Both the position numbers and the translations under genes were made by a program. A stretch of DNA of 64,000 nucleotides from Tropicibacter sp. Alg240-R139 (GTDB lineage: Bacteria > Pseudomonadota > Alphaproteobacteria > Rhodobacterales > Rhodobacteraceae): the NCBI RefSeq assembly GCF_900537075.1, contig NZ_UNRA01000002.1, forward strand, positions 483,249-547,248, in the 5' to 3' direction. Of this stretch, positions 1 through 64,000 are shown one piece after another. Position 1 is the stretch's first letter, and every line of letters starts with the position of its first letter. The notes under the pieces are model-generated. The model was given only the letters and a program-made list of their open reading frames with translations. It was not told the origin of the DNA and ran no database searches.

Positions 1-726
1 TATCTCAAGGACAGCTTTGATGCGCTCTACGCCGAAGGTGAAGAGGGTGCACCCAAGATGATGTCGATTGGCTTGCATTGCCGGTTGATCGGGCGGCCGG
101 GTCGGATCATGGCACTGAAACGGTTCCTGGACTATGCGCAGGGGCATCAGGACGTCTGGTTCGCCACACGCCTGCAGATCGCAGAGCATTGGGCCGCGAC
201 GCATCCACCCGTGAAACATCCGCGCCCGTCGCAGATGGAGCGAGCAAAATTCATCGAGACTTATGGGGGTATTTTCGAGCATTCAGCATGGATTGCCGAG
301 CGGGCTTTTGATCTGGAACTGGGGTCAGCTCATGATACGGCCGGAGGGCTGCTCAATGCTTTGGCGCGAATGTTCCGGTCTGCCAGCGACGCAGAACGTC
401 TGGGAGTTCTGACCGCGCACCCGGATCTGGCCGGGAAACTGGCACAGGCCAAGCGGTTGACGGCGGAAAGCACGTCCGAGCAGGCTTCGGCTGGTTTGGA
501 TGCGTTGACCGACGAGGAGCGAGCATCATTCACCGAGCTCAACCAGGCTTACGTAGATAAGTTCGGCTTTCCTTTTATCATTGCGGTGCGTGATCACGAC
601 AAAGCCTCGATCATGGAGGCGTTCCAGCGCCGGATCGACCAGGACCGCAACACCGAACTTGCCGAGGCCTGCCGTCAGGTCGAACGCATCGCTGAATTCC
701 GTTTGCGGGACATCCTGCCGTCATGA
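1..726 (+). CDS. Allantoinase (PuuE type) fused to OHCU decarboxylase (UraD), 5' end outside window
   Basis: The frame is open from base 1, so the start lies upstream; 241 residues are visible. The first ~75 are the tail of a polysaccharide-deacetylase-like allantoinase (PuuE), including VWFATRLQIAEHW near residues 52-64. The rest is a 2-oxo-4-hydroxy-4-carboxy-5-ureidoimidazoline decarboxylase, with the HPDLAGK motif holding the catalytic His near residue 140 and FPFI near 190. In these families UraD makes (S)-allantoin from OHCU and PuuE opens allantoin to allantoate, so the fusion joins two consecutive steps of urate breakdown in the cytoplasm. Its stop overlaps the allA start as ATGA, so the two are probably co-translated. 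The fusion is inferred from one uninterrupted frame; the deacetylase catalytic residues are not in view. Confidence 0.85.
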   Translation, partial: YLKDSFDALYAEGEEGAPKMMSIGLHCRLIGRPGRIMALKRFLDYAQGHQDVWFATRLQIAEHWAATHPPVKHPRPSQMERAKFIETYGGIFEHSAWIAERAFDLELGSAHDTAGGLLNALARMFRSASDAERLGVLTAHPDLAGKLAQAKRLTAESTSEQASAGLDALTDEERASFTELNQAYVDKFGFPFIIAVRDHDKASIMEAFQRRIDQDRNTELAEACRQVERIAEFRLRDILPS

Positions 727-1214
727 CACAGCAGATTGTTATCCAGCCGATCTCGACCCATGCTTTCGCGCCATTTGGCGAGGTGATCGACGTTGAAGGG
801 GCGCCCGACAAGATCATCAATCAAGGGCAATGTGGGCGGTATCACGACCGGGCGTCTTTGGATTTTGTCGAAGGCCGGGCGGGCGTGAGCCTGTTCAATG
901 CCAAACCGCGTGAACTGCCATATACCCTTGAGCTGGTCGAGCGGCACCCCGAAGGGAGCCAGATGTTCATCCCCATGACCGAGCATCCATTTCTGGTGAT
1001 CGTTGCACCAGATGAAGATGGCAAGCCGGGGATTCCGCTGGCGTTTGAGACGCAAGCCGGGCAAGCGATCAATTTTCGCCGGGGTACATGGCATGGGGTT
1101 TTGACCCCATTGCATGCGCCGGGACTGTTTGCGGTCGTCGACCGCATCGGGGACGGGACCAATCTAGAGGAGCATTGGTTCGACACCCCATTCGTGGTGG
1201 TACGGCCGGAATAA
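723..1214 (+). CDS. allA: Ureidoglycolate lyase
   Basis: A 163-residue cupin-fold protein matching AllA in length and in motifs such as FRRGTWHGVLTP and the DRIGDGTNLEEHW stretch near the C-terminus. Ureidoglycolate lyase splits (S)-ureidoglycolate into glyoxylate and urea, the last step of ureide catabolism. It overlaps the upstream PuuE-UraD gene by four bases (ATGA), which fixes the start. A purine permease gene follows in the same direction, so the three look like one purine-use operon. Its product glyoxylate is the substrate of the beta-hydroxyaspartate cycle encoded about 3 kb downstream on the other strand. Confidence 0.9.
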   Translation: MTQQIVIQPISTHAFAPFGEVIDVEGAPDKIINQGQCGRYHDRASLDFVEGRAGVSLFNAKPRELPYTLELVERHPEGSQMFIPMTEHPFLVIVAPDEDGKPGIPLAFETQAGQAINFRRGTWHGVLTPLHAPGLFAVVDRIGDGTNLEEHWFDTPFVVVRPE

Positions 1215-1294
1215 GGGCGGCCACCAAATCAGAAGCCGCCAAACAAAGAAGCGGCACGACCCCCATGAGACCCACAAGGGAGGACAGTGAGATC

Positions 1295-2758
1295 ATGGCT
1301 GACACTTCGATAGGGACCGCAGCACAGCTGCGCGATCCGAATTACACGCCGGCGCTGCACAAGGCGGTGCCACTTGGCATTCAGCATGTGCTGGCGATGT
1401 TTGTCTCAAACATCACGCCCGCCATCATCATCTCGGGCGCGGCCGGATTTGGTTTTGGCTCTGATGCGGGGGCGCAAGGGTTCCCCGACATGACCTATCT
1501 GATCCAGATGTCGATGCTCTTTGCGGGTATTGCGACTCTGTTTCAGACCATTGGTATGGGTCCAGTGGGCGCGCGCCTGCCCATCGTGCAAGGCACCAGT
1601 TTTGCCTTCATTCCGATCATGATCCCGCTGGTTGCGGGCAAGGGGGTCGAGGCGCTGCCTGCGCTCTTTGGTGGCGTCTTGATCGGCGGGTTGTTCCACA
1701 CGCTGTTGGGGACAGTGATCGGTCGCATCCGCTTTGCTTTGCCGCCTTTGGTGACCGGTCTCGTCGTGACGATGATTGGTCTCTATCTGGTGCGCGTCGG
1801 TATTGAATATGCTGCGGGCGGCGTACCTGCCAAGGCGTTCAACAAACCCGAATACGGCAGCCTGTTGAATTGGTCGGTGGCGCTGGTGGTGATCTTTGTC
1901 ACGCTTGGGATGAAGTTTTTTGCCCGTGGGATGCTGTCGGTTTCGGCGGTGCTGATCGGGATCTTAGCGGGCTACATTTATTCGATGTTCTTTGGTCTGG
2001 TGAGCTTTGAGGGGATCGGCCAAAGCTGGAGCCGCGCTGCGGCGTTCGGCCTGCCCATACCGTTCAAATACGGGATTGATTTCTCTTTGGCTGCAATCAT
2101 CGGCTTCTGTCTGATGTCTTTTGTCAGCGCGGTTGAAACCGTAGGCGATGTCAGCGGCATCACCAAGGGTGGTGCGGGACGTGAAGCGACCGACAAGGAG
2201 ATTCAGGGCGCGACCTTTGCCGACGGTATTGGTTCGGCGATTGCGGGGCTGTTTGGCGGGTTTCCAAATACGTCTTTCAGCCAGAACGTGGGCCTAATCG
2301 CCATGACAGGCGTGATGAGTCGCCACGTGGTGACCATCGGCGCAATCTTCCTGATCGTTTGCGGGTTGATCCCCAAGGTCGGTGCATTGATCCGCACCAT
2401 TCCCATCGAGGTTCTGGGCGGTGGTGTTATCGTGATGTTCGGGATGGTTGTGTCTGCAGGGGTTTCGATGCTGTCGGACGTGAATTGGAACCGGCGCAAC
2501 ATGGTGATCTTTGCCATTGCTTTGTCGATCGGATTTGGTTTGCAGCTGGAGGTTATGAATGTCGCACCAGGATCGCCAAACGCACTGCAGTATCTACCGG
2601 ATACGCTGCGCATTTTGGCGGCCTCGGGCATTCTGCCGGCGGCTTTGATCGCCATCGTATTGAACCTGATCTTGCCCGAAGAACTGGCGGATGAAGCGAC
2701 TGAGGAAGTATCAGGTGGCATGTCCGGTCACGGATCAGGCAGTTTGCCTGGCGAATAA
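1295..2758 (+). CDS. NCS2-family nucleobase permease (uracil/xanthine/urate type)
   Basis: A 487-residue, very hydrophobic protein with about 12-14 membrane segments and NCS2 features: an N-terminal LGIQHVLAMF motif, the central AVETVGDVSGITKG stretch and GGFPNTSFSQNVGL. NCS2 carriers import nucleobases such as xanthine, urate or uracil with a cation. Placement behind allantoinase and ureidoglycolate lyase genes favours xanthine or urate as substrate, which is inference. The frame stays open upstream, but I chose the ATG at 1295 because GGGAGGA sits 10 bases before it; an ATG at 1265 is the alternative. A palindromic repeat follows the stop. Confidence 0.88.
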   Translation: MADTSIGTAAQLRDPNYTPALHKAVPLGIQHVLAMFVSNITPAIIISGAAGFGFGSDAGAQGFPDMTYLIQMSMLFAGIATLFQTIGMGPVGARLPIVQGTSFAFIPIMIPLVAGKGVEALPALFGGVLIGGLFHTLLGTVIGRIRFALPPLVTGLVVTMIGLYLVRVGIEYAAGGVPAKAFNKPEYGSLLNWSVALVVIFVTLGMKFFARGMLSVSAVLIGILAGYIYSMFFGLVSFEGIGQSWSRAAAFGLPIPFKYGIDFSLAAIIGFCLMSFVSAVETVGDVSGITKGGAGREATDKEIQGATFADGIGSAIAGLFGGFPNTSFSQNVGLIAMTGVMSRHVVTIGAIFLIVCGLIPKVGALIRTIPIEVLGGGVIVMFGMVVSAGVSMLSDVNWNRRNMVIFAIALSIGFGLQLEVMNVAPGSPNALQYLPDTLRILAASGILPAALIAIVLNLILPEELADEATEEVSGGMSGHGSGSLPGE

Positions 2759-2852
2759 GGGCGTGCTCCCGCCCGGTCGGGACGCATCAAAGATGCGCCC
2801 ACCGACCCGTTGGGCTGGGCGGGCCGCCGAGCTATCGCTCGGCGCCCCGCGG
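2759..2852 (+). repeat. Interspersed palindromic repeat, copy 1
   Basis: Lies between the convergent permease and GAPDH genes. It shows CTCCCGCC near the left end, a nested hairpin (GGTCGG..CCGACC enclosing CGCATC-AAA-GATGCG), the ACCCGTTGGGC core, and a terminal hairpin CCGAGC-TATC-GCTCGG. The same layout recurs near 11.1, 11.7, 28.8 and 28.9 kb. It may end transcription from both sides, but no T-run is visible. Confidence 0.7.
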
Positions 2853-2869
2853 TTCCGAGATACTGAGAG

Positions 2870-3853
2870 CTAGGTGGCCATCCGCATCGCCACATCAAGC
2901 ATGCGTGCGGAAAAGCCCCATTCGTTGTCGTACCAGCCGAAGACGCGCACCTGCCGTGCGCCGGTCATGCGGGTTTCAGGCTCGGCGATGATCAGTGACT
3001 CGGGCCGATTGCGCAGGTCCGAAGACACCAGTGGCACGTCGGTCCAGCCAAGCACAGGTGAGGTTTGCACCTGTTGATGCAGGCGATCTCTGAACGACTT
3101 CTCGTCCATGTCGGTCGATAGTTGTACCACTAGATCCACGGCGGACACACTTGCCGTAGGGACTCTCACAGCCGCGCCGCTGATCTTGCCCGCCAGATGC
3201 GGCAGGATCGTGTCGATCAGATGTGTGGCTGACGAGGTCGTCGGCACCATCGACAGTGCCGCCGCCCGAGATCGCGCCAGATCGCCGCGAGGGGCGTCCA
3301 CCAGGGGTTGGCTGTTGGTGTAGCAGTGGATTGTCGTCATATGCGCGGTTTCAATCCCGGCGATGTCGTCGATCACTTTGACCAGCGGTGCCAGACCGTT
3401 GGTCGTACACGACGCGTTCGACACGATCCGGGCGTTGCCCAGATCATCCTCGTTGGCGCCCAGTACGATGGTTACCTCGGCCGCCGGAGACGGGCCAGAT
3501 ATCAGCACCTTACCCGCACCCGCTGTCAGACCACGTGCGGCCACATCTGACGTGCGCGCGACACCGGTGCAATCCAGCAGCACGTCCACGCCGCTCAGAT
3601 CGACACGGGTCAGGTCCGGACTGTGAGTGATCGGGATGGCGCGGCCATCGACCACCAGTGCTTCGTCCCCGGCCAGAACCGCGCCGGGGTAGGGGCCAAA
3701 TGTGCTGTCGTATTTGAACAGATACGCGCAGGTTTCGAGCGGGGCGATGTCATTGATCTGCACCACCTCGACGTCGGAATCCTGCGGCAGGGCAAGCACC
3801 TGTCGCAGGATCGTGCGGCCGATGCGGCCGAATCCGTTGATCGCCAGTTTCAT
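2870..3853 (-). CDS. Type I glyceraldehyde-3-phosphate dehydrogenase, fifth gene behind bhcD
   Basis: A 327-residue GAPDH with INGFGRIGR at residues 4-12, the catalytic Cys149 in SNASCTTN and His176 in TTIHCYTN. The segment after His176 (YTNSQ, then ARSRAAALSMVP) resembles the GapB and Epd branches more than the glycolytic GapA type (TTATQKTVDGP). Asp35 in QIND, usually linked to NAD preference, is kept, so cofactor choice is unclear. The second Cys of the usual SCTTNC block is Gly152. Translation from ATG 3853 starts 19 bases after the bhcD stop, without a clear Shine-Dalgarno, so it probably belongs to the bhc operon. A gluconeogenic role downstream of the cycle is inference; erythrose-4-phosphate dehydrogenase is an alternative. 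Confidence 0.82.
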   Translation of the reverse strand: MKLAINGFGRIGRTILRQVLALPQDSDVEVVQINDIAPLETCAYLFKYDSTFGPYPGAVLAGDEALVVDGRAIPITHSPDLTRVDLSGVDVLLDCTGVARTSDVAARGLTAGAGKVLISGPSPAAEVTIVLGANEDDLGNARIVSNASCTTNGLAPLVKVIDDIAGIETAHMTTIHCYTNSQPLVDAPRGDLARSRAAALSMVPTTSSATHLIDTILPHLAGKISGAAVRVPTASVSAVDLVVQLSTDMDEKSFRDRLHQQVQTSPVLGWTDVPLVSSDLRNRPESLIIAEPETRMTGARQVRVFGWYDNEWGFSARMLDVAMRMAT

Positions 3854-3872
3854 AGGCGAAGATATGGCAGGG

Positions 3873-4838
3873 CTAGAATTCGACCTCAATGGCTGTTCCG
3901 CGCTCGATGGCAAGTTCCAGGGCTGCAGAGGCCACCGCAAGGTCTTGCAATCCAACACCAGTGCCGTCGAAAAGCGTGACGTCGTCGTCCGAGGTGCGAC
4001 CGGGATGAGTGCCATTGATGACAGCGCCCAGTTCCGAGATCGCTTCGGCCGTGATCAGCCCGTCTTTGACGGCGTGCTGCGCCTCTCCCAATGTCACGGA
4101 TTGCGCGATCTCGTCGGTAAAGACTTGCGCGCGTGCCAACAGCGCTGCCTCGACCTCTTGTTTGCCGATAGTGTCGGTGCCCATGCAGGCGATGTGGGTG
4201 CCGGGGCGCACCTGCACATCCATCAGGATCGGGTCAAAGCTTGAAGTGATTGATATGATGACATCAGCCTGCGCGCCCAATTGATCCAGGTCGACCGCTT
4301 CGAAGGGCAAACCCAATGCCGTAGCTGTTTCTTCCAGCCGAGAGAGCATTTCAGGGTGCAGGTTCCAACCGATCACTTTTTCAAAGTCCCGATGTTTCAC
4401 CGCCGCCCGCATCTGAAAAGCCGACTGGTGTCCGGCACCAATCATTCCCAGAACCTTGGCGTCCACCCGCGCCAGGTGGCGGATCGACACTGCACTGGCG
4501 GCCGCAGTGCGCAGGGCGGTCAACAGGTTGCCGCCCACAACAGCGCGGCATTGACCTGTGTCGGCGTCAAACAGAAAAACCGACGATTGGTGGTTGGTCA
4601 GCCCCTTGTCCATGTTGCCCGGCCAATAGCCGCCGGACTTCAGCCCCAGGTTCAATCCTGCCCGGTCAAACCCGGATTTAAAACCATAGAGCGCGTCCGC
4701 ATGACCAATGGCCTCGCGAATGACCGGAAAATTCACCGCGTCTCCGCGCGACATGGCAGCAAAGACCGACTCGACAGCGGCAAAGCTTGCCTCTTCGGTC
4801 ATCAGGTCGGCAATGGCCGCCTCAGGTACGATCCACAT
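3873..4838 (-). CDS. bhcD: Iminosuccinate reductase of the beta-hydroxyaspartate cycle (ornithine cyclodeaminase/mu-crystallin family)
   Basis: 321 residues of the ornithine cyclodeaminase/mu-crystallin fold, with LTALRTAAASA at residues 107-117 and the dinucleotide motif GMIGAG at 131-136. By itself the family covers several reductases, but placement directly behind aldolase, dehydratase and aminotransferase genes matches the bhcABCD set described in Paracoccus denitrificans, where BhcD reduces iminosuccinate to aspartate with NAD(P)H. A 78-base gap separates it from bhcC. That gap carries a GC-rich hairpin and then GAGGAG eight bases before the ATG. The GAPDH gene follows after 19 bases. 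Confidence 0.9.
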   Translation of the reverse strand: MWIVPEAAIADLMTEEASFAAVESVFAAMSRGDAVNFPVIREAIGHADALYGFKSGFDRAGLNLGLKSGGYWPGNMDKGLTNHQSSVFLFDADTGQCRAVVGGNLLTALRTAAASAVSIRHLARVDAKVLGMIGAGHQSAFQMRAAVKHRDFEKVIGWNLHPEMLSRLEETATALGLPFEAVDLDQLGAQADVIISITSSFDPILMDVQVRPGTHIACMGTDTIGKQEVEAALLARAQVFTDEIAQSVTLGEAQHAVKDGLITAEAISELGAVINGTHPGRTSDDDVTLFDGTGVGLQDLAVASAALELAIERGTAIEVEF

Positions 4839-4858
4839 AGGCCGCTCCTCATTTATGC

Positions 4859-4884
4859 GGGGCTGCGGTAAAAGTCCGCGCCCC
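4859..4884 (-). other. Intercistronic hairpin between bhcC and bhcD
   Basis: GGGGCTGCGG (4859-4868) pairs with CCGCGCCCC (4876-4884) around a seven-base loop, with one bulge. It lies in the only sizeable gap of the bhc operon. No T-run follows on the minus strand, so it is more likely an mRNA stability or processing element than a terminator. Function is inference. Confidence 0.4.
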
Positions 4885-4916
4885 TTTGCTTAAAAGTTCT
4901 CGACTAAAGGCGCTGA

Positions 4917-6080
4917 TCAGAACGCTTTGCCGCGCGCCGAGATGGGCCATACGACTTCGACCTTGCCGCCGCGCACGCCCACGTACCAGTCATGCACGTT
5001 GCAGGTCGGGTCGCAGTGGCCGGGCACCAGGCGAAGCTTGTCGTTGACCTGCAACACGCCGTCAGGGTCCGAGACCACACCATGTTCGTCCGAACATTTG
5101 GCATAGGTCACGTCATCGCGGCCAAAGACCACCGGCAATCCGCTGTCGACCGATTGTGCTTTAAGGCCCGCATCGACCACTGCCAGATCGGCTTTGGCAT
5201 GGCTCATGACCGAGGTCAGGATGAACAGCGCATTCTCCCACTCGCCTTGGTCGATCCGCTTGCCGTCCTTGTCCAGGATGCGGCCATAATCGGCGTCCAT
5301 AAATGCGTAAGAACCACACTGAAGCTCGTTATAGACGCCCGAAGCGCCCTCGAAATAGTAGCTGCCGGTGCCGCCACCGCCGACGATGTCGCACTCCAAC
5401 CCAAGGGCCTTTAGCGCGTCCACCGCGTCGCGGACCATGGCTACGGCAATGTCGATCTTTTTGCGACGGTCGTCATAACTGTCCATATGCTGCATTGCGC
5501 CCTGATAGGCCTGGATGCCCGAGAACTTGAGGCCCTCTGACGCATCAATGGCCTGGGCGATCTCGACCACCTGCGGCGTTGTCGTCACACCGCAGCGACC
5601 CGCACCGCAGTCGATTTCCACGAGGCATTCGATTTCGGTGCCATGACGGGTTGCCGCGGCGCTCAGATCGGCAACATTAGCCAGGTCATCGACGCAGACC
5701 AAGGTGCGTGCCCCCAATTTGGGCAGACGTGCCAGCCGGTCGATCTTGGCCGGGTCGCGAACCTGATTTGACACCAGAACGTCCTTGATGCCGCCACGGG
5801 CAAACACCTCGGCCTCGCTCACCTTTTGGCAGCAGACTCCGCAGGAGTTGCCCAGCTTTTCCTGCAACAGGGCGACGTCGACAGATTTGTGCATCTTGCC
5901 GTGAACCCGATGGCGTACGCCCATCTGCGCGGCCAGTTCTCCCATCTTGGTGATGTTGCGTTCCAGCGCATCCAGATCCAGTACCAGCGCCGGGGTCTGA
6001 ATGTCTGCCTCGGCCATGCCGGGCAGGGCCGGGATGTCATAGCCCACTTCAAGGCCGTCAAATTTTGCAGGTGCGTTCAT
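4917..6080 (-). CDS. bhcC: Beta-hydroxyaspartate aldolase (D-threonine aldolase-like, PLP)
   Basis: 387 residues of the D-threonine aldolase type: an alanine-racemase-like barrel with HGKMHK at residues 60-65 carrying the PLP lysine, CGAGRCGVT in the middle, and the metal-binding HCD at 355-357 (GHCDPTCNVHDW). BhcC condenses glycine and glyoxylate to (2R,3S)-beta-hydroxyaspartate, the carbon-joining step of the cycle. The frame begins at an ATG that overlaps the bhcB stop (6095), but GAGGA lies eight bases before the ATG at 6080, and that start gives the N-terminus I would expect for BhcC. Automatic pipelines may call it D-threonine or 3-hydroxy-D-aspartate aldolase. Confidence 0.93.
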   Translation of the reverse strand: MNAPAKFDGLEVGYDIPALPGMAEADIQTPALVLDLDALERNITKMGELAAQMGVRHRVHGKMHKSVDVALLQEKLGNSCGVCCQKVSEAEVFARGGIKDVLVSNQVRDPAKIDRLARLPKLGARTLVCVDDLANVADLSAAATRHGTEIECLVEIDCGAGRCGVTTTPQVVEIAQAIDASEGLKFSGIQAYQGAMQHMDSYDDRRKKIDIAVAMVRDAVDALKALGLECDIVGGGGTGSYYFEGASGVYNELQCGSYAFMDADYGRILDKDGKRIDQGEWENALFILTSVMSHAKADLAVVDAGLKAQSVDSGLPVVFGRDDVTYAKCSDEHGVVSDPDGVLQVNDKLRLVPGHCDPTCNVHDWYVGVRGGKVEVVWPISARGKAF

Positions 6081-6091
6081 TGTTTCAGTCC

Positions 6092-7042
6092 TCATACGGT
6101 CCAGGGCAGGCGATCCATATCGACGTTGCCGCCGGTGATGATCACGCCCACGCGTTTGCCGGCAAAAACGCCGGGGTTTTTCAGGATGGTGGCCAACGGC
6201 ACGGCGCTGGAGGGTTCCAGCACGATCTTCATCCGCTGCCAGGCGAGTTTCATGGCGGCCACGATCTCGTCTTCGCTGGCTGTCAGGATGTCGCTCACGT
6301 GGTTCTGGACGAAATGCCAGGTGTTCTCTTTCAGCGGTACTTTCAGCCCATCGGCCACGGTCTGCGGCGCGTCGTCGGCGATGATGCGCCCGGCCTTGAA
6401 GCTGCGATAGGCGTCATCGGCCTGTTCTGGCTCGGCGGCGTAAATCGCTGTTTCAGGGGCTGCGCGGCTCATCCACAGGCAAGTACCCGAGATCATGCCG
6501 CCACCACCGATGGGCGCAATCACAGCGTCCAACCCGTCGGTCTGCTCCATCAACTCTCGCGAGCAGGTGCCTTGTCCGGCGATTACGCGCGGGTCGTTGT
6601 AGGGGTGCACAAAGTCGGCACCGGTTTCGGCGTGGACGCGGGCAAACACCTCTTCACGACTGCTGGTAGACGGTTCGCATTCGGTAATCACCCCGCCATA
6701 GCCCCGCACGGCAGCCTTTTTGGCGTCGGGCGCAGTGCGGGGCATGACCACGTGGCAGGGGATGCCGCGCCGCCCGGCCGCATAAGACAGTGACAGCGCG
6801 TGATTGCCCGAACTGTGCGTGGCAACACCGCGTTTGGCGGCGGCGTCATCCAGACCGAAGACCGCATTTGACGCGCCGCGCACCTTGAAAGCGCCCGCCT
6901 TTTGTAGGTTCTCGCATTTGAAAAACAGCTGCGCGCCGGTCAGGTCGTCAAAGTAGCTGGAAGTCAGAACCGCTGTGCGATGGATGTAGGGCGCGATACG
7001 CTCATGCGCGGCGATCACGTCCCTGTAGGTAGGCAAAGTCAT
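6092..7042 (-). CDS. bhcB: Beta-hydroxyaspartate dehydratase (threonine dehydratase-like, PLP)
   Basis: 316 residues of the fold-type II serine/threonine dehydratase family. The PLP lysine is Lys53 in AFKVRGA, followed by the substrate loop THSSGNHA and the phosphate-binding PIGGGG. BhcB removes water from beta-hydroxyaspartate to give iminosuccinate. The reading frame also has an ATG at 7057 that overlaps the bhcA stop; AAGGA seven bases before the ATG at 7042 makes the shorter start better supported. The gene sits tightly between bhcA and bhcC. Threo-3-hydroxyaspartate ammonia-lyase is the likely automatic label, since free iminosuccinate decays to oxaloacetate and ammonia. Confidence 0.92.
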   Translation of the reverse strand: MTLPTYRDVIAAHERIAPYIHRTAVLTSSYFDDLTGAQLFFKCENLQKAGAFKVRGASNAVFGLDDAAAKRGVATHSSGNHALSLSYAAGRRGIPCHVVMPRTAPDAKKAAVRGYGGVITECEPSTSSREEVFARVHAETGADFVHPYNDPRVIAGQGTCSRELMEQTDGLDAVIAPIGGGGMISGTCLWMSRAAPETAIYAAEPEQADDAYRSFKAGRIIADDAPQTVADGLKVPLKENTWHFVQNHVSDILTASEDEIVAAMKLAWQRMKIVLEPSSAVPLATILKNPGVFAGKRVGVIITGGNVDMDRLPWTV

Positions 7043-7056
7043 GGTCAGATCCTTCA

Positions 7057-8244
7057 TCACGCGGCGTCCTGTTGCGGGTGAGCGTGCGACTGGCGATAGA
7101 ACTCCTGTGCCGCAGCCACGCCAGAGCCGAGCCGGATGTTCATCCCCAGATCGGCCATGCACATTTCTGCCGTGGCGATCCCGGACAGGGCCATGACGTC
7201 GGTCATCGACCCCAGGTGCCCGATGCGGAACAGCTTGCCTGCGACCTCGCCCAAGCCGACGCCATAAGCGGTGCCATAGGTTTCCGCCGCATGGGCAACG
7301 ATATCGGTGCCGTTGATGCCGGGCGTCAAAATCGCGCTCACGGTGTCTGATGCAACATCCGGCGACGCGGCACACAGCTCCAACCCCCAGGCGCGCACCG
7401 CTTTGCGCACGCCTTCGGCGATGCGGTGGTGACGGGCAAAGACGTTCTCCAGCCCCTCGTCCAGCAGCATCTGCGTGGTCAGCTTCAGCCCGTTCATCAG
7501 CCCAACTGCGGGTGTGTAGGGATAGGCGTTGTTGGCGTATCCGGCGGCCATGTCACGCACGTCAAAGAAAGTGCGCGGCAGTTTGGCAGTCTCAGTTGCG
7601 GCCATCGCTTTGGCGCTGAAGCCGGTGATTGCCAGACCTGCAGGCAGCATGAACCCCTTTTGCGAGCCGGTCACGGCCACATCCACGCCCCAGTCGTCAA
7701 ACCGGAAATCCATCGAGCCGATAGAGCTGACCCCGTCGACAAAAAACAGAGCCGGGTGGCCTGCGCTGTCGATGGCGCGGCGGATGGCGGCGATGTCCGA
7801 GCGCACGCCGGTTGCTGTCTCATTATGCGTCGCCAGAACTGCCTTGATCCGATGGCTTTTGTCCGCAGACAGGATTTCTTCGTACCGGGCTGCGTCGATG
7901 CCATCACCCCAACGGGTTTCAACAATCTGTACGTCCAGCCCGTGGCGCTGGCACATGTCGATCCAGCGGTGCGAGAACATGCCGTTGCGCGCGACCAAAA
8001 CCGCGTCACCGGGAGACAGTGTATTGCAAATCGCCGTTTCCCAGCCACCGGTGCCCGAGGCGGGGAAGATGAACACCTCGGCCGAATTGCTTTTCAGCAC
8101 CTGACGCACACCTTCGCGGGCCGGGTGCAGGATCTCTCCAAACAAAGACGAGCGGTGGTCGATGCTGGGCATGTCACAGGCTTTACGCACCACTTCAGGG
8201 ATATTGGTGGGGCCTGGAATGAACAGAGGATTTTGATGGCTCAT
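7057..8244 (-). CDS. bhcA: Aspartate-glyoxylate aminotransferase (class V, PLP)
   Basis: 395 residues of the class V aminotransferase family, with NPLFIPGPTN at the N-terminus, FPASGTGGWE near residue 60, FVDGVSSIGSMDF near 168 and the PLP lysine Lys196 in TGSQKG. BhcA moves the amino group of aspartate to glyoxylate, giving oxaloacetate and the glycine used by BhcC, so the cycle regenerates its own donor. It is the first gene of the leftward operon, with AAGGAG six bases before the ATG, and faces bhcR across 165 bases that hold palindromes. Serine-glyoxylate aminotransferase is the nearest alternative; the neighbours decide for BhcA. Confidence 0.92.
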   Translation of the reverse strand: MSHQNPLFIPGPTNIPEVVRKACDMPSIDHRSSLFGEILHPAREGVRQVLKSNSAEVFIFPASGTGGWETAICNTLSPGDAVLVARNGMFSHRWIDMCQRHGLDVQIVETRWGDGIDAARYEEILSADKSHRIKAVLATHNETATGVRSDIAAIRRAIDSAGHPALFFVDGVSSIGSMDFRFDDWGVDVAVTGSQKGFMLPAGLAITGFSAKAMAATETAKLPRTFFDVRDMAAGYANNAYPYTPAVGLMNGLKLTTQMLLDEGLENVFARHHRIAEGVRKAVRAWGLELCAASPDVASDTVSAILTPGINGTDIVAHAAETYGTAYGVGLGEVAGKLFRIGHLGSMTDVMALSGIATAEMCMADLGMNIRLGSGVAAAQEFYRQSHAHPQQDAA

Positions 8245-8303
8245 AGCCGTCTCCTTGATTGCTTGGGGACGAGCGTAAGAGAAGAAGAGGTACGCAGGCA
8301 ATT

Positions 8304-8326
8304 TTTTTGAAAAAACATTTCAAAAA
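8304..8326. promoter_or_regulatory. Candidate BhcR operator 1 (9-bp inverted repeat)
   Basis: TTTTTGAAA (8304-8312) and TTTCAAAAA (8318-8326) form a perfect inverted repeat around AAACA, in the bhcA-bhcR intergenic region 60 bases upstream of the bhcA start. The TGAAA-N5-TTTCA core resembles IclR-family sites. Binding by BhcR is inferred from position. Confidence 0.5.
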
Positions 8327-8350
8327 GGAAGTGCGTAAAAAAAATGCCTA

Positions 8351-8379
8351 TTGTCAGGAGGTTAAATTTTTCACAATAT
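8351..8379 (+). promoter_or_regulatory. Candidate bhcR promoter
   Basis: TTGTCA at 8351-8356 and CAATAT at 8374-8379 are 17 bases apart, a workable sigma70-type -35/-10 pair placed 31 bases before the bhcR ATG. The -10 hexamer falls inside the palindrome at 8369-8383, which would fit autorepression. Confidence 0.4.
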
Positions 8380-8392
8380 GAAATGATATTTC
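8369..8392. promoter_or_regulatory. Candidate BhcR operator 2 (overlapping palindromes)
   Basis: Two overlapping inverted repeats: TTTCA-CAATA-TGAAA (8369-8383) and GAAAT-GAT-ATTTC (8380-8392). The second resembles the classic IclR site TGGAAATNATTTCCA. They cover the putative -10 box and end 17 bases before the bhcR start. Confidence 0.45.
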
Positions 8393-8409
8393 GTTCTTGA
8401 GGTTGCGAG

Positions 8410-9237
8410 ATGAATGATCCTGTGGAATCGACTGAAAAACGCTCTCGTGGACGTCCGCGTGGCTGGCACAACAAGACCGAGCAAAACACGATTAAATCGC
8501 TGGATCGTGCGATTGTCGTGTTGCAGCGGCTGGGAGAACTCGGGGCAGTGACGCTCACCGATCTCGCGTCAGATCTGGGTCAATCCCCGGCAACCGTTTA
8601 TCGTGTGCTGGTGACGTTCCAGAACCGCGAGCTTGTTGATTTTGACGACCGCGCACAATTGTGGAGCGTCGGGCCGGGAGCCTTCCTGATTGGCGCGACA
8701 TTCCTGCGTCGAACCAGTTTGGTTGAGCGGGCGCGGCCCGTGCTGCGGGCCTTGATGCAAGAGACAGGAGAGACCGCAAATCTGGGCATCGAACGCAACG
8801 GCGAGGTGTTGTTCGTCAGCCAGGTCGAAACACATTCCAACATCCGTGCCTTTTTCCCACCCGGTACAGTATCGGAAATGCACGCCTCTGGGATCGGTAA
8901 GGCGTTGCTGGCCTTCATGGCTGAGGATCGGCGTGACGCAATACTGTCGAGGCAACCCCTGACGGCCTACACTACGCAGACCCTGACGCAACTGGACAGT
9001 TTGATAGCTAATCTGCAACTCAGCAGAGGTCGGGGGTATGCCTTTGATGCGGATGAAAAAACAGACGGAATGCGCTGCATTGCAGCCCCGGTGTTCGATG
9101 CCTTTGGCGAGCCGGTCGCAGGCATATCAGTATCTGGCCCGACAAGTCGGGTCAGAGATGAAAGCATCGAAGGATTGGCACAAGCGGTCAAGACCGCCGC
9201 GCGGGCCTTGTCGATGGCGATGGGGGCGTCTGTTTAA
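8410..9237 (+). CDS. bhcR: IclR-family regulator of the bhc cluster
   Basis: 275 residues. A basic RSRGRPRGW stretch at 12-20 precedes the winged helix-turn-helix (about residues 28-90, with SLDRAIVVLQRL and SPATVYRVL); the IclR ligand-binding domain fills the rest. It is divergent from bhcA, the arrangement known for BhcR in Paracoccus denitrificans, where the protein binds the shared intergenic region and responds to glyoxylate. I infer the same role here. GAGG lies about eight bases before the ATG. The stop overlaps by two bases the stop of a convergent lipoprotein gene. Confidence 0.88.
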   Translation: MNDPVESTEKRSRGRPRGWHNKTEQNTIKSLDRAIVVLQRLGELGAVTLTDLASDLGQSPATVYRVLVTFQNRELVDFDDRAQLWSVGPGAFLIGATFLRRTSLVERARPVLRALMQETGETANLGIERNGEVLFVSQVETHSNIRAFFPPGTVSEMHASGIGKALLAFMAEDRRDAILSRQPLTAYTTQTLTQLDSLIANLQLSRGRGYAFDADEKTDGMRCIAAPVFDAFGEPVAGISVSGPTSRVRDESIEGLAQAVKTAARALSMAMGASV

Positions 9238-9581
9238 CCGCCGGTGGCTGTGCTCGGTGGGCAACTGACCTGAGAATAGAACTGGCCCGTGATTTTTTCA
9301 TACATAGTTGACCAGATCACACGGCACCCGGTGGCCTGTTGAATGGCGGTAGCGGCTTGAACGCTGCGGCGGCGCGGCGGCGGGCCATAGGGGTTGAGGT
9401 TGTTCCAGTCGCGGGTCGCCCGGTAAATGACCGGCGTGTCCGCGACCTGAACCACTTCCCAGGTGCGGCTCATGACACCGACGGATTTTGTGGGGTACTC
9501 TGGCTTGGTCAAATTGGTGGCCTCGCAGCCCGCCACAGCAAGCGCTGCCAGCAAAACAGGAACTGTTGCGCGGATTTTCAT
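9234..9581 (-). CDS. Small putative lipoprotein, unknown function
   Basis: 115 residues. The N-terminus MKIRATVPVLLAALAVAGC is a short lipoprotein signal with the lipobox Cys at 19, so the protein is probably anchored in the outer membrane. The mature part is rich in polar residues, with WNNLNPYGPPPRRR in the middle and two further cysteines; I recognise no domain. The frame extends further upstream, but ATG 9581 gives the signal peptide and has GGAG eight bases before it. It converges with bhcR, and I see no sign that it takes part in the neighbouring pathways. Confidence 0.7.
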   Translation of the reverse strand: MKIRATVPVLLAALAVAGCEATNLTKPEYPTKSVGVMSRTWEVVQVADTPVIYRATRDWNNLNPYGPPPRRRSVQAATAIQQATGCRVIWSTMYEKITGQFYSQVSCPPSTATGG

Positions 9582-9660
9582 TAACCAAACTCCGTCTTTT
9601 TGAATGCGTTGACTCTGTTTGACCAAATTTCGCGCGGCCTGTGAACCCCCGAAGCGCGTA

Positions 9661-10491
9661 TTAGCGAGGAGGGGACAGTGGCATATGGCGATTGACGTCT
9701 TTGTACAACAGATAGCGGAACCGTTCGGGGCCGCCGGCATAACAGGCCTGAGGGCAGAAAGCGCGCAGCCACATATAGTCGCCTGCCTCGACCTCGACCC
9801 AGTCCTGATTCAGGCGATACACTGCCTTGCCCTCGAGCACATAGAGTCCGTGTTCCATTACATGGGTTTCCGCAAAGGGGATGACGCCACCGGGCAGGAA
9901 ATTGACGATGTTGACATGCATGTCATGGCGCAGGTCTTCGGGGTCAACAAAACGCGTGGTGGACCAGCGCCCTTCAGTTCCCGGCATCTCGCGCGGGGCG
10001 ACGTCCTGTTCGCGGGTAACAAATGGCTCTGGCCGCGCGATGCCGTCAACCGCCTGGTACGCCTTGCGAATCCAATGAAAGCGTGCGGCCGGTCCGGTGT
10101 GGTTCTTAAGGTGCCATTCGCATCCGGCAGGCAGATAGGCATACCCGCCCGGTTCAAGTACATGATCGGTTTGCTCGATTGTCAGCGTCACGGCACCCTC
10201 GACGACAAACAGCACCCCTTGGGCGTTGGGATCCGTCTCGGGGCGCTCGCTGCCGCCGCCCGGCTGAACTTCCATGATGTAATGCGAAAAGGTTTCGGCA
10301 AAGCCGCTCATCGGACGGGCAAGAACCCAAACACGGGTCTTGTCCCAGAACGGTAGGAAGCTGGTGACGATGTCGCGCATCGTGCCCTTGGGGATAACGG
10401 CATAGGCCGTTGTGAACATGGCCCGATCGGTCAATAGCTGTTCTTGTCCGGGGTGACCGCCGGTAGGGGCGTAGTATTTGGGATGCGCCAT
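9661..10491 (-). CDS. allE: (S)-ureidoglycine aminohydrolase
   Basis: 276 residues with two cupin domains, around residues 60-135 and 180-260. Motifs include PGGGSERPETDPNAQGVLFV in the first and NIVNFLPGGVIPFAETHVMEHGL cut across the metal-site region in the second (HVMEH). AllE, also called YlbA or UGHY, converts (S)-ureidoglycine to (S)-ureidoglycolate with release of ammonia, directly before AllA. The gene lies beyond the bhc cluster from allA and on the opposite strand. The frame continues upstream of 10491, but that N-terminal extension is proline-rich and unlike the family; GAGG five bases before the ATG at 10491 supports the shorter start. Confidence 0.88.
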   Translation of the reverse strand: MAHPKYYAPTGGHPGQEQLLTDRAMFTTAYAVIPKGTMRDIVTSFLPFWDKTRVWVLARPMSGFAETFSHYIMEVQPGGGSERPETDPNAQGVLFVVEGAVTLTIEQTDHVLEPGGYAYLPAGCEWHLKNHTGPAARFHWIRKAYQAVDGIARPEPFVTREQDVAPREMPGTEGRWSTTRFVDPEDLRHDMHVNIVNFLPGGVIPFAETHVMEHGLYVLEGKAVYRLNQDWVEVEAGDYMWLRAFCPQACYAGGPERFRYLLYKDVNRHMPLSPPR

Positions 10492-10704
10492 GTAAGCCTC
10501 GTCAATAGGAGTTGCTGGCACTATGGGCGGAACTGGGATTGGCTGGAAAGGCGGGTTAATCGGATAGCTTTCTATTGGATAATTTGAAGATTTGTTTTTC
10601 GGGGTTTGGACAAGCCGACACGGGCAGTGTAACGATGAGCCCAAGAACTGTGTTCGGCGATCACTTTCGATGTGATCGAACCACCAGGAGCGTTTGAGGC
10701 AACA

Positions 10705-11061
10705 ATGAAGTATTTGATTTCGGTCGTTTTCTTTTCAGCGATGTTGGGGATGGGCGCACACGTTGCGTCAGCCAAATCGTTGTCGCGGATCATCAGCGAG
10801 ATCGGGCTCACGCCGGATGATTACAAGGTGATGCAGGCGACAGTGGATCAACTGTTCGCCAATGGGATTCCCAGTGTTGGGCGCCAGCTGTCTTGGAACA
10901 ATCCGGACTCGGGCTCCAAGGGAACCGTCAAGCTTCGGGCGCGTCAAGGAAGCTGTGTTTATCTACAGCATTTTGTGTTCCCCAAAGCAGCAACGCAATC
11001 GCGCGAAATTCGCACGCGGTGGTGCCAGGATGCCAACGGGACCTGGTTGCTGACGCCTTGA
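10705..11061 (+). CDS. Small exported protein resembling the RT0821/17-kDa surface antigen C-terminus
   Basis: 118 residues with a signal peptide (MKYLISVVFFSAMLGMGAHV, cleavage likely after ASA). The mature part has SWNNPDSGSKGTVKL, two cysteines and a GTWLL ending, a pattern like the C-terminal domain of rickettsial 17-kDa surface antigens and their RT0821/Lpp0805 relatives. The function of that family is unknown; it is usually outer-membrane or periplasmic. The start at 10705 follows GAGG by five bases. It is transcribed divergently from allE and has no obvious partner gene. Confidence 0.65.
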   Translation: MKYLISVVFFSAMLGMGAHVASAKSLSRIISEIGLTPDDYKVMQATVDQLFANGIPSVGRQLSWNNPDSGSKGTVKLRARQGSCVYLQHFVFPKAATQSREIRTRWCQDANGTWLLTP

Positions 11062-11137
11062 CGCGCCTGGGTGCTAAAATCAACCTTTCAAGCGCACGGC
11101 TGACTGACTTCATGACCTGTTGGCTGCCAAGGGCGTC

Positions 11138-11220
11138 CGGCACATGCGGGCTTTGCCCGCATGTGCCGGGCCCAACGGGAGGAGATGTTCCGTTAAGGGC
11201 ATCGACGACGGGCGGGAGAG
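11138..11220 (-). repeat. Interspersed palindromic repeat, copy 2 (reverse orientation)
   Basis: Read on the minus strand it shows CTCCCGCCCGTCG, the CCTCCCGTTGGGCC core, and then a terminal hairpin. The hairpin arms are perfect 14-base matches (11138-11151 and 11155-11168) around TTT. This element occupies much of the 310-base gap between the surface-antigen-like gene and gcvH; I see no gene in the remainder of the gap. Confidence 0.7.
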
Positions 11221-11371
11221 CTACGAGCTGGGACGGTTGAGTCTTGTCCGCTAGATTTACCGCAAGTACGGTGTGCAAAAGCGACGCAAGAAAACAGGTG
11301 GCGTGTCAAAAACCAAGACACCGAACGCAGGGCCGCGCGCTTTTCCGGGGAGACCAACAGGGAAGATCAAA

Positions 11372-11731
11372 ATGAAGTTTACTGAAGAACATGAGTGGCT
11401 GCTGCCCGAGGGCGACCTGATCGTGGTGGGAATCACAGCACATGCAGCCGAGCAGTTGGGCGATGTGGTGTTCATCGAACTGCCCGAAGCAGGTACCGAA
11501 GTGTCAATGGATGACGAGGTGGTCGTCATCGAAAGTGTCAAGGCGGCTTCGGATATCCTTGCGCCTCTGGATGGCGAAATCGTTGAGGTCAACGAAGCTT
11601 TGGTGGACGCACCAGGCCGCGTGAACGAGGACCCGATGGGCGAGGCGTGGTTTTTCAAGATAAAGCCTTCAGACCTGTCACCTATGGACGATTACATGGA
11701 CGAAACCAGGTACAAAGATTTCATCGGTTGA
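11372..11731 (+). CDS. gcvH: Glycine cleavage system H protein
   Basis: 119 residues matching GcvH along its length: [10 protein letters not shown] at the N-terminus, the lipoyl-lysine Lys57 in [10 protein letters not shown], and the [13 protein letters not shown] stretch near the end. The lipoylated H protein shuttles the aminomethyl group between the P, T and L proteins of glycine cleavage. GGAAG precedes the ATG; the frame is open further upstream but without family similarity. No gcvT or gcvP lies next to it, and repeat elements sit on both sides, so the gene stands alone here. It may have been separated from its usual operon or be a second copy. Confidence 0.9.
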
Positions 11732-11744
11732 TCCAAATCTCAAA

Positions 11745-11830
11745 GGGCTCCCGCCCGTCGGCTCTGCCCTGACGGGCGACCTCCCGTTGGGCCGGGCAGC
11801 GCCGCGCAGGGCGCGGCCCTGCGGTTGCGC
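11745..11830 (+). repeat. Interspersed palindromic repeat, copy 3
   Basis: GGGCTCCCGCCCGTCGG opens the element. GCCCGTC pairs with GACGGGC; the core CCTCCCGTTGGGCC follows; CCGCGC-AGG-GCGCGG forms the terminal hairpin. It lies between the convergent gcvH and 2-hydroxyacid dehydrogenase genes. Confidence 0.7.
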
Positions 11831-11952
11831 TTGTGGCAACTTGAGTGTGCAATACAACCGCTTAAGATAGCCGATCACTGTGTGACGGTGAAACAGGTGT
11901 CTGCCGCAATGTTATCAAGGCGAATGGGGGTAAGTGTTCAGGTCGGTTTCAT

Positions 11953-12888
11953 TCAGTAGCCGCGGTCACGGTCCACTTCGTGTAGAAGGGGCTCTCCAGC
12001 GGTCAGTCGGCGGTAATTCTCGGCGACGTCCTTTAGTGCTTCCCCCAGATGCCAGCCTGAAACATGCGGTGTGATCACCACCTTCGAGTGTGTCCAGAGC
12101 GGGTTGTCAGACGGCAAGGGCTCTTCACTCACAACATCCAGAACGGCCGAGTCGAACTGTCCTGCGTCCAGCGCGGCCATAAGGGCCGGCTCGACAATCA
12201 AATCTCCGCGACCGGCATTCAGTAACTGCGCGCCGGGCTTCATGGCCGCCAACAGGTCGCCGTCGAAGAGGCCAATTGTTTCGGTGGTCGATGGCAGAAT
12301 GGCACAGACGAAATCGCACGCACCAAGAAGCCCGGGCAAAGCGTCATAGCCGTGGTGGCATTCGACACCTTCGATGTCTTTCGGCGAACGGCTCCAACCT
12401 TTGACCTGAAAACCGATATCCCGCAGCATGCATGCCGACCGGCTGCCGATGTGGCCCAATCCCAGAACGCCGACCACAGTATCCGGCGTGTAACGCGGTT
12501 CGACCGGGGACCACGTGCTGATCGCCTGATCAGAATCGTGCTTGTCCATATTGCGCTGCGCCCGCAGGATATAGGCGAGGAACCATTCGGCGATCTCTCG
12601 GGCCGGTGCGTCGGGTTTAAGGCGGGTCACGCGCACATGATCAGGCAATCCGGGGTGTTTGACGATGGTTTCAACCCCCGCACCCAGCTTTTGCACCAAC
12701 TGCAGGTTCGGGAATTCCGTTGGGCGGTCACCGTTCAGGCTGACCACGGCCATCATGGTAATGTCTTCTGGGTTGCCAACATCCGTGCTCAGCCGAACGT
12801 CTGCCTCGGGCATGGCAGCGCGGACTTGATCGGCCAGCTCCTGCTCGGTCATCCATCCGCTGATGCCGATATCAATCAACAAAGCCAT
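11953..12888 (-). CDS. 2-hydroxyacid dehydrogenase, glyoxylate/hydroxypyruvate reductase A type
   Basis: 311 residues of the D-isomer-specific 2-hydroxyacid dehydrogenase family. The NAD(P) motif is GLGHIG at residues 143-148, followed by NAGRGDLI and the C-terminal catalytic region PHVSGW. The overall pattern is closest to GhrA, which reduces glyoxylate and hydroxypyruvate with NADPH. Two kilobases from glyoxylate-producing and glyoxylate-using genes, a role in glyoxylate balance is plausible but is inference. AAGGGA before the ATG at 12888 supports that start over an extended one at 12930. Confidence 0.82.
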   Translation of the reverse strand: MALLIDIGISGWMTEQELADQVRAAMPEADVRLSTDVGNPEDITMMAVVSLNGDRPTEFPNLQLVQKLGAGVETIVKHPGLPDHVRVTRLKPDAPAREIAEWFLAYILRAQRNMDKHDSDQAISTWSPVEPRYTPDTVVGVLGLGHIGSRSACMLRDIGFQVKGWSRSPKDIEGVECHHGYDALPGLLGACDFVCAILPSTTETIGLFDGDLLAAMKPGAQLLNAGRGDLIVEPALMAALDAGQFDSAVLDVVSEEPLPSDNPLWTHSKVVITPHVSGWHLGEALKDVAENYRRLTAGEPLLHEVDRDRGY

Positions 12889-13044
12889 TTCATTCCCTTT
12901 CTGACAAACTTTTGGATGACGTGCCGTCACACCGCTGGACTTACCCGGCGCAGCTAAGCCACACTTTGACCAAACGTAAAGACTAGAGTTTCAGCGCAGG
13001 TATCGATCCGGTGATCGGCCCGATGGCGCCAGGGGAGGATTTCG

Positions 13045-14280
13045 ATGGATATGAGTTTCACGATGCGGGAGGAAAACCGCAAACTGCTGGATCGCGTCAC
13101 CGCAATGATCCGGGACGAGATCATGCCGCTGGAACAGGAGTACCACGACGAGATCGCCAAGGAAGACCGCTGGCAATACACAGCGCGTCAAACCGAAATC
13201 CTTGAAGGGCTCAAGGCCAAGGCCAAATCCGAGGGGCTGTGGAATTTTTGGCTGACCGATAGCGACAAAGGGTTTGGCCTGTCGACCGTCGAATATGCCT
13301 ACTTCGCCGAGCAGATGGGTAAGACGCCCTTGGGCGCCGAGGTGTTCAATTGCGCGGCCCCCGACACCGGCAACATGGAAGTATTCGAGCGTTACGGCAA
13401 TGAAGCGATGAAGGAACAGTGGCTCAAGCCGCTGCTCGAAGGTGAAATCCGTTCGGCTTACCTGATGACCGAACCTGATGTTGCCAGCTCGGATGCGACC
13501 AACATTTCGATGGCCTGCGTGCGGGACGGCGATGATTATGTCCTGAACGGCGAGAAGTGGTGGTCATCGGGTGCCGGTGATCCGCGCTGTAAGGTTTACA
13601 TTGTGATGGTGAAAACGGGCGGTGACGAACTGCCCAAACACAAGCGCCAGTCGATGATCGTGGTGCCTGCGGATGCGCCAGGTATCGAGATTCTGCGCCC
13701 GATGGAAGTGTACGGCCACGACGATGCGCCCCACGGCCACATGCACATCCGTTTCACAAATGTGCGCGTCCCCGCCAACAGCATCCTGCTGGGCGAAGGG
13801 CGCGGATTCGAAATTGCCCAAGGCCGCCTTGGGCCGGGCCGCATTCACCACTGCATGCGCGCTATTGGTCAGGCCGAGATCGCGCTGGAACGCATGTGCA
13901 AACGCTCGTTGCAACGCGAGGCGTTCGGCAAGAAGCTGGCCCAGCTGGGTGCCAACTATGACATCATCGCCGAATGCCGGATGGAGATCGAAATGGCCCG
14001 TCTGCTGTGCCTCAAGGCGGCATGGTATATGGATCAGGGCGACGCGCGTGCGGCTGCACCGTGGATCAGCCAGATCAAGGTCGTGGCGCCCCGCGTTGCG
14101 CTTAAGGTGATTGACGAGGCTGTGCAGATGTTTGGTGGCCAAGGCGTCAGCCAGGACACGCCGCTGGCCATTGCCTGGACACATGTACGGACCCTGCGTC
14201 TGGCCGATGGCCCCGATGCGGTGCACCGTCGCCAAGTGGCCCGGAGCGAACTGCGCCAGTACACGCAGGAAAAAGTCTGA
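13045..14280 (+). CDS. Acyl-CoA dehydrogenase (ACAD10/11-like)
   Basis: 411 residues of the FAD-dependent acyl-CoA dehydrogenase family. An alpha-helical N-terminal domain leads to MTEPDVASSDATN (flavin-binding strand) near residue 143, then GEKWWSSGAGDP, and a C-terminal domain with QREAFGKKLAQL and MFGGQGVSQDTPLA. The longer N-terminal domain and the GRIHHCMRAIG motif point to the ACAD10/11 branch, which favours long or branched acyl chains. GGGGAGGA lies seven bases before the ATG. The thioesterase-like gene that follows six bases after the stop is likely cotranscribed. The exact substrate cannot be read from the sequence. Confidence 0.88.
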   Translation: MDMSFTMREENRKLLDRVTAMIRDEIMPLEQEYHDEIAKEDRWQYTARQTEILEGLKAKAKSEGLWNFWLTDSDKGFGLSTVEYAYFAEQMGKTPLGAEVFNCAAPDTGNMEVFERYGNEAMKEQWLKPLLEGEIRSAYLMTEPDVASSDATNISMACVRDGDDYVLNGEKWWSSGAGDPRCKVYIVMVKTGGDELPKHKRQSMIVVPADAPGIEILRPMEVYGHDDAPHGHMHIRFTNVRVPANSILLGEGRGFEIAQGRLGPGRIHHCMRAIGQAEIALERMCKRSLQREAFGKKLAQLGANYDIIAECRMEIEMARLLCLKAAWYMDQGDARAAAPWISQIKVVAPRVALKVIDEAVQMFGGQGVSQDTPLAIAWTHVRTLRLADGPDAVHRRQVARSELRQYTQEKV

Positions 14281-14286
14281 GGCCTT

Positions 14287-15075
14287 ATGCGGGATCTGTC
14301 GTATTTCAGGATGGCCGCGGACGGATCGTTTAACGGAAACGATCCCGCCCGCGGCCCCTGGTCCCCCGATCATTGTCACGCAGGCCCGGTTTCGGGCCTA
14401 GTGGTGCGCGCGGCCGAAGCGGCGGCGGGTCCAACCAAAATGCTCACTCGACTAACCATCGACGTGTTGCGCCCGGTGCCCTTGTTCGGTTTGCGGATCA
14501 ACGCAGAGGTGTTGCGCGACTCGCGCACGCTCACGACCACGCGGATCGAGGTCGTGGCCGAGGACGGCACCGTCTGCGCAACGGCCACAACCATGCATTT
14601 GGTACGTAAGACATTGTCGGATGTGCCGACCGCAACGGTCCAAAGCCCCCGATTTGAAGATGCCGAACCGGGTGAGTCCATCCTGATCGCAGGCATCCAC
14701 GATAAACCCATGTTTGGTAACTTTACGGAAATGGCGTTTCCCAAAGGCCAATCACAGGGACCTGGCCCTAAAACAGTCTGGGTCCGTGTGCCCAAGCTGA
14801 TCACGGGCGAAGATCAGAACCCGATTCAGTCAGTCTGTGCTCTGGCTGATTGCGGCAATGGGCTGTCGATGAACGAAGTGCCCCGGATGATTGGGTTTAT
14901 GAACACTGATCTGACGTTGCAGGTGCATCGCGAACCGGAAAGCGACTGGCTGGCGTCAGATTCGGTCTCTCATTGGCACGACAATGGCGTTGGGATGTCC
15001 CATTCGACCCTTTACGACACCAAAGGGCCAATTGGCGTTGCCCTGCAAACCCTGGTGCTGCACCCGATCAAATGA
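14287..15075 (+). CDS. TesB-like acyl-CoA thioesterase family protein
   Basis: 262 residues with a double hot-dog layout. [15 protein letters not shown] stands near residue 25, [12 protein letters not shown] near 55 (the characteristic hot-dog strand), and a second half has SWDNP-like positions replaced by [13 protein letters not shown]. The family hydrolyses acyl-CoA thioesters. It follows the acyl-CoA dehydrogenase gene by six bases, suggesting a shared lipid or branched-chain acid route. Its last eight bases overlap the convergent truA gene. Substrate is unknown. Confidence 0.75.
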
Positions 15076-15835
15076 ACGGATCGTTCGGGTAGCCAACGCG
15101 CGCCAGATACAGCCCCTGTGGCGGACAGACCGGGCCGCAGGCCGCTCGATCACAAGCTTCCAACGCCGCCTTAACATCTTCAGGTGACCAGCTCTTGGCG
15201 CCGACACGTTCTAGCGTACCGACGAAACTGCGTACCTGATTGTGCAGGAAAGATCGGGCGCGCACGTGAAAATGGATCTCAGACCCCGAGAAGCCCTGAA
15301 CCTTTTCGATGCGCAGCTCATCCAATGTTTTGACCGGGCTTGCGGCCTGGCAGATGGTTGATCGGAACGTCGTGAAGTCATGCCGCCCGATCAAATGCGC
15401 TGCGCCTTCACGCATGGCGTCAATGTCCAGTCGTTGATTGACCCGCCAGACCTGCCCCTTGTTGTGGGTTTCCGGCGCGCGACGTTGCAGGATGCGGAAC
15501 AGATACTGCCGCTCAACGGCCGAGAACCGTGCATGCCAGTCGTCGTCCACCGGCGCAGCCGAGACAATGGCGACGGGCTGAGGTTTCAGGTGATAATTCA
15601 ACGCTTCGGACAAACGGAAGGGGTCCCAGTCCTTGGTCAGATCACAATGCGCCACTTGTCCCAACCCATGCACGCCCGCATCGGTGCGGCCCGCAGCAGC
15701 AATTGTGTGGGGGCCGGGTTCCAGCCGCGCCAGCGCAGCCTCGATGGCGCCCTGAACCGACGGCTGATCCTTTTGCCGCTGCCATCCGGCAAAAGGCGCG
15801 CCCTGATATTCGACTTTCAATGCATAACGTGACAT
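15068..15835 (-). CDS. truA: tRNA pseudouridine(38-40) synthase
   Basis: 255 residues of the TruA family, with the catalytic Asp52 in [12 protein letters not shown], the N-terminal [12 protein letters not shown], and the C-terminal [16 protein letters not shown] motif. TruA converts uridines 38-40 in the anticodon arm of many tRNAs to pseudouridine. Length and motifs are complete. It converges with the thioesterase gene, overlapping by eight bases, and is divergent from the ycjX-like gene. Confidence 0.95.
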
Positions 15836-15929
15836 GGCGTCGGGCAGTAGCGCGCCTTGTGCGACAAGTCTAGTCAGCGCCGGGCAGGCTCCCTATCTTG
15901 GAGCAAAGCAATTTGGGCAGGGCATAAGT

Positions 15930-17345
15930 TTGGTCATCTCTACTCTGGCGGATCGCGTGGTGCGCAGCGTCGAAAATGTCGGCGACACTGTGTCCGAGGC
16001 GCTATTTGAACCGGTCATCCGTCTGGGCGTCACCGGCTTGGCGCGGTCGGGCAAGACGGTGTTCATCACCTCGCTGGTGGCAAATTTGTTGGATCGGGGC
16101 CGGATGCCGGGGCTTGTCGCTGCGCAAGAGGGCCGGATTGAGGCTACATACCTGCAACCGCAGCCTGACGACACGGTGCCGCGGTTCGATTATGAAACAC
16201 ATCTGGGTGCCCTGTCCGGTCCGTCGCCCCATTGGCCCGACAGCACCCGCGCGATTTCCGAGCTGCGCCTGTCTCTTAGGGTTCGACCCACTGGGTTGCT
16301 GTCAGGCTTGCAAGGGCCACGCACTGTGCATCTGGACATCGTGGATTACCCCGGTGAATGGCTGCTGGATCTGGCCCTGCTGGACCGTAGCTTTGACGAT
16401 TGGTCCCGCGAGACTTTGGAACGGATCGCGGGCCGGCGCTGTGCCGCAGACTACATGAACGCCGTGGATGGCATCGACCCTGAAGCCGCCCATGACGAAC
16501 CCCTCGCGCAAACCCTGGCGCAGAGCTTTGCCGCCTATCTCAACGCCGCGCGCGACACAGGATATTACGATTGCACGCCAGGACGCTTCCTGTTGCCGGG
16601 CGATCTAGCGGGCTCGCCGGTGCTGACCTTCGCGCCGCTGCCCGTGCAAGGCCCGTCGTCGCGTCGAAGCCTGCACCGCGAAATGGAACGCCGGTTCGAA
16701 GCCTACAAGGCGCAGGTGGTCAAACCCTTTTTTCGCGATCATTTTTCGCGCATTGACCGGCAGGTCGTGCTGGTCGACACCTTGGGTGCGATCAGCAAAG
16801 GCCCCAAGGCGGTCGAGGATATGCGCCATGCGCTGGCCGATATTCTCACTAGCTTTCGACCAGGCCGCAACGCCTGGCTTACCAGTCTGCTGATGGGCAA
16901 GCGGGTGGAAAAGATCCTGTTTGCGGCCACCAAGGCCGATCATTTGCATCACCTGCAGCACCCGCAACTGACCGCGATCATGGAGGCGCTGATCCGCGAC
17001 GCCCGCGACCGGGCACAGTTTGCAGGGGCCGAGACTGCCGCGTTGTCCTTGGCATCCCTGCGGGCAACGACCGAGGAAATGCACCCCCACAACGGGCAAG
17101 AGCTGCCTTGCGTGCGCGGAACCCTGCTGAACACCGGTAAGCAGGCCGCGCTTTACCCCGGCGCTTTGCCCGACGATCCCACGCATTTGTTGAAACCCGC
17201 GCGCGACGGGGCCGAGGGTTGGTTGGATGGCGACTATCAGGCGATGGCCTTTGCGCCAGCGTCGCTGACGTTGAAACCCGGTGACGGGCCACCACACATT
17301 CGCCTTGATCGCGCGGCGCAGTTCCTGATCGGGGACCGGTTGTGA
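15930..17345 (+). CDS. YcjX-family P-loop protein
   Basis: 471 residues from a proposed TTG start. The P-loop is GLARSGKTVFITSL near residue 36, and the YcjX hallmark LDIVDYPGEWLLDL follows near residue 134. The family are predicted GTPases of unclear role, often encoded with YcjF and linked to envelope stress. No ATG gives a credible N-terminus; in the longer frame from 15834 the extra residues look non-coding. The TTG at 15930 matches the length of other YcjX proteins (about 465), though the Shine-Dalgarno is poor. The gene overlaps the GNAT gene behind it by one base, giving a ycjX-GNAT-ycjF operon. Confidence 0.85.
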   Translation: MVISTLADRVVRSVENVGDTVSEALFEPVIRLGVTGLARSGKTVFITSLVANLLDRGRMPGLVAAQEGRIEATYLQPQPDDTVPRFDYETHLGALSGPSPHWPDSTRAISELRLSLRVRPTGLLSGLQGPRTVHLDIVDYPGEWLLDLALLDRSFDDWSRETLERIAGRRCAADYMNAVDGIDPEAAHDEPLAQTLAQSFAAYLNAARDTGYYDCTPGRFLLPGDLAGSPVLTFAPLPVQGPSSRRSLHREMERRFEAYKAQVVKPFFRDHFSRIDRQVVLVDTLGAISKGPKAVEDMRHALADILTSFRPGRNAWLTSLLMGKRVEKILFAATKADHLHHLQHPQLTAIMEALIRDARDRAQFAGAETAALSLASLRATTEEMHPHNGQELPCVRGTLLNTGKQAALYPGALPDDPTHLLKPARDGAEGWLDGDYQAMAFAPASLTLKPGDGPPHIRLDRAAQFLIGDRL

Positions 17346-17803
17346 TGGCGATGATCCGACCAGCCAGACCCACTGACGCCGGCACAACCGGAGAGATCCT
17401 GCACCAGTTCTCGCAGGACAACGACTGGATGCCTGAATTGCACACGCTGGCGGAAACCATCAGCTTTTGCGGCACTATGATCGACCGGGGCTGGGTTACC
17501 GTGGCCGAGGTCGGCGGGCAGGTTGAGGGTTTCATGGCGCGGGATAGACAGGAGATCTGCTCTCTTTATCTGTCACACAAGGGCCGCCGCCGCGGTATCG
17601 GGCCGCAATTATTGGCCAAAGCCAAATCTGCCTGCCCCCGCCTAGAGTTGAAAACATTCGAGGCCAATCACGGCGCTCAACGGTTCTATCGGCGCGAGGG
17701 GTTTGTCGAAAGCGCCCGCAGCGGCGGGGCGGGCAATGATGAAAACCTGCCCGACGTCACCTACGTATGGATCAAGGCAGACAGGAAAGAACCCTACGTA
17801 TGA
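17345..17803 (+). CDS. GNAT-family N-acetyltransferase
   Basis: 152 residues with the GNAT layout: a short N-terminal IRPARPTDAG strand-helix, CSLYLSHKGRRRGIGPQLL (the acetyl-CoA pyrophosphate loop, RRRGIG near residue 82) and the FYRREGFVE ending. Substrate is unknown. The start overlaps the stop of the YcjX-like gene (TGATG) and its own stop overlaps the start of the YcjF-like gene (ATGA), so all three are likely coupled. A GTG at 17342 and an ATG at 17351 are alternative starts. Confidence 0.8.
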   Translation: MAMIRPARPTDAGTTGEILHQFSQDNDWMPELHTLAETISFCGTMIDRGWVTVAEVGGQVEGFMARDRQEICSLYLSHKGRRRGIGPQLLAKAKSACPRLELKTFEANHGAQRFYRREGFVESARSGGAGNDENLPDVTYVWIKADRKEPYV

Positions 17804-18792
17804 CCAAAGGCCCGATCGTCATCGACCTAGAACAAGAACCCGCAACATCTGTGGCAGACGCGCCGCCGGTGCCGGATATTGCCGCGCCAACAGGGCAGGC
17901 GATGCAGATGGCGGCCAGAGTCGCCGCGCGCAAGCCATCGCGGTTGGCGAAATGGTTTTGGGCGCTGACGCTATCGGTTCTGGGTGCCGTGATCTCGGTC
18001 GCGGCTTGGGATTTCGTGACCTCTCTGATCGCGCGCGTACCGCTTCTGGGCTGGGCGGTAACTGGCCTGATGGGTGCACTGGTTCTGGTGACGTTGGTGA
18101 TCGTCATCAAGGAACTGGCCGCGATTGGCCGCCTGTCTCGTGTGGACGGGTTGCGCCGCGCGGCGGGCGAGGCGTTGAGCAGTGGCGAATTGAGTCAGGC
18201 CAAGGATGTGTCCACTCGTTTGCTTGCCTTCTACCGTGACCGGGACGAGGTGCGTTGGGGCCGGGATCGTGTTGCCGAGCGAATGGATGAGCAGTTCGAC
18301 GCCTCTAGCCTGCTGGGATTGCTCGAGGATGAGATGCTGGCGCCGCTTGATGCCGCCGCAAAACGCGAAGTCGAAGTCGCTGCCCGGCAGGTCGCCACCG
18401 TCACGGCGCTTGTTCCAATGGCGCTGGCCGATGTGCTGACTGCATTGGCCGCATCCTTGCGCATGATCCGTCGCGTGGCCGAGATCTATGGCGGGCAGGC
18501 TGGGTTCTTTGGCAGTTGGCGGCTGACTCGAGCTGTGTTCTCGCATTTGGTGGCCACCGGGGCGGTTGCTGTGGGTGATGACCTGCTTGAACCCATTTTA
18601 GGTGGCTCGATCCTGAGCAAACTGTCCCGCCGCTTTGGCGAGGGGCTGGTCAACGGCGCGCTGAGCGCCCGCGTCGGCGTCGCCGCGATGGAGGTCTGCC
18701 GCCCGCTGCCCTTTTCCAAGCGTCACCGCCCATCCGTTCGGGGAATCGTAAAGGGTGCTTTGAGCGGGTTGTTTTCAAAGTCGGGCACCTGA
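17800..18792 (+). CDS. YcjF-family (DUF697/TIGR01620) inner membrane protein
   Basis: 330 residues. A variable polar N-terminus is followed by two adjacent membrane segments (about residues 58-77 and 83-105) and a long helical soluble region ending in GGSILSKLSRRFGEGLVNGAL and CRPLPFS, typical of the DUF697/YcjF family. The family is membrane-bound, unassigned in function, and pairs with YcjX. Start ATG overlaps the stop of the GNAT gene. The three-gene operon suggests a joint envelope-related role, which is inference. Confidence 0.85.
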   Translation: MTKGPIVIDLEQEPATSVADAPPVPDIAAPTGQAMQMAARVAARKPSRLAKWFWALTLSVLGAVISVAAWDFVTSLIARVPLLGWAVTGLMGALVLVTLVIVIKELAAIGRLSRVDGLRRAAGEALSSGELSQAKDVSTRLLAFYRDRDEVRWGRDRVAERMDEQFDASSLLGLLEDEMLAPLDAAAKREVEVAARQVATVTALVPMALADVLTALAASLRMIRRVAEIYGGQAGFFGSWRLTRAVFSHLVATGAVAVGDDLLEPILGGSILSKLSRRFGEGLVNGALSARVGVAAMEVCRPLPFSKRHRPSVRGIVKGALSGLFSKSGT

Positions 18793-18840
18793 GAATGGCA
18801 ACGGCTCTGGCAAGCGGGATACCACTTGCCAGAACTTTTA

Positions 18841-19362
18841 TCAGTATTGGACCTGAATGACGTTGGAGTATCCCCAAACGTCCTTTGACTTGTCCCGGTT
18901 GGCTGATTGTGTGCCGCTTATAGCCGCGCCAACAAGCCCGAAGCCGATCAACATATGGCCCGCTGCCTGAGCCTGATAGGCTTGAACCGTCAGGTTCACG
19001 GGCTTGGCTGTCTGCGTGACGGTATCTCCATCCACATCGCAGGTGATCGTCATCTCGGGGGTGGATTTACCATAAGTCGGCAAACTCAGCCGTGCCGGGA
19101 TTTTTGCCTGTGCCGTGAATGCCGAACTGGCCAGGGTACAGGTTGCTTTCTTGCGTTTCGCTTCGGCGTCGTCGAGTTCACCGCTCGACAATTTGATCTC
19201 GGTCGGGAGAAACGCAATCGGCTGCCTGGCTGTGCCGTCAGCCGTCAGCGTGACATCCGAGGACGGGCCATCCCCGTCAATGCCACCGGATTGGGGCACC
19301 GAACATCCGCTAAGGCTAAGGATCACGGCAGCGACCACCGGCCAGATAGTTGTTCTTTTCAT
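18841..19362 (-). CDS. Putative lipoprotein of unknown function
   Basis: 173 residues. MKRTTIWPVVAAVILSLSGC is a lipoprotein signal with the lipobox Cys at 20; the mature part is Ser/Thr/Gly-rich with one Cys pair (CTLASS, MTITCDVDG) and a glycine-rich segment GHMLIGFGLVGAAISG near the C-terminus that could insert in a membrane. I recognise no domain. ATG 19362 is preferred because it gives the signal peptide; the frame is open to 19407. It stands alone between convergent ycjF and divergent ileS. Confidence 0.7.
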   Translation of the reverse strand: MKRTTIWPVVAAVILSLSGCSVPQSGGIDGDGPSSDVTLTADGTARQPIAFLPTEIKLSSGELDDAEAKRKKATCTLASSAFTAQAKIPARLSLPTYGKSTPEMTITCDVDGDTVTQTAKPVNLTVQAYQAQAAGHMLIGFGLVGAAISGTQSANRDKSKDVWGYSNVIQVQY

Positions 19363-19636
19363 TTTGGTCCTCAATTTGATTTTGAGGCTGACTATCTTTA
19401 GCACCACTCCGCTTCAAGTTGAATTAGAGGCACCAGCGGCGATAGTTCACAGGTCCATGCTTTACGCCGTTCGGTCGCCGTCCTATAAGGCCCGCATGAG
19501 CCATCTGAGCCTCATCATTATTCGAATTATATCCCCGGCGCTCTGACCCCTTGAGACGCCGGGCAAAGGTGCTTGAGAATTCGCACTGACCGCTTCGATC
19601 CATACACGCCACGACGATACCCAAAGGACGCCACAC

Positions 19637-22558
19637 ATGTGCTCCGACAAGACAACCGATACTCCTGAATACAAAGACACGCTGAACCTGCCCAAGACCG
19701 ATTTCCCCATGCGCGCAGGCCTGCCCAAACGCGAGCCCGCATGGCTGGAACGTTGGGAGCAGATCGGCGTATATGACCGCCTGCGGGAAAAACAGGGGCG
19801 TAAGCCCTTTATCCTGCACGATGGTCCTCCTTACGCGAACGGCCACCTGCACATCGGCCACGCGCTGAACAAGACCATCAAGGACATGATCGTGCGTTCC
19901 CACCAGATGATGGGGAACGACGCGCGCTATGTGCCGGGCTGGGACTGCCACGGTCTGCCGATCGAATGGAAGATCGAGGAACAGTACCGCAAGAAGGGCA
20001 AGAACAAGGACGAAGTGAACGTGGTGGATTTCCGCCGCGAATGCCGTGCCTTTGCCGACGAATGGGTGGGCATCCAGCGCGAAGAGTTCAAGCGCATCGG
20101 CATCACCGGCAACTGGGCCGATCCGTATCTGACAATGGCCTATGACGCCGAGGCCGTGATCGCGGATGAGTTCATGAAGTTCCTGATGAACGGGACTTTG
20201 TACCAGGGCTCAAAACCCGTCATGTGGTCGCCCATCGAAAAGACAGCGCTGGCCGAAGCCGAGGTCGAATACCACGACAAGGAAAGCTTCACTATCTGGG
20301 TGAAGTTCAAGGTTGCTGAACCCTCTGACCACAAGCTGGCAGGTGCGCATGTCGTGATCTGGACAACGACCCCTTGGACGATCCCGTCCAACAAGGCGGT
20401 CGTTTATGGTCAGGACATCGCTTATGGCCTTTACGAAGTGGCTGGTACGCCCGAAGAATGCTGGGTGAGCGTCGGCGACAAGTACATCTTGGCCGACAAC
20501 CTGGCGGCGGATGTGTTCCGCCGCGCGCGTCTGGATGATGACCAGTGGGCTCGTGTGGCTGATGTGCCCGCCGCTGATCTGGAGGGCGTCGGTCTGGCGC
20601 ATCCCCTGCACGGCACCGAAGGCGGCAATGGCGAATGGGACGATATCCGCGACTTCCGCGCCGCTGATTTTGTAACCGACACCGAAGGCACCGGCTTTGT
20701 GCACTGTGCGCCAAGTCACGGTATGGAAGAATTCGAGCTTTACCGTGATCTGGGCATGCTTGAGCAGGTCATCACCTACAACGTGATGGACGATGGCTCT
20801 TTCCGTGCTGATTTGCCGTTCTTTGGTGGCAAGTTCATCCTGTCCCGCAAGGGCGGCGAGGGTGATGCCAACAAGACAGTCATCGACAAGCTGGTCGAGG
20901 TTGGCGGGTTGCTGGCGCGTGGTAAGATCAAGCACTCCTATCCGCACTCGTGGCGGTCCAAAGCGCCGATCATCTATCGCAACACGCCGCAGTGGTTTGC
21001 GTCCGTTGATCGCAAGCTGGACGATGGCATGGGCGAGATGGGTGACAGCATCCGCGAACGTGCGCTGCGCTCAATCGACGAGCTGGTGAAATGGACCCCG
21101 CAGCGGGGCCGCAACCGCCTGTTCTCGATGATCGAGGATCGTCCGGATTGGGTTCTGTCGCGTCAGCGCGCCTGGGGCGTGCCGCTCACCTGCTTCACCA
21201 AGAAGGGGGCACTGCCCACCGACGCCGATTACTTGCTGCGCAACGCTGACCTGAACGCCCGCATCAAGGCCGAGTTCAAAGAACACGGCGCCGATGTCTG
21301 GTACGAGGATGGGTTCAAGTCCAAGGTTCTGGACGGCATCGCCGACCCGGCGGCCTATGATCAGGTATTCGACGTGCTGGATGTATGGTTCGATTCCGGT
21401 TCGACCCACGCCTTTGTACTGCGCGACCGCGAAGACGGGACCGAGGACGGCATCGCTGATGTCTATATGGAAGGTACCGACCAGCACCGCGGTTGGTTCC
21501 ACTCGTCGCTGCTGCAGGCCTGTGGCACCAAGGGCCGCGCGCCTTATCGCAACGTGGTGACGCATGGGTTCACGCTGGACGAGAAGGGCATGAAGATGTC
21601 CAAATCGCTAGGCAACACCATCGTGCCAGACGCGGTCATCAAGCAATACGGCGCCGACATCCTGCGCCTGTGGGTGGCGCAGACCGATTACACCGCCGAT
21701 CAACGGATCGGGCCGGAAATCCTGAAAGGCACTGCCGACAGCTATCGCCGCCTGCGCAATACTATGCGTTTCATGTTGGGATCGCTCGCCGACTTTACCG
21801 AGGCTGATCGGGTGGAACCGGCTGACATGCCGCGTCTGGAACGCTGGGTGCTCAGCCGTCTGGCCGAGCTGGATGAACAGGTGCGCAAGGGCTACGGCGC
21901 GTTTGATTTCCAGGGTGTGTTCAGCGCGATCTTTAACTTTGCGACTGTCGACCTGTCGGCCTTCTACTTCGATATCCGCAAGGATGCGCTGTACTGCGAT
22001 GGCGACAATCTACGCCGTCGCTCGACACGCACGGTTCTGGACATCGTGTTCCATCGCCTGACCACATGGCTCGCGCCGGTTCTGGTGTTCACCATGGAAG
22101 AGGTTTGGCTGGAACGCTTCCCGGGAGACGACAGCTCGGTCCACCTGGTCGACTTCCCGGATACGCCCGCCGCTTGGCGTGATGCGGATCTGGAAGCCAA
22201 CATGGCCAAAGTGCGCCGCGTGCGCCGCGCCGTAACCGCCTCGTTGGAAATCCAGCGCCGCGAAAAGGTGATCGGGTCCAGCCTTGAGGCAGCACCTGTT
22301 GTCCATATCGAAGACGCAGAAATCCGTGACCTGCTGGCGACGTTTGATGTCGATGACCTGTGCATCACCTCCGGTCTGACCATCACCGGTGATCCGTCCC
22401 CAGCCGAGGCGTTCCGTGTGCCGGAAATTGATGGTGTTGCAGTCGTTTTCGAAAAGGCCGATGGCGCCAAATGTCAGCGCTGCTGGAAAATCCTGCCAGA
22501 TGTGGGGGGCCACAGCCATGCAGGTGTCTGCGGTCGCTGTGACGAGGCGCTGAGCTGA
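19637..22558 (+). CDS. ileS: Isoleucyl-tRNA synthetase
   Basis: 973 residues of class Ia aminoacyl-tRNA synthetase: HIGH at 72-75, the KMSKS loop at 653-657 (GMKMSKSLGN), the WDCHGLPIEWKIE motif, an editing domain with TTTPWTIPSN, and a C-terminal zinc-finger-like CQRCW..CGRC. It charges tRNA-Ile and edits valine. The 229 bases upstream hold no T-box-like structure that I can see. The next gene starts one base after its stop, so the two are probably translated together. Confidence 0.97.
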   Translation: MCSDKTTDTPEYKDTLNLPKTDFPMRAGLPKREPAWLERWEQIGVYDRLREKQGRKPFILHDGPPYANGHLHIGHALNKTIKDMIVRSHQMMGNDARYVPGWDCHGLPIEWKIEEQYRKKGKNKDEVNVVDFRRECRAFADEWVGIQREEFKRIGITGNWADPYLTMAYDAEAVIADEFMKFLMNGTLYQGSKPVMWSPIEKTALAEAEVEYHDKESFTIWVKFKVAEPSDHKLAGAHVVIWTTTPWTIPSNKAVVYGQDIAYGLYEVAGTPEECWVSVGDKYILADNLAADVFRRARLDDDQWARVADVPAADLEGVGLAHPLHGTEGGNGEWDDIRDFRAADFVTDTEGTGFVHCAPSHGMEEFELYRDLGMLEQVITYNVMDDGSFRADLPFFGGKFILSRKGGEGDANKTVIDKLVEVGGLLARGKIKHSYPHSWRSKAPIIYRNTPQWFASVDRKLDDGMGEMGDSIRERALRSIDELVKWTPQRGRNRLFSMIEDRPDWVLSRQRAWGVPLTCFTKKGALPTDADYLLRNADLNARIKAEFKEHGADVWYEDGFKSKVLDGIADPAAYDQVFDVLDVWFDSGSTHAFVLRDREDGTEDGIADVYMEGTDQHRGWFHSSLLQACGTKGRAPYRNVVTHGFTLDEKGMKMSKSLGNTIVPDAVIKQYGADILRLWVAQTDYTADQRIGPEILKGTADSYRRLRNTMRFMLGSLADFTEADRVEPADMPRLERWVLSRLAELDEQVRKGYGAFDFQGVFSAIFNFATVDLSAFYFDIRKDALYCDGDNLRRRSTRTVLDIVFHRLTTWLAPVLVFTMEEVWLERFPGDDSSVHLVDFPDTPAAWRDADLEANMAKVRRVRRAVTASLEIQRREKVIGSSLEAAPVVHIEDAEIRDLLATFDVDDLCITSGLTITGDPSPAEAFRVPEIDGVAVVFEKADGAKCQRCWKILPDVGGHSHAGVCGRCDEALS

Positions 22559-22559
22559 G

Positions 22560-23522
22560 ATGCCGCGCGCCCGTGATCTTGGGTTGGCGATCGGGCGGTT
22601 TCTGCCCGGTCCGATGAACGCGATCACGGATGTGGGGCAGGTGGCTGTTGGCCATGTAACCCTGAACGAAGGCGCGCGCACCCGCACAGGTGCGACCGCC
22701 ATCCTGCCGCATCCCGGCAACGTCTTCGCTGACCGACCCCGCGCGGGTCTGTCGGTGCTGAACGGGTTCGGCAAATTTGCAGGCGCCACGCAGGTGCAGG
22801 AACTGGGCGAGCTGGAAACGCCCATTCTGCTAAGCAACACCCTGTCCGTTGGTCGCGGGATCGAGGCGTTGGTGCAGCACACGCTGGCGCAACCTGGCAA
22901 CGCGCTGGCGACCTCGATCAACGCGGTGGTGGGCGAAACCAACGATGGTCGCCTGAACGACATCCGCGCCGCGCGTCCAACCATCGCCGAGATGCGTCAG
23001 GCGCTGGACACCGCAAGCAGAGGTCCTGTGGCCGAAGGCTGCGTTGGGGCCGGGACCGGTACGATCTCTTTTGGTCTCAAAGGTGGGATCGGGACGTCAT
23101 CGCGTGTTGTCGGTGATCATTGTGTCGGTGTTCTTGTGCAGTCGAATTTTGGCGGTACGCTGCGTGTGGATGGTCGCGATGTTTCGGATACCTCCGAGGC
23201 GGACGCGGATGGTTCAATCGTTCTGATCATCGCGACAGATGCGCCGATGTGCGCCCGCAACCTGACCCGTCTCGCGACCCGCAGTTTCGCCGGTTTAGCC
23301 CGGATCGGTTCGGCCCTGTCAAACGGGTCGGGCGACTATGCTTTGGCGTTTTCTATGAACAAGGGAGAGTCACTAGGGAACGACGCCTGCTCGCCCCTGT
23401 TTGAAGCGGTGATCGAGACGGCGGAGGAAGCAATCCTGAACGCGCTTTTGATGGCCGAAGACACGGTCGGCTATGACGCGCTCAAGGATTGTCCAAACAC
23501 CGTAAAAGCCCTGCGCCTGTAA
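22560..23522 (+). CDS. P1-family (DmpA-like) peptidase
   Basis: 320 residues of the P1/S58 family (N-terminal nucleophile hydrolases such as DmpA L-aminopeptidase D-esterase). Visible motifs are ITDVGQVAVGHVT, the VVGETNDG loop and SNGSGDYALAFS, in which the family's self-cleavage exposes the Ser of GSGD as nucleophile. Substrates vary from beta-peptides to D-amino-acid amides. The ATG lies one base after the ileS stop. Why a peptidase should be coupled to isoleucyl-tRNA synthetase is unclear; read-through convenience is the simplest explanation. Confidence 0.85.
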   Translation: MPRARDLGLAIGRFLPGPMNAITDVGQVAVGHVTLNEGARTRTGATAILPHPGNVFADRPRAGLSVLNGFGKFAGATQVQELGELETPILLSNTLSVGRGIEALVQHTLAQPGNALATSINAVVGETNDGRLNDIRAARPTIAEMRQALDTASRGPVAEGCVGAGTGTISFGLKGGIGTSSRVVGDHCVGVLVQSNFGGTLRVDGRDVSDTSEADADGSIVLIIATDAPMCARNLTRLATRSFAGLARIGSALSNGSGDYALAFSMNKGESLGNDACSPLFEAVIETAEEAILNALLMAEDTVGYDALKDCPNTVKALRL

Positions 23523-23552
23523 CCCGACCCCGGTCGACCAGGGTCAGAGTGC

Positions 23553-25070
23553 TTAGTGGCCTTCTTCTTCGGGGTCGAGGTTCACGATCACCAGGTTTTC
23601 AAGAAAGGCGATTAGTTCTTCCTGTTCCGGGGATTCCATCGCAAGAAACGCCTGTTTGCTGACCATCGCGTCACCCCCATGGGCCGTGATCGCATCCCTT
23701 AGCGTGGTGGCATGCCCGTTGTGCAGCCATGGCCCGGTTGACCCAACACCCGCCAGCGACCGGGTCGGCCAGACCGACGCGCCAAAGCCAAAGGCATCCA
23801 CTGGATCAGCAAGACCCGGCCCCATGTCGTGACGGCGAAAATCAGAATACCATGTGAGTGTTGCACCGGTAGCACCCCGCTTGGGGAAGCTGCCCAACTG
23901 AACCACGGTCCCGTCCGCTTGGTCGATTCGGTTGTTCGGCTGATCCGAGGTCAGGTCGAACCACAGCGGCATTTGCGCATATAGTCCCTGAGCCATGGCA
24001 TCTGATCCGTCGGGCAGACTATCCTCGGCAAATCCCGGCACGGCGCTTGGTTCTGAAAAGCGGGCACTTTCAATCGGCAAGCTTGGCACGTGGCACGCGG
24101 TGCATTGCGCTTGGGCCAACCGTTCTTGTCCTCGTTCGATCCGTGCGCGTTCATCCTTCGTCAAGTCGTGCAGACCAAGGTCAGCCAGTTCCAGCAATGA
24201 CGTGGGACGTTCTAAGGCTGCCATATAGATCGTCACCGCCGTCAGATCGCCGATGCTCAGCTCTTCGGTCACGCCGTCGTAATCGCCGTCCTTTTGACCG
24301 ACCAACTCCACGGCCTGCAGCCCCATCTCGTTATGCGCGGCGTTGCGGGCGAAAGCGCGCAGGGTGGAATGATTACCCTTCCACCCGAACATGCGCACAA
24401 CCAGATCGGGGTCGACGCCTTTGATTTGTGAGCGATCAAGCTTTGCCGTGCAAGCATCACCGCCCCCCTCGGGCTGGGCAGAGATATTGCCAAACCCGAC
24501 GCCCTTTGTCGTCAGGTCCAACGTGACCGGAGCCTGATCTGCACAGGCCTGATCGGCTGCCAACAGGGCAATGGCGTGCAAGTCCATCGTCATCTCTTCG
24601 GCCACGCGCTGCACCGCGCCAAGACCAAAGAGATGCAGCGTATTGCGTTCGAGGAACTGCGACGGATCGCCAGTATGCAATGGATCAACCGCCACGTTCA
24701 CCGCCATCGGTCCCGCGCCATTGGCCAGCGGCGCGGCGTGACACGCGATACAGGATTGCGCCTGTGGCCCGCCTTCGCGCGTTGGGAAGTGCATTGCCCA
24801 TTCGCCGGTCCCGGTCAGATCTGCACGCGGCAGGCGGGTGAAACTCTGGCCCGCTGCCACGGCGGCACCTGCGCCGTCCTTGAGTGTATAGGTGGCCTCG
24901 GTGATCTCATCCCCGGCCTCAAAGGCGTGTTCAAAGGCGGTCAGTCGGTCTTCGGCCAAAAGCCGGTTCAACTCGACTTGATTGACCTGAGGCGGGGCTT
25001 CGGCCCATGCCGACTGATATGAAAATGCCAGACAAACCGCGCCAAGGCGGAGTGCGTTTGAGTACGTCAT
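23553..25070 (-). CDS. Di-haem oxidoreductase (DHOR/DUF1111-like cytochrome c)
   Basis: 505 residues with a signal peptide (cleavage near AWA at 21-23) and two haem-binding CxxCH sites, C107IACH111 and C323TACH327, so the protein is a periplasmic di-haem c-type cytochrome. The C-terminal WYSDFRRHDMGPGLAD and the LHNGHATTLRDAI block match the DHOR/thiol-oxidoreductase family rather than classical cytochrome c peroxidase. Its electron partner is not encoded nearby. It converges with the P1 peptidase gene; 30 bases between them contain an imperfect GC-rich palindrome (GACCCCGGTC/GACCAGGGTC). Confidence 0.8.
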   Translation of the reverse strand: MTYSNALRLGAVCLAFSYQSAWAEAPPQVNQVELNRLLAEDRLTAFEHAFEAGDEITEATYTLKDGAGAAVAAGQSFTRLPRADLTGTGEWAMHFPTREGGPQAQSCIACHAAPLANGAGPMAVNVAVDPLHTGDPSQFLERNTLHLFGLGAVQRVAEEMTMDLHAIALLAADQACADQAPVTLDLTTKGVGFGNISAQPEGGGDACTAKLDRSQIKGVDPDLVVRMFGWKGNHSTLRAFARNAAHNEMGLQAVELVGQKDGDYDGVTEELSIGDLTAVTIYMAALERPTSLLELADLGLHDLTKDERARIERGQERLAQAQCTACHVPSLPIESARFSEPSAVPGFAEDSLPDGSDAMAQGLYAQMPLWFDLTSDQPNNRIDQADGTVVQLGSFPKRGATGATLTWYSDFRRHDMGPGLADPVDAFGFGASVWPTRSLAGVGSTGPWLHNGHATTLRDAITAHGGDAMVSKQAFLAMESPEQEELIAFLENLVIVNLDPEEEGH

Positions 25071-25209
25071 GTTTTTGCGACCCTTCTCGTTGGTTCCGTG
25101 AGGTCGCCTGTTCCCACTGCTTAGGTAGGTATGCAGATGATGGATCGCAAACTAAAAGTCACCGTTTTGCCAAAATGGGCGGATTTTGGAAATTGACTTG
25201 CGCCGGAGT

Positions 25210-25227
25210 CACGGTTCTGGAACCGTG
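25210..25227. promoter_or_regulatory. Perfect 8-bp inverted repeat upstream of the alkyltransferase gene
   Basis: CACGGTTC-TG-GAACCGTG ends five bases before the ATG at 25233, where a ribosome-binding site would normally lie. It could be an operator or a hairpin that masks translation start. No Shine-Dalgarno is visible next to it. Confidence 0.4.
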
Positions 25228-25232
25228 CCCGC

Positions 25233-25688
25233 ATGGCGATGATTGCAGTTGATACAAAATTCGGGCGTCTTGGGATCGTCGAAGACGACAGCGCCATAAC
25301 CAAGTTGGTTTGGGATGGCGAAGACGAGGGTGAGATCACGCCGCTGATGTCTGAGGCTGCGGCGCAAATCGTGGCGTACGACGCGGGCAAACTAGAAGGT
25401 TTTGATCTGCCGCTTCGGGTCGAAGGTTCGCAGATGCAGCGTGATGTTTGTGACGCCATGCTGGCCATTCCGTTCGGTTATACCCGTACCTATGGCGAAC
25501 TGGCCAAGGAACTGGGGTATTCTGCCCAATCCGTGGGGCAGGGATGCGGAGGCAATCCGATCCCCGTAATCATTCCTTGCCACCGTGTAATGGGAGCCAA
25601 AGGGCTGACAGGGTTTTCCGGCAAGGGTGGGGTCGAGATGAAAGTGGCTCTGCTCAGGCACGAAGGCGCAGCGGGCTTGCTCATCTGA
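25233..25688 (+). CDS. ogt: Methylated-DNA--protein-cysteine methyltransferase
   Basis: 151 residues of the AGT family. The acceptor Cys116 lies in IPCHRVM, the helix-turn-helix arginine finger region is around YGELAKELGYSAQSVGQG, and the GLTGFSGKGGVEMK loop follows. The protein removes alkyl groups from O6-alkylguanine by suicide transfer to the cysteine. It is a single-domain Ogt-type protein without an Ada regulatory domain. Start could be ATG 25233 or ATG 25239; both sit just after an inverted repeat and neither has a good Shine-Dalgarno. Confidence 0.9.
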   Translation: MAMIAVDTKFGRLGIVEDDSAITKLVWDGEDEGEITPLMSEAAAQIVAYDAGKLEGFDLPLRVEGSQMQRDVCDAMLAIPFGYTRTYGELAKELGYSAQSVGQGCGGNPIPVIIPCHRVMGAKGLTGFSGKGGVEMKVALLRHEGAAGLLI

Positions 25689-25757
25689 CTTGGATCAAGG
25701 CACATTGGGTTCACAATACCGCATATTATGACCGCAATGGATTCTAGGGAGACTGCC

Positions 25758-26219
25758 ATGATCAACGACCGCGCAGCACTGAAACAGGCCGTTCACGATA
25801 AGCTGCTGTCGATGGAAGAGGCGGAACTTGCTACCGCGATCGCGCACTATGAGGCGTTCTTGCAGGAGTCCCAGATGGATGACCGCGAAACCCACGACAA
25901 GGACGATCTGGTGGCCGCGCGCGAGAATGCGGATCTGGCGGCGGCATTTGATACGCCGGTGCAGACGCATCACGCCAAGATTGACGTGATTGAAAACATG
26001 GATTTTGCGTTGACAGAAATGGTGGGACCGGGGGCGCTGGTGTCATTCAACAAGCGCAATTTTATTATCGCTGTCTCAACCACGCGGTTCGAGGTGGGCG
26101 GGGTGACCTATATGGGAATTTCTCCGCAAAGCCCGATCTACAAGGCGATGGCGGGGGCCAAGGCAGGCGAAAGTTTTGAGCACAACGGCCGCAGCTTTGT
26201 AATCGACGATGTGCTGTAG
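25758..26219 (+). CDS. GreA/GreB C-terminal-domain-like protein
   Basis: 153 residues. The C-terminal half (GPGALVSFNKRNFIIAV, then YMGISPQSPIYKAMAGAKAG) follows the FKBP-like C-terminal domain of GreA/GreB transcript-cleavage factors, including the IS..SP motif. The N-terminal ~70 residues are acidic and helical but too short and divergent for the full Gre coiled-coil finger, so RNA-polymerase binding without classical cleavage activity is possible. AGGGAG six bases before ATG 25758 supports this start over 25728. It converges with pcs. Function is inferred from fold only. Confidence 0.65.
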   Translation: MINDRAALKQAVHDKLLSMEEAELATAIAHYEAFLQESQMDDRETHDKDDLVAARENADLAAAFDTPVQTHHAKIDVIENMDFALTEMVGPGALVSFNKRNFIIAVSTTRFEVGGVTYMGISPQSPIYKAMAGAKAGESFEHNGRSFVIDDVL

Positions 26220-26222
26220 GAC

Positions 26223-26918
26223 TCAGGCGTTGCGCTCAGGGATCAACTGCTGCGCAATACCTGCCACCAACAGATAAGAACTGGTGACAATCAGACCCCA
26301 ATGCGCCCAGCTTTCGGGGTGAAAATCGACCCAAGCAGCCCATCCGGCAAAGAATGTCCACGCCAGCGCCATCGACAGGCTCAGCGGGCGCCAGCGTTCG
26401 GTGCGCACCGGGTGAATGAACTTGAGCGGCAGGAACATGGCGATGGCTAGAACGGTGACCAAGCCAAGGCTGACCCAGAAGTTGGGTTCCAGTGCAAAGA
26501 TCACCAGAATCAACATGTTCCAGCAACCGGGGAAACCTGAAAATGAATTGTCCTTAGTTTTCATCCGCGTATCGGCGAAATACATCGCGCTGGCAAAGGT
26601 GATGACAATGATCGCGACCCAACCGGTCCACCCATCCATAAGCCCGGATTTGAACAGGGCAAAGGCAGGGATGAAGACATATGTCAAATAGTCGATGATC
26701 AGATCGAGCAGAACGCCATCAAATTCGGGTGCATTGGTTTTGACATCGTATTTTCGGGCGAGCGGCCCGTCTATACCATCGACGAAAAACGCCACCACCA
26801 GCCAAAGAAACATAAGGTCCCATTTGGCATCAACGGCGGCCAACATGGCCAGCATCGCAAAAACAGCGCCGGTCGCTGTCAAAAGATGGACGAGGAGAGC
26901 TTGGATCCGAGGTGTCAT
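26223..26918 (-). CDS. pcs: Phosphatidylcholine synthase
   Basis: 231 residues, mostly membrane segments, with the CDP-alcohol phosphatidyltransferase signature: D50-G51-x2-A54-R55, then G68-x3-D72-x3-D76. The flanking DGIDGPLARKYD and the ADTRMKTKDN loop are typical of Pcs, which joins choline directly to CDP-diacylglycerol to make phosphatidylcholine in the inner membrane. Such enzymes are common in alphaproteobacteria, in line with the other taxonomic hints. It converges with the Gre-like gene, three bases apart. Confidence 0.9.
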   Translation of the reverse strand: MTPRIQALLVHLLTATGAVFAMLAMLAAVDAKWDLMFLWLVVAFFVDGIDGPLARKYDVKTNAPEFDGVLLDLIIDYLTYVFIPAFALFKSGLMDGWTGWVAIIVITFASAMYFADTRMKTKDNSFSGFPGCWNMLILVIFALEPNFWVSLGLVTVLAIAMFLPLKFIHPVRTERWRPLSLSMALAWTFFAGWAAWVDFHPESWAHWGLIVTSSYLLVAGIAQQLIPERNA

Positions 26919-27011
26919 TTGTCTGTCATGACGGAAAACGCGTCGGACTGCAAACGATTGGTCCGAGGGAAAATTGGTAAGGAAAGGAATCCCTGACGCG
27001 GTGAATTGACC

Positions 27012-27932
27012 TCATGCTTTTGGATGGGTGCGGTTGTAAATTTCCATAAGATGGGCGGTGTCCACGGCAGTGTAAGTCTGGGTGGTGGACAGAGAGGCAT
27101 GGCCCAAAAGTTCCTGGATTGCGCGGAGATCACCGCCTGCTTCCAACAGGTGTGTGGCAAAGCTGTGGCGCATGGCGTGAGGTGTCGCGGTTGCGGGCAG
27201 ACCCAATTGCATCCGAGCCTTGGCCATGGCGCTCTGAATGGCGCGCGGGGACAACGGCCCACCGCGTACCCCCCTGAATAGCGGGGCGTCCGGGTCCTTT
27301 GCGTGCGGGCAAAAGCGCAAATAGGTATCGACCGCGTCGCGCGCGGCGTCGATCACCGGCACCATGCGTTCCTTGTTGCCCTTGCCAAAGATACGCAGGC
27401 TTCTGGGCAGGGGCGCATCCTTGCCCTGCAGCGACAACGCCTCGGAAATGCGCAGACCACAGCCATAGAGCAGCGTGACCACCGCCACATCGCGCGCTGC
27501 GACCCAATCCGACATGGATTGAAATTCAACCGCTTCGATCATTGCTTTGGCTGCATCTTGCGGCAAGGGCCGGGGAAGCTTGCGTTGGAACTTGGGGGCG
27601 CGGGTGGACAAAACGGCAGTGGGTTCGAACCCTTCGCGCTCGGCCAGCCACTTGTAAAAGCTTTTGACGGCTGACAGCTTGCGGGCCAGAGATCTGGCGC
27701 CAACACCCTCGCCGCGCACATGCGCCATCCAGGATCGCATGTCGCTGACAGTGATACTTTCCAGCGGTTTGAGGCCTTGCGATTCCCCATAATGCAGGGT
27801 CATGAAGGACAGGAAATCGGTAACGTCGCCCTGATAGGCGATGATCGTGTTTTCAGATCGGCCCATCAGCGATTTCTGTGCCCCCAGCCAAGACTGGAGC
27901 GCATCGCGGCAGGCCGGAGAGATCAGGCTCAT
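27012..27932 (-). CDS. xerC: Tyrosine recombinase XerC
   Basis: 306 residues of the tyrosine recombinase family with the full catalytic set: Arg161 (GLRISEAL), Lys184 region (FGKGNKER), His252 and Arg255 (HAMRHSFATH), His278 (LLGHASLSTTQ) and nucleophile Tyr287. The N-terminal SAM-like DNA-binding domain includes TIIAYQGDVTDFLSF. With XerD it resolves chromosome dimers at dif. It overlaps the upstream DUF484 gene by four bases, the usual partner arrangement for housekeeping xerC, so I do not read it as a mobile element. Confidence 0.93.
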   Translation of the reverse strand: MSLISPACRDALQSWLGAQKSLMGRSENTIIAYQGDVTDFLSFMTLHYGESQGLKPLESITVSDMRSWMAHVRGEGVGARSLARKLSAVKSFYKWLAEREGFEPTAVLSTRAPKFQRKLPRPLPQDAAKAMIEAVEFQSMSDWVAARDVAVVTLLYGCGLRISEALSLQGKDAPLPRSLRIFGKGNKERMVPVIDAARDAVDTYLRFCPHAKDPDAPLFRGVRGGPLSPRAIQSAMAKARMQLGLPATATPHAMRHSFATHLLEAGGDLRAIQELLGHASLSTTQTYTAVDTAHLMEIYNRTHPKA

Positions 27933-28636
27933 GACAGCCAGTGGCGCATGGACCGTTCAAACACGCCCGCAAAGAACGAGAGCAGATCGGTGCCCTGTTG
28001 CGGGGTGAACTGATGCGGGTCCTCGGCCCCCATTGCCAGCATGCCTGGCAGGCGGCCGTTGCCAAAGTCGAGCTTGAGGCAGGCCTCGGATCGGACCCAA
28101 TCGGCTTGGCGGCCGTAGATTTGGGTTGATGCGCTTTGCAGTTGCCGCAGTGTGACTTGGCGCGCTCCGGTGTTGCGGCCGTTGGTCAGGTAGCCTTCGA
28201 TGAAACCGGGTTCGGCGATGCTCAGAACGTCACCCAGCCGATGGATCGCGGGGTCATTGTCGTTTTGCACCGATTCCAGAACCAGGGTGATCGCGTCCAC
28301 GCGCAAGATTTCGGCAACTTCTCCGCCCAGATCCTTGAGGAAGGTTTCAAAGTCTGTGGGATCCATCATGCGCAAAATGGCGCGGTGGACCTGATTGGTA
28401 CCGGCCAGATTTTCATAAGCCGCAGCGATGACCGAGCGGTGGGTGTCTTCCAGCCGGTCCAGGCGCGCCTCAAGCCGCTCCATTGCGATGCCGCGCAGAT
28501 CAACGATATTGCCGCCCATGGCACGCTCATTCGCGGCGACAAGGGCATGCATTAGATCCTTGTCATCAAGCACAGTATCGGGCTTGGCGATGATGGCCTC
28601 GCGCAAAGCGGTTTCCAGTTTCGGGCTGCTGCTCAT
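27929..28636 (-). CDS. DUF484 family protein
   Basis: 235 residues matching the DUF484 family: an N-terminal helical segment (REAIIAKPDTVLDDKDLMHAL), a short coiled coil with RLEARLDRLEDTHR, and a GAF-like C-terminal domain (GNGRLPGMLAMGAEDPHQF near 200). Function is unknown. The family commonly precedes xerC, as here, where the genes overlap by four bases, which suggests a supporting role in chromosome maintenance. The 332 bases upstream contain two inverted repeat elements and no gene. Confidence 0.85.
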   Translation of the reverse strand: MSSSPKLETALREAIIAKPDTVLDDKDLMHALVAANERAMGGNIVDLRGIAMERLEARLDRLEDTHRSVIAAAYENLAGTNQVHRAILRMMDPTDFETFLKDLGGEVAEILRVDAITLVLESVQNDNDPAIHRLGDVLSIAEPGFIEGYLTNGRNTGARQVTLRQLQSASTQIYGRQADWVRSEACLKLDFGNGRLPGMLAMGAEDPHQFTPQQGTDLLSFFAGVFERSMRHWLS

Positions 28637-28757
28637 TCTAGCCTCGTTTATGTTTTGGGCCGGTTTATAGCATGGGAATGCGCTTTGCGGTTGGAAAAAT
28701 CAACCAACCTGTCGAATTGTCGAGTCATGTGCGCGGTTTACCACCGGTGCGGCGAAA

Positions 28758-28844
28758 GGGGGCGCTCCCGCCGGTCGGCACCAGATCAAAGATCTGGCCC
28801 CTCCCGTTGGGCCCGGCGCCGCGCTGCGCGCGGCGCGGCCGGCG
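28758..28844 (+). repeat. Interspersed palindromic repeat, copy 4
   Basis: GGGCGCTCCCGCCGGTCGG, then the hairpin CCAGATC-AAA-GATCTGG, the core CCTCCCGTTGGGCC, and a GC-rich terminal hairpin. It faces copy 5, 36 bases away, in the 332-base gap between fsa and the DUF484 gene. Confidence 0.7.
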
Positions 28845-28880
28845 TTTTGATCGAACGGGTGGCGGCTGGACGCAACCACA

Positions 28881-28958
28881 GCGCGCCGCAGGCGCGCTGC
28901 CCGGCCCAACCGAAGGCGCTCGATCTTTGATCAAGCAACGGAGGGCGGGAGTGCCCCG
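28881..28958 (-). repeat. Interspersed palindromic repeat, copy 5 (reverse orientation)
   Basis: Read on the minus strand: CACTCCCGCCC, a GATCAAAGATC hairpin, GGTTGGGCCGGGC as a slightly diverged core, and the terminal hairpin GCGCGCC-TGC-GGCGCGC. With copy 4 it forms a head-to-head pair of about 200 bases downstream of which the fsa stop lies. Confidence 0.65.
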
Positions 28959-28968
28959 CCCCCCCAGA

Positions 28969-29622
28969 TCAGAGGATCTTGATGTCGGCGGCTTTGATAT
29001 CCGCCAGGAAGGCGTCCAGGCCCTTGTCGGTCAGCGGGTGGTTGACCATCGCCTTGATCACGGCAGGCGGGGCAGTGATCACGTCGGCGCCGATGCGGGC
29101 GCTGTCCAGGATGTGGTTCACCGAGCGGATTGAAGCCGCCAGGATCTCGGTCTCGAACCCATAGTTGTCATAGATGGTGCGGATGTCCTCGATGATCTCC
29201 ATACCGTCCAGATTGATGTCATCCAGACGACCGATGAAGGGCGAGATAAAGCTCGCGCCTGCCTTGGCCGCCAGCAGCGCCTGGTTGGCAGAGAAGCAGA
29301 GCGTCACGTTGACCATGTGACCGTCGTCGGTCAGCGACTTACAAGCCTTCAGGCCGTCCCAGGTCAGCGGCACTTTGACAGCGATATTTTCGGCGATCTC
29401 GACCAGTTTGCGACCTTCGGCAATCATCGTCTCGGCATCTGTCGCGGTGACTTCTGCCGACACCGGCCCATCAACCAAATCGCAGATTTCCTTGGTCACC
29501 TCGATTATGTCGCGACCGGATTTCTTGATCAGCGAGGGGTTGGTGGTCACACCGTCCACCATGCCCAGGTCGTTCAGCTCGGCAATGGCGTCGATCTCGG
29601 CGGTATCAACGAAGAATTTCAT
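28969..29622 (-). CDS. fsa: Fructose-6-phosphate aldolase / transaldolase-like protein
   Basis: 217 residues of the small transaldolase group. The Schiff-base Lys83 is in [10 protein letters not shown], and [13 protein letters not shown] stands near residue 24. Length and pattern match both fructose-6-phosphate aldolase and the short transaldolases that complete the pentose phosphate pathway; sequence alone does not separate them here. It reads leftward, with priA divergent 91 bases away and a pair of palindromic repeats after its stop. Confidence 0.85.
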
Positions 29623-29713
29623 GGGGGCAGTCCTTTGATGGGTTGGCCTCTGTCCCGGATGCCTTTACCTCATGAGGTGTCTCACTGAAACCCCCTGGCA
29701 TGAAAGGTGATGC

Positions 29714-31909
29714 GTGCACGATCCGGAATTTTTTGATCAAGGTGATCTGGTTGCTGTCCTGACCACGCAACCCCTTGATCGCCTTCTGGATTACAAGGCA
29801 CCCGAAGGCGGGTGTTTTCGCGGTGCTTTCGTCGAGGTTCCGCTTGGCCCGCGCAAAGTGATGGGCGTTGTCTGGGGGCCAGGACAGGGAGATTTTGATC
29901 GGTCCAAGATTCGCTCGGTTATCCGCGTGCTTGATGTGGCCCCGATGCGGGACGAGATGCGCAGCTTTCTGGGCCGCGCCGCTGATTACACGCTGACGCC
30001 GATGTCTGCGATGCTGCGCCTTGCCACCCGCGCGCCAGGGTTGGGTGATCCGCAATCCATGCGAAAGATCTTTCGCTTGGGCGAAGGCGAGCCTGAACGT
30101 CAGACAGACGCACGTCGCCGTGTGCTCGAGGTGCTGCGTGAATACGGCGGCCTCTCGTTCACGCTCAAGGAACTGGCGGATATGGCAGGCGTGACCTCAC
30201 CTGTGGTCAAGGGCTTGGTCAAGCAGGGCGTTGTGCGAGAAGAGGACAGCCCCCGCGATCTGCCCTATCCGCATCTGAACCCGGACCTGCCAAGCAAGGA
30301 TCTGAGCGCAGATCAGGCCGACGCCGCAGAAATCCTGCGCACAGGGCTGCAATCCGGCAAATACGGCACGACGCTCCTGAAAGGGGTTACCGGTTCGGGC
30401 AAGACCGAAGTCTATCTCGAAGCCGTCGCCGAATGTCTACGCCAGGGCAAACAGGCGCTGGTGTTGCTGCCAGAGATTGCACTGACCGCCGAATTTTTGA
30501 CTCGGGTCGAGGCTCGGTTTGGCGCGCGACCCGCCGAATGGCACTCGGGTGTTACCATAACCGAGCGCCGCCGGCTCTGGCGCATGGTCGGGCAGGGTGA
30601 TGCGCAACTGGTAGTGGGCGCGCGCTCTTCGCTTTTTCTACCGTTCCGACATCTGGGTCTGATCATCGTGGATGAAGAACACGACACCTCCTACAAGCAA
30701 GAGGATGGCGTGACCTACAACGCCCGCGACATGGCGGTGCTGCGCTCGGCCATCTGCGGCGCGCGGGTCGTTCTGGCCAGCGCCACGCCCTCGCTGGAAA
30801 GCTGGGCCAATGCTGATGCGGGCAAATACGACAAGATCGAGCTGACCTCGCGGTTCGGCGCATCCGTCATGCCCGACATGCGCGCCATCGATATGCGCGC
30901 AGAAAAGATGCCCGCCAGCACCTGGATTTCGCCGACTCTGCGCCAAGCGGTCGAGGACCGGCGCGCCAAAGGTGAACAGTCACTCTTGTTCATCAACCGT
31001 CGCGGCTATGCGCCGGTCACGCTCTGCCGGGCCTGTGGCCAGCAGATCGGTTGTGACCACTGCGACGCCCGCATGGTCGAGCACCGCTTCCTCAAACGTC
31101 TGATGTGTCACCAATGCGGTGAAACCAAACCGATGCCCGACGCCTGTCCCTCGTGCGAGGTCGAGGGCAAACTGGCCCCGGTGGGGCCGGGAATCGAACG
31201 ACTGGCGGAAGAAGCATTAGAGGCTTTTCCCGATGCTAACATCGCCACGCTCAGTTCTGACATGTTCGGCTCGGCCCGCGCGCTTAAAGCCAAGATTGAA
31301 GAGATCGCCGAAGGCGACGCTGACATCATCATCGGTACGCAGCTTGTCGCCAAAGGGCACAACTTTCCCAACCTCACGCTTGTTGGGGTCATCGACGCCG
31401 ATTTGGGCTTGCAAGGCTCAGACCTGCGCGCAGCGGAGCGCACGTTTCAATTGATGCGGCAGGTGGCTGGTCGGGCGGGGCGGGCCGAGAAGCCGGGACA
31501 GGCGCTGTTGCAGACGTTCCAGCCCGAGCATCCGGTGATCCGCGCCATCCTGTCAGGAGACGAAAACGGGTTTTGGTCGGCCGAGGCTGCCGAGCGGCAG
31601 GCTGCAGGTGTGCCCCCATATGGACGGATGGCCGGGATCGTGCTGTCTGGTCCGGATGTGGCGGCGGTCTTTGACTTGGGCAACGCCATGGCGCGCAATG
31701 ATGGTCCCCTCCGTCAGATCGGCGCGCAAGTCTATGGTCCTGCCCCGGCCCCCATCGCGCGCATTCGCGGGCGCCACAGGGTGCGGCTATTGGTCAAGGC
31801 AGACAAGGGCGCGCCCATTCAAGAGGCCATCGCGCGATGGATTGCGCCTTTGCGCCTGACCGGCGACCTACGGTTGAACGTCGATATCGACCCGCAGAGC
31901 TTTCTTTGA
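29714..31909 (+). CDS. priA: Primosomal protein N' (replication restart helicase)
   Basis: 731 residues. An N-terminal 3'-DNA-binding domain (LDYKAPEGG..VEVPLGPRKVMGVVWG) is followed by the helicase core with Walker A GVTGSGKTE near 224-232 and DEEH at 320-323, and a zinc region starting at Cys438 with CRACG, CDHC, CHQCG and CPSC pairs. PriA loads the replisome at stalled forks. The start is GTG with AAAGGTGA upstream; the ATG four bases earlier is out of frame. Confidence 0.95.
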   Translation: MHDPEFFDQGDLVAVLTTQPLDRLLDYKAPEGGCFRGAFVEVPLGPRKVMGVVWGPGQGDFDRSKIRSVIRVLDVAPMRDEMRSFLGRAADYTLTPMSAMLRLATRAPGLGDPQSMRKIFRLGEGEPERQTDARRRVLEVLREYGGLSFTLKELADMAGVTSPVVKGLVKQGVVREEDSPRDLPYPHLNPDLPSKDLSADQADAAEILRTGLQSGKYGTTLLKGVTGSGKTEVYLEAVAECLRQGKQALVLLPEIALTAEFLTRVEARFGARPAEWHSGVTITERRRLWRMVGQGDAQLVVGARSSLFLPFRHLGLIIVDEEHDTSYKQEDGVTYNARDMAVLRSAICGARVVLASATPSLESWANADAGKYDKIELTSRFGASVMPDMRAIDMRAEKMPASTWISPTLRQAVEDRRAKGEQSLLFINRRGYAPVTLCRACGQQIGCDHCDARMVEHRFLKRLMCHQCGETKPMPDACPSCEVEGKLAPVGPGIERLAEEALEAFPDANIATLSSDMFGSARALKAKIEEIAEGDADIIIGTQLVAKGHNFPNLTLVGVIDADLGLQGSDLRAAERTFQLMRQVAGRAGRAEKPGQALLQTFQPEHPVIRAILSGDENGFWSAEAAERQAAGVPPYGRMAGIVLSGPDVAAVFDLGNAMARNDGPLRQIGAQVYGPAPAPIARIRGRHRVRLLVKADKGAPIQEAIARWIAPLRLTGDLRLNVDIDPQSFL

Positions 31910-32044
31910 ACCTGCGAGACTAAAGGTGCATTGGTAAGGGCACATCCCAACCTTGCCAGGGAAACTCTGCGCGCTGACGCAGATCGACTGTGCGATAGTC
32001 GCTTTGCGCTCGCCAGCGCTTGGCAATCGGCGTAGAGAACTCTC

Positions 32045-33277
32045 ATGATGAAACAGATCCCCCTTGCCGAGGCGCACAACCTCCCATTCTGGCGGCGGCC
32101 TTTTACTTTGCTGTTTGTCACTGCAATGGCGATGCCGATTGCGTTCTACGCCTGGTATGCTCTGCTCAACAACTTTGTTATCGAGGTCGCGGATTTCGAC
32201 GGTGCAGACATTGGCCTTTTGCATACCGTGCGCGAGATACCGGGGTTTCTGGCCGTTGGTGTCATCGCCATCATCATATACATGCGTGAGCAGGTGCTTG
32301 GACTGATCTCGCTTTTCATGCTTGGAGTCGCCACAGCGTTCACGGCGTGGTTTCCCAGCCTGCAGGGGCTGCTGTTCCTGACTTTGCTCAGCTCTATCGG
32401 GTTTCACTATTACGAGACGGTGAACCAATCGCTACAGCTGCAATGGCTGCCAAAGGAGCGCGCGCCGCAGATGCTGGGGTGGTTGATGGCGGCGGGGTCT
32501 GCATCGACCACGGTTGTCTTTATTCTGATCGTGATGATGTGGGACACGCTCAACCTGACCTACAATATTGTCTTCATGATCTCTGGTGGAGTGACGGCAG
32601 CAATCGCGATTTTCTGTCTGATCGCCTATCCGCAATTCGAAGCGCCCACGCCGCAGGTCAAGAAGATGGTGCTGCGCAAGCGGTATTGGCTGTATTACGC
32701 GCTGCAGTTCATGTCGGGCGCGCGGCGGCAGATCTTCATGGTCTTTGCTGGTTTCATGATGGTTGAACGGTTTGGGTTCGAGGTTCACGAGCTGACCGGC
32801 CTTTATCTGATAAACTTGGTGATCAATATGTTCGCCGCCCCTTTTCTGGGCAAGGCTGTGGCCAAGTTCGGCGAACGCCGGACGCTGATGTTTGAATATA
32901 TCGGCCTGGCGCTGGTGTTTGGGGCCTATGGTGGCCTGTACTGGTTCGGCTGGGGCTTCGTGATCGGGGCCATCCTCTACGTGATCGACCACATCCTGTT
33001 TGGTCTGGCGATGGCGCTGAAGACGTATTTCCAGAAGATCGCCGATCCCGGAGACATCGCCCCTACGGCGGCGGTGGCGTTCACCATCAACCACATTGCG
33101 GCGGTGTTCCTGCCGGTTCTGCTTGGCCTGTTGTGGGTCGTGTCCCCGGCGGCGGTTTTTGCTCTGGCGGCCTGTATGGCACTGGTGTCTTTGTCGCTAT
33201 CGCTGCTGATCCCGCGACACCCAGAACCAGGGCATGAAACGATCTTTGCCCGCCCGCAATCGGCCCCGGCGGAATGA
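32045..33277 (+). CDS. MFS transporter
   Basis: 410 residues with about 12 membrane segments and a short cytoplasmic loop of basic residues between segments 6 and 7 (KKMVLRKRYW), as in major facilitator proteins. I do not recognise a substrate-specific motif. The upstream 135 bases hold nothing clear. The next gene, a MATE-type exporter, begins six bases after its stop, and prmA overlaps that, so the three may be cotranscribed. Two adjacent ATG codons (32045 and 32048) are possible starts. Confidence 0.8.
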   Translation: MMKQIPLAEAHNLPFWRRPFTLLFVTAMAMPIAFYAWYALLNNFVIEVADFDGADIGLLHTVREIPGFLAVGVIAIIIYMREQVLGLISLFMLGVATAFTAWFPSLQGLLFLTLLSSIGFHYYETVNQSLQLQWLPKERAPQMLGWLMAAGSASTTVVFILIVMMWDTLNLTYNIVFMISGGVTAAIAIFCLIAYPQFEAPTPQVKKMVLRKRYWLYYALQFMSGARRQIFMVFAGFMMVERFGFEVHELTGLYLINLVINMFAAPFLGKAVAKFGERRTLMFEYIGLALVFGAYGGLYWFGWGFVIGAILYVIDHILFGLAMALKTYFQKIADPGDIAPTAAVAFTINHIAAVFLPVLLGLLWVVSPAAVFALAACMALVSLSLSLLIPRHPEPGHETIFARPQSAPAE

Positions 33278-33283
33278 ACGCAT

Positions 33284-34678
33284 ATGGCAGATAAAGGGCG
33301 GTTCCTGACCGGGTCCACGATGGGGCATGTGGTGCGCATGACCATGACAGGGGCCATGGGGATCACCTTTGTCTTTCTGGTGGATGCGGCCAACCTGTTC
33401 TGGATCTCGCAGATGGGTGACCCCAAGCTGATGGCCGCCATCGGCTTTGCCTTTGCAATCCAATATTTTTCGGTCTCAGCCGGGATCGGTCTCATGATCG
33501 CCTCGACCGCGCTGGTGTCGCGCCGCATTGGCGAGGACAACCGCCCGCTGGCGCGCCGCAACGCGACCAGCGCAGCGATGATAGCCTTTACGATCCAAAC
33601 TTCGGTGGCCGCGGCCATTTTCATCTTTCGCCACGACATCATCGCGCTATCCGGGGCCACTGGAGAGACTGCCGCGCTTGCCGCGCGCTATCTGGCCATG
33701 TCGGTGCCGAGCTTAGGCATCATGGCAGTGTCAATGATCGCAAACGGGACGCTTCGCGCTGAAGGCGACGGGATGCGGTCGATGATGGTCACGCTGACAT
33801 CGGGCGTGGTGGCCATGGTGATCGACCCGATCATGATCGTGGGCTTTGGCTGGGGCTTGGATGGGGCAGCCATGGGGCTCAACATCTCGCGCGTTGTGAT
33901 GTTACTGGTGGCGCTGCGCTTTGCCATCGGTACGCATAATTTGCTGGCGCGTCCTTGTTTGCAAGGCATGCGCGAAACGATACGGCCTTATTTCGCCATT
34001 GCCCTACCTGCCATTGCCGCTCAAATGGCCACACCTGTGGGCAACTATCTGCTGACGGCTGTGATGGCGGGTTTCGGGGACGAGGCGATGGCGGGCTGGG
34101 CTGTGGTGGGGCGTCTGACTGTTGTGGCTTTCGGTGGGATCTTTTCGTTGTCGGGTGCCATTGGCGGCATCTTTGGCCAGAACTTTGGCGCGCAGCGGCA
34201 CGACCGGCTGTGTCGAGCCTATCGCGATGCGCTGATCTTTGGCCTGATCTACACTGCCATCACCTGGTCGCTGCTCGCGTTGCTTGGTCCCTGGATCGTT
34301 CAGGCCTTTGCTGTCACCGGAGCAGGTATCGAGGTTGTGTTGAATTTTGTTTATCTTGGCGCGGGTGGCTTTGTCTTTGCTGCAGCGCTTTATGTGGCCT
34401 CTGCGGCCTTCAACGCGCTGGCCAAGCCGGGTCGGGCCACGCTCGTGTCCTGGATCAGGGACGGGCTTCTGACGCTGCCGTTTGCTTGGGTCTTGGCGGG
34501 ATGGTTTGGTGCACCGGGCGTGATCTATGCGCAGGCGCTGGTTACTGCCTTGGTGGGGATTGGGGCGGCCTGGTGGGGGTGGCTCTATGTGCAGTCCTTG
34601 GGCCGTACAACAGTATCCGAGCTTGACCTTGCGCCGCCACGGCCCTACGCGCATGCGGATAGATTCAGGAGACGCTGA
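33284..34678 (+). CDS. MATE-family multidrug/cation antiporter
   Basis: 464 residues with about 12 membrane segments in two similar halves, each opening like MATE proteins (GAMGITFVFLVDAANLFWI and, in the second half, YFAIALPAIAAQMATPVGNY cut into the usual IALP start). MATE carriers expel drugs or metabolites in exchange for sodium or protons. Substrate is unknown. Its stop overlaps the prmA start by one base (TGATG), and an MFS gene precedes it by six bases. Confidence 0.85.
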   Translation: MADKGRFLTGSTMGHVVRMTMTGAMGITFVFLVDAANLFWISQMGDPKLMAAIGFAFAIQYFSVSAGIGLMIASTALVSRRIGEDNRPLARRNATSAAMIAFTIQTSVAAAIFIFRHDIIALSGATGETAALAARYLAMSVPSLGIMAVSMIANGTLRAEGDGMRSMMVTLTSGVVAMVIDPIMIVGFGWGLDGAAMGLNISRVVMLLVALRFAIGTHNLLARPCLQGMRETIRPYFAIALPAIAAQMATPVGNYLLTAVMAGFGDEAMAGWAVVGRLTVVAFGGIFSLSGAIGGIFGQNFGAQRHDRLCRAYRDALIFGLIYTAITWSLLALLGPWIVQAFAVTGAGIEVVLNFVYLGAGGFVFAAALYVASAAFNALAKPGRATLVSWIRDGLLTLPFAWVLAGWFGAPGVIYAQALVTALVGIGAAWWGWLYVQSLGRTTVSELDLAPPRPYAHADRFRRR

Positions 34679-35556
34679 TGCCGACCTTTACCGCACTGAC
34701 CACATTGACGGGTAAAACCCCCGCCGAAGCCCTGGGCGAGGCGATGGAACGTTTGACCCCCGAACCCACTGGTGTCGGCGTGTTTGAGGTCGAAGACGGA
34801 TCGGGCCTGTGGGAGGTCGGCGGCTATTTTACTGAGTCCCCCGACGAGACGGGGCTGGCCCTGCTGGCAGCAACATTCGAGGCCAAGCCGTTTGTGATCT
34901 CGGAACTGCCAGAAACCGATTGGGTCGCCCATGTGCGCCGTGAATTGGCCCCTGTCGAAGCAGGTCGCTTCTTTGTCTACGGCAGCCATGACGCCGACAA
35001 GGTGCCCGAGGGCAGTATTCCGCTGCTGATCGAGGCGGCGATGGCGTTCGGCACTGGCCACCACGGCACTACGCTGGGTTGCTTGCGCGCGTTGGACCGA
35101 CTGATCTCCGCCGGGTTCGAAGGCGCCAAAGTGGCCGACATCGGCTGCGGCACGGCCGTGCTGGCGATGGCGGCAGCGCGGGTCTGGACAGGCGACATCC
35201 TGGCCAGCGACATTGATGAGGTTGCGGTGGACGTGGCCGAGGTCAACTTGAAAGCCAATGGCATGGAAGGTACCGTCAAATGCCTGGAGGCCGCGGGCTT
35301 TGACCACCCTGATCTGGCCGCGCATGCGCCCTATGATCTGGTCTTTGCCAATATCCTGAAGGGGCCACTGGTGGCGCTTTCTCCGGATGTGACCGCACAT
35401 CTTCGCCCGGGCGGATACGCGATTCTTTCGGGTATTTTGAACGAACAGGCCGACGAAGTGGTCAAGGTTTACGCGCAGAGCGGAAACAATCTGGCCCATC
35501 GGGATGAGATTGGTGAGTGGACTACGCTCACAATTCAAAGAAATGCCGCAATTTAG
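34678..35556 (+). CDS. prmA: Ribosomal protein L11 methyltransferase
   Basis: 292 residues. The C-terminal half carries the SAM-binding domain (VADIGCGTAVLAMAAARVW, then the NILKGPL motif that replaces the NPPY type), and MAFGTGHHGTT is a PrmA hallmark. PrmA trimethylates ribosomal protein L11. The N-terminal ~110 residues form the L11-recognition domain. The ATG overlaps the MATE stop. Confidence 0.93.
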   Translation: MPTFTALTTLTGKTPAEALGEAMERLTPEPTGVGVFEVEDGSGLWEVGGYFTESPDETGLALLAATFEAKPFVISELPETDWVAHVRRELAPVEAGRFFVYGSHDADKVPEGSIPLLIEAAMAFGTGHHGTTLGCLRALDRLISAGFEGAKVADIGCGTAVLAMAAARVWTGDILASDIDEVAVDVAEVNLKANGMEGTVKCLEAAGFDHPDLAAHAPYDLVFANILKGPLVALSPDVTAHLRPGGYAILSGILNEQADEVVKVYAQSGNNLAHRDEIGEWTTLTIQRNAAI

Positions 35557-35656
35557 ACCAGTTTTAGGGGCATTTTAGACGTGGGTCTTGGTTCGGACAC
35601 ATTTTAGCCGTAGGTTGTCTTAATCACCGGTGGGGGCCAGTGAGACGGAGGCTGCC

Positions 35657-36001
35657 ATGGTCGAGGACCATCTCCAATTTGATCGTCGCGTCGAAAAGTT
35701 GACGCGGAAACATCACGCCATGTCACGCGGGTATACACACCGCTTGCGTTCGGACGGGCTGATCGAGGTGAAACCCCGACGTTCGCGACCTGGGGTATCC
35801 CTGCGCGCGATCGCACTGTTTGCGTTCGGTTTCTTCGTATTCAAAGGTTTCCTGCTGGCCAACCTTGGTCCCGGCGCCTACGAAGATCGGCTTGCCCGAC
35901 TGAACGATGGAACAGTTGTCGAGCAAGGTGGGGCTGCCTTGATGGCTGTTGATCCGCTATCTGAATTTATCGCGTCCAAGATTGGCCCTGTGCTACGTTA
36001 A
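35657..36001 (+). CDS. Small single-pass membrane protein, unknown
   Basis: 114 residues: a basic N-terminal ~50 (VEKLTRKHHAMSRGYTHRLR), one membrane segment at about 55-75 (RAIALFAFGFFVFKGFLLA), and a short C-terminal region likely in the periplasm. I recognise no family name, though similar short proteins are common near ruvC in related bacteria. GGAGGC five bases before the ATG at 35657 decides the start over the GTG at 35630. A strong hairpin terminator follows at 36043. Confidence 0.65.
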   Translation: MVEDHLQFDRRVEKLTRKHHAMSRGYTHRLRSDGLIEVKPRRSRPGVSLRAIALFAFGFFVFKGFLLANLGPGAYEDRLARLNDGTVVEQGGAALMAVDPLSEFIASKIGPVLR

Positions 36002-36042
36002 AGCCTAGGCCATTGTCGGTGTTACACGCCGGACGCCGAGAC

Positions 36043-36084
36043 AAAAGAAAACGCCGCATGAACCAGTCATGCGGCGTTTCTTTT
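36043..36084. terminator. Bidirectional Rho-independent terminator
   Basis: ACGCCGCATGA (36051-36061) and TCATGCGGCGT (36067-36077) form a perfect 11-base stem around ACCAG, flanked by AAAAGAAA on the left and TTCTTTT on the right. It lies between the convergent small membrane protein and DUF1127 genes, and so serves both strands. Confidence 0.85.
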
Positions 36085-36115
36085 GATCCCCGAGGGGGAA
36101 GCGGGGAAGAAAGGC

Positions 36116-36331
36116 TCAGAAGCGGTGCGCCCCTTCAGCAACGCCATCGATGTCGCCGCGGATCAGACCGATGTCTTCCAGTTCGCGGTCGGTCAGTTCC
36201 GACAGGGTGTTGCGGGTGACGCGGGCGTCGTTCCACAGAGCGATTGCGTTCACTGCGGATGCGAATGTTGCGCCGATACGGCCAACGAGGCCGATCGAGC
36301 CATAGGTGCGGGTGGTGTCCAGTGCAGCCAT
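36116..36331 (-). CDS. DUF1127 small protein
   Basis: 71 residues, with an N-terminal hydrophobic/amphipathic stretch and the C-terminal ARVTRNTLSELTDRELEDIG motif typical of DUF1127 proteins. In other alphaproteobacteria such proteins are linked to RNA turnover, phosphate or stress responses. AAGGA lies eight bases before the ATG at 36331 and only two before the ATG at 36337, so I prefer the former. An inverted repeat lies about 95 bases upstream. Confidence 0.8.
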   Translation of the reverse strand: MAALDTTRTYGSIGLVGRIGATFASAVNAIALWNDARVTRNTLSELTDRELEDIGLIRGDIDGVAEGAHRF

Positions 36332-36423
36332 ATCCATGTTCCTTCTGGTTTGTGTGAGTAGTCACTGTGTTTGTTCTGAGCCGCACTTATGGCGGCGAAA
36401 TGGCCCGTACAAGAGATGAAATT

Positions 36424-36442
36424 TGCATGTGTCCTATGCAAT
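36424..36442. promoter_or_regulatory. Inverted repeat upstream of the DUF1127 gene
   Basis: TTGCAT and ATGCAA, seven bases apart, lie within a wider near-palindrome (AAATTTGCAT..ATGCAATTT). It lies in the 335-base gene-free stretch between the divergent DUF1127 and ruvC genes and may be an operator. No matching regulator is nearby. Confidence 0.35.
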
Positions 36443-36595
36443 TTCTGCAAGGGTCTGAAACCTTGAAACAGTCATGAAATAAAGGGTGATCGGGTGTCGC
36501 AAAAGTGTCGCTTTCTGCGTCGCGGCATGTCGTTTTTAGACCGAAAGTCGCCCGCAGAACAGGCGGCGTCGTTTTTGACTGTGATCGCAAAGCGC

Positions 36596-36624
36596 TTGGA
36601 ACGTGTTCCCCTTTCGTGCTAGTT
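36596..36624 (+). promoter_or_regulatory. Candidate ruvC promoter
   Basis: TTGGAA at 36596 and CTAGTT at 36619 are spaced by 17 bases, 43 bases before the ruvC ATG. The -10 match is poor, so this is tentative. Confidence 0.3.
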
Positions 36625-36666
36625 TGTGAGAAACGTTACAAAAACGAGCAGGGCATGGGCGGATTT

Positions 36667-37164
36667 ATGAGAATTCTGGGCATCGACCCTGGACTAAGGA
36701 CGATGGGATGGGGTGTCATCGAATCAAATGGCAGCCGTCTTAGCCACATTGCAAACGGGCATTGCACATCAGGAACCGGTGAATTGGCAGAGCGATTGCT
36801 ATCACTGCACGAACAGCTGACCGATGTTGTGGCCCGCTATACGCCCGATGAAGCCGCGATAGAGCAGACATTCGTGAACAAGGACGGGGCTGGCACACTG
36901 AAGCTTGGTCAGGCGCGGGGCGTGGCGCTTTTGACGCTGGCGCAAGCTGGCATTCCCATCGGTGAATACGCACCAAATAAGGTCAAGAAAACCATCGTGG
37001 GCGCGGGCCACGCGGACAAGCAGCAGGTCCTGTACATGGTCAAGTTGCAATTGCCGGGGTGCGAACCGGCGGGCCCGGATGCCGCTGATGCTCTGGCTAT
37101 TGCGATGTGCCATGCGCATTATGGCGGCAAGAACGATGTCCGGCTGCGCGAGGTAAGAGCATGA
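36667..37164 (+). CDS. ruvC: Holliday junction resolvase RuvC
   Basis: 165 residues with the four acidic active-site positions visible: Asp7 (GIDPGL), Glu66 (AAIEQTF), Asp138 and Asp141 (GPDAADALA). RuvC cuts Holliday junctions during recombinational repair. It overlaps ruvA by four bases, and ruvB follows, so the block ruvC-ruvA-ruvB forms one operon. An in-frame ATG 12 bases earlier (36655) is an alternative start. Confidence 0.95.
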
Positions 37165-37844
37165 TTGGAAAACTGACGGGGCGGCTGGATTACCGGACCG
37201 CCGACCACATCCTGATCGACGTGCGCGGTGTGGGTTACATCGTTTACTGCTCGGACCGGACGTTGGCGTCCTTGCCAGGGGTGGGCGAGGCGGTCTCGCT
37301 TTATACCGACCTGGTGGTGCGCGAGGACCTGATGCAGCTTTACGGCTTCACCTCGCTGATTGAAAAAGAATGGCACCGGTTGTTGTGCTCGGTGCAGGGA
37401 ATTGGCGCCAAAGTTTCGCTGGCCATTCTCGGCACATTGGGGCCGGATGGCGTGAGCCGCGCGATTGCGCTTGGCGATTGGGCGTCGGTCAAGGCCGCAA
37501 AAGGCGTTGGTCCGAAGACCGCACAGCGCGTGGTGCTGGACCTCAAGGACAAAGCCCCCGGCGTCATGGCTATGGGCGGCACCGTGACCGAAGCGATGGA
37601 TGGTCCCGATTTAGAGGTCATCGAGGCAGCAGACCCAGCACCCAAACCCAAACCGCGCAAGAAACCAGCGGCACCTTCGGGTGCTGCAGCTGCAGCTGCC
37701 GGTGCTTTGTCGGCCTTGTCGAACCTCGGCTACAGCCCGTCTGATGCCGCCTCAGCCGTGGCAGAGGCGGCGGCAACTAACCCCGAAGCTCGCGAGGCAG
37801 ACCTGATCCGGGCGGCGTTGAAACTGCTGGCTCCGAAAGGCTGA
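37161..37844 (+). CDS. ruvA: Holliday junction branch migration protein RuvA
   Basis: 227 residues: an OB-fold N-terminus ([21 protein letters not shown]), a helix-hairpin-helix pair ([16 protein letters not shown] and [20 protein letters not shown]), a long Pro/Lys/Ala-rich linker near 160-180, and the C-terminal domain that contacts RuvB ([15 protein letters not shown]). It binds the junction as a tetramer. It sits between ruvC (ATGA overlap) and ruvB. Confidence 0.95.
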
Positions 37845-37851
37845 GTGACAG

Positions 37852-38871
37852 ATGATCGACGCTGATCCCACGATCCGGCCTGAGCCGTTGCCCGAAGACA
37901 ATGACCGCGCTCTGCGCCCGCAGGGATTGGGCGAATTCATCGGTCAGGCCGAGGCGCGGGCCAATCTGCGCGTGTTCATCCAGTCCGCAAAACAGCGTGG
38001 CGAGGCGATGGACCACACGCTGTTTCATGGTCCCCCCGGTCTGGGCAAGACGACACTGGCGCAGATCGTGGCGCGCGAATTGGGTGTGAACTTTCGGATG
38101 ACCTCTGGACCGGTGCTGGCCAAGGCGGGCGATCTGGCGGCAATCCTGACCAATCTGGAAAGCCGCGATGTCCTGTTTATCGACGAAATCCACCGCCTGA
38201 ACCCGGCCGTAGAAGAGGTGCTCTATCCCGCGATGGAGGATTTCGAGCTGGATCTGGTGATCGGCGAAGGACCCGCCGCGCGTACTGTACGGATCGAGCT
38301 GCAGCCCTTTACGCTTGTGGGGGCCACAACGCGGATGGGGTTGCTGACCACGCCACTGCGCGACCGGTTTGGCATCCCGACGCGATTGCAATTCTACACG
38401 GTGGACGAGCTACACGAGATCGTCACCCGTAACGCTCGAAAACTGGGCGCGCCCGCAGACGACGCAGGTGCGCGCGAGATTGCGCGTCGGGCGCGCGGCA
38501 CCCCCCGGATCGCCGGGCGCCTGTTGCGTCGCGTTGTGGATTTTGCTGTGGTCGAAGGTGATGGGCGGATCTCGCGCGAATTGGCTGATGGGGCACTGAC
38601 CCGGTTGGGCGTGGACCAGTTGGGCCTGGACGGGGCAGATCGGCGATATCTGAAGTTGATTGCCGAGAATTATGGTGGCGGTCCGGTCGGGATCGAAACC
38701 CTATCGGCAGCGTTGTCGGAAAGCCGTGATTCACTGGAAGAGGTGATCGAGCCTTATCTGCTGCAGCAGGGTCTTATCCAGCGGACGCCGCGTGGTCGGA
38801 TGCTGGCGCAAAGGGCCTGGGCGCATCTGGGGTTGCCCATGCCCAAAAACCAGAGTGACTTGTTTGGTTAG
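37852..38871 (+). CDS. ruvB: Holliday junction helicase RuvB
   Basis: 339 residues of the AAA+ family. Walker A is GPPGLGKT at 60-67 and Walker B is DEIH at 111-114; the C-terminal winged helix includes [17 protein letters not shown]. RuvB drives branch migration with RuvA. It starts seven bases after the ruvA stop. A broken MazG-like gene follows 38 bases downstream. Confidence 0.96.
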
Positions 38872-38909
38872 GGACGCCTTCGGCGGCCGTATTTGGAACA
38901 AAAGAAACT

Positions 38910-39218
38910 ATGGACGAGCGACTTTCAGACCTGACCGCCTTGGCGCGCAAGATTTCGGACATCTACGCTGAACGCTTTGATGTCGAGGGTGACGCCACCT
39001 GGTATCTGGGAAAAATGACCGAGGAGCTGGGCGAGGTGACCTCGGCCTGTCTGAAGCTGGCAGGGCAGGGGCGCGGCTAGGGATCGCGTGCGGATCTGGA
39101 GGATGAGGTGGCTGATCTGTTGGGCTTTGTGTTGCTGTTTGCCGATTGGCAGGGCATAGATCCGGGCAAAGCCCTGCATCGCAAGTGGGGCAGCTATCTG
39201 GAAGTGGAAGAGGCATGA
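38910..39218 (+). pseudogene. MazG-like nucleotide pyrophosphohydrolase gene with one in-frame stop
   Basis: From ATG 38910 the frame gives a MazG-type start (TWYLGKMTEELGEVTSA). A TAG at 39078-39080 stops it after 56 residues. The same frame then runs on without a shift for 46 codons (ADLEDEVADLLGFVLL, with the second metal-binding acidic motif) to TGA 39216-39218. The only defect seen is that codon, which one substitution could make from CAG or AAG. The shortened product would lack EDEVAD and hence activity. The intact gene would be a house-cleaning NTP pyrophosphatase. Its end overlaps the next ATG, which keeps the operon layout. A sequencing error cannot be excluded. Confidence 0.75.
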
Positions 39219-39838
39219 CACCGCAAGAGATCGAAGCCCTGTTTACCCGTGACGGCGGCGATTTTGTCTTTGCCCGCTGGTCGCGCCCGATCGTGCCGAT
39301 TGTGTTTGGCGTGGAAGAGCAGACGCTCGAAGTCGTCAAAGGCGCGTTTGAGGCGGTTGTGACGCTTGCAGGCCACAAGATGGCCGAGACCGACCCTGAG
39401 TTGGGCGCCAACTGCATGGTGTTTTTCTTCCGCGACTGGGCCGAACTGCTGGATGTTCCCGATCTGGGCCGACTGGTGCCAGATCTTGCCCCGTTGGTGG
39501 CGCGACTGACAGCGGCAGGTGCAAACCAATACCGCGCTTTCCGGTTCGAGGAGGATGGCGCGATCAAGGCTGCCTTTGTGTTCCTGCGGATGGACGACGA
39601 AATGTCCGAGATCCCGGCAGAAACTCTGGCGCTTAGTCAGGTGGTGCAGATTATGCTGCTTTGGTCTGATCTGGCGTTCCGCGAGCGCTCGCCCTTGGCC
39701 GTGGCTGGCGAAACCACCATCCTGCGTCCCGACATCGCCGATGTGATCCGGGCCGCCTATGACCCTGTGCTGCCGACCGCGGCGCAGGACGCCTCGCACG
39801 CCTTGCGGATTTTCGCGCGAATGGGGGCGGCGCAGTGA
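39215..39838 (+). CDS. Conserved-looking protein of unknown function
   Basis: 207 residues, acidic, without signal peptide or membrane segment. Motifs such as IVPIVFGVEEQTLEVVKGAF and GANCMVFFFRDWAELLDVPDLG suggest a compact alpha/beta fold, but I recognise no family. It overlaps the end of the broken MazG-like gene and its stop overlaps the GTG start of ybgC (GTGA), so it is translated as part of the run leading into the tol-pal genes. Codon use looks like that of its neighbours. Confidence 0.75.
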   Translation: MTPQEIEALFTRDGGDFVFARWSRPIVPIVFGVEEQTLEVVKGAFEAVVTLAGHKMAETDPELGANCMVFFFRDWAELLDVPDLGRLVPDLAPLVARLTAAGANQYRAFRFEEDGAIKAAFVFLRMDDEMSEIPAETLALSQVVQIMLLWSDLAFRERSPLAVAGETTILRPDIADVIRAAYDPVLPTAAQDASHALRIFARMGAAQ

Positions 39839-40221
39839 AACACCTCTTTCCCCTTCGCGTCTATTACGAAGACACCGACATGGGTGGGATTGTCTACCAC
39901 GCCAATTACCTGCGCTACATCGAGCGGGCGCGCTCGGACTGGGTGCGCAATCTGGGCAATGACCAGAACGCCATGAAAGACGCGGGGCTTGTCTGGGTCG
40001 TGCGCAAGATCGAGGCCGAGTACCTCAACACCGCCAAATTCGACGACGAGTTGCTGGTGGAAACCGAGATCGCCAGTCTGTCGGGTGTCCGGTTGACCAT
40101 GAACCAGTTGATCACACGTGGTGACATCGAAATTTTCAGGGCCTCCGTAACCGCCGTGTGCATGACGACCGAAGGGCGCCCAACCCGCCTTCCGGCAGAG
40201 ATTCGCGCATTGATGCAATAA
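39835..40221 (+). CDS. ybgC: Tol-Pal system acyl-CoA thioesterase
   Basis: 128 residues of the 4-hydroxybenzoyl-CoA thioesterase type with Asp15 in YYEDTDMGGIVYHANYL and His22 in the same motif. YbgC hydrolyses acyl-CoA or acyl-ACP and is a usual first member of tol-pal operons. The start is GTG, overlapping the previous stop. tolQ follows after 106 bases that hold no gene. Confidence 0.9.
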   Translation: MKHLFPLRVYYEDTDMGGIVYHANYLRYIERARSDWVRNLGNDQNAMKDAGLVWVVRKIEAEYLNTAKFDDELLVETEIASLSGVRLTMNQLITRGDIEIFRASVTAVCMTTEGRPTRLPAEIRALMQ

Positions 40222-40327
40222 ATCGTGTGCTGGGGGTGGTTATGTTGGCATTTCATCCCGATCTGAGGTAGCGTCTGCCCAAACAAGGCCGACAAAACCG
40301 GCCGCAAGGCAAAGAACGAGCAGGTTC

Positions 40328-41023
40328 ATGGAAGCAGAAACTCTGGCGCTGGCGCAGGAGATCGATTTCTCGTTTTGGGGATTGTTCGCGCGCGCGACGC
40401 TCACCGTCAAACTTGTGATGGTCCTCTTGATGGTGGCGTCGTTCTGGGCGTGGTCCATCATCATCCAAAAGCAGATCATGTATCGCGCTGCACGGCGTGA
40501 GGCGGACATCTTTGACAAGTCGTTTTGGTCGGGTGAGCCGCTGGATGCGTTGTTCGAACAGATTGGGCCGGACGCCAAGGGAAGTTCTCAAAAGATCTTT
40601 GCCGCAGGCATGATTGAATGGCGCCGTTCGCATCGCACCGATGGTGGGCTGATCGCCGGTGCGCAGGCGCGGATTGACCGGTCGATGGATGTGGCGATCA
40701 ACAAAGAGGCGGAAGCCTTGCAAAAGGGCTTGCCAGTGTTGGCGACCGTGGGCTCGACTGCGCCGTTCGTTGGTCTGTTCGGCACGGTCTGGGGCATCAT
40801 GAATGCCTTTATCGAGATTGCCGAACAGCAAAACACCAATCTGGCCGTTGTGGCACCGGGCATTGCCGAGGCGCTGTTGGCGACCGGTCTGGGCCTGCTT
40901 GCAGCAATTCCGGCCGTGATTTTTTATAACAAGCTGAGCGCAGACAGCGATCGCATTGTGGCCGGGTACGAGGCCTTTGCCGACGAATTCGCCACCATCC
41001 TGTCGCGTCAGTTGGACAGCTGA
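40328..41023 (+). CDS. tolQ: Tol-Pal system proton channel subunit TolQ
   Basis: 231 residues with three membrane segments: one near 22-42 and two in the second half (PVLATVGSTAPFVGLFGTVWG, and AEALLATGLGLLAAIPAVIFY). The GLFGTVWGIMNAF and TGLGLLAAIPA motifs are those of TolQ/ExbB. With TolR it uses proton flow to power the Tol-Pal envelope machine at the division site. First of the tolQ-R-A-B run, with tolR starting three bases after its stop. Confidence 0.95.
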   Translation: MEAETLALAQEIDFSFWGLFARATLTVKLVMVLLMVASFWAWSIIIQKQIMYRAARREADIFDKSFWSGEPLDALFEQIGPDAKGSSQKIFAAGMIEWRRSHRTDGGLIAGAQARIDRSMDVAINKEAEALQKGLPVLATVGSTAPFVGLFGTVWGIMNAFIEIAEQQNTNLAVVAPGIAEALLATGLGLLAAIPAVIFYNKLSADSDRIVAGYEAFADEFATILSRQLDS

Positions 41024-41026
41024 GCC

Positions 41027-41503
41027 ATGGGCGCGGGTGTACAGCAACCGACCGAGGACAGCGGACGGCGGCGTGGGCGCAGGCGCGGTCGCGCGCGCCC
41101 CATGGCCGAGATCAACGTGACTCCCTTTGTCGACGTTATGCTGGTGCTGCTGATCATCTTCATGGTGGCCGCGCCGTTATTGACGGTTGGCGTTCCGGTG
41201 GAATTGCCCAAGACAGCCGCTGGCGCGTTGCCGTCTGAAAGCGAAGAGCCACTGACTGTGACTATCACAGCCGAGGGCGGCGTCGAAATCCAGACCACCG
41301 CGGTCGAGCGCAGCGCCTTGGTGTCCCGCTTGCGTGCCATCGCGGCAGAGCGCAGCAGCGATCAGGTGTATTTGCGCGCGGACGGCTCAGTTCCCTACGC
41401 CATGGTGATGCAAGTGATGGGTGCGTTGAACGCAGGCGGATTTACCAACGTGGGTCTTGTGACCGACACCGGCGGGCCTACGTTTGACGAAGGCGGAGAG
41501 TGA
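41027..41503 (+). CDS. tolR: Tol-Pal system protein TolR
   Basis: 158 residues of the ExbD/TolR type: a basic N-terminus (RRRGRRRGRARP), one membrane segment with the key Asp in NVTPFVDVMLVLLIIFMVAAP, and a periplasmic domain. The Arg-rich N-terminus is longer than in E. coli TolR. It partners TolQ in the proton channel. Confidence 0.94.
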   Translation: MGAGVQQPTEDSGRRRGRRRGRARPMAEINVTPFVDVMLVLLIIFMVAAPLLTVGVPVELPKTAAGALPSESEEPLTVTITAEGGVEIQTTAVERSALVSRLRAIAAERSSDQVYLRADGSVPYAMVMQVMGALNAGGFTNVGLVTDTGGPTFDEGGE

Positions 41504-41512
41504 GGCAGCGGT

Positions 41513-42595
41513 TTGCAGACCGGCACCAAGATCTCGGCAGTTGTCCATGTGACCCTGGTCGGATGGGCGTTTCTCGGCGGAGCCTTCCGGTCCGAGCCGT
41601 TGCCGTTTGATGTGCAGGATGTCTCGGTGATTTCATCCGAGGAATTCGCGGCGCTCAGCGCGCCGGTTCAAACGCCCGAAGTATCGCAGCAGCCCGATGC
41701 GTTGCAGCAACCTGATACATCCGAAACAGAAGTGGCCGTCCCAGAGGCCCCCCAGCCTGAGCCGGAACAACAGCAGCCCGAGCCGATAGTCGAACCCCTA
41801 CCAGAGCCTGAACCTGAGCCAGTGACCGAGGCGCCTGATCCGCAGGTAAGCGAAGAGACGGCCACCCTGGTGCAGCCAGCCCCCGAGCCCGTCATTGACC
41901 TGAACCCGCCTGGCAAACGCCCCAAGCCGCGCCCGGTAGAACGTGTGGCCCCGCAACCCGTTGTTGCGCCGCCGCCCGATGCAATACCTGACGAGGTGGA
42001 AACCCCGCCCGTCGTGGCCGAGGAGGGCGCCGAAGAGCCGCAGCCCGAACAGGAACAGACCGCCCCCGAAGAAGCCACGGATCAGATCGTGACCGAGGCC
42101 GACGACAGCGATGAACTGGCCCCGCTGCGTTCGCCGCGTCCGCCCGCGCGCCGCCCCACGCCGCCGACGCAAACGGCGCTCCAATCCACGCCGGAACCAA
42201 CGTCCCCCAGCGGGGTACAGGATGCTTTGGCCGAGGCCTTGGCCGGAAGCCAGGAAGACATCCCGCTTGGTCCGCCGCTTACCGGCGGAGAAAAAGATGG
42301 GCTGCGTTTGGCGATGTCCCGCTGCTGGAACGTTGGTGCCTTGTCGTCAGAGGCGTTGCAGACGACTGTTGTGGTTGCTTTTTCGATGCAAAAGGACGGT
42401 AAACCCGATGCGGGTTCGATCCGCATGTTGGACAGCACGGGCGGTTCTGCGTCCTCGGCGCAACAGGCGTATCAGGCGGCACGACGTGCTATTATCCGAT
42501 GTGGCGCAAAAGGCTATGATCTGCCGGCCGAGAAATACGGCCAGTGGCGTGACATCGAAGTGACATTCAATCCCGAGAGGATGCGGATCAAATGA
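41513..42595 (+). CDS. tolA: Tol-Pal system envelope-spanning protein TolA
   Basis: 360 residues from a TTG start nine bases after the tolR stop. One N-terminal membrane segment ([20 protein letters not shown]) is followed by a long periplasmic region that is very rich in Pro, Glu, Gln and Val, about residues 55-245, in place of the Ala/Lys helix of E. coli TolA. A conserved C-terminal domain follows with [10 protein letters not shown] and a [19 protein letters not shown] end. TolA links TolQR to Pal. tolB starts within the last bases of this gene. Confidence 0.9.
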
Positions 42596-43911
42596 TGAAG
42601 TTCTTGGTAAGCCTTTTTCTGGGCCTTTCACTGATGGCCACGCAGGCCAGCGCACAGAACCAACCGCTGCGGATCGAAATCACCGAAGGCGTGATCGAAC
42701 CGCTGCCCTTTGCGGTGCCGAACTTTGTGCCCGATTCAGGGGCCGCATCCGAGCTGGCCGCAGATCTGGCCCGTGTGGTGGCCGCTGACCTCTCGGGCAC
42801 CGGCCTGTTCCGCGAAGTGCCTGCCAGCGCTTATATCAGCCAGGTCACGGGCTTTGATGACCCGATCAAATTCGCCGACTGGAAAGCGATCAACGCGCAG
42901 GCTCTGGTCACTGGCGCGGTCAATGTCCAGGGCAACCGCGTCACGGTGCGGTTCCGGGTCTGGGATGTGTTCTCGGACAAGGAGATCGAGCCGGGCATGC
43001 AGTTTTCCGGCACCAAGGACGGATGGCGACGCATGGCGCATAAGGTGGCCGATGCAGTCTACAGCCGGATCACGGGCGAGGGTGGCTATTTCGACAGCCG
43101 CGTTGTTTACGTGTCCGAAAGCGGCCCCAAGAACCAGCGCCGCAAGCGATTGGCGATCATGGATTATGATGGCCACAACGTGCAGTATCTGACCGACAGT
43201 TCGGCCATTGTGCTAGCACCGCGCTTTTCACCCACTGGCGACCGGGTGCTTTACACCAGCTATGAAAGCGGCTTTCCCCGCATCCATGTGCTGGACGTGG
43301 GGCAGGTCAAGCGCCGCGTTCTGGAAAGCGCCGAAGGCACGATGAGCTTTGCGCCGCGTTTCTCGCCCGATGGCAAAACGGTAGTCTATTCGCTCAGCCA
43401 GGGCGGCAACACCGATCTTTACACGATGGACATCGCCTCGGGACAGGCGCGGCGGTTGACCAGCACGCCGTCGATTGAAACCGCACCCAGCTATTCGCCT
43501 GATGGGCAGCAGATCGTCTTTGAAAGCGACCGCTCGGGTACGCCGCAGCTTTATGCCATGTCGGCCAGCGGGGGCGATGCCAAGAGGATCAGCTTTGGTC
43601 AGGGGCGCTATGGCACCCCGGTCTGGTCGCCGCGCGGTGACCTGATCGCATTTACCAAACAGAACAAGGGCCGGTTTCATATCGGCGTGATGCGCACCGA
43701 CGGCAGCGAGGAGCGCTTGCTGACCGCCTCTTTCCTCGACGAGGGGCCAAGCTGGTCTCCGAACGGGCGTGTCATAATGTTCACGCGCGAGACGCGGGGC
43801 GAGAACGGGCGTTCTTCGCTTTATACCGTGGACATCTCGGGGCGAAACCTACGCCCGGTACGCACGCCCGATGGTGGCAGCGACCCGGCGTGGTCACCAC
43901 TGCAGAATTGA
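42592..43911 (+). CDS. tolB: Tol-Pal system beta-propeller protein TolB
   Basis: 439 residues with a signal peptide ending near AQASAQ (about residue 21), an N-terminal domain ([20 protein letters not shown]) and a six-bladed propeller built from repeats such as [33 protein letters not shown] and [10 protein letters not shown]. Periplasmic TolB binds Pal and TolA. The start overlaps the tolA stop (ATGA). Confidence 0.96.
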
Positions 43912-43934
43912 TGGGGCAGAAATGACGAGCACTT

Positions 43935-43978
43935 TATCACAGTTCCCCTTGCGTTCACTTGGCTTGGGGGCTGTGATA
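43935..43978 (+). other. Long inverted repeat between tolB and pal
   Basis: TATCACAG (43935-43942) and CTGTGATA (43971-43978), extended inward by CCCC and GGGG, can form a hairpin with an 18-base loop in the 108-base tolB-pal gap. No T-run follows, so it is more likely an mRNA stability or protein-binding element than a terminator. Confidence 0.4.
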
Positions 43979-44019
43979 CGAAAAGATCAACAACAAGCGA
44001 CACACGCGGGACAATTGAT

Positions 44020-44523
44020 ATGAACCTTTTGAGCAAGATTTCGATGGCGGTGGCGCTTGTGGCCATGGCAGCCTGTACAAACAATTCGGCACTCGACGAC
44101 GCCAATTCGGTCAATCTGGGTGGGGCAGCGGGCGCTGGATCAACAGCTGACCCTCGGTCACCGGCCTATTTCCAACAGGCCGTAGGCGACCGTGTTTTGT
44201 TTGAAGTCGATCAATCCACGCTGAACGATGCCGCGCGCGCAACCTTGCAGGCGCAGGCGACTTGGCTGCTGGAAAATACCGACTTTGCCGCCACGATCGA
44301 AGGCCACGCCGACGAGCAGGGCACCCGCGAGTACAACCTTGCGCTGGGTGCACGTCGCGCCAATGCCGCACGCGAGTTTCTGGTTTCGCGCGGCGTGGCC
44401 GGGACGCGCCTAAAGGTGGTCAGCTACGGCAAGGAACGCCCGATCGAGATTTGCAGCGAAGAGGCATGTTATACCAACAACCGGCGCGCGGTGACCGTGC
44501 TGGCCGGTGGATTGACGGGGTAA
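44020..44523 (+). CDS. pal: Peptidoglycan-associated lipoprotein Pal
   Basis: 167 residues: a lipoprotein signal with lipobox Cys19 (LVAMAAC) and an OmpA-like peptidoglycan-binding domain with TIEGHADEQGTREYNLALGARRA split around the diaminopimelate-binding Asp/Arg positions. Pal tethers the outer membrane to peptidoglycan and cycles through TolB. It follows tolB after a hairpin-containing gap and precedes cpoB by four bases. Confidence 0.96.
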   Translation: MNLLSKISMAVALVAMAACTNNSALDDANSVNLGGAAGAGSTADPRSPAYFQQAVGDRVLFEVDQSTLNDAARATLQAQATWLLENTDFAATIEGHADEQGTREYNLALGARRANAAREFLVSRGVAGTRLKVVSYGKERPIEICSEEACYTNNRRAVTVLAGGLTG

Positions 44524-44527
44524 GCGC

Positions 44528-45346
44528 ATGCGTGTTCGAGGTTTGATTTTCGCAGCCGTCATTGGGCTGACAGCAGGAATGGCCGACGCGCAGGATGCGC
44601 AAACCTTGGCCGACATCCGGCAAGAGCTGACGGTATTGAACGTGGAAGTCCAACGCCTCAAGCGCGAACTGTCAACGACCGGCGCACCAACCACAAGCCA
44701 GGCGAGCGGGTCGGTTCTAGAGCGGGTAGACACGATAGAGGCCGGATTGCAGCGCCTGACACGTCAGACCGAGCAGATGAACCAGCGCATCGATCGCATT
44801 GTGGCGGATGGCACCAACCGTATAGGTGATCTGGAATTCCGCCTGGTCGAGCTTGAGGGCGGGGATGTATCGACGCTGGATGAAACCAGCACCTTGGGTG
44901 GCGATGCCGAAACGCCTCTGTTCGACCCGGTGGCGCCAAGTATTCCTGATGACACCGAATTGGCTGTGGGCGAAAAGGCCGAATTCGACGCGGCTAAGGC
45001 TGCGCTGGAGGCGGGTGAATATCGCAAGGCCGCCGATCTTTTGAACAACTTTGACGCATCCTACCCTGGTAGTCCGCTTGGGCCGAGGGCGCATCTGAAC
45101 AGGGGCAAGGCGCTGGATGGTCTTGGCGACACCCGCGAGGCGGCGCGTGCCTATCTGGCCAGCTTTACCAACGACTCGACCGGCCCGGTCGCGGCCGATG
45201 CTCTTTTCGAACTGGGTTCTGCACTGGGGCGTCTGGGGCAGGTGGATCAGGCCTGCGTGACATTGGCCGAGGTGGGGGTCCGCTTCCCGGGGGTGCCCGC
45301 TGTAGGCACCGCTCAACAGGAAATGACGTCTCTGGGGTGCTCTTGA
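44528..45346 (+). CDS. cpoB: Tol-Pal accessory TPR protein CpoB (YbgF)
   Basis: 272 residues: signal peptide (cleavage near ADAQD, about residue 20), a coiled-coil N-terminal region (LADIRQELTVLNVEVQRLKRE), a linker, and C-terminal TPR repeats beginning at EFDAAKAALEAGEYRKAADL. CpoB coordinates Tol-Pal with peptidoglycan synthesis during division. It closes the tol-pal set; tilS starts within its last bases. Confidence 0.92.
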   Translation: MRVRGLIFAAVIGLTAGMADAQDAQTLADIRQELTVLNVEVQRLKRELSTTGAPTTSQASGSVLERVDTIEAGLQRLTRQTEQMNQRIDRIVADGTNRIGDLEFRLVELEGGDVSTLDETSTLGGDAETPLFDPVAPSIPDDTELAVGEKAEFDAAKAALEAGEYRKAADLLNNFDASYPGSPLGPRAHLNRGKALDGLGDTREAARAYLASFTNDSTGPVAADALFELGSALGRLGQVDQACVTLAEVGVRFPGVPAVGTAQQEMTSLGCS

Positions 45347-46596
45347 TCGCGGCTGACGCAGCGCTGCTGAAGGACCTGCACACCCGTCTTGCCGCGCATC
45401 ACCTAACGCATGTGGCTGTCGCAGTCTCGGGCGGCGGGGATTCGGTCGCCTTGTTGCACTTGATGAGTCGGGTGGCTCAGGCAATAGACATTCGAGTTCA
45501 GGCCGTAACTGTTGATCATAGTCTGCGCCCCGAGGCCGCAGGTGAAGCGCATCAGGTCAGCCGGTGGGCCGCCGAGTGGGGGATTGAGCACACAACGCTG
45601 AACTGGTCAGGTTGGTCTGGCGACGGCAACCTGCAGGCAGAGGCCCGTAAAGCGCGTTATGAGGTGATGGCCGAGTGGGCGAGGCAAGAAGACGTACAGG
45701 CCCTTTTGGTGGGACACACGAGCGATGATCAGGCCGAGACCGTTTTGATGGGGCTCAGCCGAGCCTCGGGCGTCGATGGATTGGCTGCCATGCCAGAGCA
45801 CCGGGTACTGGGCGGCATCACGTTGATGCGGCCCGTGCTGCACCACAGTCGGCAAGACCTGCGCGATTATCTTGGGCGGCAAAGCCTGGACTGGATAGAA
45901 GACCCATCGAATCAGAACGCCCGGTTCGAGCGCATTCGCATGCGTCAGGCCGGTGCGGCCCTGTCGGAATTGGGGCTATCTACACCTGCTTTGGCGCAGG
46001 TCGCGCAAAATATGGCCCATGTGCAGGCAGCGCTGGATTACCACACTCAGGCCGAGGCGCGCGTTGTCTGCAAGGTGGACGCGGGTGACGTGGTGTTGGA
46101 TATGGACCGTTTTGTAAATTTGCCGCAGGAGACGGCCCGCCGTCTGTTGCTGGGGGCTGTAGCCTGGGTTAATGGCGGAACCGATCGGCCCCGGCGGATC
46201 CCTACGATGATGGCGTTGACTGCGATCGGCCAGGGGACACCTGCGCAGCTTGGCGGGTGCCGTATTGTCAAACAACGCAAATGGATGCGGGTCTGTCGCG
46301 AGTTCAACGCGGTGCGTGACCTTCGCGTTAATCCGGGCGAACTTTGGGATAACAGGTGGCGCATGATTGGGCCAGATCACGAACAAGTCACCATCGCCGC
46401 CCTTGGTGAAAAGGGCCTTTTGCAGTGCCCGGAATGGCGCGAAACGGGGCGTCCGCATGCGGCTTTGACGGCCACGCCGGCGGCATGGCGGGGGGGCGTA
46501 GTGATAGCTGCTCCTTTTGCAGCTGCCGCCAATGGATGGGGCATTCAAGGGCCATCGAGCGAAGAAGAGTTCTTTGCAACGCTTTTATCTCATTGA
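45343..46596 (+). CDS. tilS: tRNA(Ile)-lysidine synthetase
   Basis: 417 residues. The PP-loop SGGGDS is at 29-34, followed by VDHSLRPEA and the ARKARYEVM and GHTSDDQAET motifs. TilS puts lysine on C34 of the tRNA-Ile that reads AUA. I chose TTG 45343, which overlaps the cpoB stop (TTGA) and has GGGG five bases upstream; a GTG at 45337 would add two residues. Position between cpoB and ftsH is common in proteobacteria. Confidence 0.92.
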   Translation: MIAADAALLKDLHTRLAAHHLTHVAVAVSGGGDSVALLHLMSRVAQAIDIRVQAVTVDHSLRPEAAGEAHQVSRWAAEWGIEHTTLNWSGWSGDGNLQAEARKARYEVMAEWARQEDVQALLVGHTSDDQAETVLMGLSRASGVDGLAAMPEHRVLGGITLMRPVLHHSRQDLRDYLGRQSLDWIEDPSNQNARFERIRMRQAGAALSELGLSTPALAQVAQNMAHVQAALDYHTQAEARVVCKVDAGDVVLDMDRFVNLPQETARRLLLGAVAWVNGGTDRPRRIPTMMALTAIGQGTPAQLGGCRIVKQRKWMRVCREFNAVRDLRVNPGELWDNRWRMIGPDHEQVTIAALGEKGLLQCPEWRETGRPHAALTATPAAWRGGVVIAAPFAAAANGWGIQGPSSEEEFFATLLSH

Positions 46597-46671
46597 ACCT
46601 GCCTCAATCCTCTCTATTTTAGTGGTCTGATCGGCTAACCCTCTAAAAGCCGAAGATTTGGGAGATTTGCC

Positions 46672-48588
46672 TTGGGCAACGCACGCAATATTGCCTTCTG
46701 GGTTGTACTGTTCCTGTTGATTCTTGCACTGTTCAATTTGTTCAGCGGATCCGGTGGCACACTGCAAAGCCAGGAGCGAACTTATTCTGATTTTGTCAGC
46801 GCGGTTGAATCCGGCGACGTCAGCCAGGTGACCCTGGATGGCGAGCAGGTCCGCTACCGCATGGCGGACGGCAAGGATTATGTCGCCATCAAACCCGGCG
46901 ACGCCGAAGTGACCACGCTGCTGATCGAGCAGAACGTGCCAGTCCGCGCTGAGAAACAGCAGCAGTCGGGCTTTCAGTCCTTTCTGATTACTCTGTTGCC
47001 CTTCCTGTTGCTGATCGGTGTTTGGGTCTATTTCATGAACCGCATGCAGGGCGGTGGCAAAGGTGGCGCAATGGGCTTTGGCAAGTCCAAGGCCAAGATG
47101 CTGACCGAAAAACATGGCCGCGTGACATTTGACGATGTTGCGGGCATCGACGAGGCCAAGGAAGAGCTTGAAGAAATCGTTGAATTCCTGCGCAACCCGC
47201 AGAAATTCTCGCGCTTGGGCGGCAAAATTCCAAAGGGCGCGCTACTGGTGGGCCCTCCGGGTACTGGTAAGACGCTTCTGGCCCGCGCCATTGCGGGTGA
47301 AGCGGGCGTACCGTTCTTCACCATTTCGGGGTCTGACTTTGTCGAAATGTTCGTCGGCGTCGGCGCAAGCCGTGTCCGCGACATGTTCGAACAGGCCAAG
47401 AAAAACGCGCCCTGTATCGTCTTCATCGACGAAATCGACGCCGTCGGTCGCCATCGTGGTGCTGGGTATGGCGGCGGTAATGACGAACGCGAACAAACCC
47501 TCAACCAGCTGCTGGTTGAAATGGACGGGTTTGAGGCCAACGAAGGCGTGATCATCCTGGCGGCCACCAACCGCAAAGACGTGCTGGACCCCGCGCTGCT
47601 GCGCCCGGGTCGCTTTGATCGCAACGTGACTGTCGGTAATCCCGACATCAAAGGCCGCGAGAAGATCTTGGGCGTTCATGCGCGCAAGACCCCCTTGGGT
47701 CCTGATGTGGATCTGCGCATCATCGCGCGCGGCTCACCGGGTTTCTCGGGGGCGGATCTGGCCAACCTTGTGAACGAGGCTGCGCTGATGGCAGCGCGTG
47801 TGGGCCGCCGGTTTGTCACGATGGAAGATTTCGAGAACGCCAAAGACAAGGTCATGATGGGGGCCGAAAGGCGCTCGATGGTTCTGACGCAGGATCAAAA
47901 GGAAAAGACGGCCTATCACGAAGCCGGTCACGCTGTTGTTGGGCTGTCTCTGCCGGAATGCGATCCTGTCTATAAAGCCACGATTATCCCGCGCGGTGGA
48001 GCGTTGGGGATGGTGGTGTCCTTGCCCGAAATCGACCGTCTGAACTGGCACAAGTCAGAGTGTGAGCAAAAACTGGCGATGACCATGGCCGGTAAAGCCG
48101 CCGAGATCATCAAATACGGCGCAGACCACGTATCCAACGGTCCTGCTGGGGACATCCAGCAGGCCAGCCAACTTGCCCGTGCCATGGTTCTGCGGTGGGG
48201 GATGTCCGATAAAATCGGCAACATCGATTATGCTGAGGCGCACGAGGGCTATAGCGGGAATACCGCAGGGTTCTCGGTTTCGGCCAACACCAAAGAGCTG
48301 ATCGAAGAAGAAGTGAAACGCTTCATTCAGGAAGGCTATGAACGGGCGTATCAGATCCTCACTGAAAAGAAAGAGGAATGGGACCGCCTGGCCCAAGGGC
48401 TGCTGGAGTACGAAACTCTGACCGGTGAGGAAATCCGCCGCGTCATGAACGGTGAACCGCCAAGTGCGGGTGACGACGACGGTGATAGCCCGGACGAGGG
48501 CAATGCACCGAGCGTCACGGCCATTCCCAAGACCAAGCCCAAGAAACCCTCGGCCGAGGGTGGAATGGAACCGGAACCGACAGCCTAG
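46672..48588 (+). CDS. ftsH: ATP-dependent zinc metalloprotease FtsH
   Basis: 638 residues: two N-terminal membrane segments (about 6-25 and 103-122), AAA domain with Walker A GPPGTGKT at 194-201, [10 protein letters not shown], the second region of homology near RPGRFDR, and zinc site HEAGH at 416-420. It degrades unassembled and short-lived membrane and cytoplasmic proteins. The start is TTG with GGGAGA upstream; no ATG gives a full-length N-terminus. Confidence 0.95.
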
Positions 48589-48604
48589 TCTAGATAAGTT
48601 TGAA

Positions 48605-48630
48605 AAGCCCCGGAGATGTCTCTGGGGCTT
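48605..48630 (+). terminator. Hairpin after ftsH
   Basis: AAGCCCCGGAGA and TCTCTGGGGCTT form a 12-base stem with one G-T pair around TG, 17 bases after the ftsH stop. Only CTTCTC follows, not a proper T-run, so termination strength is uncertain. Confidence 0.6.
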
Positions 48631-48649
48631 CTCGCTTGTGAGATGTTGG

Positions 48650-48692
48650 CCCCCCGCGCGGCCTTGCGTCCTATGGACGACGGGCGGGAGCA
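48650..48692 (-). repeat. Degenerate or truncated copy of the interspersed repeat
   Basis: Read on the minus strand it begins GCTCCCGCCCGTCG, has the small hairpin GTCC-ATA-GGAC, then GGCCGCGCGGGG. It lacks the CCCGTTGGGCC core present in the five fuller copies. It lies between ftsH and the MOSC gene. Confidence 0.45.
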
Positions 48693-48778
48693 TTTTGTTT
48701 CTCTGGAACCCCTTTGGAATTGCCGTATGGTGTCCTCGATCACTCGAGACATCCGAACACAGGCAGGGGAGGCGCGGG

Positions 48779-49354
48779 ATGCCGGTACTCAAGGAAACGC
48801 TTTATGCTGGGGAAATTGTCTGGATAGGGCATGTAGCGTCAGGCGGTACGCTCAAGGCGCAGCCGACCGACCATTTGACCCTTGGGTTCGCCGGTGTGCC
48901 AGGTGAGCGACATGAGGGCACGAACCGCGCTTCGTGTGTCAGGGTTCGAAACCTGTATCCCGAGGGCACGGAAATCCGCAATGTTCGCCAGCTGACAATC
49001 CTGTCTCAGGAAGAGCTCGATGCCATAGCAGAAGAGATGGGGCTCGATGCCCTCGATCCCGCGCTTTTGGGCGCAACGATTATTGTCAAGGGGATTCCTG
49101 ATTTTACCTTTGTCCCGCCGTCCAGCCGCTTGCAGGGGCCATCTGGCGTAACTTTGACGGTGGACATGGAAAACCGGCCCTGTGTCCTACCGGGCCGCGA
49201 GATCGAAGCGCAATCACCGGGCTACGGTGCATCGTTCAAACCTGCCGCAAAGAATCGCCGCGGGATCACGGCCTGGATAGAGCGCCCCGGTGGCATTGCG
49301 CTTGGGGATCGGTTGCAGCTTTTCATCCCTGATCAACGCGCTTGGGCACCTTGA
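48779..49354 (+). CDS. MOSC-domain protein
   Basis: 191 residues of the MOSC family, related to molybdenum cofactor sulfurase C-termini and YiiM-type proteins. HEGTNRASCVRVRNLYPEG contains the conserved Arg and Cys region and LQGPSGVTLTV follows near 120. The family handles sulfur or pterin-bound molybdenum cofactor; its substrate here is unknown. The frame is open far upstream, but AGGGGAGG seven bases before ATG 48779 and the family length fix this start. Confidence 0.8.
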   Translation: MPVLKETLYAGEIVWIGHVASGGTLKAQPTDHLTLGFAGVPGERHEGTNRASCVRVRNLYPEGTEIRNVRQLTILSQEELDAIAEEMGLDALDPALLGATIIVKGIPDFTFVPPSSRLQGPSGVTLTVDMENRPCVLPGREIEAQSPGYGASFKPAAKNRRGITAWIERPGGIALGDRLQLFIPDQRAWAP

Positions 49355-49532
49355 ATGTATCCCAACGGATACTGCGTTTCCGATTCGAAACGCGTAACCG
49401 TCCCCAACGCCGTTTCGAAGCATGAAAATGTCGGAATCTATACCCTGTTTGCGAAAGCTGGCGGTTATGGGTTGAGCAGCGCTGAAGGGGCGACCCTTTG
49501 GTATTTGCCGACATGCTTCAAGGATCTTGCTG

Positions 49533-51209
49533 ATGAGCTACAAATCCGACATTGAGATCGCCCGTGAGGCGAAAAAGAAACCCATTCAGGAGATTGGTGC
49601 CAAGATCGGCATTTCCTCGGATGATCTGCTGCCCTACGGCCACGACAAGGCCAAAGTTAGCCAGGACTTCATCAACTCGGTCCAGTCCAAAGAGGACGGC
49701 AAGCTGATCCTGGTGACCGCGATCAACCCGACGCCTGCGGGCGAGGGTAAGACCACCACCACCGTTGGTCTAGGTGACGGTCTGAACCGCATCGGCAAGA
49801 ACGCGATGATTTGTATCCGCGAAGCCTCGTTGGGTCCGAACTTCGGCATGAAGGGCGGCGCTGCAGGTGGCGGTTACGCGCAAGTGGTGCCGATGGAGGA
49901 AATGAACCTCCACTTCACTGGCGACTTCCATGCCATCACATCGGCTCACTCGCTGCTGTCGGCGATGATCGACAACCACATCTACTGGGGCAACGACGCC
50001 GAGATCGACGTGCGCCGCGTTGCATGGCGTCGTGTGGTCGACATGAACGACCGCGCCCTGCGCCAGATCACGGCCAGCTTGGGTGGTGTATCCAACGGCT
50101 TCCCGCGCGAGACCGGCTTTGACATCACCGTGGCGTCCGAAGTTATGGCGATCCTGTGCCTGGCCAACGACCTGAAGGACCTGGAAAAGCGTCTGGGTGA
50201 CATCATTGTGGCCTACCGCCGCGACAAGACAGCTGTCTATTGCCGCGATATCAAGGCCGAAGGCGCAATGACCGTCCTGCTCAAGGACGCGATGCAGCCG
50301 AACCTGGTGCAGACCCTGGAAAACAACCCGGCGTTTGTGCACGGCGGCCCGTTCGCCAACATCGCGCACGGCTGTAACTCGGTCATCGCGACCAAGACCG
50401 CGCTGAAAGTGTCCGACTATGTCGTGACCGAGGCGGGCTTTGGTGCCGATCTGGGTGCCGAAAAGTTCATGAACATCAAATGCCGCAAGGCGGGCATTGC
50501 GCCGTCCGCGGTCGTGCTGGTTGCCACCGTGCGCGCGATGAAGATGAACGGCGGCGTGGCCAAGGCTGATCTGGGCGGCGAAAACGTCGACGCCGTGAAC
50601 AACGGCTGCGCCAACCTCGGGAGACACATCGAGAACATCAAATCCTTTGGTGTGCCGGTTGTGGTCGCGATCAACCACTTTGTCACCGACACCGACGCCG
50701 AAGTGCAGGCGGTCAAGGATTACGCCGCAACCCACGGGGTTGAGGCGGTTCTGTCGCGTCACTGGGAACTGGGTTCCGAAGGCTCGGCACCGCTGGCCGA
50801 GAAGGTTGTGGAAATCGTCGAAAGCGGCTCTGCGAACTTCTCGCCGATCTATCCTGACGACATGTCGCTGTTCGAGAAAATCGAAACCATCGCCAAGCGC
50901 ATCTACCGCGCGGACGAGGTTCTAGCCGACAACAAGATCCGCAACCAGCTGAAGGAGTGGGAAGCCGCCGGATATGGCAACCTGCCGGTCTGCATGGCGA
51001 AAACCCAGTACTCGTTCTCGACCGACCCGAGCTTGCGCGGTGCGCCCGTGGGCCATTCGGTTCCGGTGCGCGAAGTTCGCCTGTCCGCAGGTGCTGGCTT
51101 TATCGTCGCGGTCTGCGGCGAGATCATGACCATGCCCGGTCTGCCACGCAAACCAGCGGCGGAAACCATCTGCCTCAATGACGCAGGTGAGATCGAGGGC
51201 TTGTTCTAA
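49533..51209 (+). CDS. fhs: Formate--tetrahydrofolate ligase
   Basis: 558 residues with the ATP-binding [15 protein letters not shown] near 66-80 and [14 protein letters not shown]. Fhs makes 10-formyl-THF from formate, THF and ATP. It starts a run fhs-chorismate mutase-folD, so formate-derived carbon can pass through FolD to the methylene level or back. AAGGA eight bases before ATG 49533 picks that start over TTG 49527. The 178 bases upstream hold no gene or clear regulatory structure. Confidence 0.96.
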
Positions 51210-51263
51210 GTCCAGAAATACGATTTCTGCGGCCCGGTAATATCCGGGCCGCAGGAGACAAAC

Positions 51264-51569
51264 ATGCCATCTTTGACACAGCCGCGCGATTGCGACTCGA
51301 TGCAGGCGCTGCGCGTCGAAATAGACAAGCTGGACCGGCACCTGATCGACCTTCTGGTCACTCGTTCGGGATACATAGACCGCGCCGCCGAGTTGAAACC
51401 GGGCGAAGCCTTGCCTGCACGCATTCCGGCCCGTGTCGAAGAAGTGGTTCAGAACGTCCGTGCCACCGCCCGGGACAAGGGGATGGACCCCGAACTGGCC
51501 GAGCAACTGTGGCGCATTCTGATTGACTGGTCGATCGCGCGTGAGGAGTGCGTGATTGGCTCCGAGTGA
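51264..51569 (+). CDS. AroQ-class chorismate mutase
   Basis: 101 residues, all helical, with the AroQ pattern LRVEIDKLDRHLIDLLVTR near 16-34 and the helix RVEEVVQNVRATA. Chorismate mutase converts chorismate to prephenate for Phe and Tyr synthesis. It lies alone between two one-carbon genes, 54 bases after fhs and 55 before folD; the reason for this placement is not evident from sequence. An isochorismate pyruvate-lyase-type activity is possible for short AroQ proteins. Confidence 0.82.
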   Translation: MPSLTQPRDCDSMQALRVEIDKLDRHLIDLLVTRSGYIDRAAELKPGEALPARIPARVEEVVQNVRATARDKGMDPELAEQLWRILIDWSIAREECVIGSE

Positions 51570-51624
51570 CAGCATAGACTGAGGCCCCATGGGGCACGCG
51601 GGATTTGAGCGAAGGGATCAAGAC

Positions 51625-52527
51625 ATGGTAGCGCAGGTTATCGACGGCAAGGCGTTTGCAGCCAATGTACGGGGCCAGGTGGCCGAGCATGTGGCCAAGC
51701 TGAAAGAAGAACAGGGCATCACCCCCGGTCTGGCGGTTGTGCTAGTGGGCGAAGACCCGGCAAGCCAGGTCTATGTTCGCTCCAAGGGCAAACAGACCGT
51801 TGAGGTCGGCATGAACAGCTACGAGCACAAGTTGGATGTGGACACCTCGGAAGAGGATCTGCTGGCGCTGATCGACAAGCTGAACAATGATCCGGCAGTT
51901 CACGGCATTTTGGTGCAATTGCCGCTGCCCAAGCACCTGAACGAAGATCTGGTGATCAACTCGGTCTCTCCGGCCAAAGATGTTGACGGTTTCCACATCT
52001 CGAACGTGGGTCTTCTGGGCACTGGCCAGAAGTCGATGGTGCCCTGCACCCCTCTGGGTTGCCTGATGATGCTGCGCGAGCACCACGGCTCTCTGTCGGG
52101 ACTGGACGCGGTTGTGATTGGCCGTTCGAACATTGTGGGCAAGCCGATGGCGCAATTGCTGCTGGGTGACAGCTGCACCGTAACCATCGCGCATTCGCGC
52201 ACCAAGGACCTGCCCGACGTCGTTCGCCGTGCCGATATTGTGGTGGCCGCCGTTGGTCGCCCCGAAATGGTGCCGGGTGACTGGATCAAGGAAGGGGCCA
52301 CTGTGATCGACGTGGGCATCAACCGCATCGATGCGCCTGAAAAAGGCGAAGGTAAGACTCGTCTGGTGGGTGATGTACACTATGAAAGCGCAGCCGCCCG
52401 CGCCGGTGCCATAACTCCGGTTCCAGGTGGCGTTGGCCCGATGACCATCGCCTGCCTGCTGGCCAACACGCTGACGGCTTGCTGCCGTGCCAATGGCCTG
52501 CCCGAGCCCGAAGGCCTGACCGCCTGA
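51625..52527 (+). CDS. folD: Bifunctional methylene-THF dehydrogenase/cyclohydrolase
   Basis: 300 residues. The catalytic lysine region is YVRSKGKQT near 49-57; the NADP-binding [15 protein letters not shown] and [10 protein letters not shown] motifs follow. FolD interconverts 5,10-methylene-THF and 10-formyl-THF, linking directly to Fhs upstream. The ATG at 51625 gives the usual FolD N-terminus; the frame is open back to 51589. Confidence 0.96.
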
Positions 52528-52950
52528 TCAGAGGGGAACCGGAACGATAGTGCCCTGCAGCGCAGCCACATGCGTTTCCATCCCCTCGCTGATGGCATAA
52601 ACGTCAGCCGCCACAACGATCAGCCGTCGGCCGGGCTTCAACACCCGGCCGATTGCCTTCAGATGGGTGCCACGACCCGGTGCAAGCAGGTTGATCTTGA
52701 TCTCGGCGGTCACAACCTCGTGATCAGGAGGCGTGCAGGTCAATGCAGCATATCCGGCGGCCGTATCGCCCAACGCAAAACTCAACGCGGCATGGGCATG
52801 GCCCTGTTGTTGAGTAAATGCAGGCGCAATTGGCGCTGAAATCTCGACCCGGCCTTCTTCGATGGTGTCCAAATGTGCTCCAAGGGTCGCCATCATCCCC
52901 TGTTTCGCGAAACTTTCACTTATTCGTGTCTTCATATTTGTAGCGCTCAA
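52528..52950 (-). CDS. PaaI-family hot-dog thioesterase
   Basis: 140 residues of the PaaI group: QQGHAHAALSFALGDTAAGYAAL holds the conserved helix region, and VVTAEIKINLLAP the strand. These enzymes hydrolyse aryl- or acyl-CoA thioesters. No phenylacetate genes are nearby, so the substrate is unknown. It converges with folD, stop to stop. Confidence 0.8.
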   Translation of the reverse strand: MSATNMKTRISESFAKQGMMATLGAHLDTIEEGRVEISAPIAPAFTQQQGHAHAALSFALGDTAAGYAALTCTPPDHEVVTAEIKINLLAPGRGTHLKAIGRVLKPGRRLIVVAADVYAISEGMETHVAALQGTIVPVPL

Positions 52951-53085
52951 CCTCTGGTGTTGTCATGTCTAGTCCGGTACTAATGTAACCGTGAAATGCC
53001 ACTTTGAAACGCCTTGGGGATTTGAGGCCATCCAGCGTCTGGGGTACAGTAAATAGCGTAGCAATTGCTCAAGTTCTCGTAGTTC

Positions 53086-53841
53086 ATGATTTCCAAGTTC
53101 AAAAAAGTTTCGTCGAAACACAACCTATTGGTTTTAGTACCGGTATTGGTTTTTCTGACACTTCTCGCAGCTCAAGCCAAACCTTTTGGAACAGAGGGCG
53201 TTTCGTTCCTGGGGCGGTTCACGTTCTGGTCCGCGGTGATGGTTGTGGGCGCGCTGATCGCGCATTTCAGCGCGAGATGTATCCAAAGATACGCCGAAAA
53301 CCACAAGCAAATCGTACGCGACGTGGCGACAGTGGCGTTGGTTACGATACTGTTTACCCCCGTCTTGTGGACACTTATCTGGCTGACAGCGTTACCCGAA
53401 ACCAAAGACATACCCAATCTGATAACGATGCTCCAATACGGCACGATCTTTGCCAGTGGATTGTTGGTTCTGCGGCGCAGTTTCCCTGGGTTGGAACCTC
53501 AATCGGCGCAGGAAGAAGGGCAGATCATCCAACCACGTCTGTATCGGCGTTTACCCGAAGGGTTCGAAGGGCCTGTTCTGAGGCTCACCGTGCATGACCA
53601 CAGCGTTGACGTCGTTACGATTGACGAAACCATAACCATCCGATCGCGATTTGCTGATGCCATTGACGAGATGGAGCCCATCATAGGGTATTGCACCCAC
53701 AGGTCGCATTGGGTCACAAGAGATGCGATCGAAAGTGTAGAGCGCACGGGTGGCCGTATCTACATCCGCCTGATCAATGGCGATCACGTGCCCATCAGTC
53801 GCAAATACAAGCCAAAGCTGGAAGAAGCCGGGATCATGTAA
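53086..53841 (+). CDS. Membrane-anchored LytTR-type DNA-binding protein
   Basis: 251 residues. The N-terminal ~130 hold about four membrane segments; residues 155-251 form a LytTR domain (RLTVHDHSVDVVTIDETITI..HRSHWVTRDAIESVERTGGR..INGDHVPISRKYKPKL cut here at its landmarks). LytTR proteins bind direct repeats in promoters. A membrane-bound form without receiver domain or partner kinase suggests sensing through the membrane part itself. It stands alone, flanked by leftward genes. Targets and signal are unknown. Confidence 0.8.
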   Translation: MISKFKKVSSKHNLLVLVPVLVFLTLLAAQAKPFGTEGVSFLGRFTFWSAVMVVGALIAHFSARCIQRYAENHKQIVRDVATVALVTILFTPVLWTLIWLTALPETKDIPNLITMLQYGTIFASGLLVLRRSFPGLEPQSAQEEGQIIQPRLYRRLPEGFEGPVLRLTVHDHSVDVVTIDETITIRSRFADAIDEMEPIIGYCTHRSHWVTRDAIESVERTGGRIYIRLINGDHVPISRKYKPKLEEAGIM

Positions 53842-53851
53842 TTCTGATGGC

Positions 53852-54514
53852 TCAGCGGGGCATCGGGACAAGGCAAGGTGTTGAACCAACCAAAATGGCT
53901 CGCGAGTCGCGTCCCATTAAATCGCACACCGGGGCATCTTCGCTGCGCAATCCCCCGGTGTAGGTGCCATAGGCCGGCTGGATGATCCGCCTGTCATCCA
54001 CCAGAAACGCAGGCCGCGTAAGTGTGCGGCCGCGCATCCTGATCCGCGCCTTGGGATGGTAGTGCCCCGACACTTCTCCGGTCGCGTCGGGATCAGCGAT
54101 ATGTCGAAACGTCAGACCTTCAAGGGTCAACTCAGCCACGTGGCTGCCGCTCATCTCGACGGGGCCGGGATCATGGTTTCCCTCGATCCAGTACCACTGC
54201 CGACCGGCTTGCAGCTTGGCGATCCACAGGCGGTGCTCTTCGTCAAGTGCATGGGCCGCTGCGGTGTCATCGAAACTGTCGCCCAGGCAAATCACGACCG
54301 AGGGTTGCGTGCGCTCCAGATCTTCGGTCAGGCGGATCAGCGTATCTTGCGTTTCGTATGGCGGCAGGGTTCCGCGTCCCAGCCTGGCATAGCGTTCGGA
54401 TTTGCCCAGATGCAAATCCGACACTGACAGCAGGCGCTGCTCCGGCCACCACAGGGCACCGCTTTCCAGCGCTGTCAGGGGGGTGCCGCGAAACGTGAAA
54501 TTCAGACCGTTCAT
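53852..54514 (-). CDS. pdeM: Ligase-associated DNA damage response endonuclease PdeM
   Basis: 220 residues of the calcineurin-like phosphoesterase family with DLHLGKSE (Asp33, His35), GDSFDD, GNHD and GHYHPK metal motifs in order. PdeM-type genes accompany the bacterial ATP-dependent ligase, exonuclease and DEXH helicase set. The helicase gene precedes it by 48 bases on the same strand, but ligase and exonuclease genes are absent. ATG 54514 is preferred over a TTG at 54553 because the extra residues look unrelated. Confidence 0.87.
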   Translation of the reverse strand: MNGLNFTFRGTPLTALESGALWWPEQRLLSVSDLHLGKSERYARLGRGTLPPYETQDTLIRLTEDLERTQPSVVICLGDSFDDTAAAHALDEEHRLWIAKLQAGRQWYWIEGNHDPGPVEMSGSHVAELTLEGLTFRHIADPDATGEVSGHYHPKARIRMRGRTLTRPAFLVDDRRIIQPAYGTYTGGLRSEDAPVCDLMGRDSRAILVGSTPCLVPMPR

Positions 54515-54562
54515 GGAACGTTCTTTGCGCGGATATCCAGAGGGCACAAGCAATTTCTCGAC

Positions 54563-56977
54563 CTATCCAAGTTGCGTCAGACCTGACATGTCCATCAAGC
54601 GCATGCTTTCCTCTTGCAGCAGCTTTTCTTCGGCGGATCCCTTGACCGGTACTTTGCCAACCTCAAGAAGCAAAGGCGCAGCCAGCGGCGACACTCTTTC
54701 TAATCGCCTCAGGTCAATCCGGGTCCCCACACGCGCAATCATCTCTTCAATTCGGCCAAAATCCACCAAACCACGCATCGCCTCTTCCCGCGTGATCTGC
54801 ATCAACAGATGATCGGGGTCATATTTCAGCAGCGTGTCATACAGGATGTCCGATGAAAACGTCGCCTGACGCCCGCTCTTGCGGGTCGAGGGTGTGTTGC
54901 GTTCGATCAGCCCGGCGACGGTGGCACAGCCGCGAAAGGTGCGTTTCATCACGGCATTTCCGGCCAGCCAAGTGTCCAGCCCTTCTCGCAGGGCGTCGAT
55001 TTGGAACAGCGGGCCAGGGTCAGTCAGCGGATCAAGGCCCCAGATCAGCGTGGCATAATCCGTGGCTACAAACCCCAACGGGTGCAGGCCCAATTCCTCC
55101 ATTCTTTTTGTGACCAAAAGCCCAAGGGTCTGCTGCGCGTTGCGCCCTGAAAACCCATAGACGCAGGTATGTTCTTGCCCATTATGGGGAAAGCTTTCGA
55201 TCAGCAGCCGGCCCCGCTGCGGCAAGGCCGAGGTCCGACGTTGCAACGTCAGCCAATCGGCCGTGTGCCCTGGTAGCTGGGGCCAGTCGGCTTGCGCGAA
55301 CATGTCCAGGATACGGGTGCTCAGCTGGGTCGAGGTGGCGAACTTGGTGCCCGAAAACGTCGCGATCTTGGGCTTCTTGGCAGCGTTGCGGGATACTTCG
55401 ACGGTCATCTCGCGCAGACCCTCATAGCGTACGATCTGCCCGCCAATCAGAAAGGTGTCTCCGGGGGTGAGAGAGGCGGCAAAGGCCTCCTCAACCTCGC
55501 CCAAGGGTTTGCCACCGCGACTGCGTTTTAACCGCACCTTGAGCGTGTCAGTGTCCTGAATGGTGCCCAAGTTGATGCGAATGCGAGCGGCTGATCTAGG
55601 ATCTCGCAACTGCCAGCGACCGTCGGGGCGTAGCATAAGGCGCTGCCAGCGATCATAGGCGCGCAAGGCATATCCCCCCGTGGCGCAGAATTCGAGGCAG
55701 GCGTCAAACCGCTCGCGGCTGAGACCGGCATAGGGGCCGGCGGATGACATTTCGGCGTAAAGGTCGTTCGCCACAAACGGCCCGGCTGCCGCGGCGACTA
55801 GGATGTGTTGGCAAAGCACGTCACGGGGGCCGTCGCCGCGTGGTTCACCGTCCAGTGCGTGGTCTTTGACGGCTTCCAGGGCGACGACACATTCCACCAC
55901 TTCGAACCGGTTGGCAGGCACCAGAAAGGCCTTGGATGGTGCGTTGTACTGATGGTTGGCGCGCCCAATGCGTTGCACCAGGCGCTTGACGTTCTTCGGG
56001 GCACCGATCTGGATCACCAGATCCACGTCGCCCCAGTCGATACCCAGATCCAGACTGCCGGTGCAGACGATCGCGCGCAAATCGCCACGTACCATGGCGG
56101 CCTCAACCCGCTCGCGCTGTTGCCGGTCCAGCGATCCGTGATGGATGCCGATGGGCAGCGCCTCGTCGTTGGCCAGCCACAGGTTGTGAAAGAATATCTC
56201 GGCTTGCGCGCGGGTGTTGTGAAAGATCAGCGTCGTCTTATGCGCCTTGATCTGATCCATCACCGCCGGGATCGCGTACGCCGCTCCCCCCCCGGCCCAA
56301 GGCGGCATCTCTTCGGTCTCTAACATGCAGATGTCGGGATCAGGGCCAGGGTCTGCCATCAGAATGTCGCAAGGGTCCGGGTGTCGGGCCAGAAATTGTG
56401 CGATGGCCTGCGGGTCTTCGACCGTGGCCGACAGGCCCACGCGGCGCAGATCGGGGCAGAGAGTCTGCAACCGCGCCAACGCCAGCATCAACTGATCCCC
56501 CCGCTTGCTTTCGGCCAGCGCGTGGATTTCGTCCACGACCACCCGTTTTAGCCCCGCAAACATATGCGGTGCATCCTCATAAGACGTGAGAAGGGCCAAG
56601 CTTTCGGGGGTGGTCAGCAGGATATGCGGGGGGTCCGCACGTTGGCGCTTTTTCTGCGTGGCCGAAGTGTCGCCTGTGCGATCTTCAATCCGAATGGGCA
56701 GGCCGATCTCATCCACTGGCGTGCGCAGGTTACGTCTGATGTCCGCCGCCAAGGCTTTGAGTGGAGAGACATAGAGCGTATGCAGCCCCTGGTGCTCATG
56801 CTCGGCAAGCTCTGCCAGAGTGGGCAGAAACCCGGCCATGGTCTTGCCACCCCCTGTAGGGGCGATCAGCAGGGTTGCGAGTTGGTGCGCCTTTGCCAGC
56901 ATCGCGCTCTGATGCGGGTGGATGGACCATCCGCGAGAGGTGAACCAATCCGTGAGTTGAGGGGGAAGGGTGGGCAT
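54563..56977 (-). CDS. Ligase-associated DEXH-box helicase (Lhr-like)
   Basis: 804 residues of the Lhr-like superfamily 2 helicases: Walker A APTGGGKT at 39-46, DEIH at 149-152, TGSLDLGIDWGDVDLVIQIG, and QRIGRANH, followed by the winged-helix and DEAD/H-associated C-terminal domains. These helicases accompany PdeM, an exonuclease and an ATP-dependent ligase in DNA repair. Only PdeM is adjacent here. The 267 bases upstream contain a palindromic repeat and no gene. Confidence 0.9.
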   Translation of the reverse strand: MPTLPPQLTDWFTSRGWSIHPHQSAMLAKAHQLATLLIAPTGGGKTMAGFLPTLAELAEHEHQGLHTLYVSPLKALAADIRRNLRTPVDEIGLPIRIEDRTGDTSATQKKRQRADPPHILLTTPESLALLTSYEDAPHMFAGLKRVVVDEIHALAESKRGDQLMLALARLQTLCPDLRRVGLSATVEDPQAIAQFLARHPDPCDILMADPGPDPDICMLETEEMPPWAGGGAAYAIPAVMDQIKAHKTTLIFHNTRAQAEIFFHNLWLANDEALPIGIHHGSLDRQQRERVEAAMVRGDLRAIVCTGSLDLGIDWGDVDLVIQIGAPKNVKRLVQRIGRANHQYNAPSKAFLVPANRFEVVECVVALEAVKDHALDGEPRGDGPRDVLCQHILVAAAAGPFVANDLYAEMSSAGPYAGLSRERFDACLEFCATGGYALRAYDRWQRLMLRPDGRWQLRDPRSAARIRINLGTIQDTDTLKVRLKRSRGGKPLGEVEEAFAASLTPGDTFLIGGQIVRYEGLREMTVEVSRNAAKKPKIATFSGTKFATSTQLSTRILDMFAQADWPQLPGHTADWLTLQRRTSALPQRGRLLIESFPHNGQEHTCVYGFSGRNAQQTLGLLVTKRMEELGLHPLGFVATDYATLIWGLDPLTDPGPLFQIDALREGLDTWLAGNAVMKRTFRGCATVAGLIERNTPSTRKSGRQATFSSDILYDTLLKYDPDHLLMQITREEAMRGLVDFGRIEEMIARVGTRIDLRRLERVSPLAAPLLLEVGKVPVKGSAEEKLLQEESMRLMDMSGLTQLG

Positions 56978-57010
56978 GTCTCGACCCTAGCTTGAGGGGC
57001 GGTGACGGGA

Positions 57011-57073
57011 AAGGGGGCTCTGCCCCCGCCGCCCTTTGGGCGACTCCCCCGGGATATTTTTCGCAAGAAGAAG
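57011..57073 (+). repeat. GC-rich palindromic intergenic repeat, second type
   Basis: GGGGGC-TCT-GCCCCC hairpin, then CGCCC-TTT-GGGCG, then CTCCCCCGGGATATTTTTCG. This layout is common in Rhodobacterales intergenic regions and differs from the five-copy element. It occurs once in this window, upstream of both the helicase and the AAA ATPase stop. Confidence 0.6.
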
Positions 57074-57244
57074 AGAGGGGCGTGGGAGCTAAATCATTGC
57101 TGCGATTTTGTTTCTACGACGGTTACTTTGATGTGCTCACTCTTGCGATAACGCAATACAAGGGGTGCCTATGCTCTTGCATGGATGGGCGGTCGGTCGA
57201 CGATATTTCGGACTGATTGCTGAATTTTGCAAAGGTGGTGTGGG

Positions 57245-58552
57245 TTACTTCACGATCGTCTCATCCTTGACGAACATGTTGGCCCAGGCCCGGTCGATCA
57301 GCTCGGGGGACATTTGATAGGGGATGCCTTCGAATTCGCAAATCGCAATCATCTGATCGATCAGGAACACAGGCTGATAGTTGGCATAGGTGTTGCCGAT
57401 GGTCGGGTATTTGACCTTGAGCAGATGCACCAGAGCGCTTTCGTCCAGCGGGATGCCCTTTTTGCGGGCCACTAGCGCAAAGATTTTCAGGAAATTTTCC
57501 TGGTTCGGACCATCAATCTTGATCTTGAAGAAGATCCGGCGCAACGCTGCTTGGTCAAAGATTTCGTTGGGGTGGAAGTTGGTCGAAAAGATGACCAGCG
57601 TGTCAAATGGCACCTCGAATTTTTCACCCGATTGCAGGCCCAGGATGTCCTTGCCCTCTTCAAGCGGAACAATCCAACGGTTGATCAACGCCTGCGGAGG
57701 TTCTGCCTGACGACCAAGGTCATCAACGATGAAGATGCCGCCGGTTGATTTCAACTGCAGCGGCGCCTGATAGGTGCGTGCGGTGGGGTTGTAGACCAGA
57801 TCAAGCATCGACAGCGACAGTTCGCCCCCGGTCACAACGGTCGGGCGTTCGCATTGAACATAACGTGAATCGAAACGCTTGCGACGGCGCAGTTGGGTCG
57901 GATCGTCGGCCTCTTGCTCGATGGCGGTATGCACGATGGGGTCATAGACAGTAATGACCTGCCCTGAATATTCAATGGCGCGCGGGACATAGACCATATC
58001 GCCAAGCGCATCGCGGATGCCGTTCGAAATCGAGGATTTGCCGTTGCCTGGCGGACCATACATCAGGATCGAGCGCCCGGCGCTGACGGCCGGACCCAGA
58101 TGATCGAGCAGGCTGTCGGGCAGCACCAGATGCCCCATTGCGTTGGTCAGCTGCGTGCGTGTGACATTAATGTTGCGGATCGACTGCCGGTTGACCTGTT
58201 CACGGTAAACGTCCAGCGGTACTGGCATGGCGCCAAAGTATTCCGACTGGCTGAGCGCATCAAGCGCGCGCGCCTTGCCTGCGTCGGTCATCTGATAGCC
58301 CATCTCGTTGCCGCTATTGGCGTTCAGTGTGCCCGTCGCCTCAAGCAGCTTTTGATCGCGGGTCAGGTCCACCAGTTCTTGGGTTACCGACAGTGGCAGG
58401 CAGATGGCTTCCGCGATTTCGCTGACCATTTCCAGGTTCTTGCGGAACAGTGTCTTGAGCAGAATATCCCGCATCATGACAAGCGGAAGCTGCATCTCGG
58501 CCAATCCCTTGGGGGCTGGGGGCGCAATTACCGAAGTGGGCTGCATATTCAT
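57245..58552 (-). CDS. AAA-family ATPase at the end of the tad operon, unassigned
   Basis: 435 residues. Residues 40-105 look like a winged helix (EMVSEIAEAICLPLSVTQEL..MTDAGKARALDAL), and a AAA domain follows with Walker A GPPGNGKS at 166-173 and a Walker B-like GGIFIVDDLG near 277. This is not the pilus motor TadA, whose gene is upstream. It follows the prepilin peptidase gene by 97 bases on the same strand. The winged helix plus ATPase suggests a remodelling or regulatory role. I prefer ATG 58552 to an in-frame TTG at 58576. Confidence 0.82.
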   Translation of the reverse strand: MNMQPTSVIAPPAPKGLAEMQLPLVMMRDILLKTLFRKNLEMVSEIAEAICLPLSVTQELVDLTRDQKLLEATGTLNANSGNEMGYQMTDAGKARALDALSQSEYFGAMPVPLDVYREQVNRQSIRNINVTRTQLTNAMGHLVLPDSLLDHLGPAVSAGRSILMYGPPGNGKSSISNGIRDALGDMVYVPRAIEYSGQVITVYDPIVHTAIEQEADDPTQLRRRKRFDSRYVQCERPTVVTGGELSLSMLDLVYNPTARTYQAPLQLKSTGGIFIVDDLGRQAEPPQALINRWIVPLEEGKDILGLQSGEKFEVPFDTLVIFSTNFHPNEIFDQAALRRIFFKIKIDGPNQENFLKIFALVARKKGIPLDESALVHLLKVKYPTIGNTYANYQPVFLIDQMIAICEFEGIPYQMSPELIDRAWANMFVKDETIVK

Positions 58553-58649
58553 GGTCTGGACCTGTCTGTTTCGCAATCAACACTCAGAGGCAATCTGACC
58601 CGGCAATGTGGCATCACAAGGGCACAGACGCGGCGTGAACGCGAAAGCG

Positions 58650-59192
58650 TTAGCTGCCGAAAACAGTGCCCAGGATCAGATAGAGTCCCAGCGTACCGCC
58701 CAACGAGAGCCCCATTGGAAACTCCAGCCCCATGGACCAGCTTTGCCAATTGGGAGCAAGGCGGCGCAGTGCCGTGAATTTGGCGATCTTATGGGTCGAC
58801 CAGGCGGCCAGCAGGTTGGCCGCAAAAAGCGCGACCAGAACGCGGACGTCCCCGGCGGCAACAAAGGGTGCGGCGGCGGCGGCAAACTTTGCATCACCTG
58901 CACCGACGGCACCGATCATGTTCAATACCATGCCAAGCAGCAGAACGACGACCAGTTGCAGCAACTGCCAGACGTAAAGGGGTAATTCGACCGCAAAGGG
59001 GCCAATGAAACCGGCAGACCAAGGATCGGTCAAGGGCAGCGCGATGGGACCAACGATCACAAAGACAAAGAACAAGGCCATGACAGCCTTGTTGGTGATC
59101 CGCATTTCGCGCAGGTCAGTTAGCGCTACATAGCAGCAGATCGGAAGGACGAAGGGCAGAAACCACCACGCCGCATAGGTCGTTAGGACCAT
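58650..59192 (-). CDS. cpaA: Prepilin peptidase (TadV/CpaA)
   Basis: 180 residues, about six membrane segments, with both aspartates of the type IV prepilin peptidase family: Asp26 (ALTDLREMRI) and Asp100 (GAGDAKF). It trims Flp pilin leaders at the inner membrane. It lacks the methyltransferase part of PilD, as usual for TadV. It starts three bases after the stop of the TPR gene. Confidence 0.92.
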   Translation of the reverse strand: MVLTTYAAWWFLPFVLPICCYVALTDLREMRITNKAVMALFFVFVIVGPIALPLTDPWSAGFIGPFAVELPLYVWQLLQLVVVLLLGMVLNMIGAVGAGDAKFAAAAAPFVAAGDVRVLVALFAANLLAAWSTHKIAKFTALRRLAPNWQSWSMGLEFPMGLSLGGTLGLYLILGTVFGS

Positions 59193-59195
59193 GGG

Positions 59196-60041
59196 TTAGC
59201 TTTCAAGCGCCCGCAGGGACCGGACCGCCTCTTCAAAGTGCTGTGGATGGGTGGCGATGGCTTCGCGCATCAGGCCCTTGCCAGTCGTCACATCGCCTTG
59301 CTTCACGGCCGACAGGGCCATGGTGTGCAAAAGTTGCGCGCGCTCCATCTGATCCATCGGGATGACAGGCAAGGTATATTTGCGCTGTGCGCCACGGGCC
59401 AGAATGAGGTTGTTTTTGGCGGTGAAAAGCGACTGATCCTGGCGGATGGCATCGCCGAACAGACGCTCGGCTTCGGCATAATCGCCACGGGTCAGCTTGG
59501 AGTAACCCCAGTTGTTCATGACGCCGGCGGGGCGTGTGGTCAGCCCGACGGCAGTTTCATAAAATGTATCGGCGCGACCCCATTCACGGTTGGCGTCGGC
59601 CACCATTGCTTCAAGCCGGTAGCGTTTGAACGTTTCATGTGTGGGCGGAACGGAATCAAGCATCTGTTCTGCGCCTGTCCAATCGCCAGTGCGGATCAGC
59701 GCATCAGCCAGATCGACGGAGTCATCAGGGTTCGAACCGTCCATTTTCGACACGCGAGTCCATGCGCTCACACCTTCGGTGTTGCGCTTGGCACGGATCA
59801 AAGATTTTGCCAGACCGCGTTGCAGGTCGATCCGATCTGGGTGCGACTTGGCTGCACGTGCGAAATAATCAACGGCCTCATTGGGGTCCGCCACAGTCAG
59901 CATCACGTCGTTCAGATCGTTTTCATCCACGACGTTGACGTCCTGAAAGGCGCGTTCAACGGTTTCATCTCCGCTTTCGGAACATGCCGAAAGCGTCAGG
60001 CCACTGGCCAGCACCGCTGGAATCAAGATGAGGTGGCGCAT
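59196..60041 (-). CDS. tadD: TPR lipoprotein of the tad locus (TadD-like)
   Basis: 281 residues. A lipoprotein signal with Cys at 20 (LTLSAC) leads to several tetratricopeptide repeats from about residue 50 (AVDYFARAAKSHPDRIDLQRG and GDYAEAERLFGDAIRQDQ, each within one repeat). TadD lipoproteins help assemble the outer-membrane secretin of the Flp machine. A second TPR lipoprotein gene lies directly upstream, so one of the two may be the true TadD. Confidence 0.82.
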   Translation of the reverse strand: MRHLILIPAVLASGLTLSACSESGDETVERAFQDVNVVDENDLNDVMLTVADPNEAVDYFARAAKSHPDRIDLQRGLAKSLIRAKRNTEGVSAWTRVSKMDGSNPDDSVDLADALIRTGDWTGAEQMLDSVPPTHETFKRYRLEAMVADANREWGRADTFYETAVGLTTRPAGVMNNWGYSKLTRGDYAEAERLFGDAIRQDQSLFTAKNNLILARGAQRKYTLPVIPMDQMERAQLLHTMALSAVKQGDVTTGKGLMREAIATHPQHFEEAVRSLRALES

Positions 60042-60071
60042 TTTTTGCGTCCTTTACTGCTCTTGCCCTAG

Positions 60072-60644
60072 TCATGGTGTCTTGCGGATCTGGAATTCAC
60101 CCTGTCCGCGCTGCACCAATTTATATTGTTGTTGTCCAGCATTATTATCAGGATTTTCTGATTTTGCGAGTGCAATCCGTAAATTATCCCGAATTGAGTC
60201 ACTTTGGCCATTGTCCAATGCATAGGCTTTTCGGAAAATTCCGGTCGCTTCGGCCAACTCGCCCCGTTCCATCAGAACCACGCCTAGATTGTTCCAGGCC
60301 TCGGGCCAGTCCGGGGCCTCTTCAACGGCGCGGCGCAACATCTCTTCGGATTGCCCCAGTCGACCCAGACCAAGGTTGGCGGTGCCCAATCCTGTCAAAA
60401 TCTCGGTGGTCATCCCTTGATCCAGGGCCGCGCGGGTAAAAGCGTCGAGGGCCAGTTCGTATTCGCCGGCATTGAGCAGGCGTTGGCCCACTTCGACACC
60501 GCTGACGGCATCTTGCTTGTGGTCCACACCAGGGGGGAAGGGGCCATCGGGCAGATCGTCCAAACCCCCGGACGTGCAAGAGGCCACCGTTGCGATCGCA
60601 ACGATGGCCAATAGTGTCGACTTGATGGGGGTGCCTGTCTTCAC
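60072..60644 (-). CDS. Second TPR lipoprotein of the tad locus
   Basis: 190 residues from a GTG start. The signal ends with the lipobox Cys23 (VATVASC), and three TPR units follow from about residue 52 (AGEYELALDAFTRAALDQG, LGRLGQSEEMLRRAVEEAP, RGELAEATGIFRKAYALD). It resembles TadD, like its downstream neighbour. Two TPR lipoproteins in tandem are common in Rhodobacterales tad operons. Which one assists the secretin cannot be told from the sequence. Confidence 0.8.
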   Translation of the reverse strand: MKTGTPIKSTLLAIVAIATVASCTSGGLDDLPDGPFPPGVDHKQDAVSGVEVGQRLLNAGEYELALDAFTRAALDQGMTTEILTGLGTANLGLGRLGQSEEMLRRAVEEAPDWPEAWNNLGVVLMERGELAEATGIFRKAYALDNGQSDSIRDNLRIALAKSENPDNNAGQQQYKLVQRGQGEFQIRKTP

Positions 60645-60665
60645 AGTTGGCCCGCGCCTTTGTTG

Positions 60666-61649
60666 TTAGTTGCTGCTCATGTTGCCCAGATCCATGATGC
60701 CTTTTGCCGATGGTCCAACTAGGATGATCAGCAGCGGCGGAACTGTGAGCATCATTGTGGCAAGCGTCATTTTGGTTGGCAACTTGTTTGCAGCTTCTTC
60801 GGCGCGCATCACGCGTTTGTCACGCATTTCCCCCGCATAAACCCGCAGCGCTTCGGCGATGGATGTACCAAAGGTGGCCGATTGGATCAGCACGGTTACG
60901 AACGACGCCACATCCGAAACACCGCAGCGGATGCCCATATCGCGCAGAACCTTGTCTTTGTCCTTGCCCGCTTTCATCTCATACGCGACGATTTCAAATT
61001 CGTCGGCCAGATCGGGGTATGAAGCACGCAGTTCCTTGGCGACGCGAACAATGGATTGGTCCAGCGACTGACCGGCCTCGACGCAGACGAGCATCATGTC
61101 GAGCGAGTCTGGGAAACCGGAGGTGATGTTTTCCTTGCGGGTATCAACACGGCGCGTGATCCAATAGCGGGGCAGGAAATAGCCAACGCCGCCCGGACCC
61201 AACACACGGATCAGCATGGCCTGACTGTCAAATTCCTGATCAGCAGCGATGACGGTCACGTAGACGACGCCGCAGATAAGACCGATAATACCCAGTGCAA
61301 ACTGGGCAAAGTGGAAAAACCGCACCGCGTCCTTGGACTGATACCCAGCCTGGCGCAATTTGAGCTGCATGGCCGAGAGCTCTTCGGCGTCTTGCGGTTC
61401 CAGAAAGGTCGCAAACCGGTCCAGCTGCTCGTTGCGGCCGCCCTGGCGAAGCTGCTCTTTTTTGGGCTTCTTCTTGGTCTTTGGGTCAATGTCACGCTTG
61501 AGCTTCTTAAGCGGATCCTCAGGCTGACTCAGCATCATGGGAACCGTCAGAAGGATCATGAACAGGCCCAGAATACCGACCGCGATCAGGGGGCCAAACT
61601 CGCCCAGGTGCTCGGTCAGAAAGTCGTTGATTTGCGTCAGGAACTCCAT
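60666..61649 (-). CDS. tadC: Type II/Flp secretion inner membrane protein TadC
   Basis: 327 residues with a type II secretion F domain (SGFPDSLDMMLVCVEAGQSLD around residues 170-190 in landmark form) and three or four membrane segments at 18-38, 118-150 and 297-316. TadB and TadC form the inner membrane platform of the Flp pilus. It follows tadB by 13 bases. Confidence 0.92.
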   Translation of the reverse strand: MEFLTQINDFLTEHLGEFGPLIAVGILGLFMILLTVPMMLSQPEDPLKKLKRDIDPKTKKKPKKEQLRQGGRNEQLDRFATFLEPQDAEELSAMQLKLRQAGYQSKDAVRFFHFAQFALGIIGLICGVVYVTVIAADQEFDSQAMLIRVLGPGGVGYFLPRYWITRRVDTRKENITSGFPDSLDMMLVCVEAGQSLDQSIVRVAKELRASYPDLADEFEIVAYEMKAGKDKDKVLRDMGIRCGVSDVASFVTVLIQSATFGTSIAEALRVYAGEMRDKRVMRAEEAANKLPTKMTLATMMLTVPPLLIILVGPSAKGIMDLGNMSSN

Positions 61650-61662
61650 TGCGCTCCCTCCT

Positions 61663-62631
61663 TCAGACTTTGATGTTTGTAAGTGTGCGCATGACGAACA
61701 GATTGATCGACAGCAAAATACCCACGATGAAACAGGCAGGAATGAAATATTCGTGGTCCATCACACCATCATAATAAGCGGGGTCGTTAACCAGGATCAC
61801 ACCCAGTGCGATCAACGGGAAGGCCGACAGGAATTTGCCCGACCACTGCGCCTCGGCGGTGATGGCTTTTACCCTGCGGAACAGGCGGAAACGCGCCCGG
61901 ATCACCTTGGCCAAACCGGCCAGAACTTCGGCCAGATTACCACCCGATTGCTGTTGGATGGTTACGGCTACGGACAAAAAGCGCAAGTCCTGCATGTCCA
62001 GACGCTCGGCCATTTCTTTCAGCGCCTCGCCGATTTCGCGGCCATAGGCGCTCTCATCCGCGATGATGCCAAATTCTGTTGCGATTGGATCCTCGGATTC
62101 CTTGGCAACAATTTGAATAGCAGACACAAAGGGATGACCCACCCGCAGCGAACGCACCATCAATTCGACGGCATCCGGCAGCTGCTCTTCGATCATGGAC
62201 ATCCGTTTTTTGGCTTTGCCGTTGACCCAGAAGTAGACCGCCCCGACACCGATCAGAACTGAGGCACCGGCCCGCAGGGGTACTTCGGTTTCTGTGCCGA
62301 TGCTCAACCCGACAAAGGCGATGCCCGCCAGGCCAGCCATGATCAACATCAGTTGTCGTGGGGTGAATGCAATCGCCGCCTTCTGTGCCTTTTCCGCTAG
62401 CAGCGAATAGAGCGGGATAGACGTCGATTTCATGTGCTGCTGCATTTCCTTGCGCAGCTGTTCCAGGACCTGTTCGCGGCCCGCACCCTTGTCCAGCATC
62501 TCCAACCGGCGGTTCACCCGGCTGTTCAGGCTGATCGATTTTCCAAACGCCACCAGATAGATGCCTTCGACAAGGGCGAGGACGCCGATGAAGATCAAGC
62601 CATAGATGATCGGTTCTGCACTCAGTTGCAT
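61663..62631 (-). CDS. tadB: Type II/Flp secretion inner membrane protein TadB
   Basis: 322 residues with an N-terminal membrane segment (IYGLIFIGVLALVEGIYLV), further segments near 90-125, and a type II secretion F domain (LPDAVELMVRSLRVGHPFVSA region, then ALKEMAERLDMQDLRFLSVA). With TadC it forms the platform for the motor TadA, whose gene lies 11 bases upstream. Confidence 0.92.
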   Translation of the reverse strand: MQLSAEPIIYGLIFIGVLALVEGIYLVAFGKSISLNSRVNRRLEMLDKGAGREQVLEQLRKEMQQHMKSTSIPLYSLLAEKAQKAAIAFTPRQLMLIMAGLAGIAFVGLSIGTETEVPLRAGASVLIGVGAVYFWVNGKAKKRMSMIEEQLPDAVELMVRSLRVGHPFVSAIQIVAKESEDPIATEFGIIADESAYGREIGEALKEMAERLDMQDLRFLSVAVTIQQQSGGNLAEVLAGLAKVIRARFRLFRRVKAITAEAQWSGKFLSAFPLIALGVILVNDPAYYDGVMDHEYFIPACFIVGILLSINLFVMRTLTNIKV

Positions 62632-62642
62632 GGCATGTCCCC

Positions 62643-64000
62643 TTACATGTTCGTCGGTTCATAGATGGACGCGGGCAGGTCATACCCCCACATCCGAAAC
62701 CGCTCGGAAAAGTGGCTACGTACGCCAGTTGCCGTGAAATGGCCGATGATCTTGTTGTCTGGTGTCAGGCCAACGCGCTGGTAGCGAAAAATTTCCTGCA
62801 TCGAAATCACGTCGCCTTCCATGCCGGTGATCTCGGTGATCGAGGTCATGCGGCGCGAGCCATCTTGCAGGCGGCTGGCCTGTACAATCAGGTTCACAGC
62901 TGACGAAATCTGCGAGCGTACGGCCTTGATCGGCATCTCGATTCCCGCCATGGCGATCATGTTTTCCAGTCGGCTGACGCCATCGCGCGCAGAGTTCGCG
63001 TGGATCGTTGTCATCGAACCGTCGTGGCCGGTGTTCATGGCCTGCAACATGTCGATCACCTCCTCGCCGCGCGTCTCGCCCACGATAATGCGGTCTGGGC
63101 GCATCCGCAGGGCGTTTTTCAGACAGTCGCGCGGGGAAACCTCGCCTTTGCCTTCGACGTTGGGCGGGCGGCTTTCCATCCGACCGACATGGATTTGCTG
63201 TAGTTGGAGTTCCGCCGTATCTTCGATCGTCAGTATGCGTTCGTCGTTGTCGATGAACGAGCTCAGCGCGTTCAGCGTGGTGGTCTTACCCGAACCAGTA
63301 CCGCCTGACACGATGACATTCAAACGGGTCGAAACCGCAGCCTGAAGGTAGGCGGCCATTTCTTCTGTAAAAGCGCCAAAATTGACCAGGTCATCAATGC
63401 CCAGTTTGTCTTTTTTGAACTTACGAATGGACACCAGCGAGCCATCTACAGCAACCGGCGGAACCATCGCGTTGAAACGCGACCCATCAGCCAGACGGGC
63501 GTCAACGTAAGGATTGGATTCATCAACGCGGCGACCCACGGCCGACACGATCTTGTCGATGATCCGAAGCAGGTGCTTTTCGTCTTTAAAGGTGACATCG
63601 CTGAGTTGCAGCTTGCCTGCGCGTTCCACAAACACCTGTTGCGGGCCGTTAACCAAAATATCGTTGACCGTTTCGTCCTGCAGAAGGGTTTCGAGCGGGC
63701 CCAGGCCGGTGACCTCGTCATAGAGGTCCTTGTTCAACGTCGTGCGATCCTCGCGGTTCAACACAATGCCCTTGGTTTCCAGGATCTCGCTTGTAATCGT
63801 GCTGATTTCCCCGCGCAGTTCCGTCTCAGAGGCATGTTCAAGCGCGGCGAGGTTCAGGTTTTCCAGCAATTCACGGTGCAGCTCGATCTTGATCTCGCCC
63901 ATACGCTCTTTGCGTTTGCGGTCCTTTTCGACTGGTTTGGCTTCGGCTGCCTTGCTTCCCGTAGGCTTGCGCAGGGACGCCGGAGTCGCCTTAGGTTGGG
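62643..64000 (-). CDS. cpaF: Flp pilus assembly ATPase TadA/CpaF, 5' end outside window
   Basis: At least 452 residues; the frame stays open to base 64000, past the first in-window ATG at 63902, through a Lys/Pro/Ala-rich stretch typical of CpaF N-termini, so the true start is probably outside. Walker A GGTGSGKTTTLNAL is coded near 63270-63310, and the secretion-ATPase motifs ILTIEDTAELQL and ETRGEEVIDMLQAMNTGHDG follow. It is the hexameric motor of Flp pilus assembly. First visible gene of the leftward tad operon. Confidence 0.95.
   Translation of the reverse strand, partial: QPKATPASLRKPTGSKAAEAKPVEKDRKRKERMGEIKIELHRELLENLNLAALEHASETELRGEISTITSEILETKGIVLNREDRTTLNKDLYDEVTGLGPLETLLQDETVNDILVNGPQQVFVERAGKLQLSDVTFKDEKHLLRIIDKIVSAVGRRVDESNPYVDARLADGSRFNAMVPPVAVDGSLVSIRKFKKDKLGIDDLVNFGAFTEEMAAYLQAAVSTRLNVIVSGGTGSGKTTTLNALSSFIDNDERILTIEDTAELQLQQIHVGRMESRPPNVEGKGEVSPRDCLKNALRMRPDRIIVGETRGEEVIDMLQAMNTGHDGSMTTIHANSARDGVSRLENMIAMAGIEMPIKAVRSQISSAVNLIVQASRLQDGSRRMTSITEITGMEGDVISMQEIFRYQRVGLTPDNKIIGHFTATGVRSHFSERFRMWGYDLPASIYEPTNM

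Follow-up and report, generated by a model that had tools for sequence, protein, structure and literature searches.

Where does the beta-hydroxyaspartate cycle (BHAC), known as a glycolate route, draw its glyoxylate when its genes lie within a locus for urate catabolism, and what is the role of a GAPDH-family gene that follows them? These questions are raised by a 64-kb stretch of DNA (64,000 nucleotides, hereafter the window) from Tropicibacter sp. Alg240-R139. The cycle and its regulator are mostly known, and several relatives carry the additional gene, here termed gapX, in the corresponding position.

The bhc Cluster and Its Regulator

The cluster consists of four enzyme genes and a divergent regulator gene:

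8410..9237, plus strand: bhcR, IclR-type regulator, divergent from bhcA (NCBIfam NF045644, 388.9 bits, cut-off 350)
7057..8244, minus strand: bhcA, L-aspartate–glyoxylate aminotransferase (NCBIfam NF045640, 735.8 bits, cut-off 650)
6092..7057, minus strand: bhcB, beta-hydroxyaspartate dehydratase (NF045641, 598.1 bits, cut-off 550)
4917..6080, minus strand: bhcC, 3-hydroxy-D-aspartate aldolase (NF045642, 749.3 bits, cut-off 690; PDB 6qkb, E 2.3e-203)
3873..4838, minus strand: bhcD, iminosuccinate reductase (NF045643, 598.9 bits, cut-off 500; PDB 6rqa, E 2.2e-136)

The original prediction had described four consecutive enzyme genes with intact catalytic motifs facing an IclR regulator, and had identified them as bhcABCD/bhcR. 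All five genes are intact and in the predicted order, with bhcA-B-C-D on the minus strand (8244–3873) and bhcR on the plus strand; the bhcA stop and bhcB start codons overlap as TGATG. Each of the five proteins exceeds the cut-off of its curated BHAC equivalog model, by 39 to 99 bits, and such margins indicate that the identity of the cluster is not due to chance. Generic PLP enzymes in place of BHAC enzymes are ruled out, as all equivalog cut-offs are exceeded.

The top PDB matches of BhcC and BhcD are D-3-hydroxyaspartate aldolase (6qkb) and iminosuccinate reductase (6rqa), respectively. Alignments to solved relatives are free of gaps around the catalytic residues for BhcC/6qkb, BhcD/6rqa, BhcA/6pk1 and BhcB/6lut, bearing out the prediction of intact motifs; for the latter two, the comparison used what we take to be the PLP-lysine positions. 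Comparison with the Paracoccus denitrificans proteins, made through the NCBIfam models, the published BhcR table and PDB chains, likewise agrees with Bhc identity. The cluster is thereby confirmed as a complete BHAC operon with its regulator, a known system whose catalytic activities are predicted from sequence.

The prediction went further than the data in holding that separate automatic labels would hide the cluster: in general, NCBI models name all five proteins and many plasmid records are annotated as bhcA-D, although a Rhizorhabdus record does carry generic gene names and some records are labeled 'DSD1 family'. Similarly, the range 2870–9237 assigned to the cluster does hold the five bhc genes, but its left end belongs to a fifth co-directional gene outside the four-gene set.

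In the BhcR effector pocket, eight of the nine residues that Table 1 of PMC11323563 gives for P. denitrificans BhcR are conserved, the exception being N for T at position 143. Two palindromes lie between bhcR and bhcA:

8308..8322: putative BhcR operator, TGAAA-N5-TTTCA, 63 bp before bhcA, conserved across 78 intergenic regions
8379..8393: second putative BhcR operator of the same palindrome type, with one mismatch, 16 bp from the bhcR start

Two or more sites of this type are present in 54 of the 78 regions. Judged by their palindromic form and conservation, the two sites appear to fit a published two-site proposal. A promoter and terminator scan performed no better than on shuffled sequences, and the gapX leader is also not among its listed features.

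The Urate Catabolism Locus Around bhc

The bhc–gapX block lies inside a urate locus comprising puuD, uraH, puuE-uraD, allA, a permease gene and allE, with purine genes on both sides:

1..726, plus strand: puuE-uraD, allantoinase and OHCU decarboxylase in one frame, 3' part with the start outside the window (whole frame: TIGR03212, 515.6 bits, cut-off 424.6; TIGR03164, 210.8 bits, cut-off 96.25)
723..1214, plus strand: allA, ureidoglycolate lyase, yielding glyoxylate and urea (NF002952, 282.8 bits, cut-off 260)
1295..2758, plus strand: NCS2 nucleobase permease, xanthine type (TIGR00801, 320.6 bits, cut-off 291.8; TIGR03173, 408.6 bits, just below the cut-off of 414.15)
2870..3853, minus strand: gapX, GAPDH-family dehydrogenase, 19 bp after bhcD (Pfam PF00044 Gp_dh_N and PF02800 Gp_dh_C)
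9661..10497, minus strand: allE, (S)-ureidoglycine aminohydrolase, possibly also hydrolyzing allantoate (NF008376, 534.5 bits, cut-off 338; NF040771, 509.8 bits, cut-off 350)

Upstream lie the genes for PuuD (Pfam Urate_ox_N, 448.2 bits; no NCBIfam model matched) and UraH (131.8 bits, cut-off 87.45) and the puuE-uraD frame, and all these reading frames are open. Neither the GAPDH-family gene at 2870–3853 nor the flanking purine-catabolism genes had figured in the original prediction.

Gene identity, order, overlaps, operator-like sites and neighbors can be read directly from the DNA. With reactions and effector assigned from known families, a complete BHAC operon very probably closes a route from urate to C4 compounds encoded in one stretch. 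PuuD, UraH, PuuE-UraD, AllE and AllA would convert urate to glyoxylate, the product of the last step (ureidoglycolate lyase, AllA) being the substrate of the cycle. BhcA would transaminate glyoxylate to glycine with aspartate as amino donor, BhcC would join glycine to a second glyoxylate, and BhcB would dehydrate the resultant beta-hydroxyaspartate. Reduction of iminosuccinate to aspartate by BhcD would close the cycle, with release of oxaloacetate. BhcR would sense glyoxylate and control the divergent promoter, probably via the two palindromes.

Purine Genes and the Source of Glyoxylate

In a survey of 150 genomes of the family, 68 have both bhcC and allA, and in 26 of these the two genes are within 15 kb of each other, compared with a rough chance expectation of about 0.5 genomes (a 30-kb zone in 4 Mb). 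On the BhcC tree, the purine-neighbor label switched 13 or more times; together, these results indicate that the purine neighborhood arose or persisted repeatedly. In the other 42 of the 68 genomes, the distance exceeds 15 kb or the two genes are on separate contigs, and no bhcC is detected at E 1e-150 in 72 of the 140 genomes with allA, indicating that the link is frequent, not obligatory. The model cut-off for glyoxylate carboligase (711.2 bits) is reached in none of the 150 genomes, the best match in the Tropicibacter genome scoring 323.5 bits; the E. coli positive control was detected.

The operon might instead serve glycolate assimilation as in Paracoccus, the purine-gene setting being a historical accident devoid of functional meaning. 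A glcD-like gene is found elsewhere in the Tropicibacter genome (C3:142777) and in 139 of the 150 genomes overall, none exceeding the model cut-off, so glycolate may be the main glyoxylate source. Consistent with this, bhc occurs without purine genes in the stretches examined from Ruegeria pomeroyi and Tateyamaria, and the purine genes in the window showed no BhcR-type operator; control of those genes by BhcR via the same operator is accordingly not supported. This rival reading is nevertheless rather doubtful given the co-location of bhcC with allA and the repeated label changes described above. Gene linkage suggests that, besides glycolate, glyoxylate from purines regularly feeds the cycle.

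Purines have already been noted as a glyoxylate source in PMC11323563. The same source describes the AllR/gcl regulon of E. coli, in which allantoin-derived glyoxylate is under an IclR-family glyoxylate sensor; that regulon uses glyoxylate carboligase, which is not found here, whereas the Tropicibacter route would end in oxaloacetate. No report of bhc–purine gene linkage or of bhc with gapX was found in the literature searched, which left out the 2019 founding paper, and the matching passages of PMC10499878 do not concern bhc–purine linkage. The repeated setting of bhc in urate catabolism, together with the absence of carboligase above the cut-off, makes purine-carbon assimilation by the cycle directly testable.

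gapX, a Divergent GAPDH-Family Gene

gapX scores below every NCBIfam cut-off listed for GAPDH and erythrose-4-phosphate dehydrogenase: 338 bits against 367.2 for type I GAPDH (TIGR01534), and 274.6 against 530.55 (TIGR01532) and 268.1 against 539 (NF010058) for the latter enzyme. It forms a separate, strongly supported clade in the tree, on a stem 1.16 changes per column long. Type I GAPDH, GapB and Epd share with gapX the family, C149, H176, R230(231) and, except in Epd, T179, but differ from it at near-fixed positions 153, 177, 181, 208, 235, 283 and 285. C153A/G, G208S, N235S and N283R in the active-site region are present in 67 of 67 rows and D181S in 66, position 181 being T in E. coli GapA itself. 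C149 and H176, which we take to be catalytic, are retained in all 67 rows, as are S148, T150, T179, R194, R196 and R230 around both anion sites, where D181S and G208S also lie; T179 and R230(231) are presumably substrate-phosphate residues.

gapX is present in 63 of the 150 genomes. Neighbor counts were made by tblastn, because the gene caller missed gapX in L098 and L123 and some other genes, such as allA in L107. Of the 38 genomes with both bhcC and gapX, 20 have the two within 15 kb of each other. In seven genomes gapX is near allA without bhcC, ruling out that it is part of the bhc operon alone; uraH adjoins it on three plasmids, and gcv genes are near it at five of 20 otherwise unlinked loci. 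At 12 of these 20, and at plasmid loci L142, L143 and L146, a search for bhc, purine and gcv genes found none. A tree-aware pair test of gapX against the purine label had only four starred pairs.

With its changed active site, gapX probably takes part in the same carbon flow as the bhc and urate genes. It could be an ordinary GAPDH running gluconeogenically to carry oxaloacetate-derived carbon into sugar phosphates, a reading slightly short of an even chance: the retained catalytic and phosphate residues are consistent with it, as is the gene order bhcABCD–gapX–NADP-malic enzyme in Rhizorhabdus, but the long stem, the fixed substitutions and the score below the type I cut-off argue against it, and two other GAPDHs are already present in the genome, one of them with A at D32, as in the compared GapB chain. 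Those same substitutions, along with the proximity to allA, uraH and gcv genes, would suit an enzyme with a changed substrate, oxidizing another aldehyde from glyoxylate, glycine or purine metabolism. This may well be so, although we lean a little against it: T179 and the arginines favor a phosphorylated substrate, and the 12 unlinked and three plasmid loci show none of the neighbors sought.

That gapX supplies erythrose-4-phosphate dehydrogenase activity, raising the pyridoxal phosphate supply for BhcA, BhcB and BhcC, is improbable. Three of the four BHAC enzymes, these same three, belong to PLP families, and E. coli Epd is likewise not G at position 208 (K). T179 is M in Epd, however, the TIGR01532 score is about half the cut-off, and the limited distribution of gapX, often beside purine genes that are not known to require PLP, also speaks against this reading. 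The most far-reaching interpretation, in which gapX would represent a new functional branch within the GAPDH superfamily and act as the fifth enzyme in a urate-to-oxaloacetate module of Alphaproteobacteria, is unlikely; in its bold version, gapX would serve as an overflow valve by oxidizing glyoxylate or a related aldehyde with a carboxyl group, and no relevant publication on oxidation of glyoxylate by GAPDH was found in the literature searched. As a recurrent gene, gapX offers a concrete enzyme to assay.

Related bhc Loci

By family model, P. denitrificans bhcRABCD encodes the same four enzymes and a divergent IclR regulator; what sets the Tropicibacter bhc genes apart is the gapX gene behind them and their location among genes for urate catabolism. 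At the loci examined for this comparison, neither the Paracoccus pantotrophus plasmid copy nor R. pomeroyi has an annotated GAPDH gene following bhcD. In contrast, plasmid loci of Agrobacterium, Tateyamaria, Limimaricola and Rhizorhabdus have bhcABCD and then gapX directly after bhcD, as in Tropicibacter, but urate-pathway genes are absent from these stretches by annotation and search; the Limimaricola locus, for which bhcR is not listed, has nucleobase transporters and gcv genes. A plasmid of Sulfitobacter sp. OXR-159 carries bhcABCD, gapX, a nucleobase symporter, ureidoglycolate lyase, PuuE, UraH and PuuD together, as at the Tropicibacter locus; it differs in that bhcR is not listed, a gene for an AmiS/UreI transporter separates bhcD from gapX, and an IS element lies beside bhcA.

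bhc Operon Within a Urate Catabolic Locus

The original prediction of a complete bhcABCD/bhcR cluster was right, as all five proteins exceed their NCBIfam equivalog cut-offs. The range assigned to it, 2870–9237, does contain the bhc genes, but opens with a fifth co-directional gene that had been overlooked (here termed gapX). In the window (C2:483249–547248 of the 4.66-Mb genome) and directly beyond its left end, the locus is arranged as follows.

Beyond puuE-uraD, with uraH: puuD (Pfam Urate_ox_N, 448.2 bits)
Beyond puuE-uraD, with uraH and puuD: LysR-family gene
Beyond puuE-uraD, outside the window: uraH (131.8 bits, cut-off 87.45)
Start outside, end inside the window, left of bhc: puuE-uraD frame; PuuE allantoinase (515.6 bits, cut-off 424.6) and OHCU decarboxylase (210.8 bits, cut-off 96.25)
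723–1214, left of bhc: allA, ureidoglycolate lyase
1295–2758, left of bhc: xanthine-type permease
2870–3853, co-directional with bhcA-D, 19 bp after bhcD: gapX, GAPDH family
4838–3873, minus strand: bhcD
6080–4917, minus strand: bhcC
7057–6092, minus strand: bhcB
8244–7057, minus strand: bhcA
8410–9237, divergent from bhcA-D: bhcR
9234–9620: small gene whose place next to allE and gapX is conserved among relatives
9661–10497, right of bhc: allE, (S)-ureidoglycine aminohydrolase

Among solved structures, BhcC and BhcD are closest to beta-hydroxyaspartate cycle (BHAC)-type chains (6qkb, 678.8 bits, runner-up 328.2; 6rqa, 457.5 bits, runner-up 138.7), and the best PDB chains for BhcA and BhcB are a serine-glyoxylate aminotransferase and a serine racemase, respectively. 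The bhcA and bhcB frames overlap at TGATG in the sequence. BhcC of Tropicibacter sp. R16_0 is 97% identical to that of the window, and such named relatives point to Rhodobacteraceae as the family. BhcC was matched in 133 plasmid records; many among the matches listed carry the bhcC annotation, and generic labels persist on some bhc-matching records. Clusters of this kind are known and already labelled, and the identification is ordinary in itself; what is new is the frequent nesting of bhc in urate catabolism and the conserved gapX.

With reactions assigned from protein families, the genes of the locus together would span the route from urate to glyoxylate, provided that AllE also takes allantoate; AllE passes the cut-off of model NF040771, which suggests such use. 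The puuD product has no NCBIfam match, and the small gene at 9234–9620 has no Pfam or NCBIfam match. One urate yields one glyoxylate. BHAC converts two glyoxylates to one oxaloacetate (PMC11323563). Purine bases and allantoin are named as origins of glyoxylate in the introduction of that paper, and the metabolic idea is therefore not new; no report of bhc–purine gene linkage was found in the literature searched. Further to the right lie a GcvH gene (11372–11731; TIGR00527, 142.8 bits, cut-off 115.85), with gcvP ~174 kb away at C2:319662, and a 2-hydroxyacid dehydrogenase gene (11953–12888) whose nearest model, GhrA (glyoxylate/hydroxypyruvate reductase), is matched far under cut-off (168.3 vs 403).

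Linkage of bhc, gapX and Purine Genes

The survey took in 150 genomes of the family (149 genera by tally). At E 1e-150, 70 of them carry bhcC, with one partial copy and a few at 62–68% identity; 63 have a member of the gapX subfamily (identity of 56% or more, vs at most 49% for the next paralogues; one copy with an in-frame stop), and 140 have allA. Linkage, defined as location within 15 kb on the same contig, was seen for bhcC–allA in 26 of the 68 genomes having both, for bhcC–gapX in 20/38 and for gapX–allA in 23/62; all three pairs are linked in 13 genomes. bhcC and gapX tend to occur in the same genomes (both 38, bhcC only 32, gapX only 25, neither 55; Fisher p 0.005, kinship ignored).

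Of at least 588 loci, the best 80 named ones by BhcC match were kept; 74 of these include bhcD with enough sequence behind it, and in 19 of the 74 gapX comes next. The 54 of these best 80 that span at least 19 kb include 52 with all five bhc genes, 25 with allA, allE or uraD, 16 with gapX after bhcD, and 14 with both a purine gene and gapX (Fisher p 9e-5, uncorrected). The purine and gapX labels change at least 13 and 12 times in the BhcC tree (68 rows), at least nine and five times in the BhcA tree (55 rows), and at least eight and seven times in the BhcR tree (53 rows); in the gapX tree (67 rows), the bhc label switches 14 times or more. A tree-respecting pair test gave a median p of 0.5, on four starred pairs only.

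No genome of the 150 passes the glyoxylate carboligase cut-off (E-value limit 1e-200, up to eight candidates scored per genome; E. coli control positive), although 140 carry ureidoglycolate lyase; the best match in the window's own genome reaches 323.5 bits vs a cut-off of 711.2. allA is present without bhcC in 72 genomes. A glcD-like gene occurs in 139/150 genomes at E 1e-120, with no match above the model cut-off; the window's genome has it on a different contig from bhc. As this gene is found in the own genome and most relatives, glycolate may be an additional BHAC input.

History of the Locus

In locus L107, from a genome (G033) without bhcC, gene order is that of the window where searched, but gapX and the counterpart of the 9234–9620 gene have no bhcRABCD between them. 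A gapX leader is common to the window (3845–3890; ...TTGAGGTCGAATTCTAGCCCTGCCATATCTTCGCCTATG), L107 and four further loci (L113, L111, L105 and L090). It contains TTGAGG and CATATC-like boxes spaced by 17 bp, and looks like gapX's own promoter; a consensus promoter scan did not list it. In the window, TTGAGG (the −35-like box) falls within the last codons of bhcD. Where relatives have no bhc at this place, the resemblance of their leader to the end of bhcD could be a relic of bhc loss; gain of bhc by insertion next to gapX is possible, and the label-change counts cannot separate gain from loss. After locus L002, the window's BhcA is nearest a purine-linked locus, BhcR an unlinked one and BhcC a mixture, which hints weakly, if at all, at recombination within the operon. 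On a Paracoccus pantotrophus plasmid (L138), aldehyde and alcohol dehydrogenase genes precede bhcB-C-D; bhcA is absent from the listed stretch, in a collection whose gene table is incomplete.

gapX Subfamily

The gapX product falls below every listed NCBIfam GAPDH and erythrose-4-phosphate dehydrogenase cut-off, and shares 45–46% identity with two further GAPDHs of its own genome. In a quick tree with some long branches, the 67 gapX rows form a single clade (SH-aLRT 100, stem 1.16 changes per column) separate from GapA and Epd of E. coli, from a GapB-type chain and an alphaproteobacterial GAPDH, and from five other paralogue rows, two of them from the own genome. With numbering anchored on C149, residues S148, C149, T150, H176, T179, R194, R196 and R230 are retained in 67/67 rows. 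Position 153 is A or G, 208 S, 235 S and 283 R in all 67; 181 is S and 177 is C in 66 each, and 285 is R in 65. D at 181 is not universal among GAPDHs, because E. coli GapA has T. gapX seems doubtful as a plain housekeeping enzyme. The own C1 GAPDH paralogue has A instead of D32, a sign of NADP use, like the GapB chain. One gapX copy (G132:C3:1100641–1101609) holds an in-frame TAA and is possibly decaying.

allA lies near gapX in seven genomes without bhcC, and uraH adjoins gapX on plasmids of Aliiroseovarius crassostreae, Salipiger and Alloyangia. Of 20 gapX loci without other linkage, 8 have purine or glycine-cleavage genes within 8 kb of gapX; the other 12 have none of the genes looked for nearby, nor were any sought genes found on the gapX plasmids of Rhizobium sp. 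BG4, R. grahamii and Aliiroseovarius sp. M344. gcv genes adjoin gapX in several relatives. At L089 (~7923–10000), a BhcC-like protein (54% identity) is encoded immediately upstream of gapX; gene calling gave no further bhc gene next to it. The order bhcD-gapX also occurs in Agrobacterium (two plasmids), R. leguminosarum, R. etli and Rhizorhabdus, where a malic enzyme gene is next. The Rhizorhabdus wittichii plasmid pDC03 (L130) carries bhcRABCD matches, deposited under generic names, then gapX and NADP-malic enzyme; it is typed conjugative, with transposases nearby.

Candidate BhcR Operators

TGAAA-N5-TTTCA-like sites (two mismatches in ten tolerated) occur at least once in 77 of 78 bhcR–bhcA intergenic regions, the window's included, and at least twice in 54. 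There are 145 sites in total, against 10.4 on average and never more than 20 when the letters were shuffled 200 times; as the regions are related, this excess shows conservation, not independent origin. Distances to the aligned bhcA start cluster at 60–69 bp (66 sites), 130–139 bp (40) and 150–159 bp (16). The window contains two candidates.

8308–8322, bhcR–bhcA intergenic: putative BhcR operator, perfect palindrome, conserved
8379–8393, bhcR–bhcA intergenic: second putative BhcR operator, one mismatch, conserved

One-mismatch sites are found at three other places in the 64-kb window: 15267, 43263 and 59944. A 2024 mBio study (PMC11323563) reported one palindrome before bhcA and proposed a second BhcR site at bhcR to reconcile its data; the second conserved palindrome fits this two-site proposal.

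A longer operator model, made with the window and its nearest relative left out, scored the bhcA site at 39.0 bits and the best site outside the intergenic region at 10.2; the window's purine genes have no site of at least 8 bits. In 43 other loci searched at 11 bits (three best sites each), sites off bhcA were found in L091 (18.6, 14.6 and 11.4 bits) and L097 (13.0), 2.1 to 7 kb from gapX, in L118 (11.3 and 11.2), ~0.5 kb from bhcR, and in L121 (17.5), 2.4 kb from uraD.
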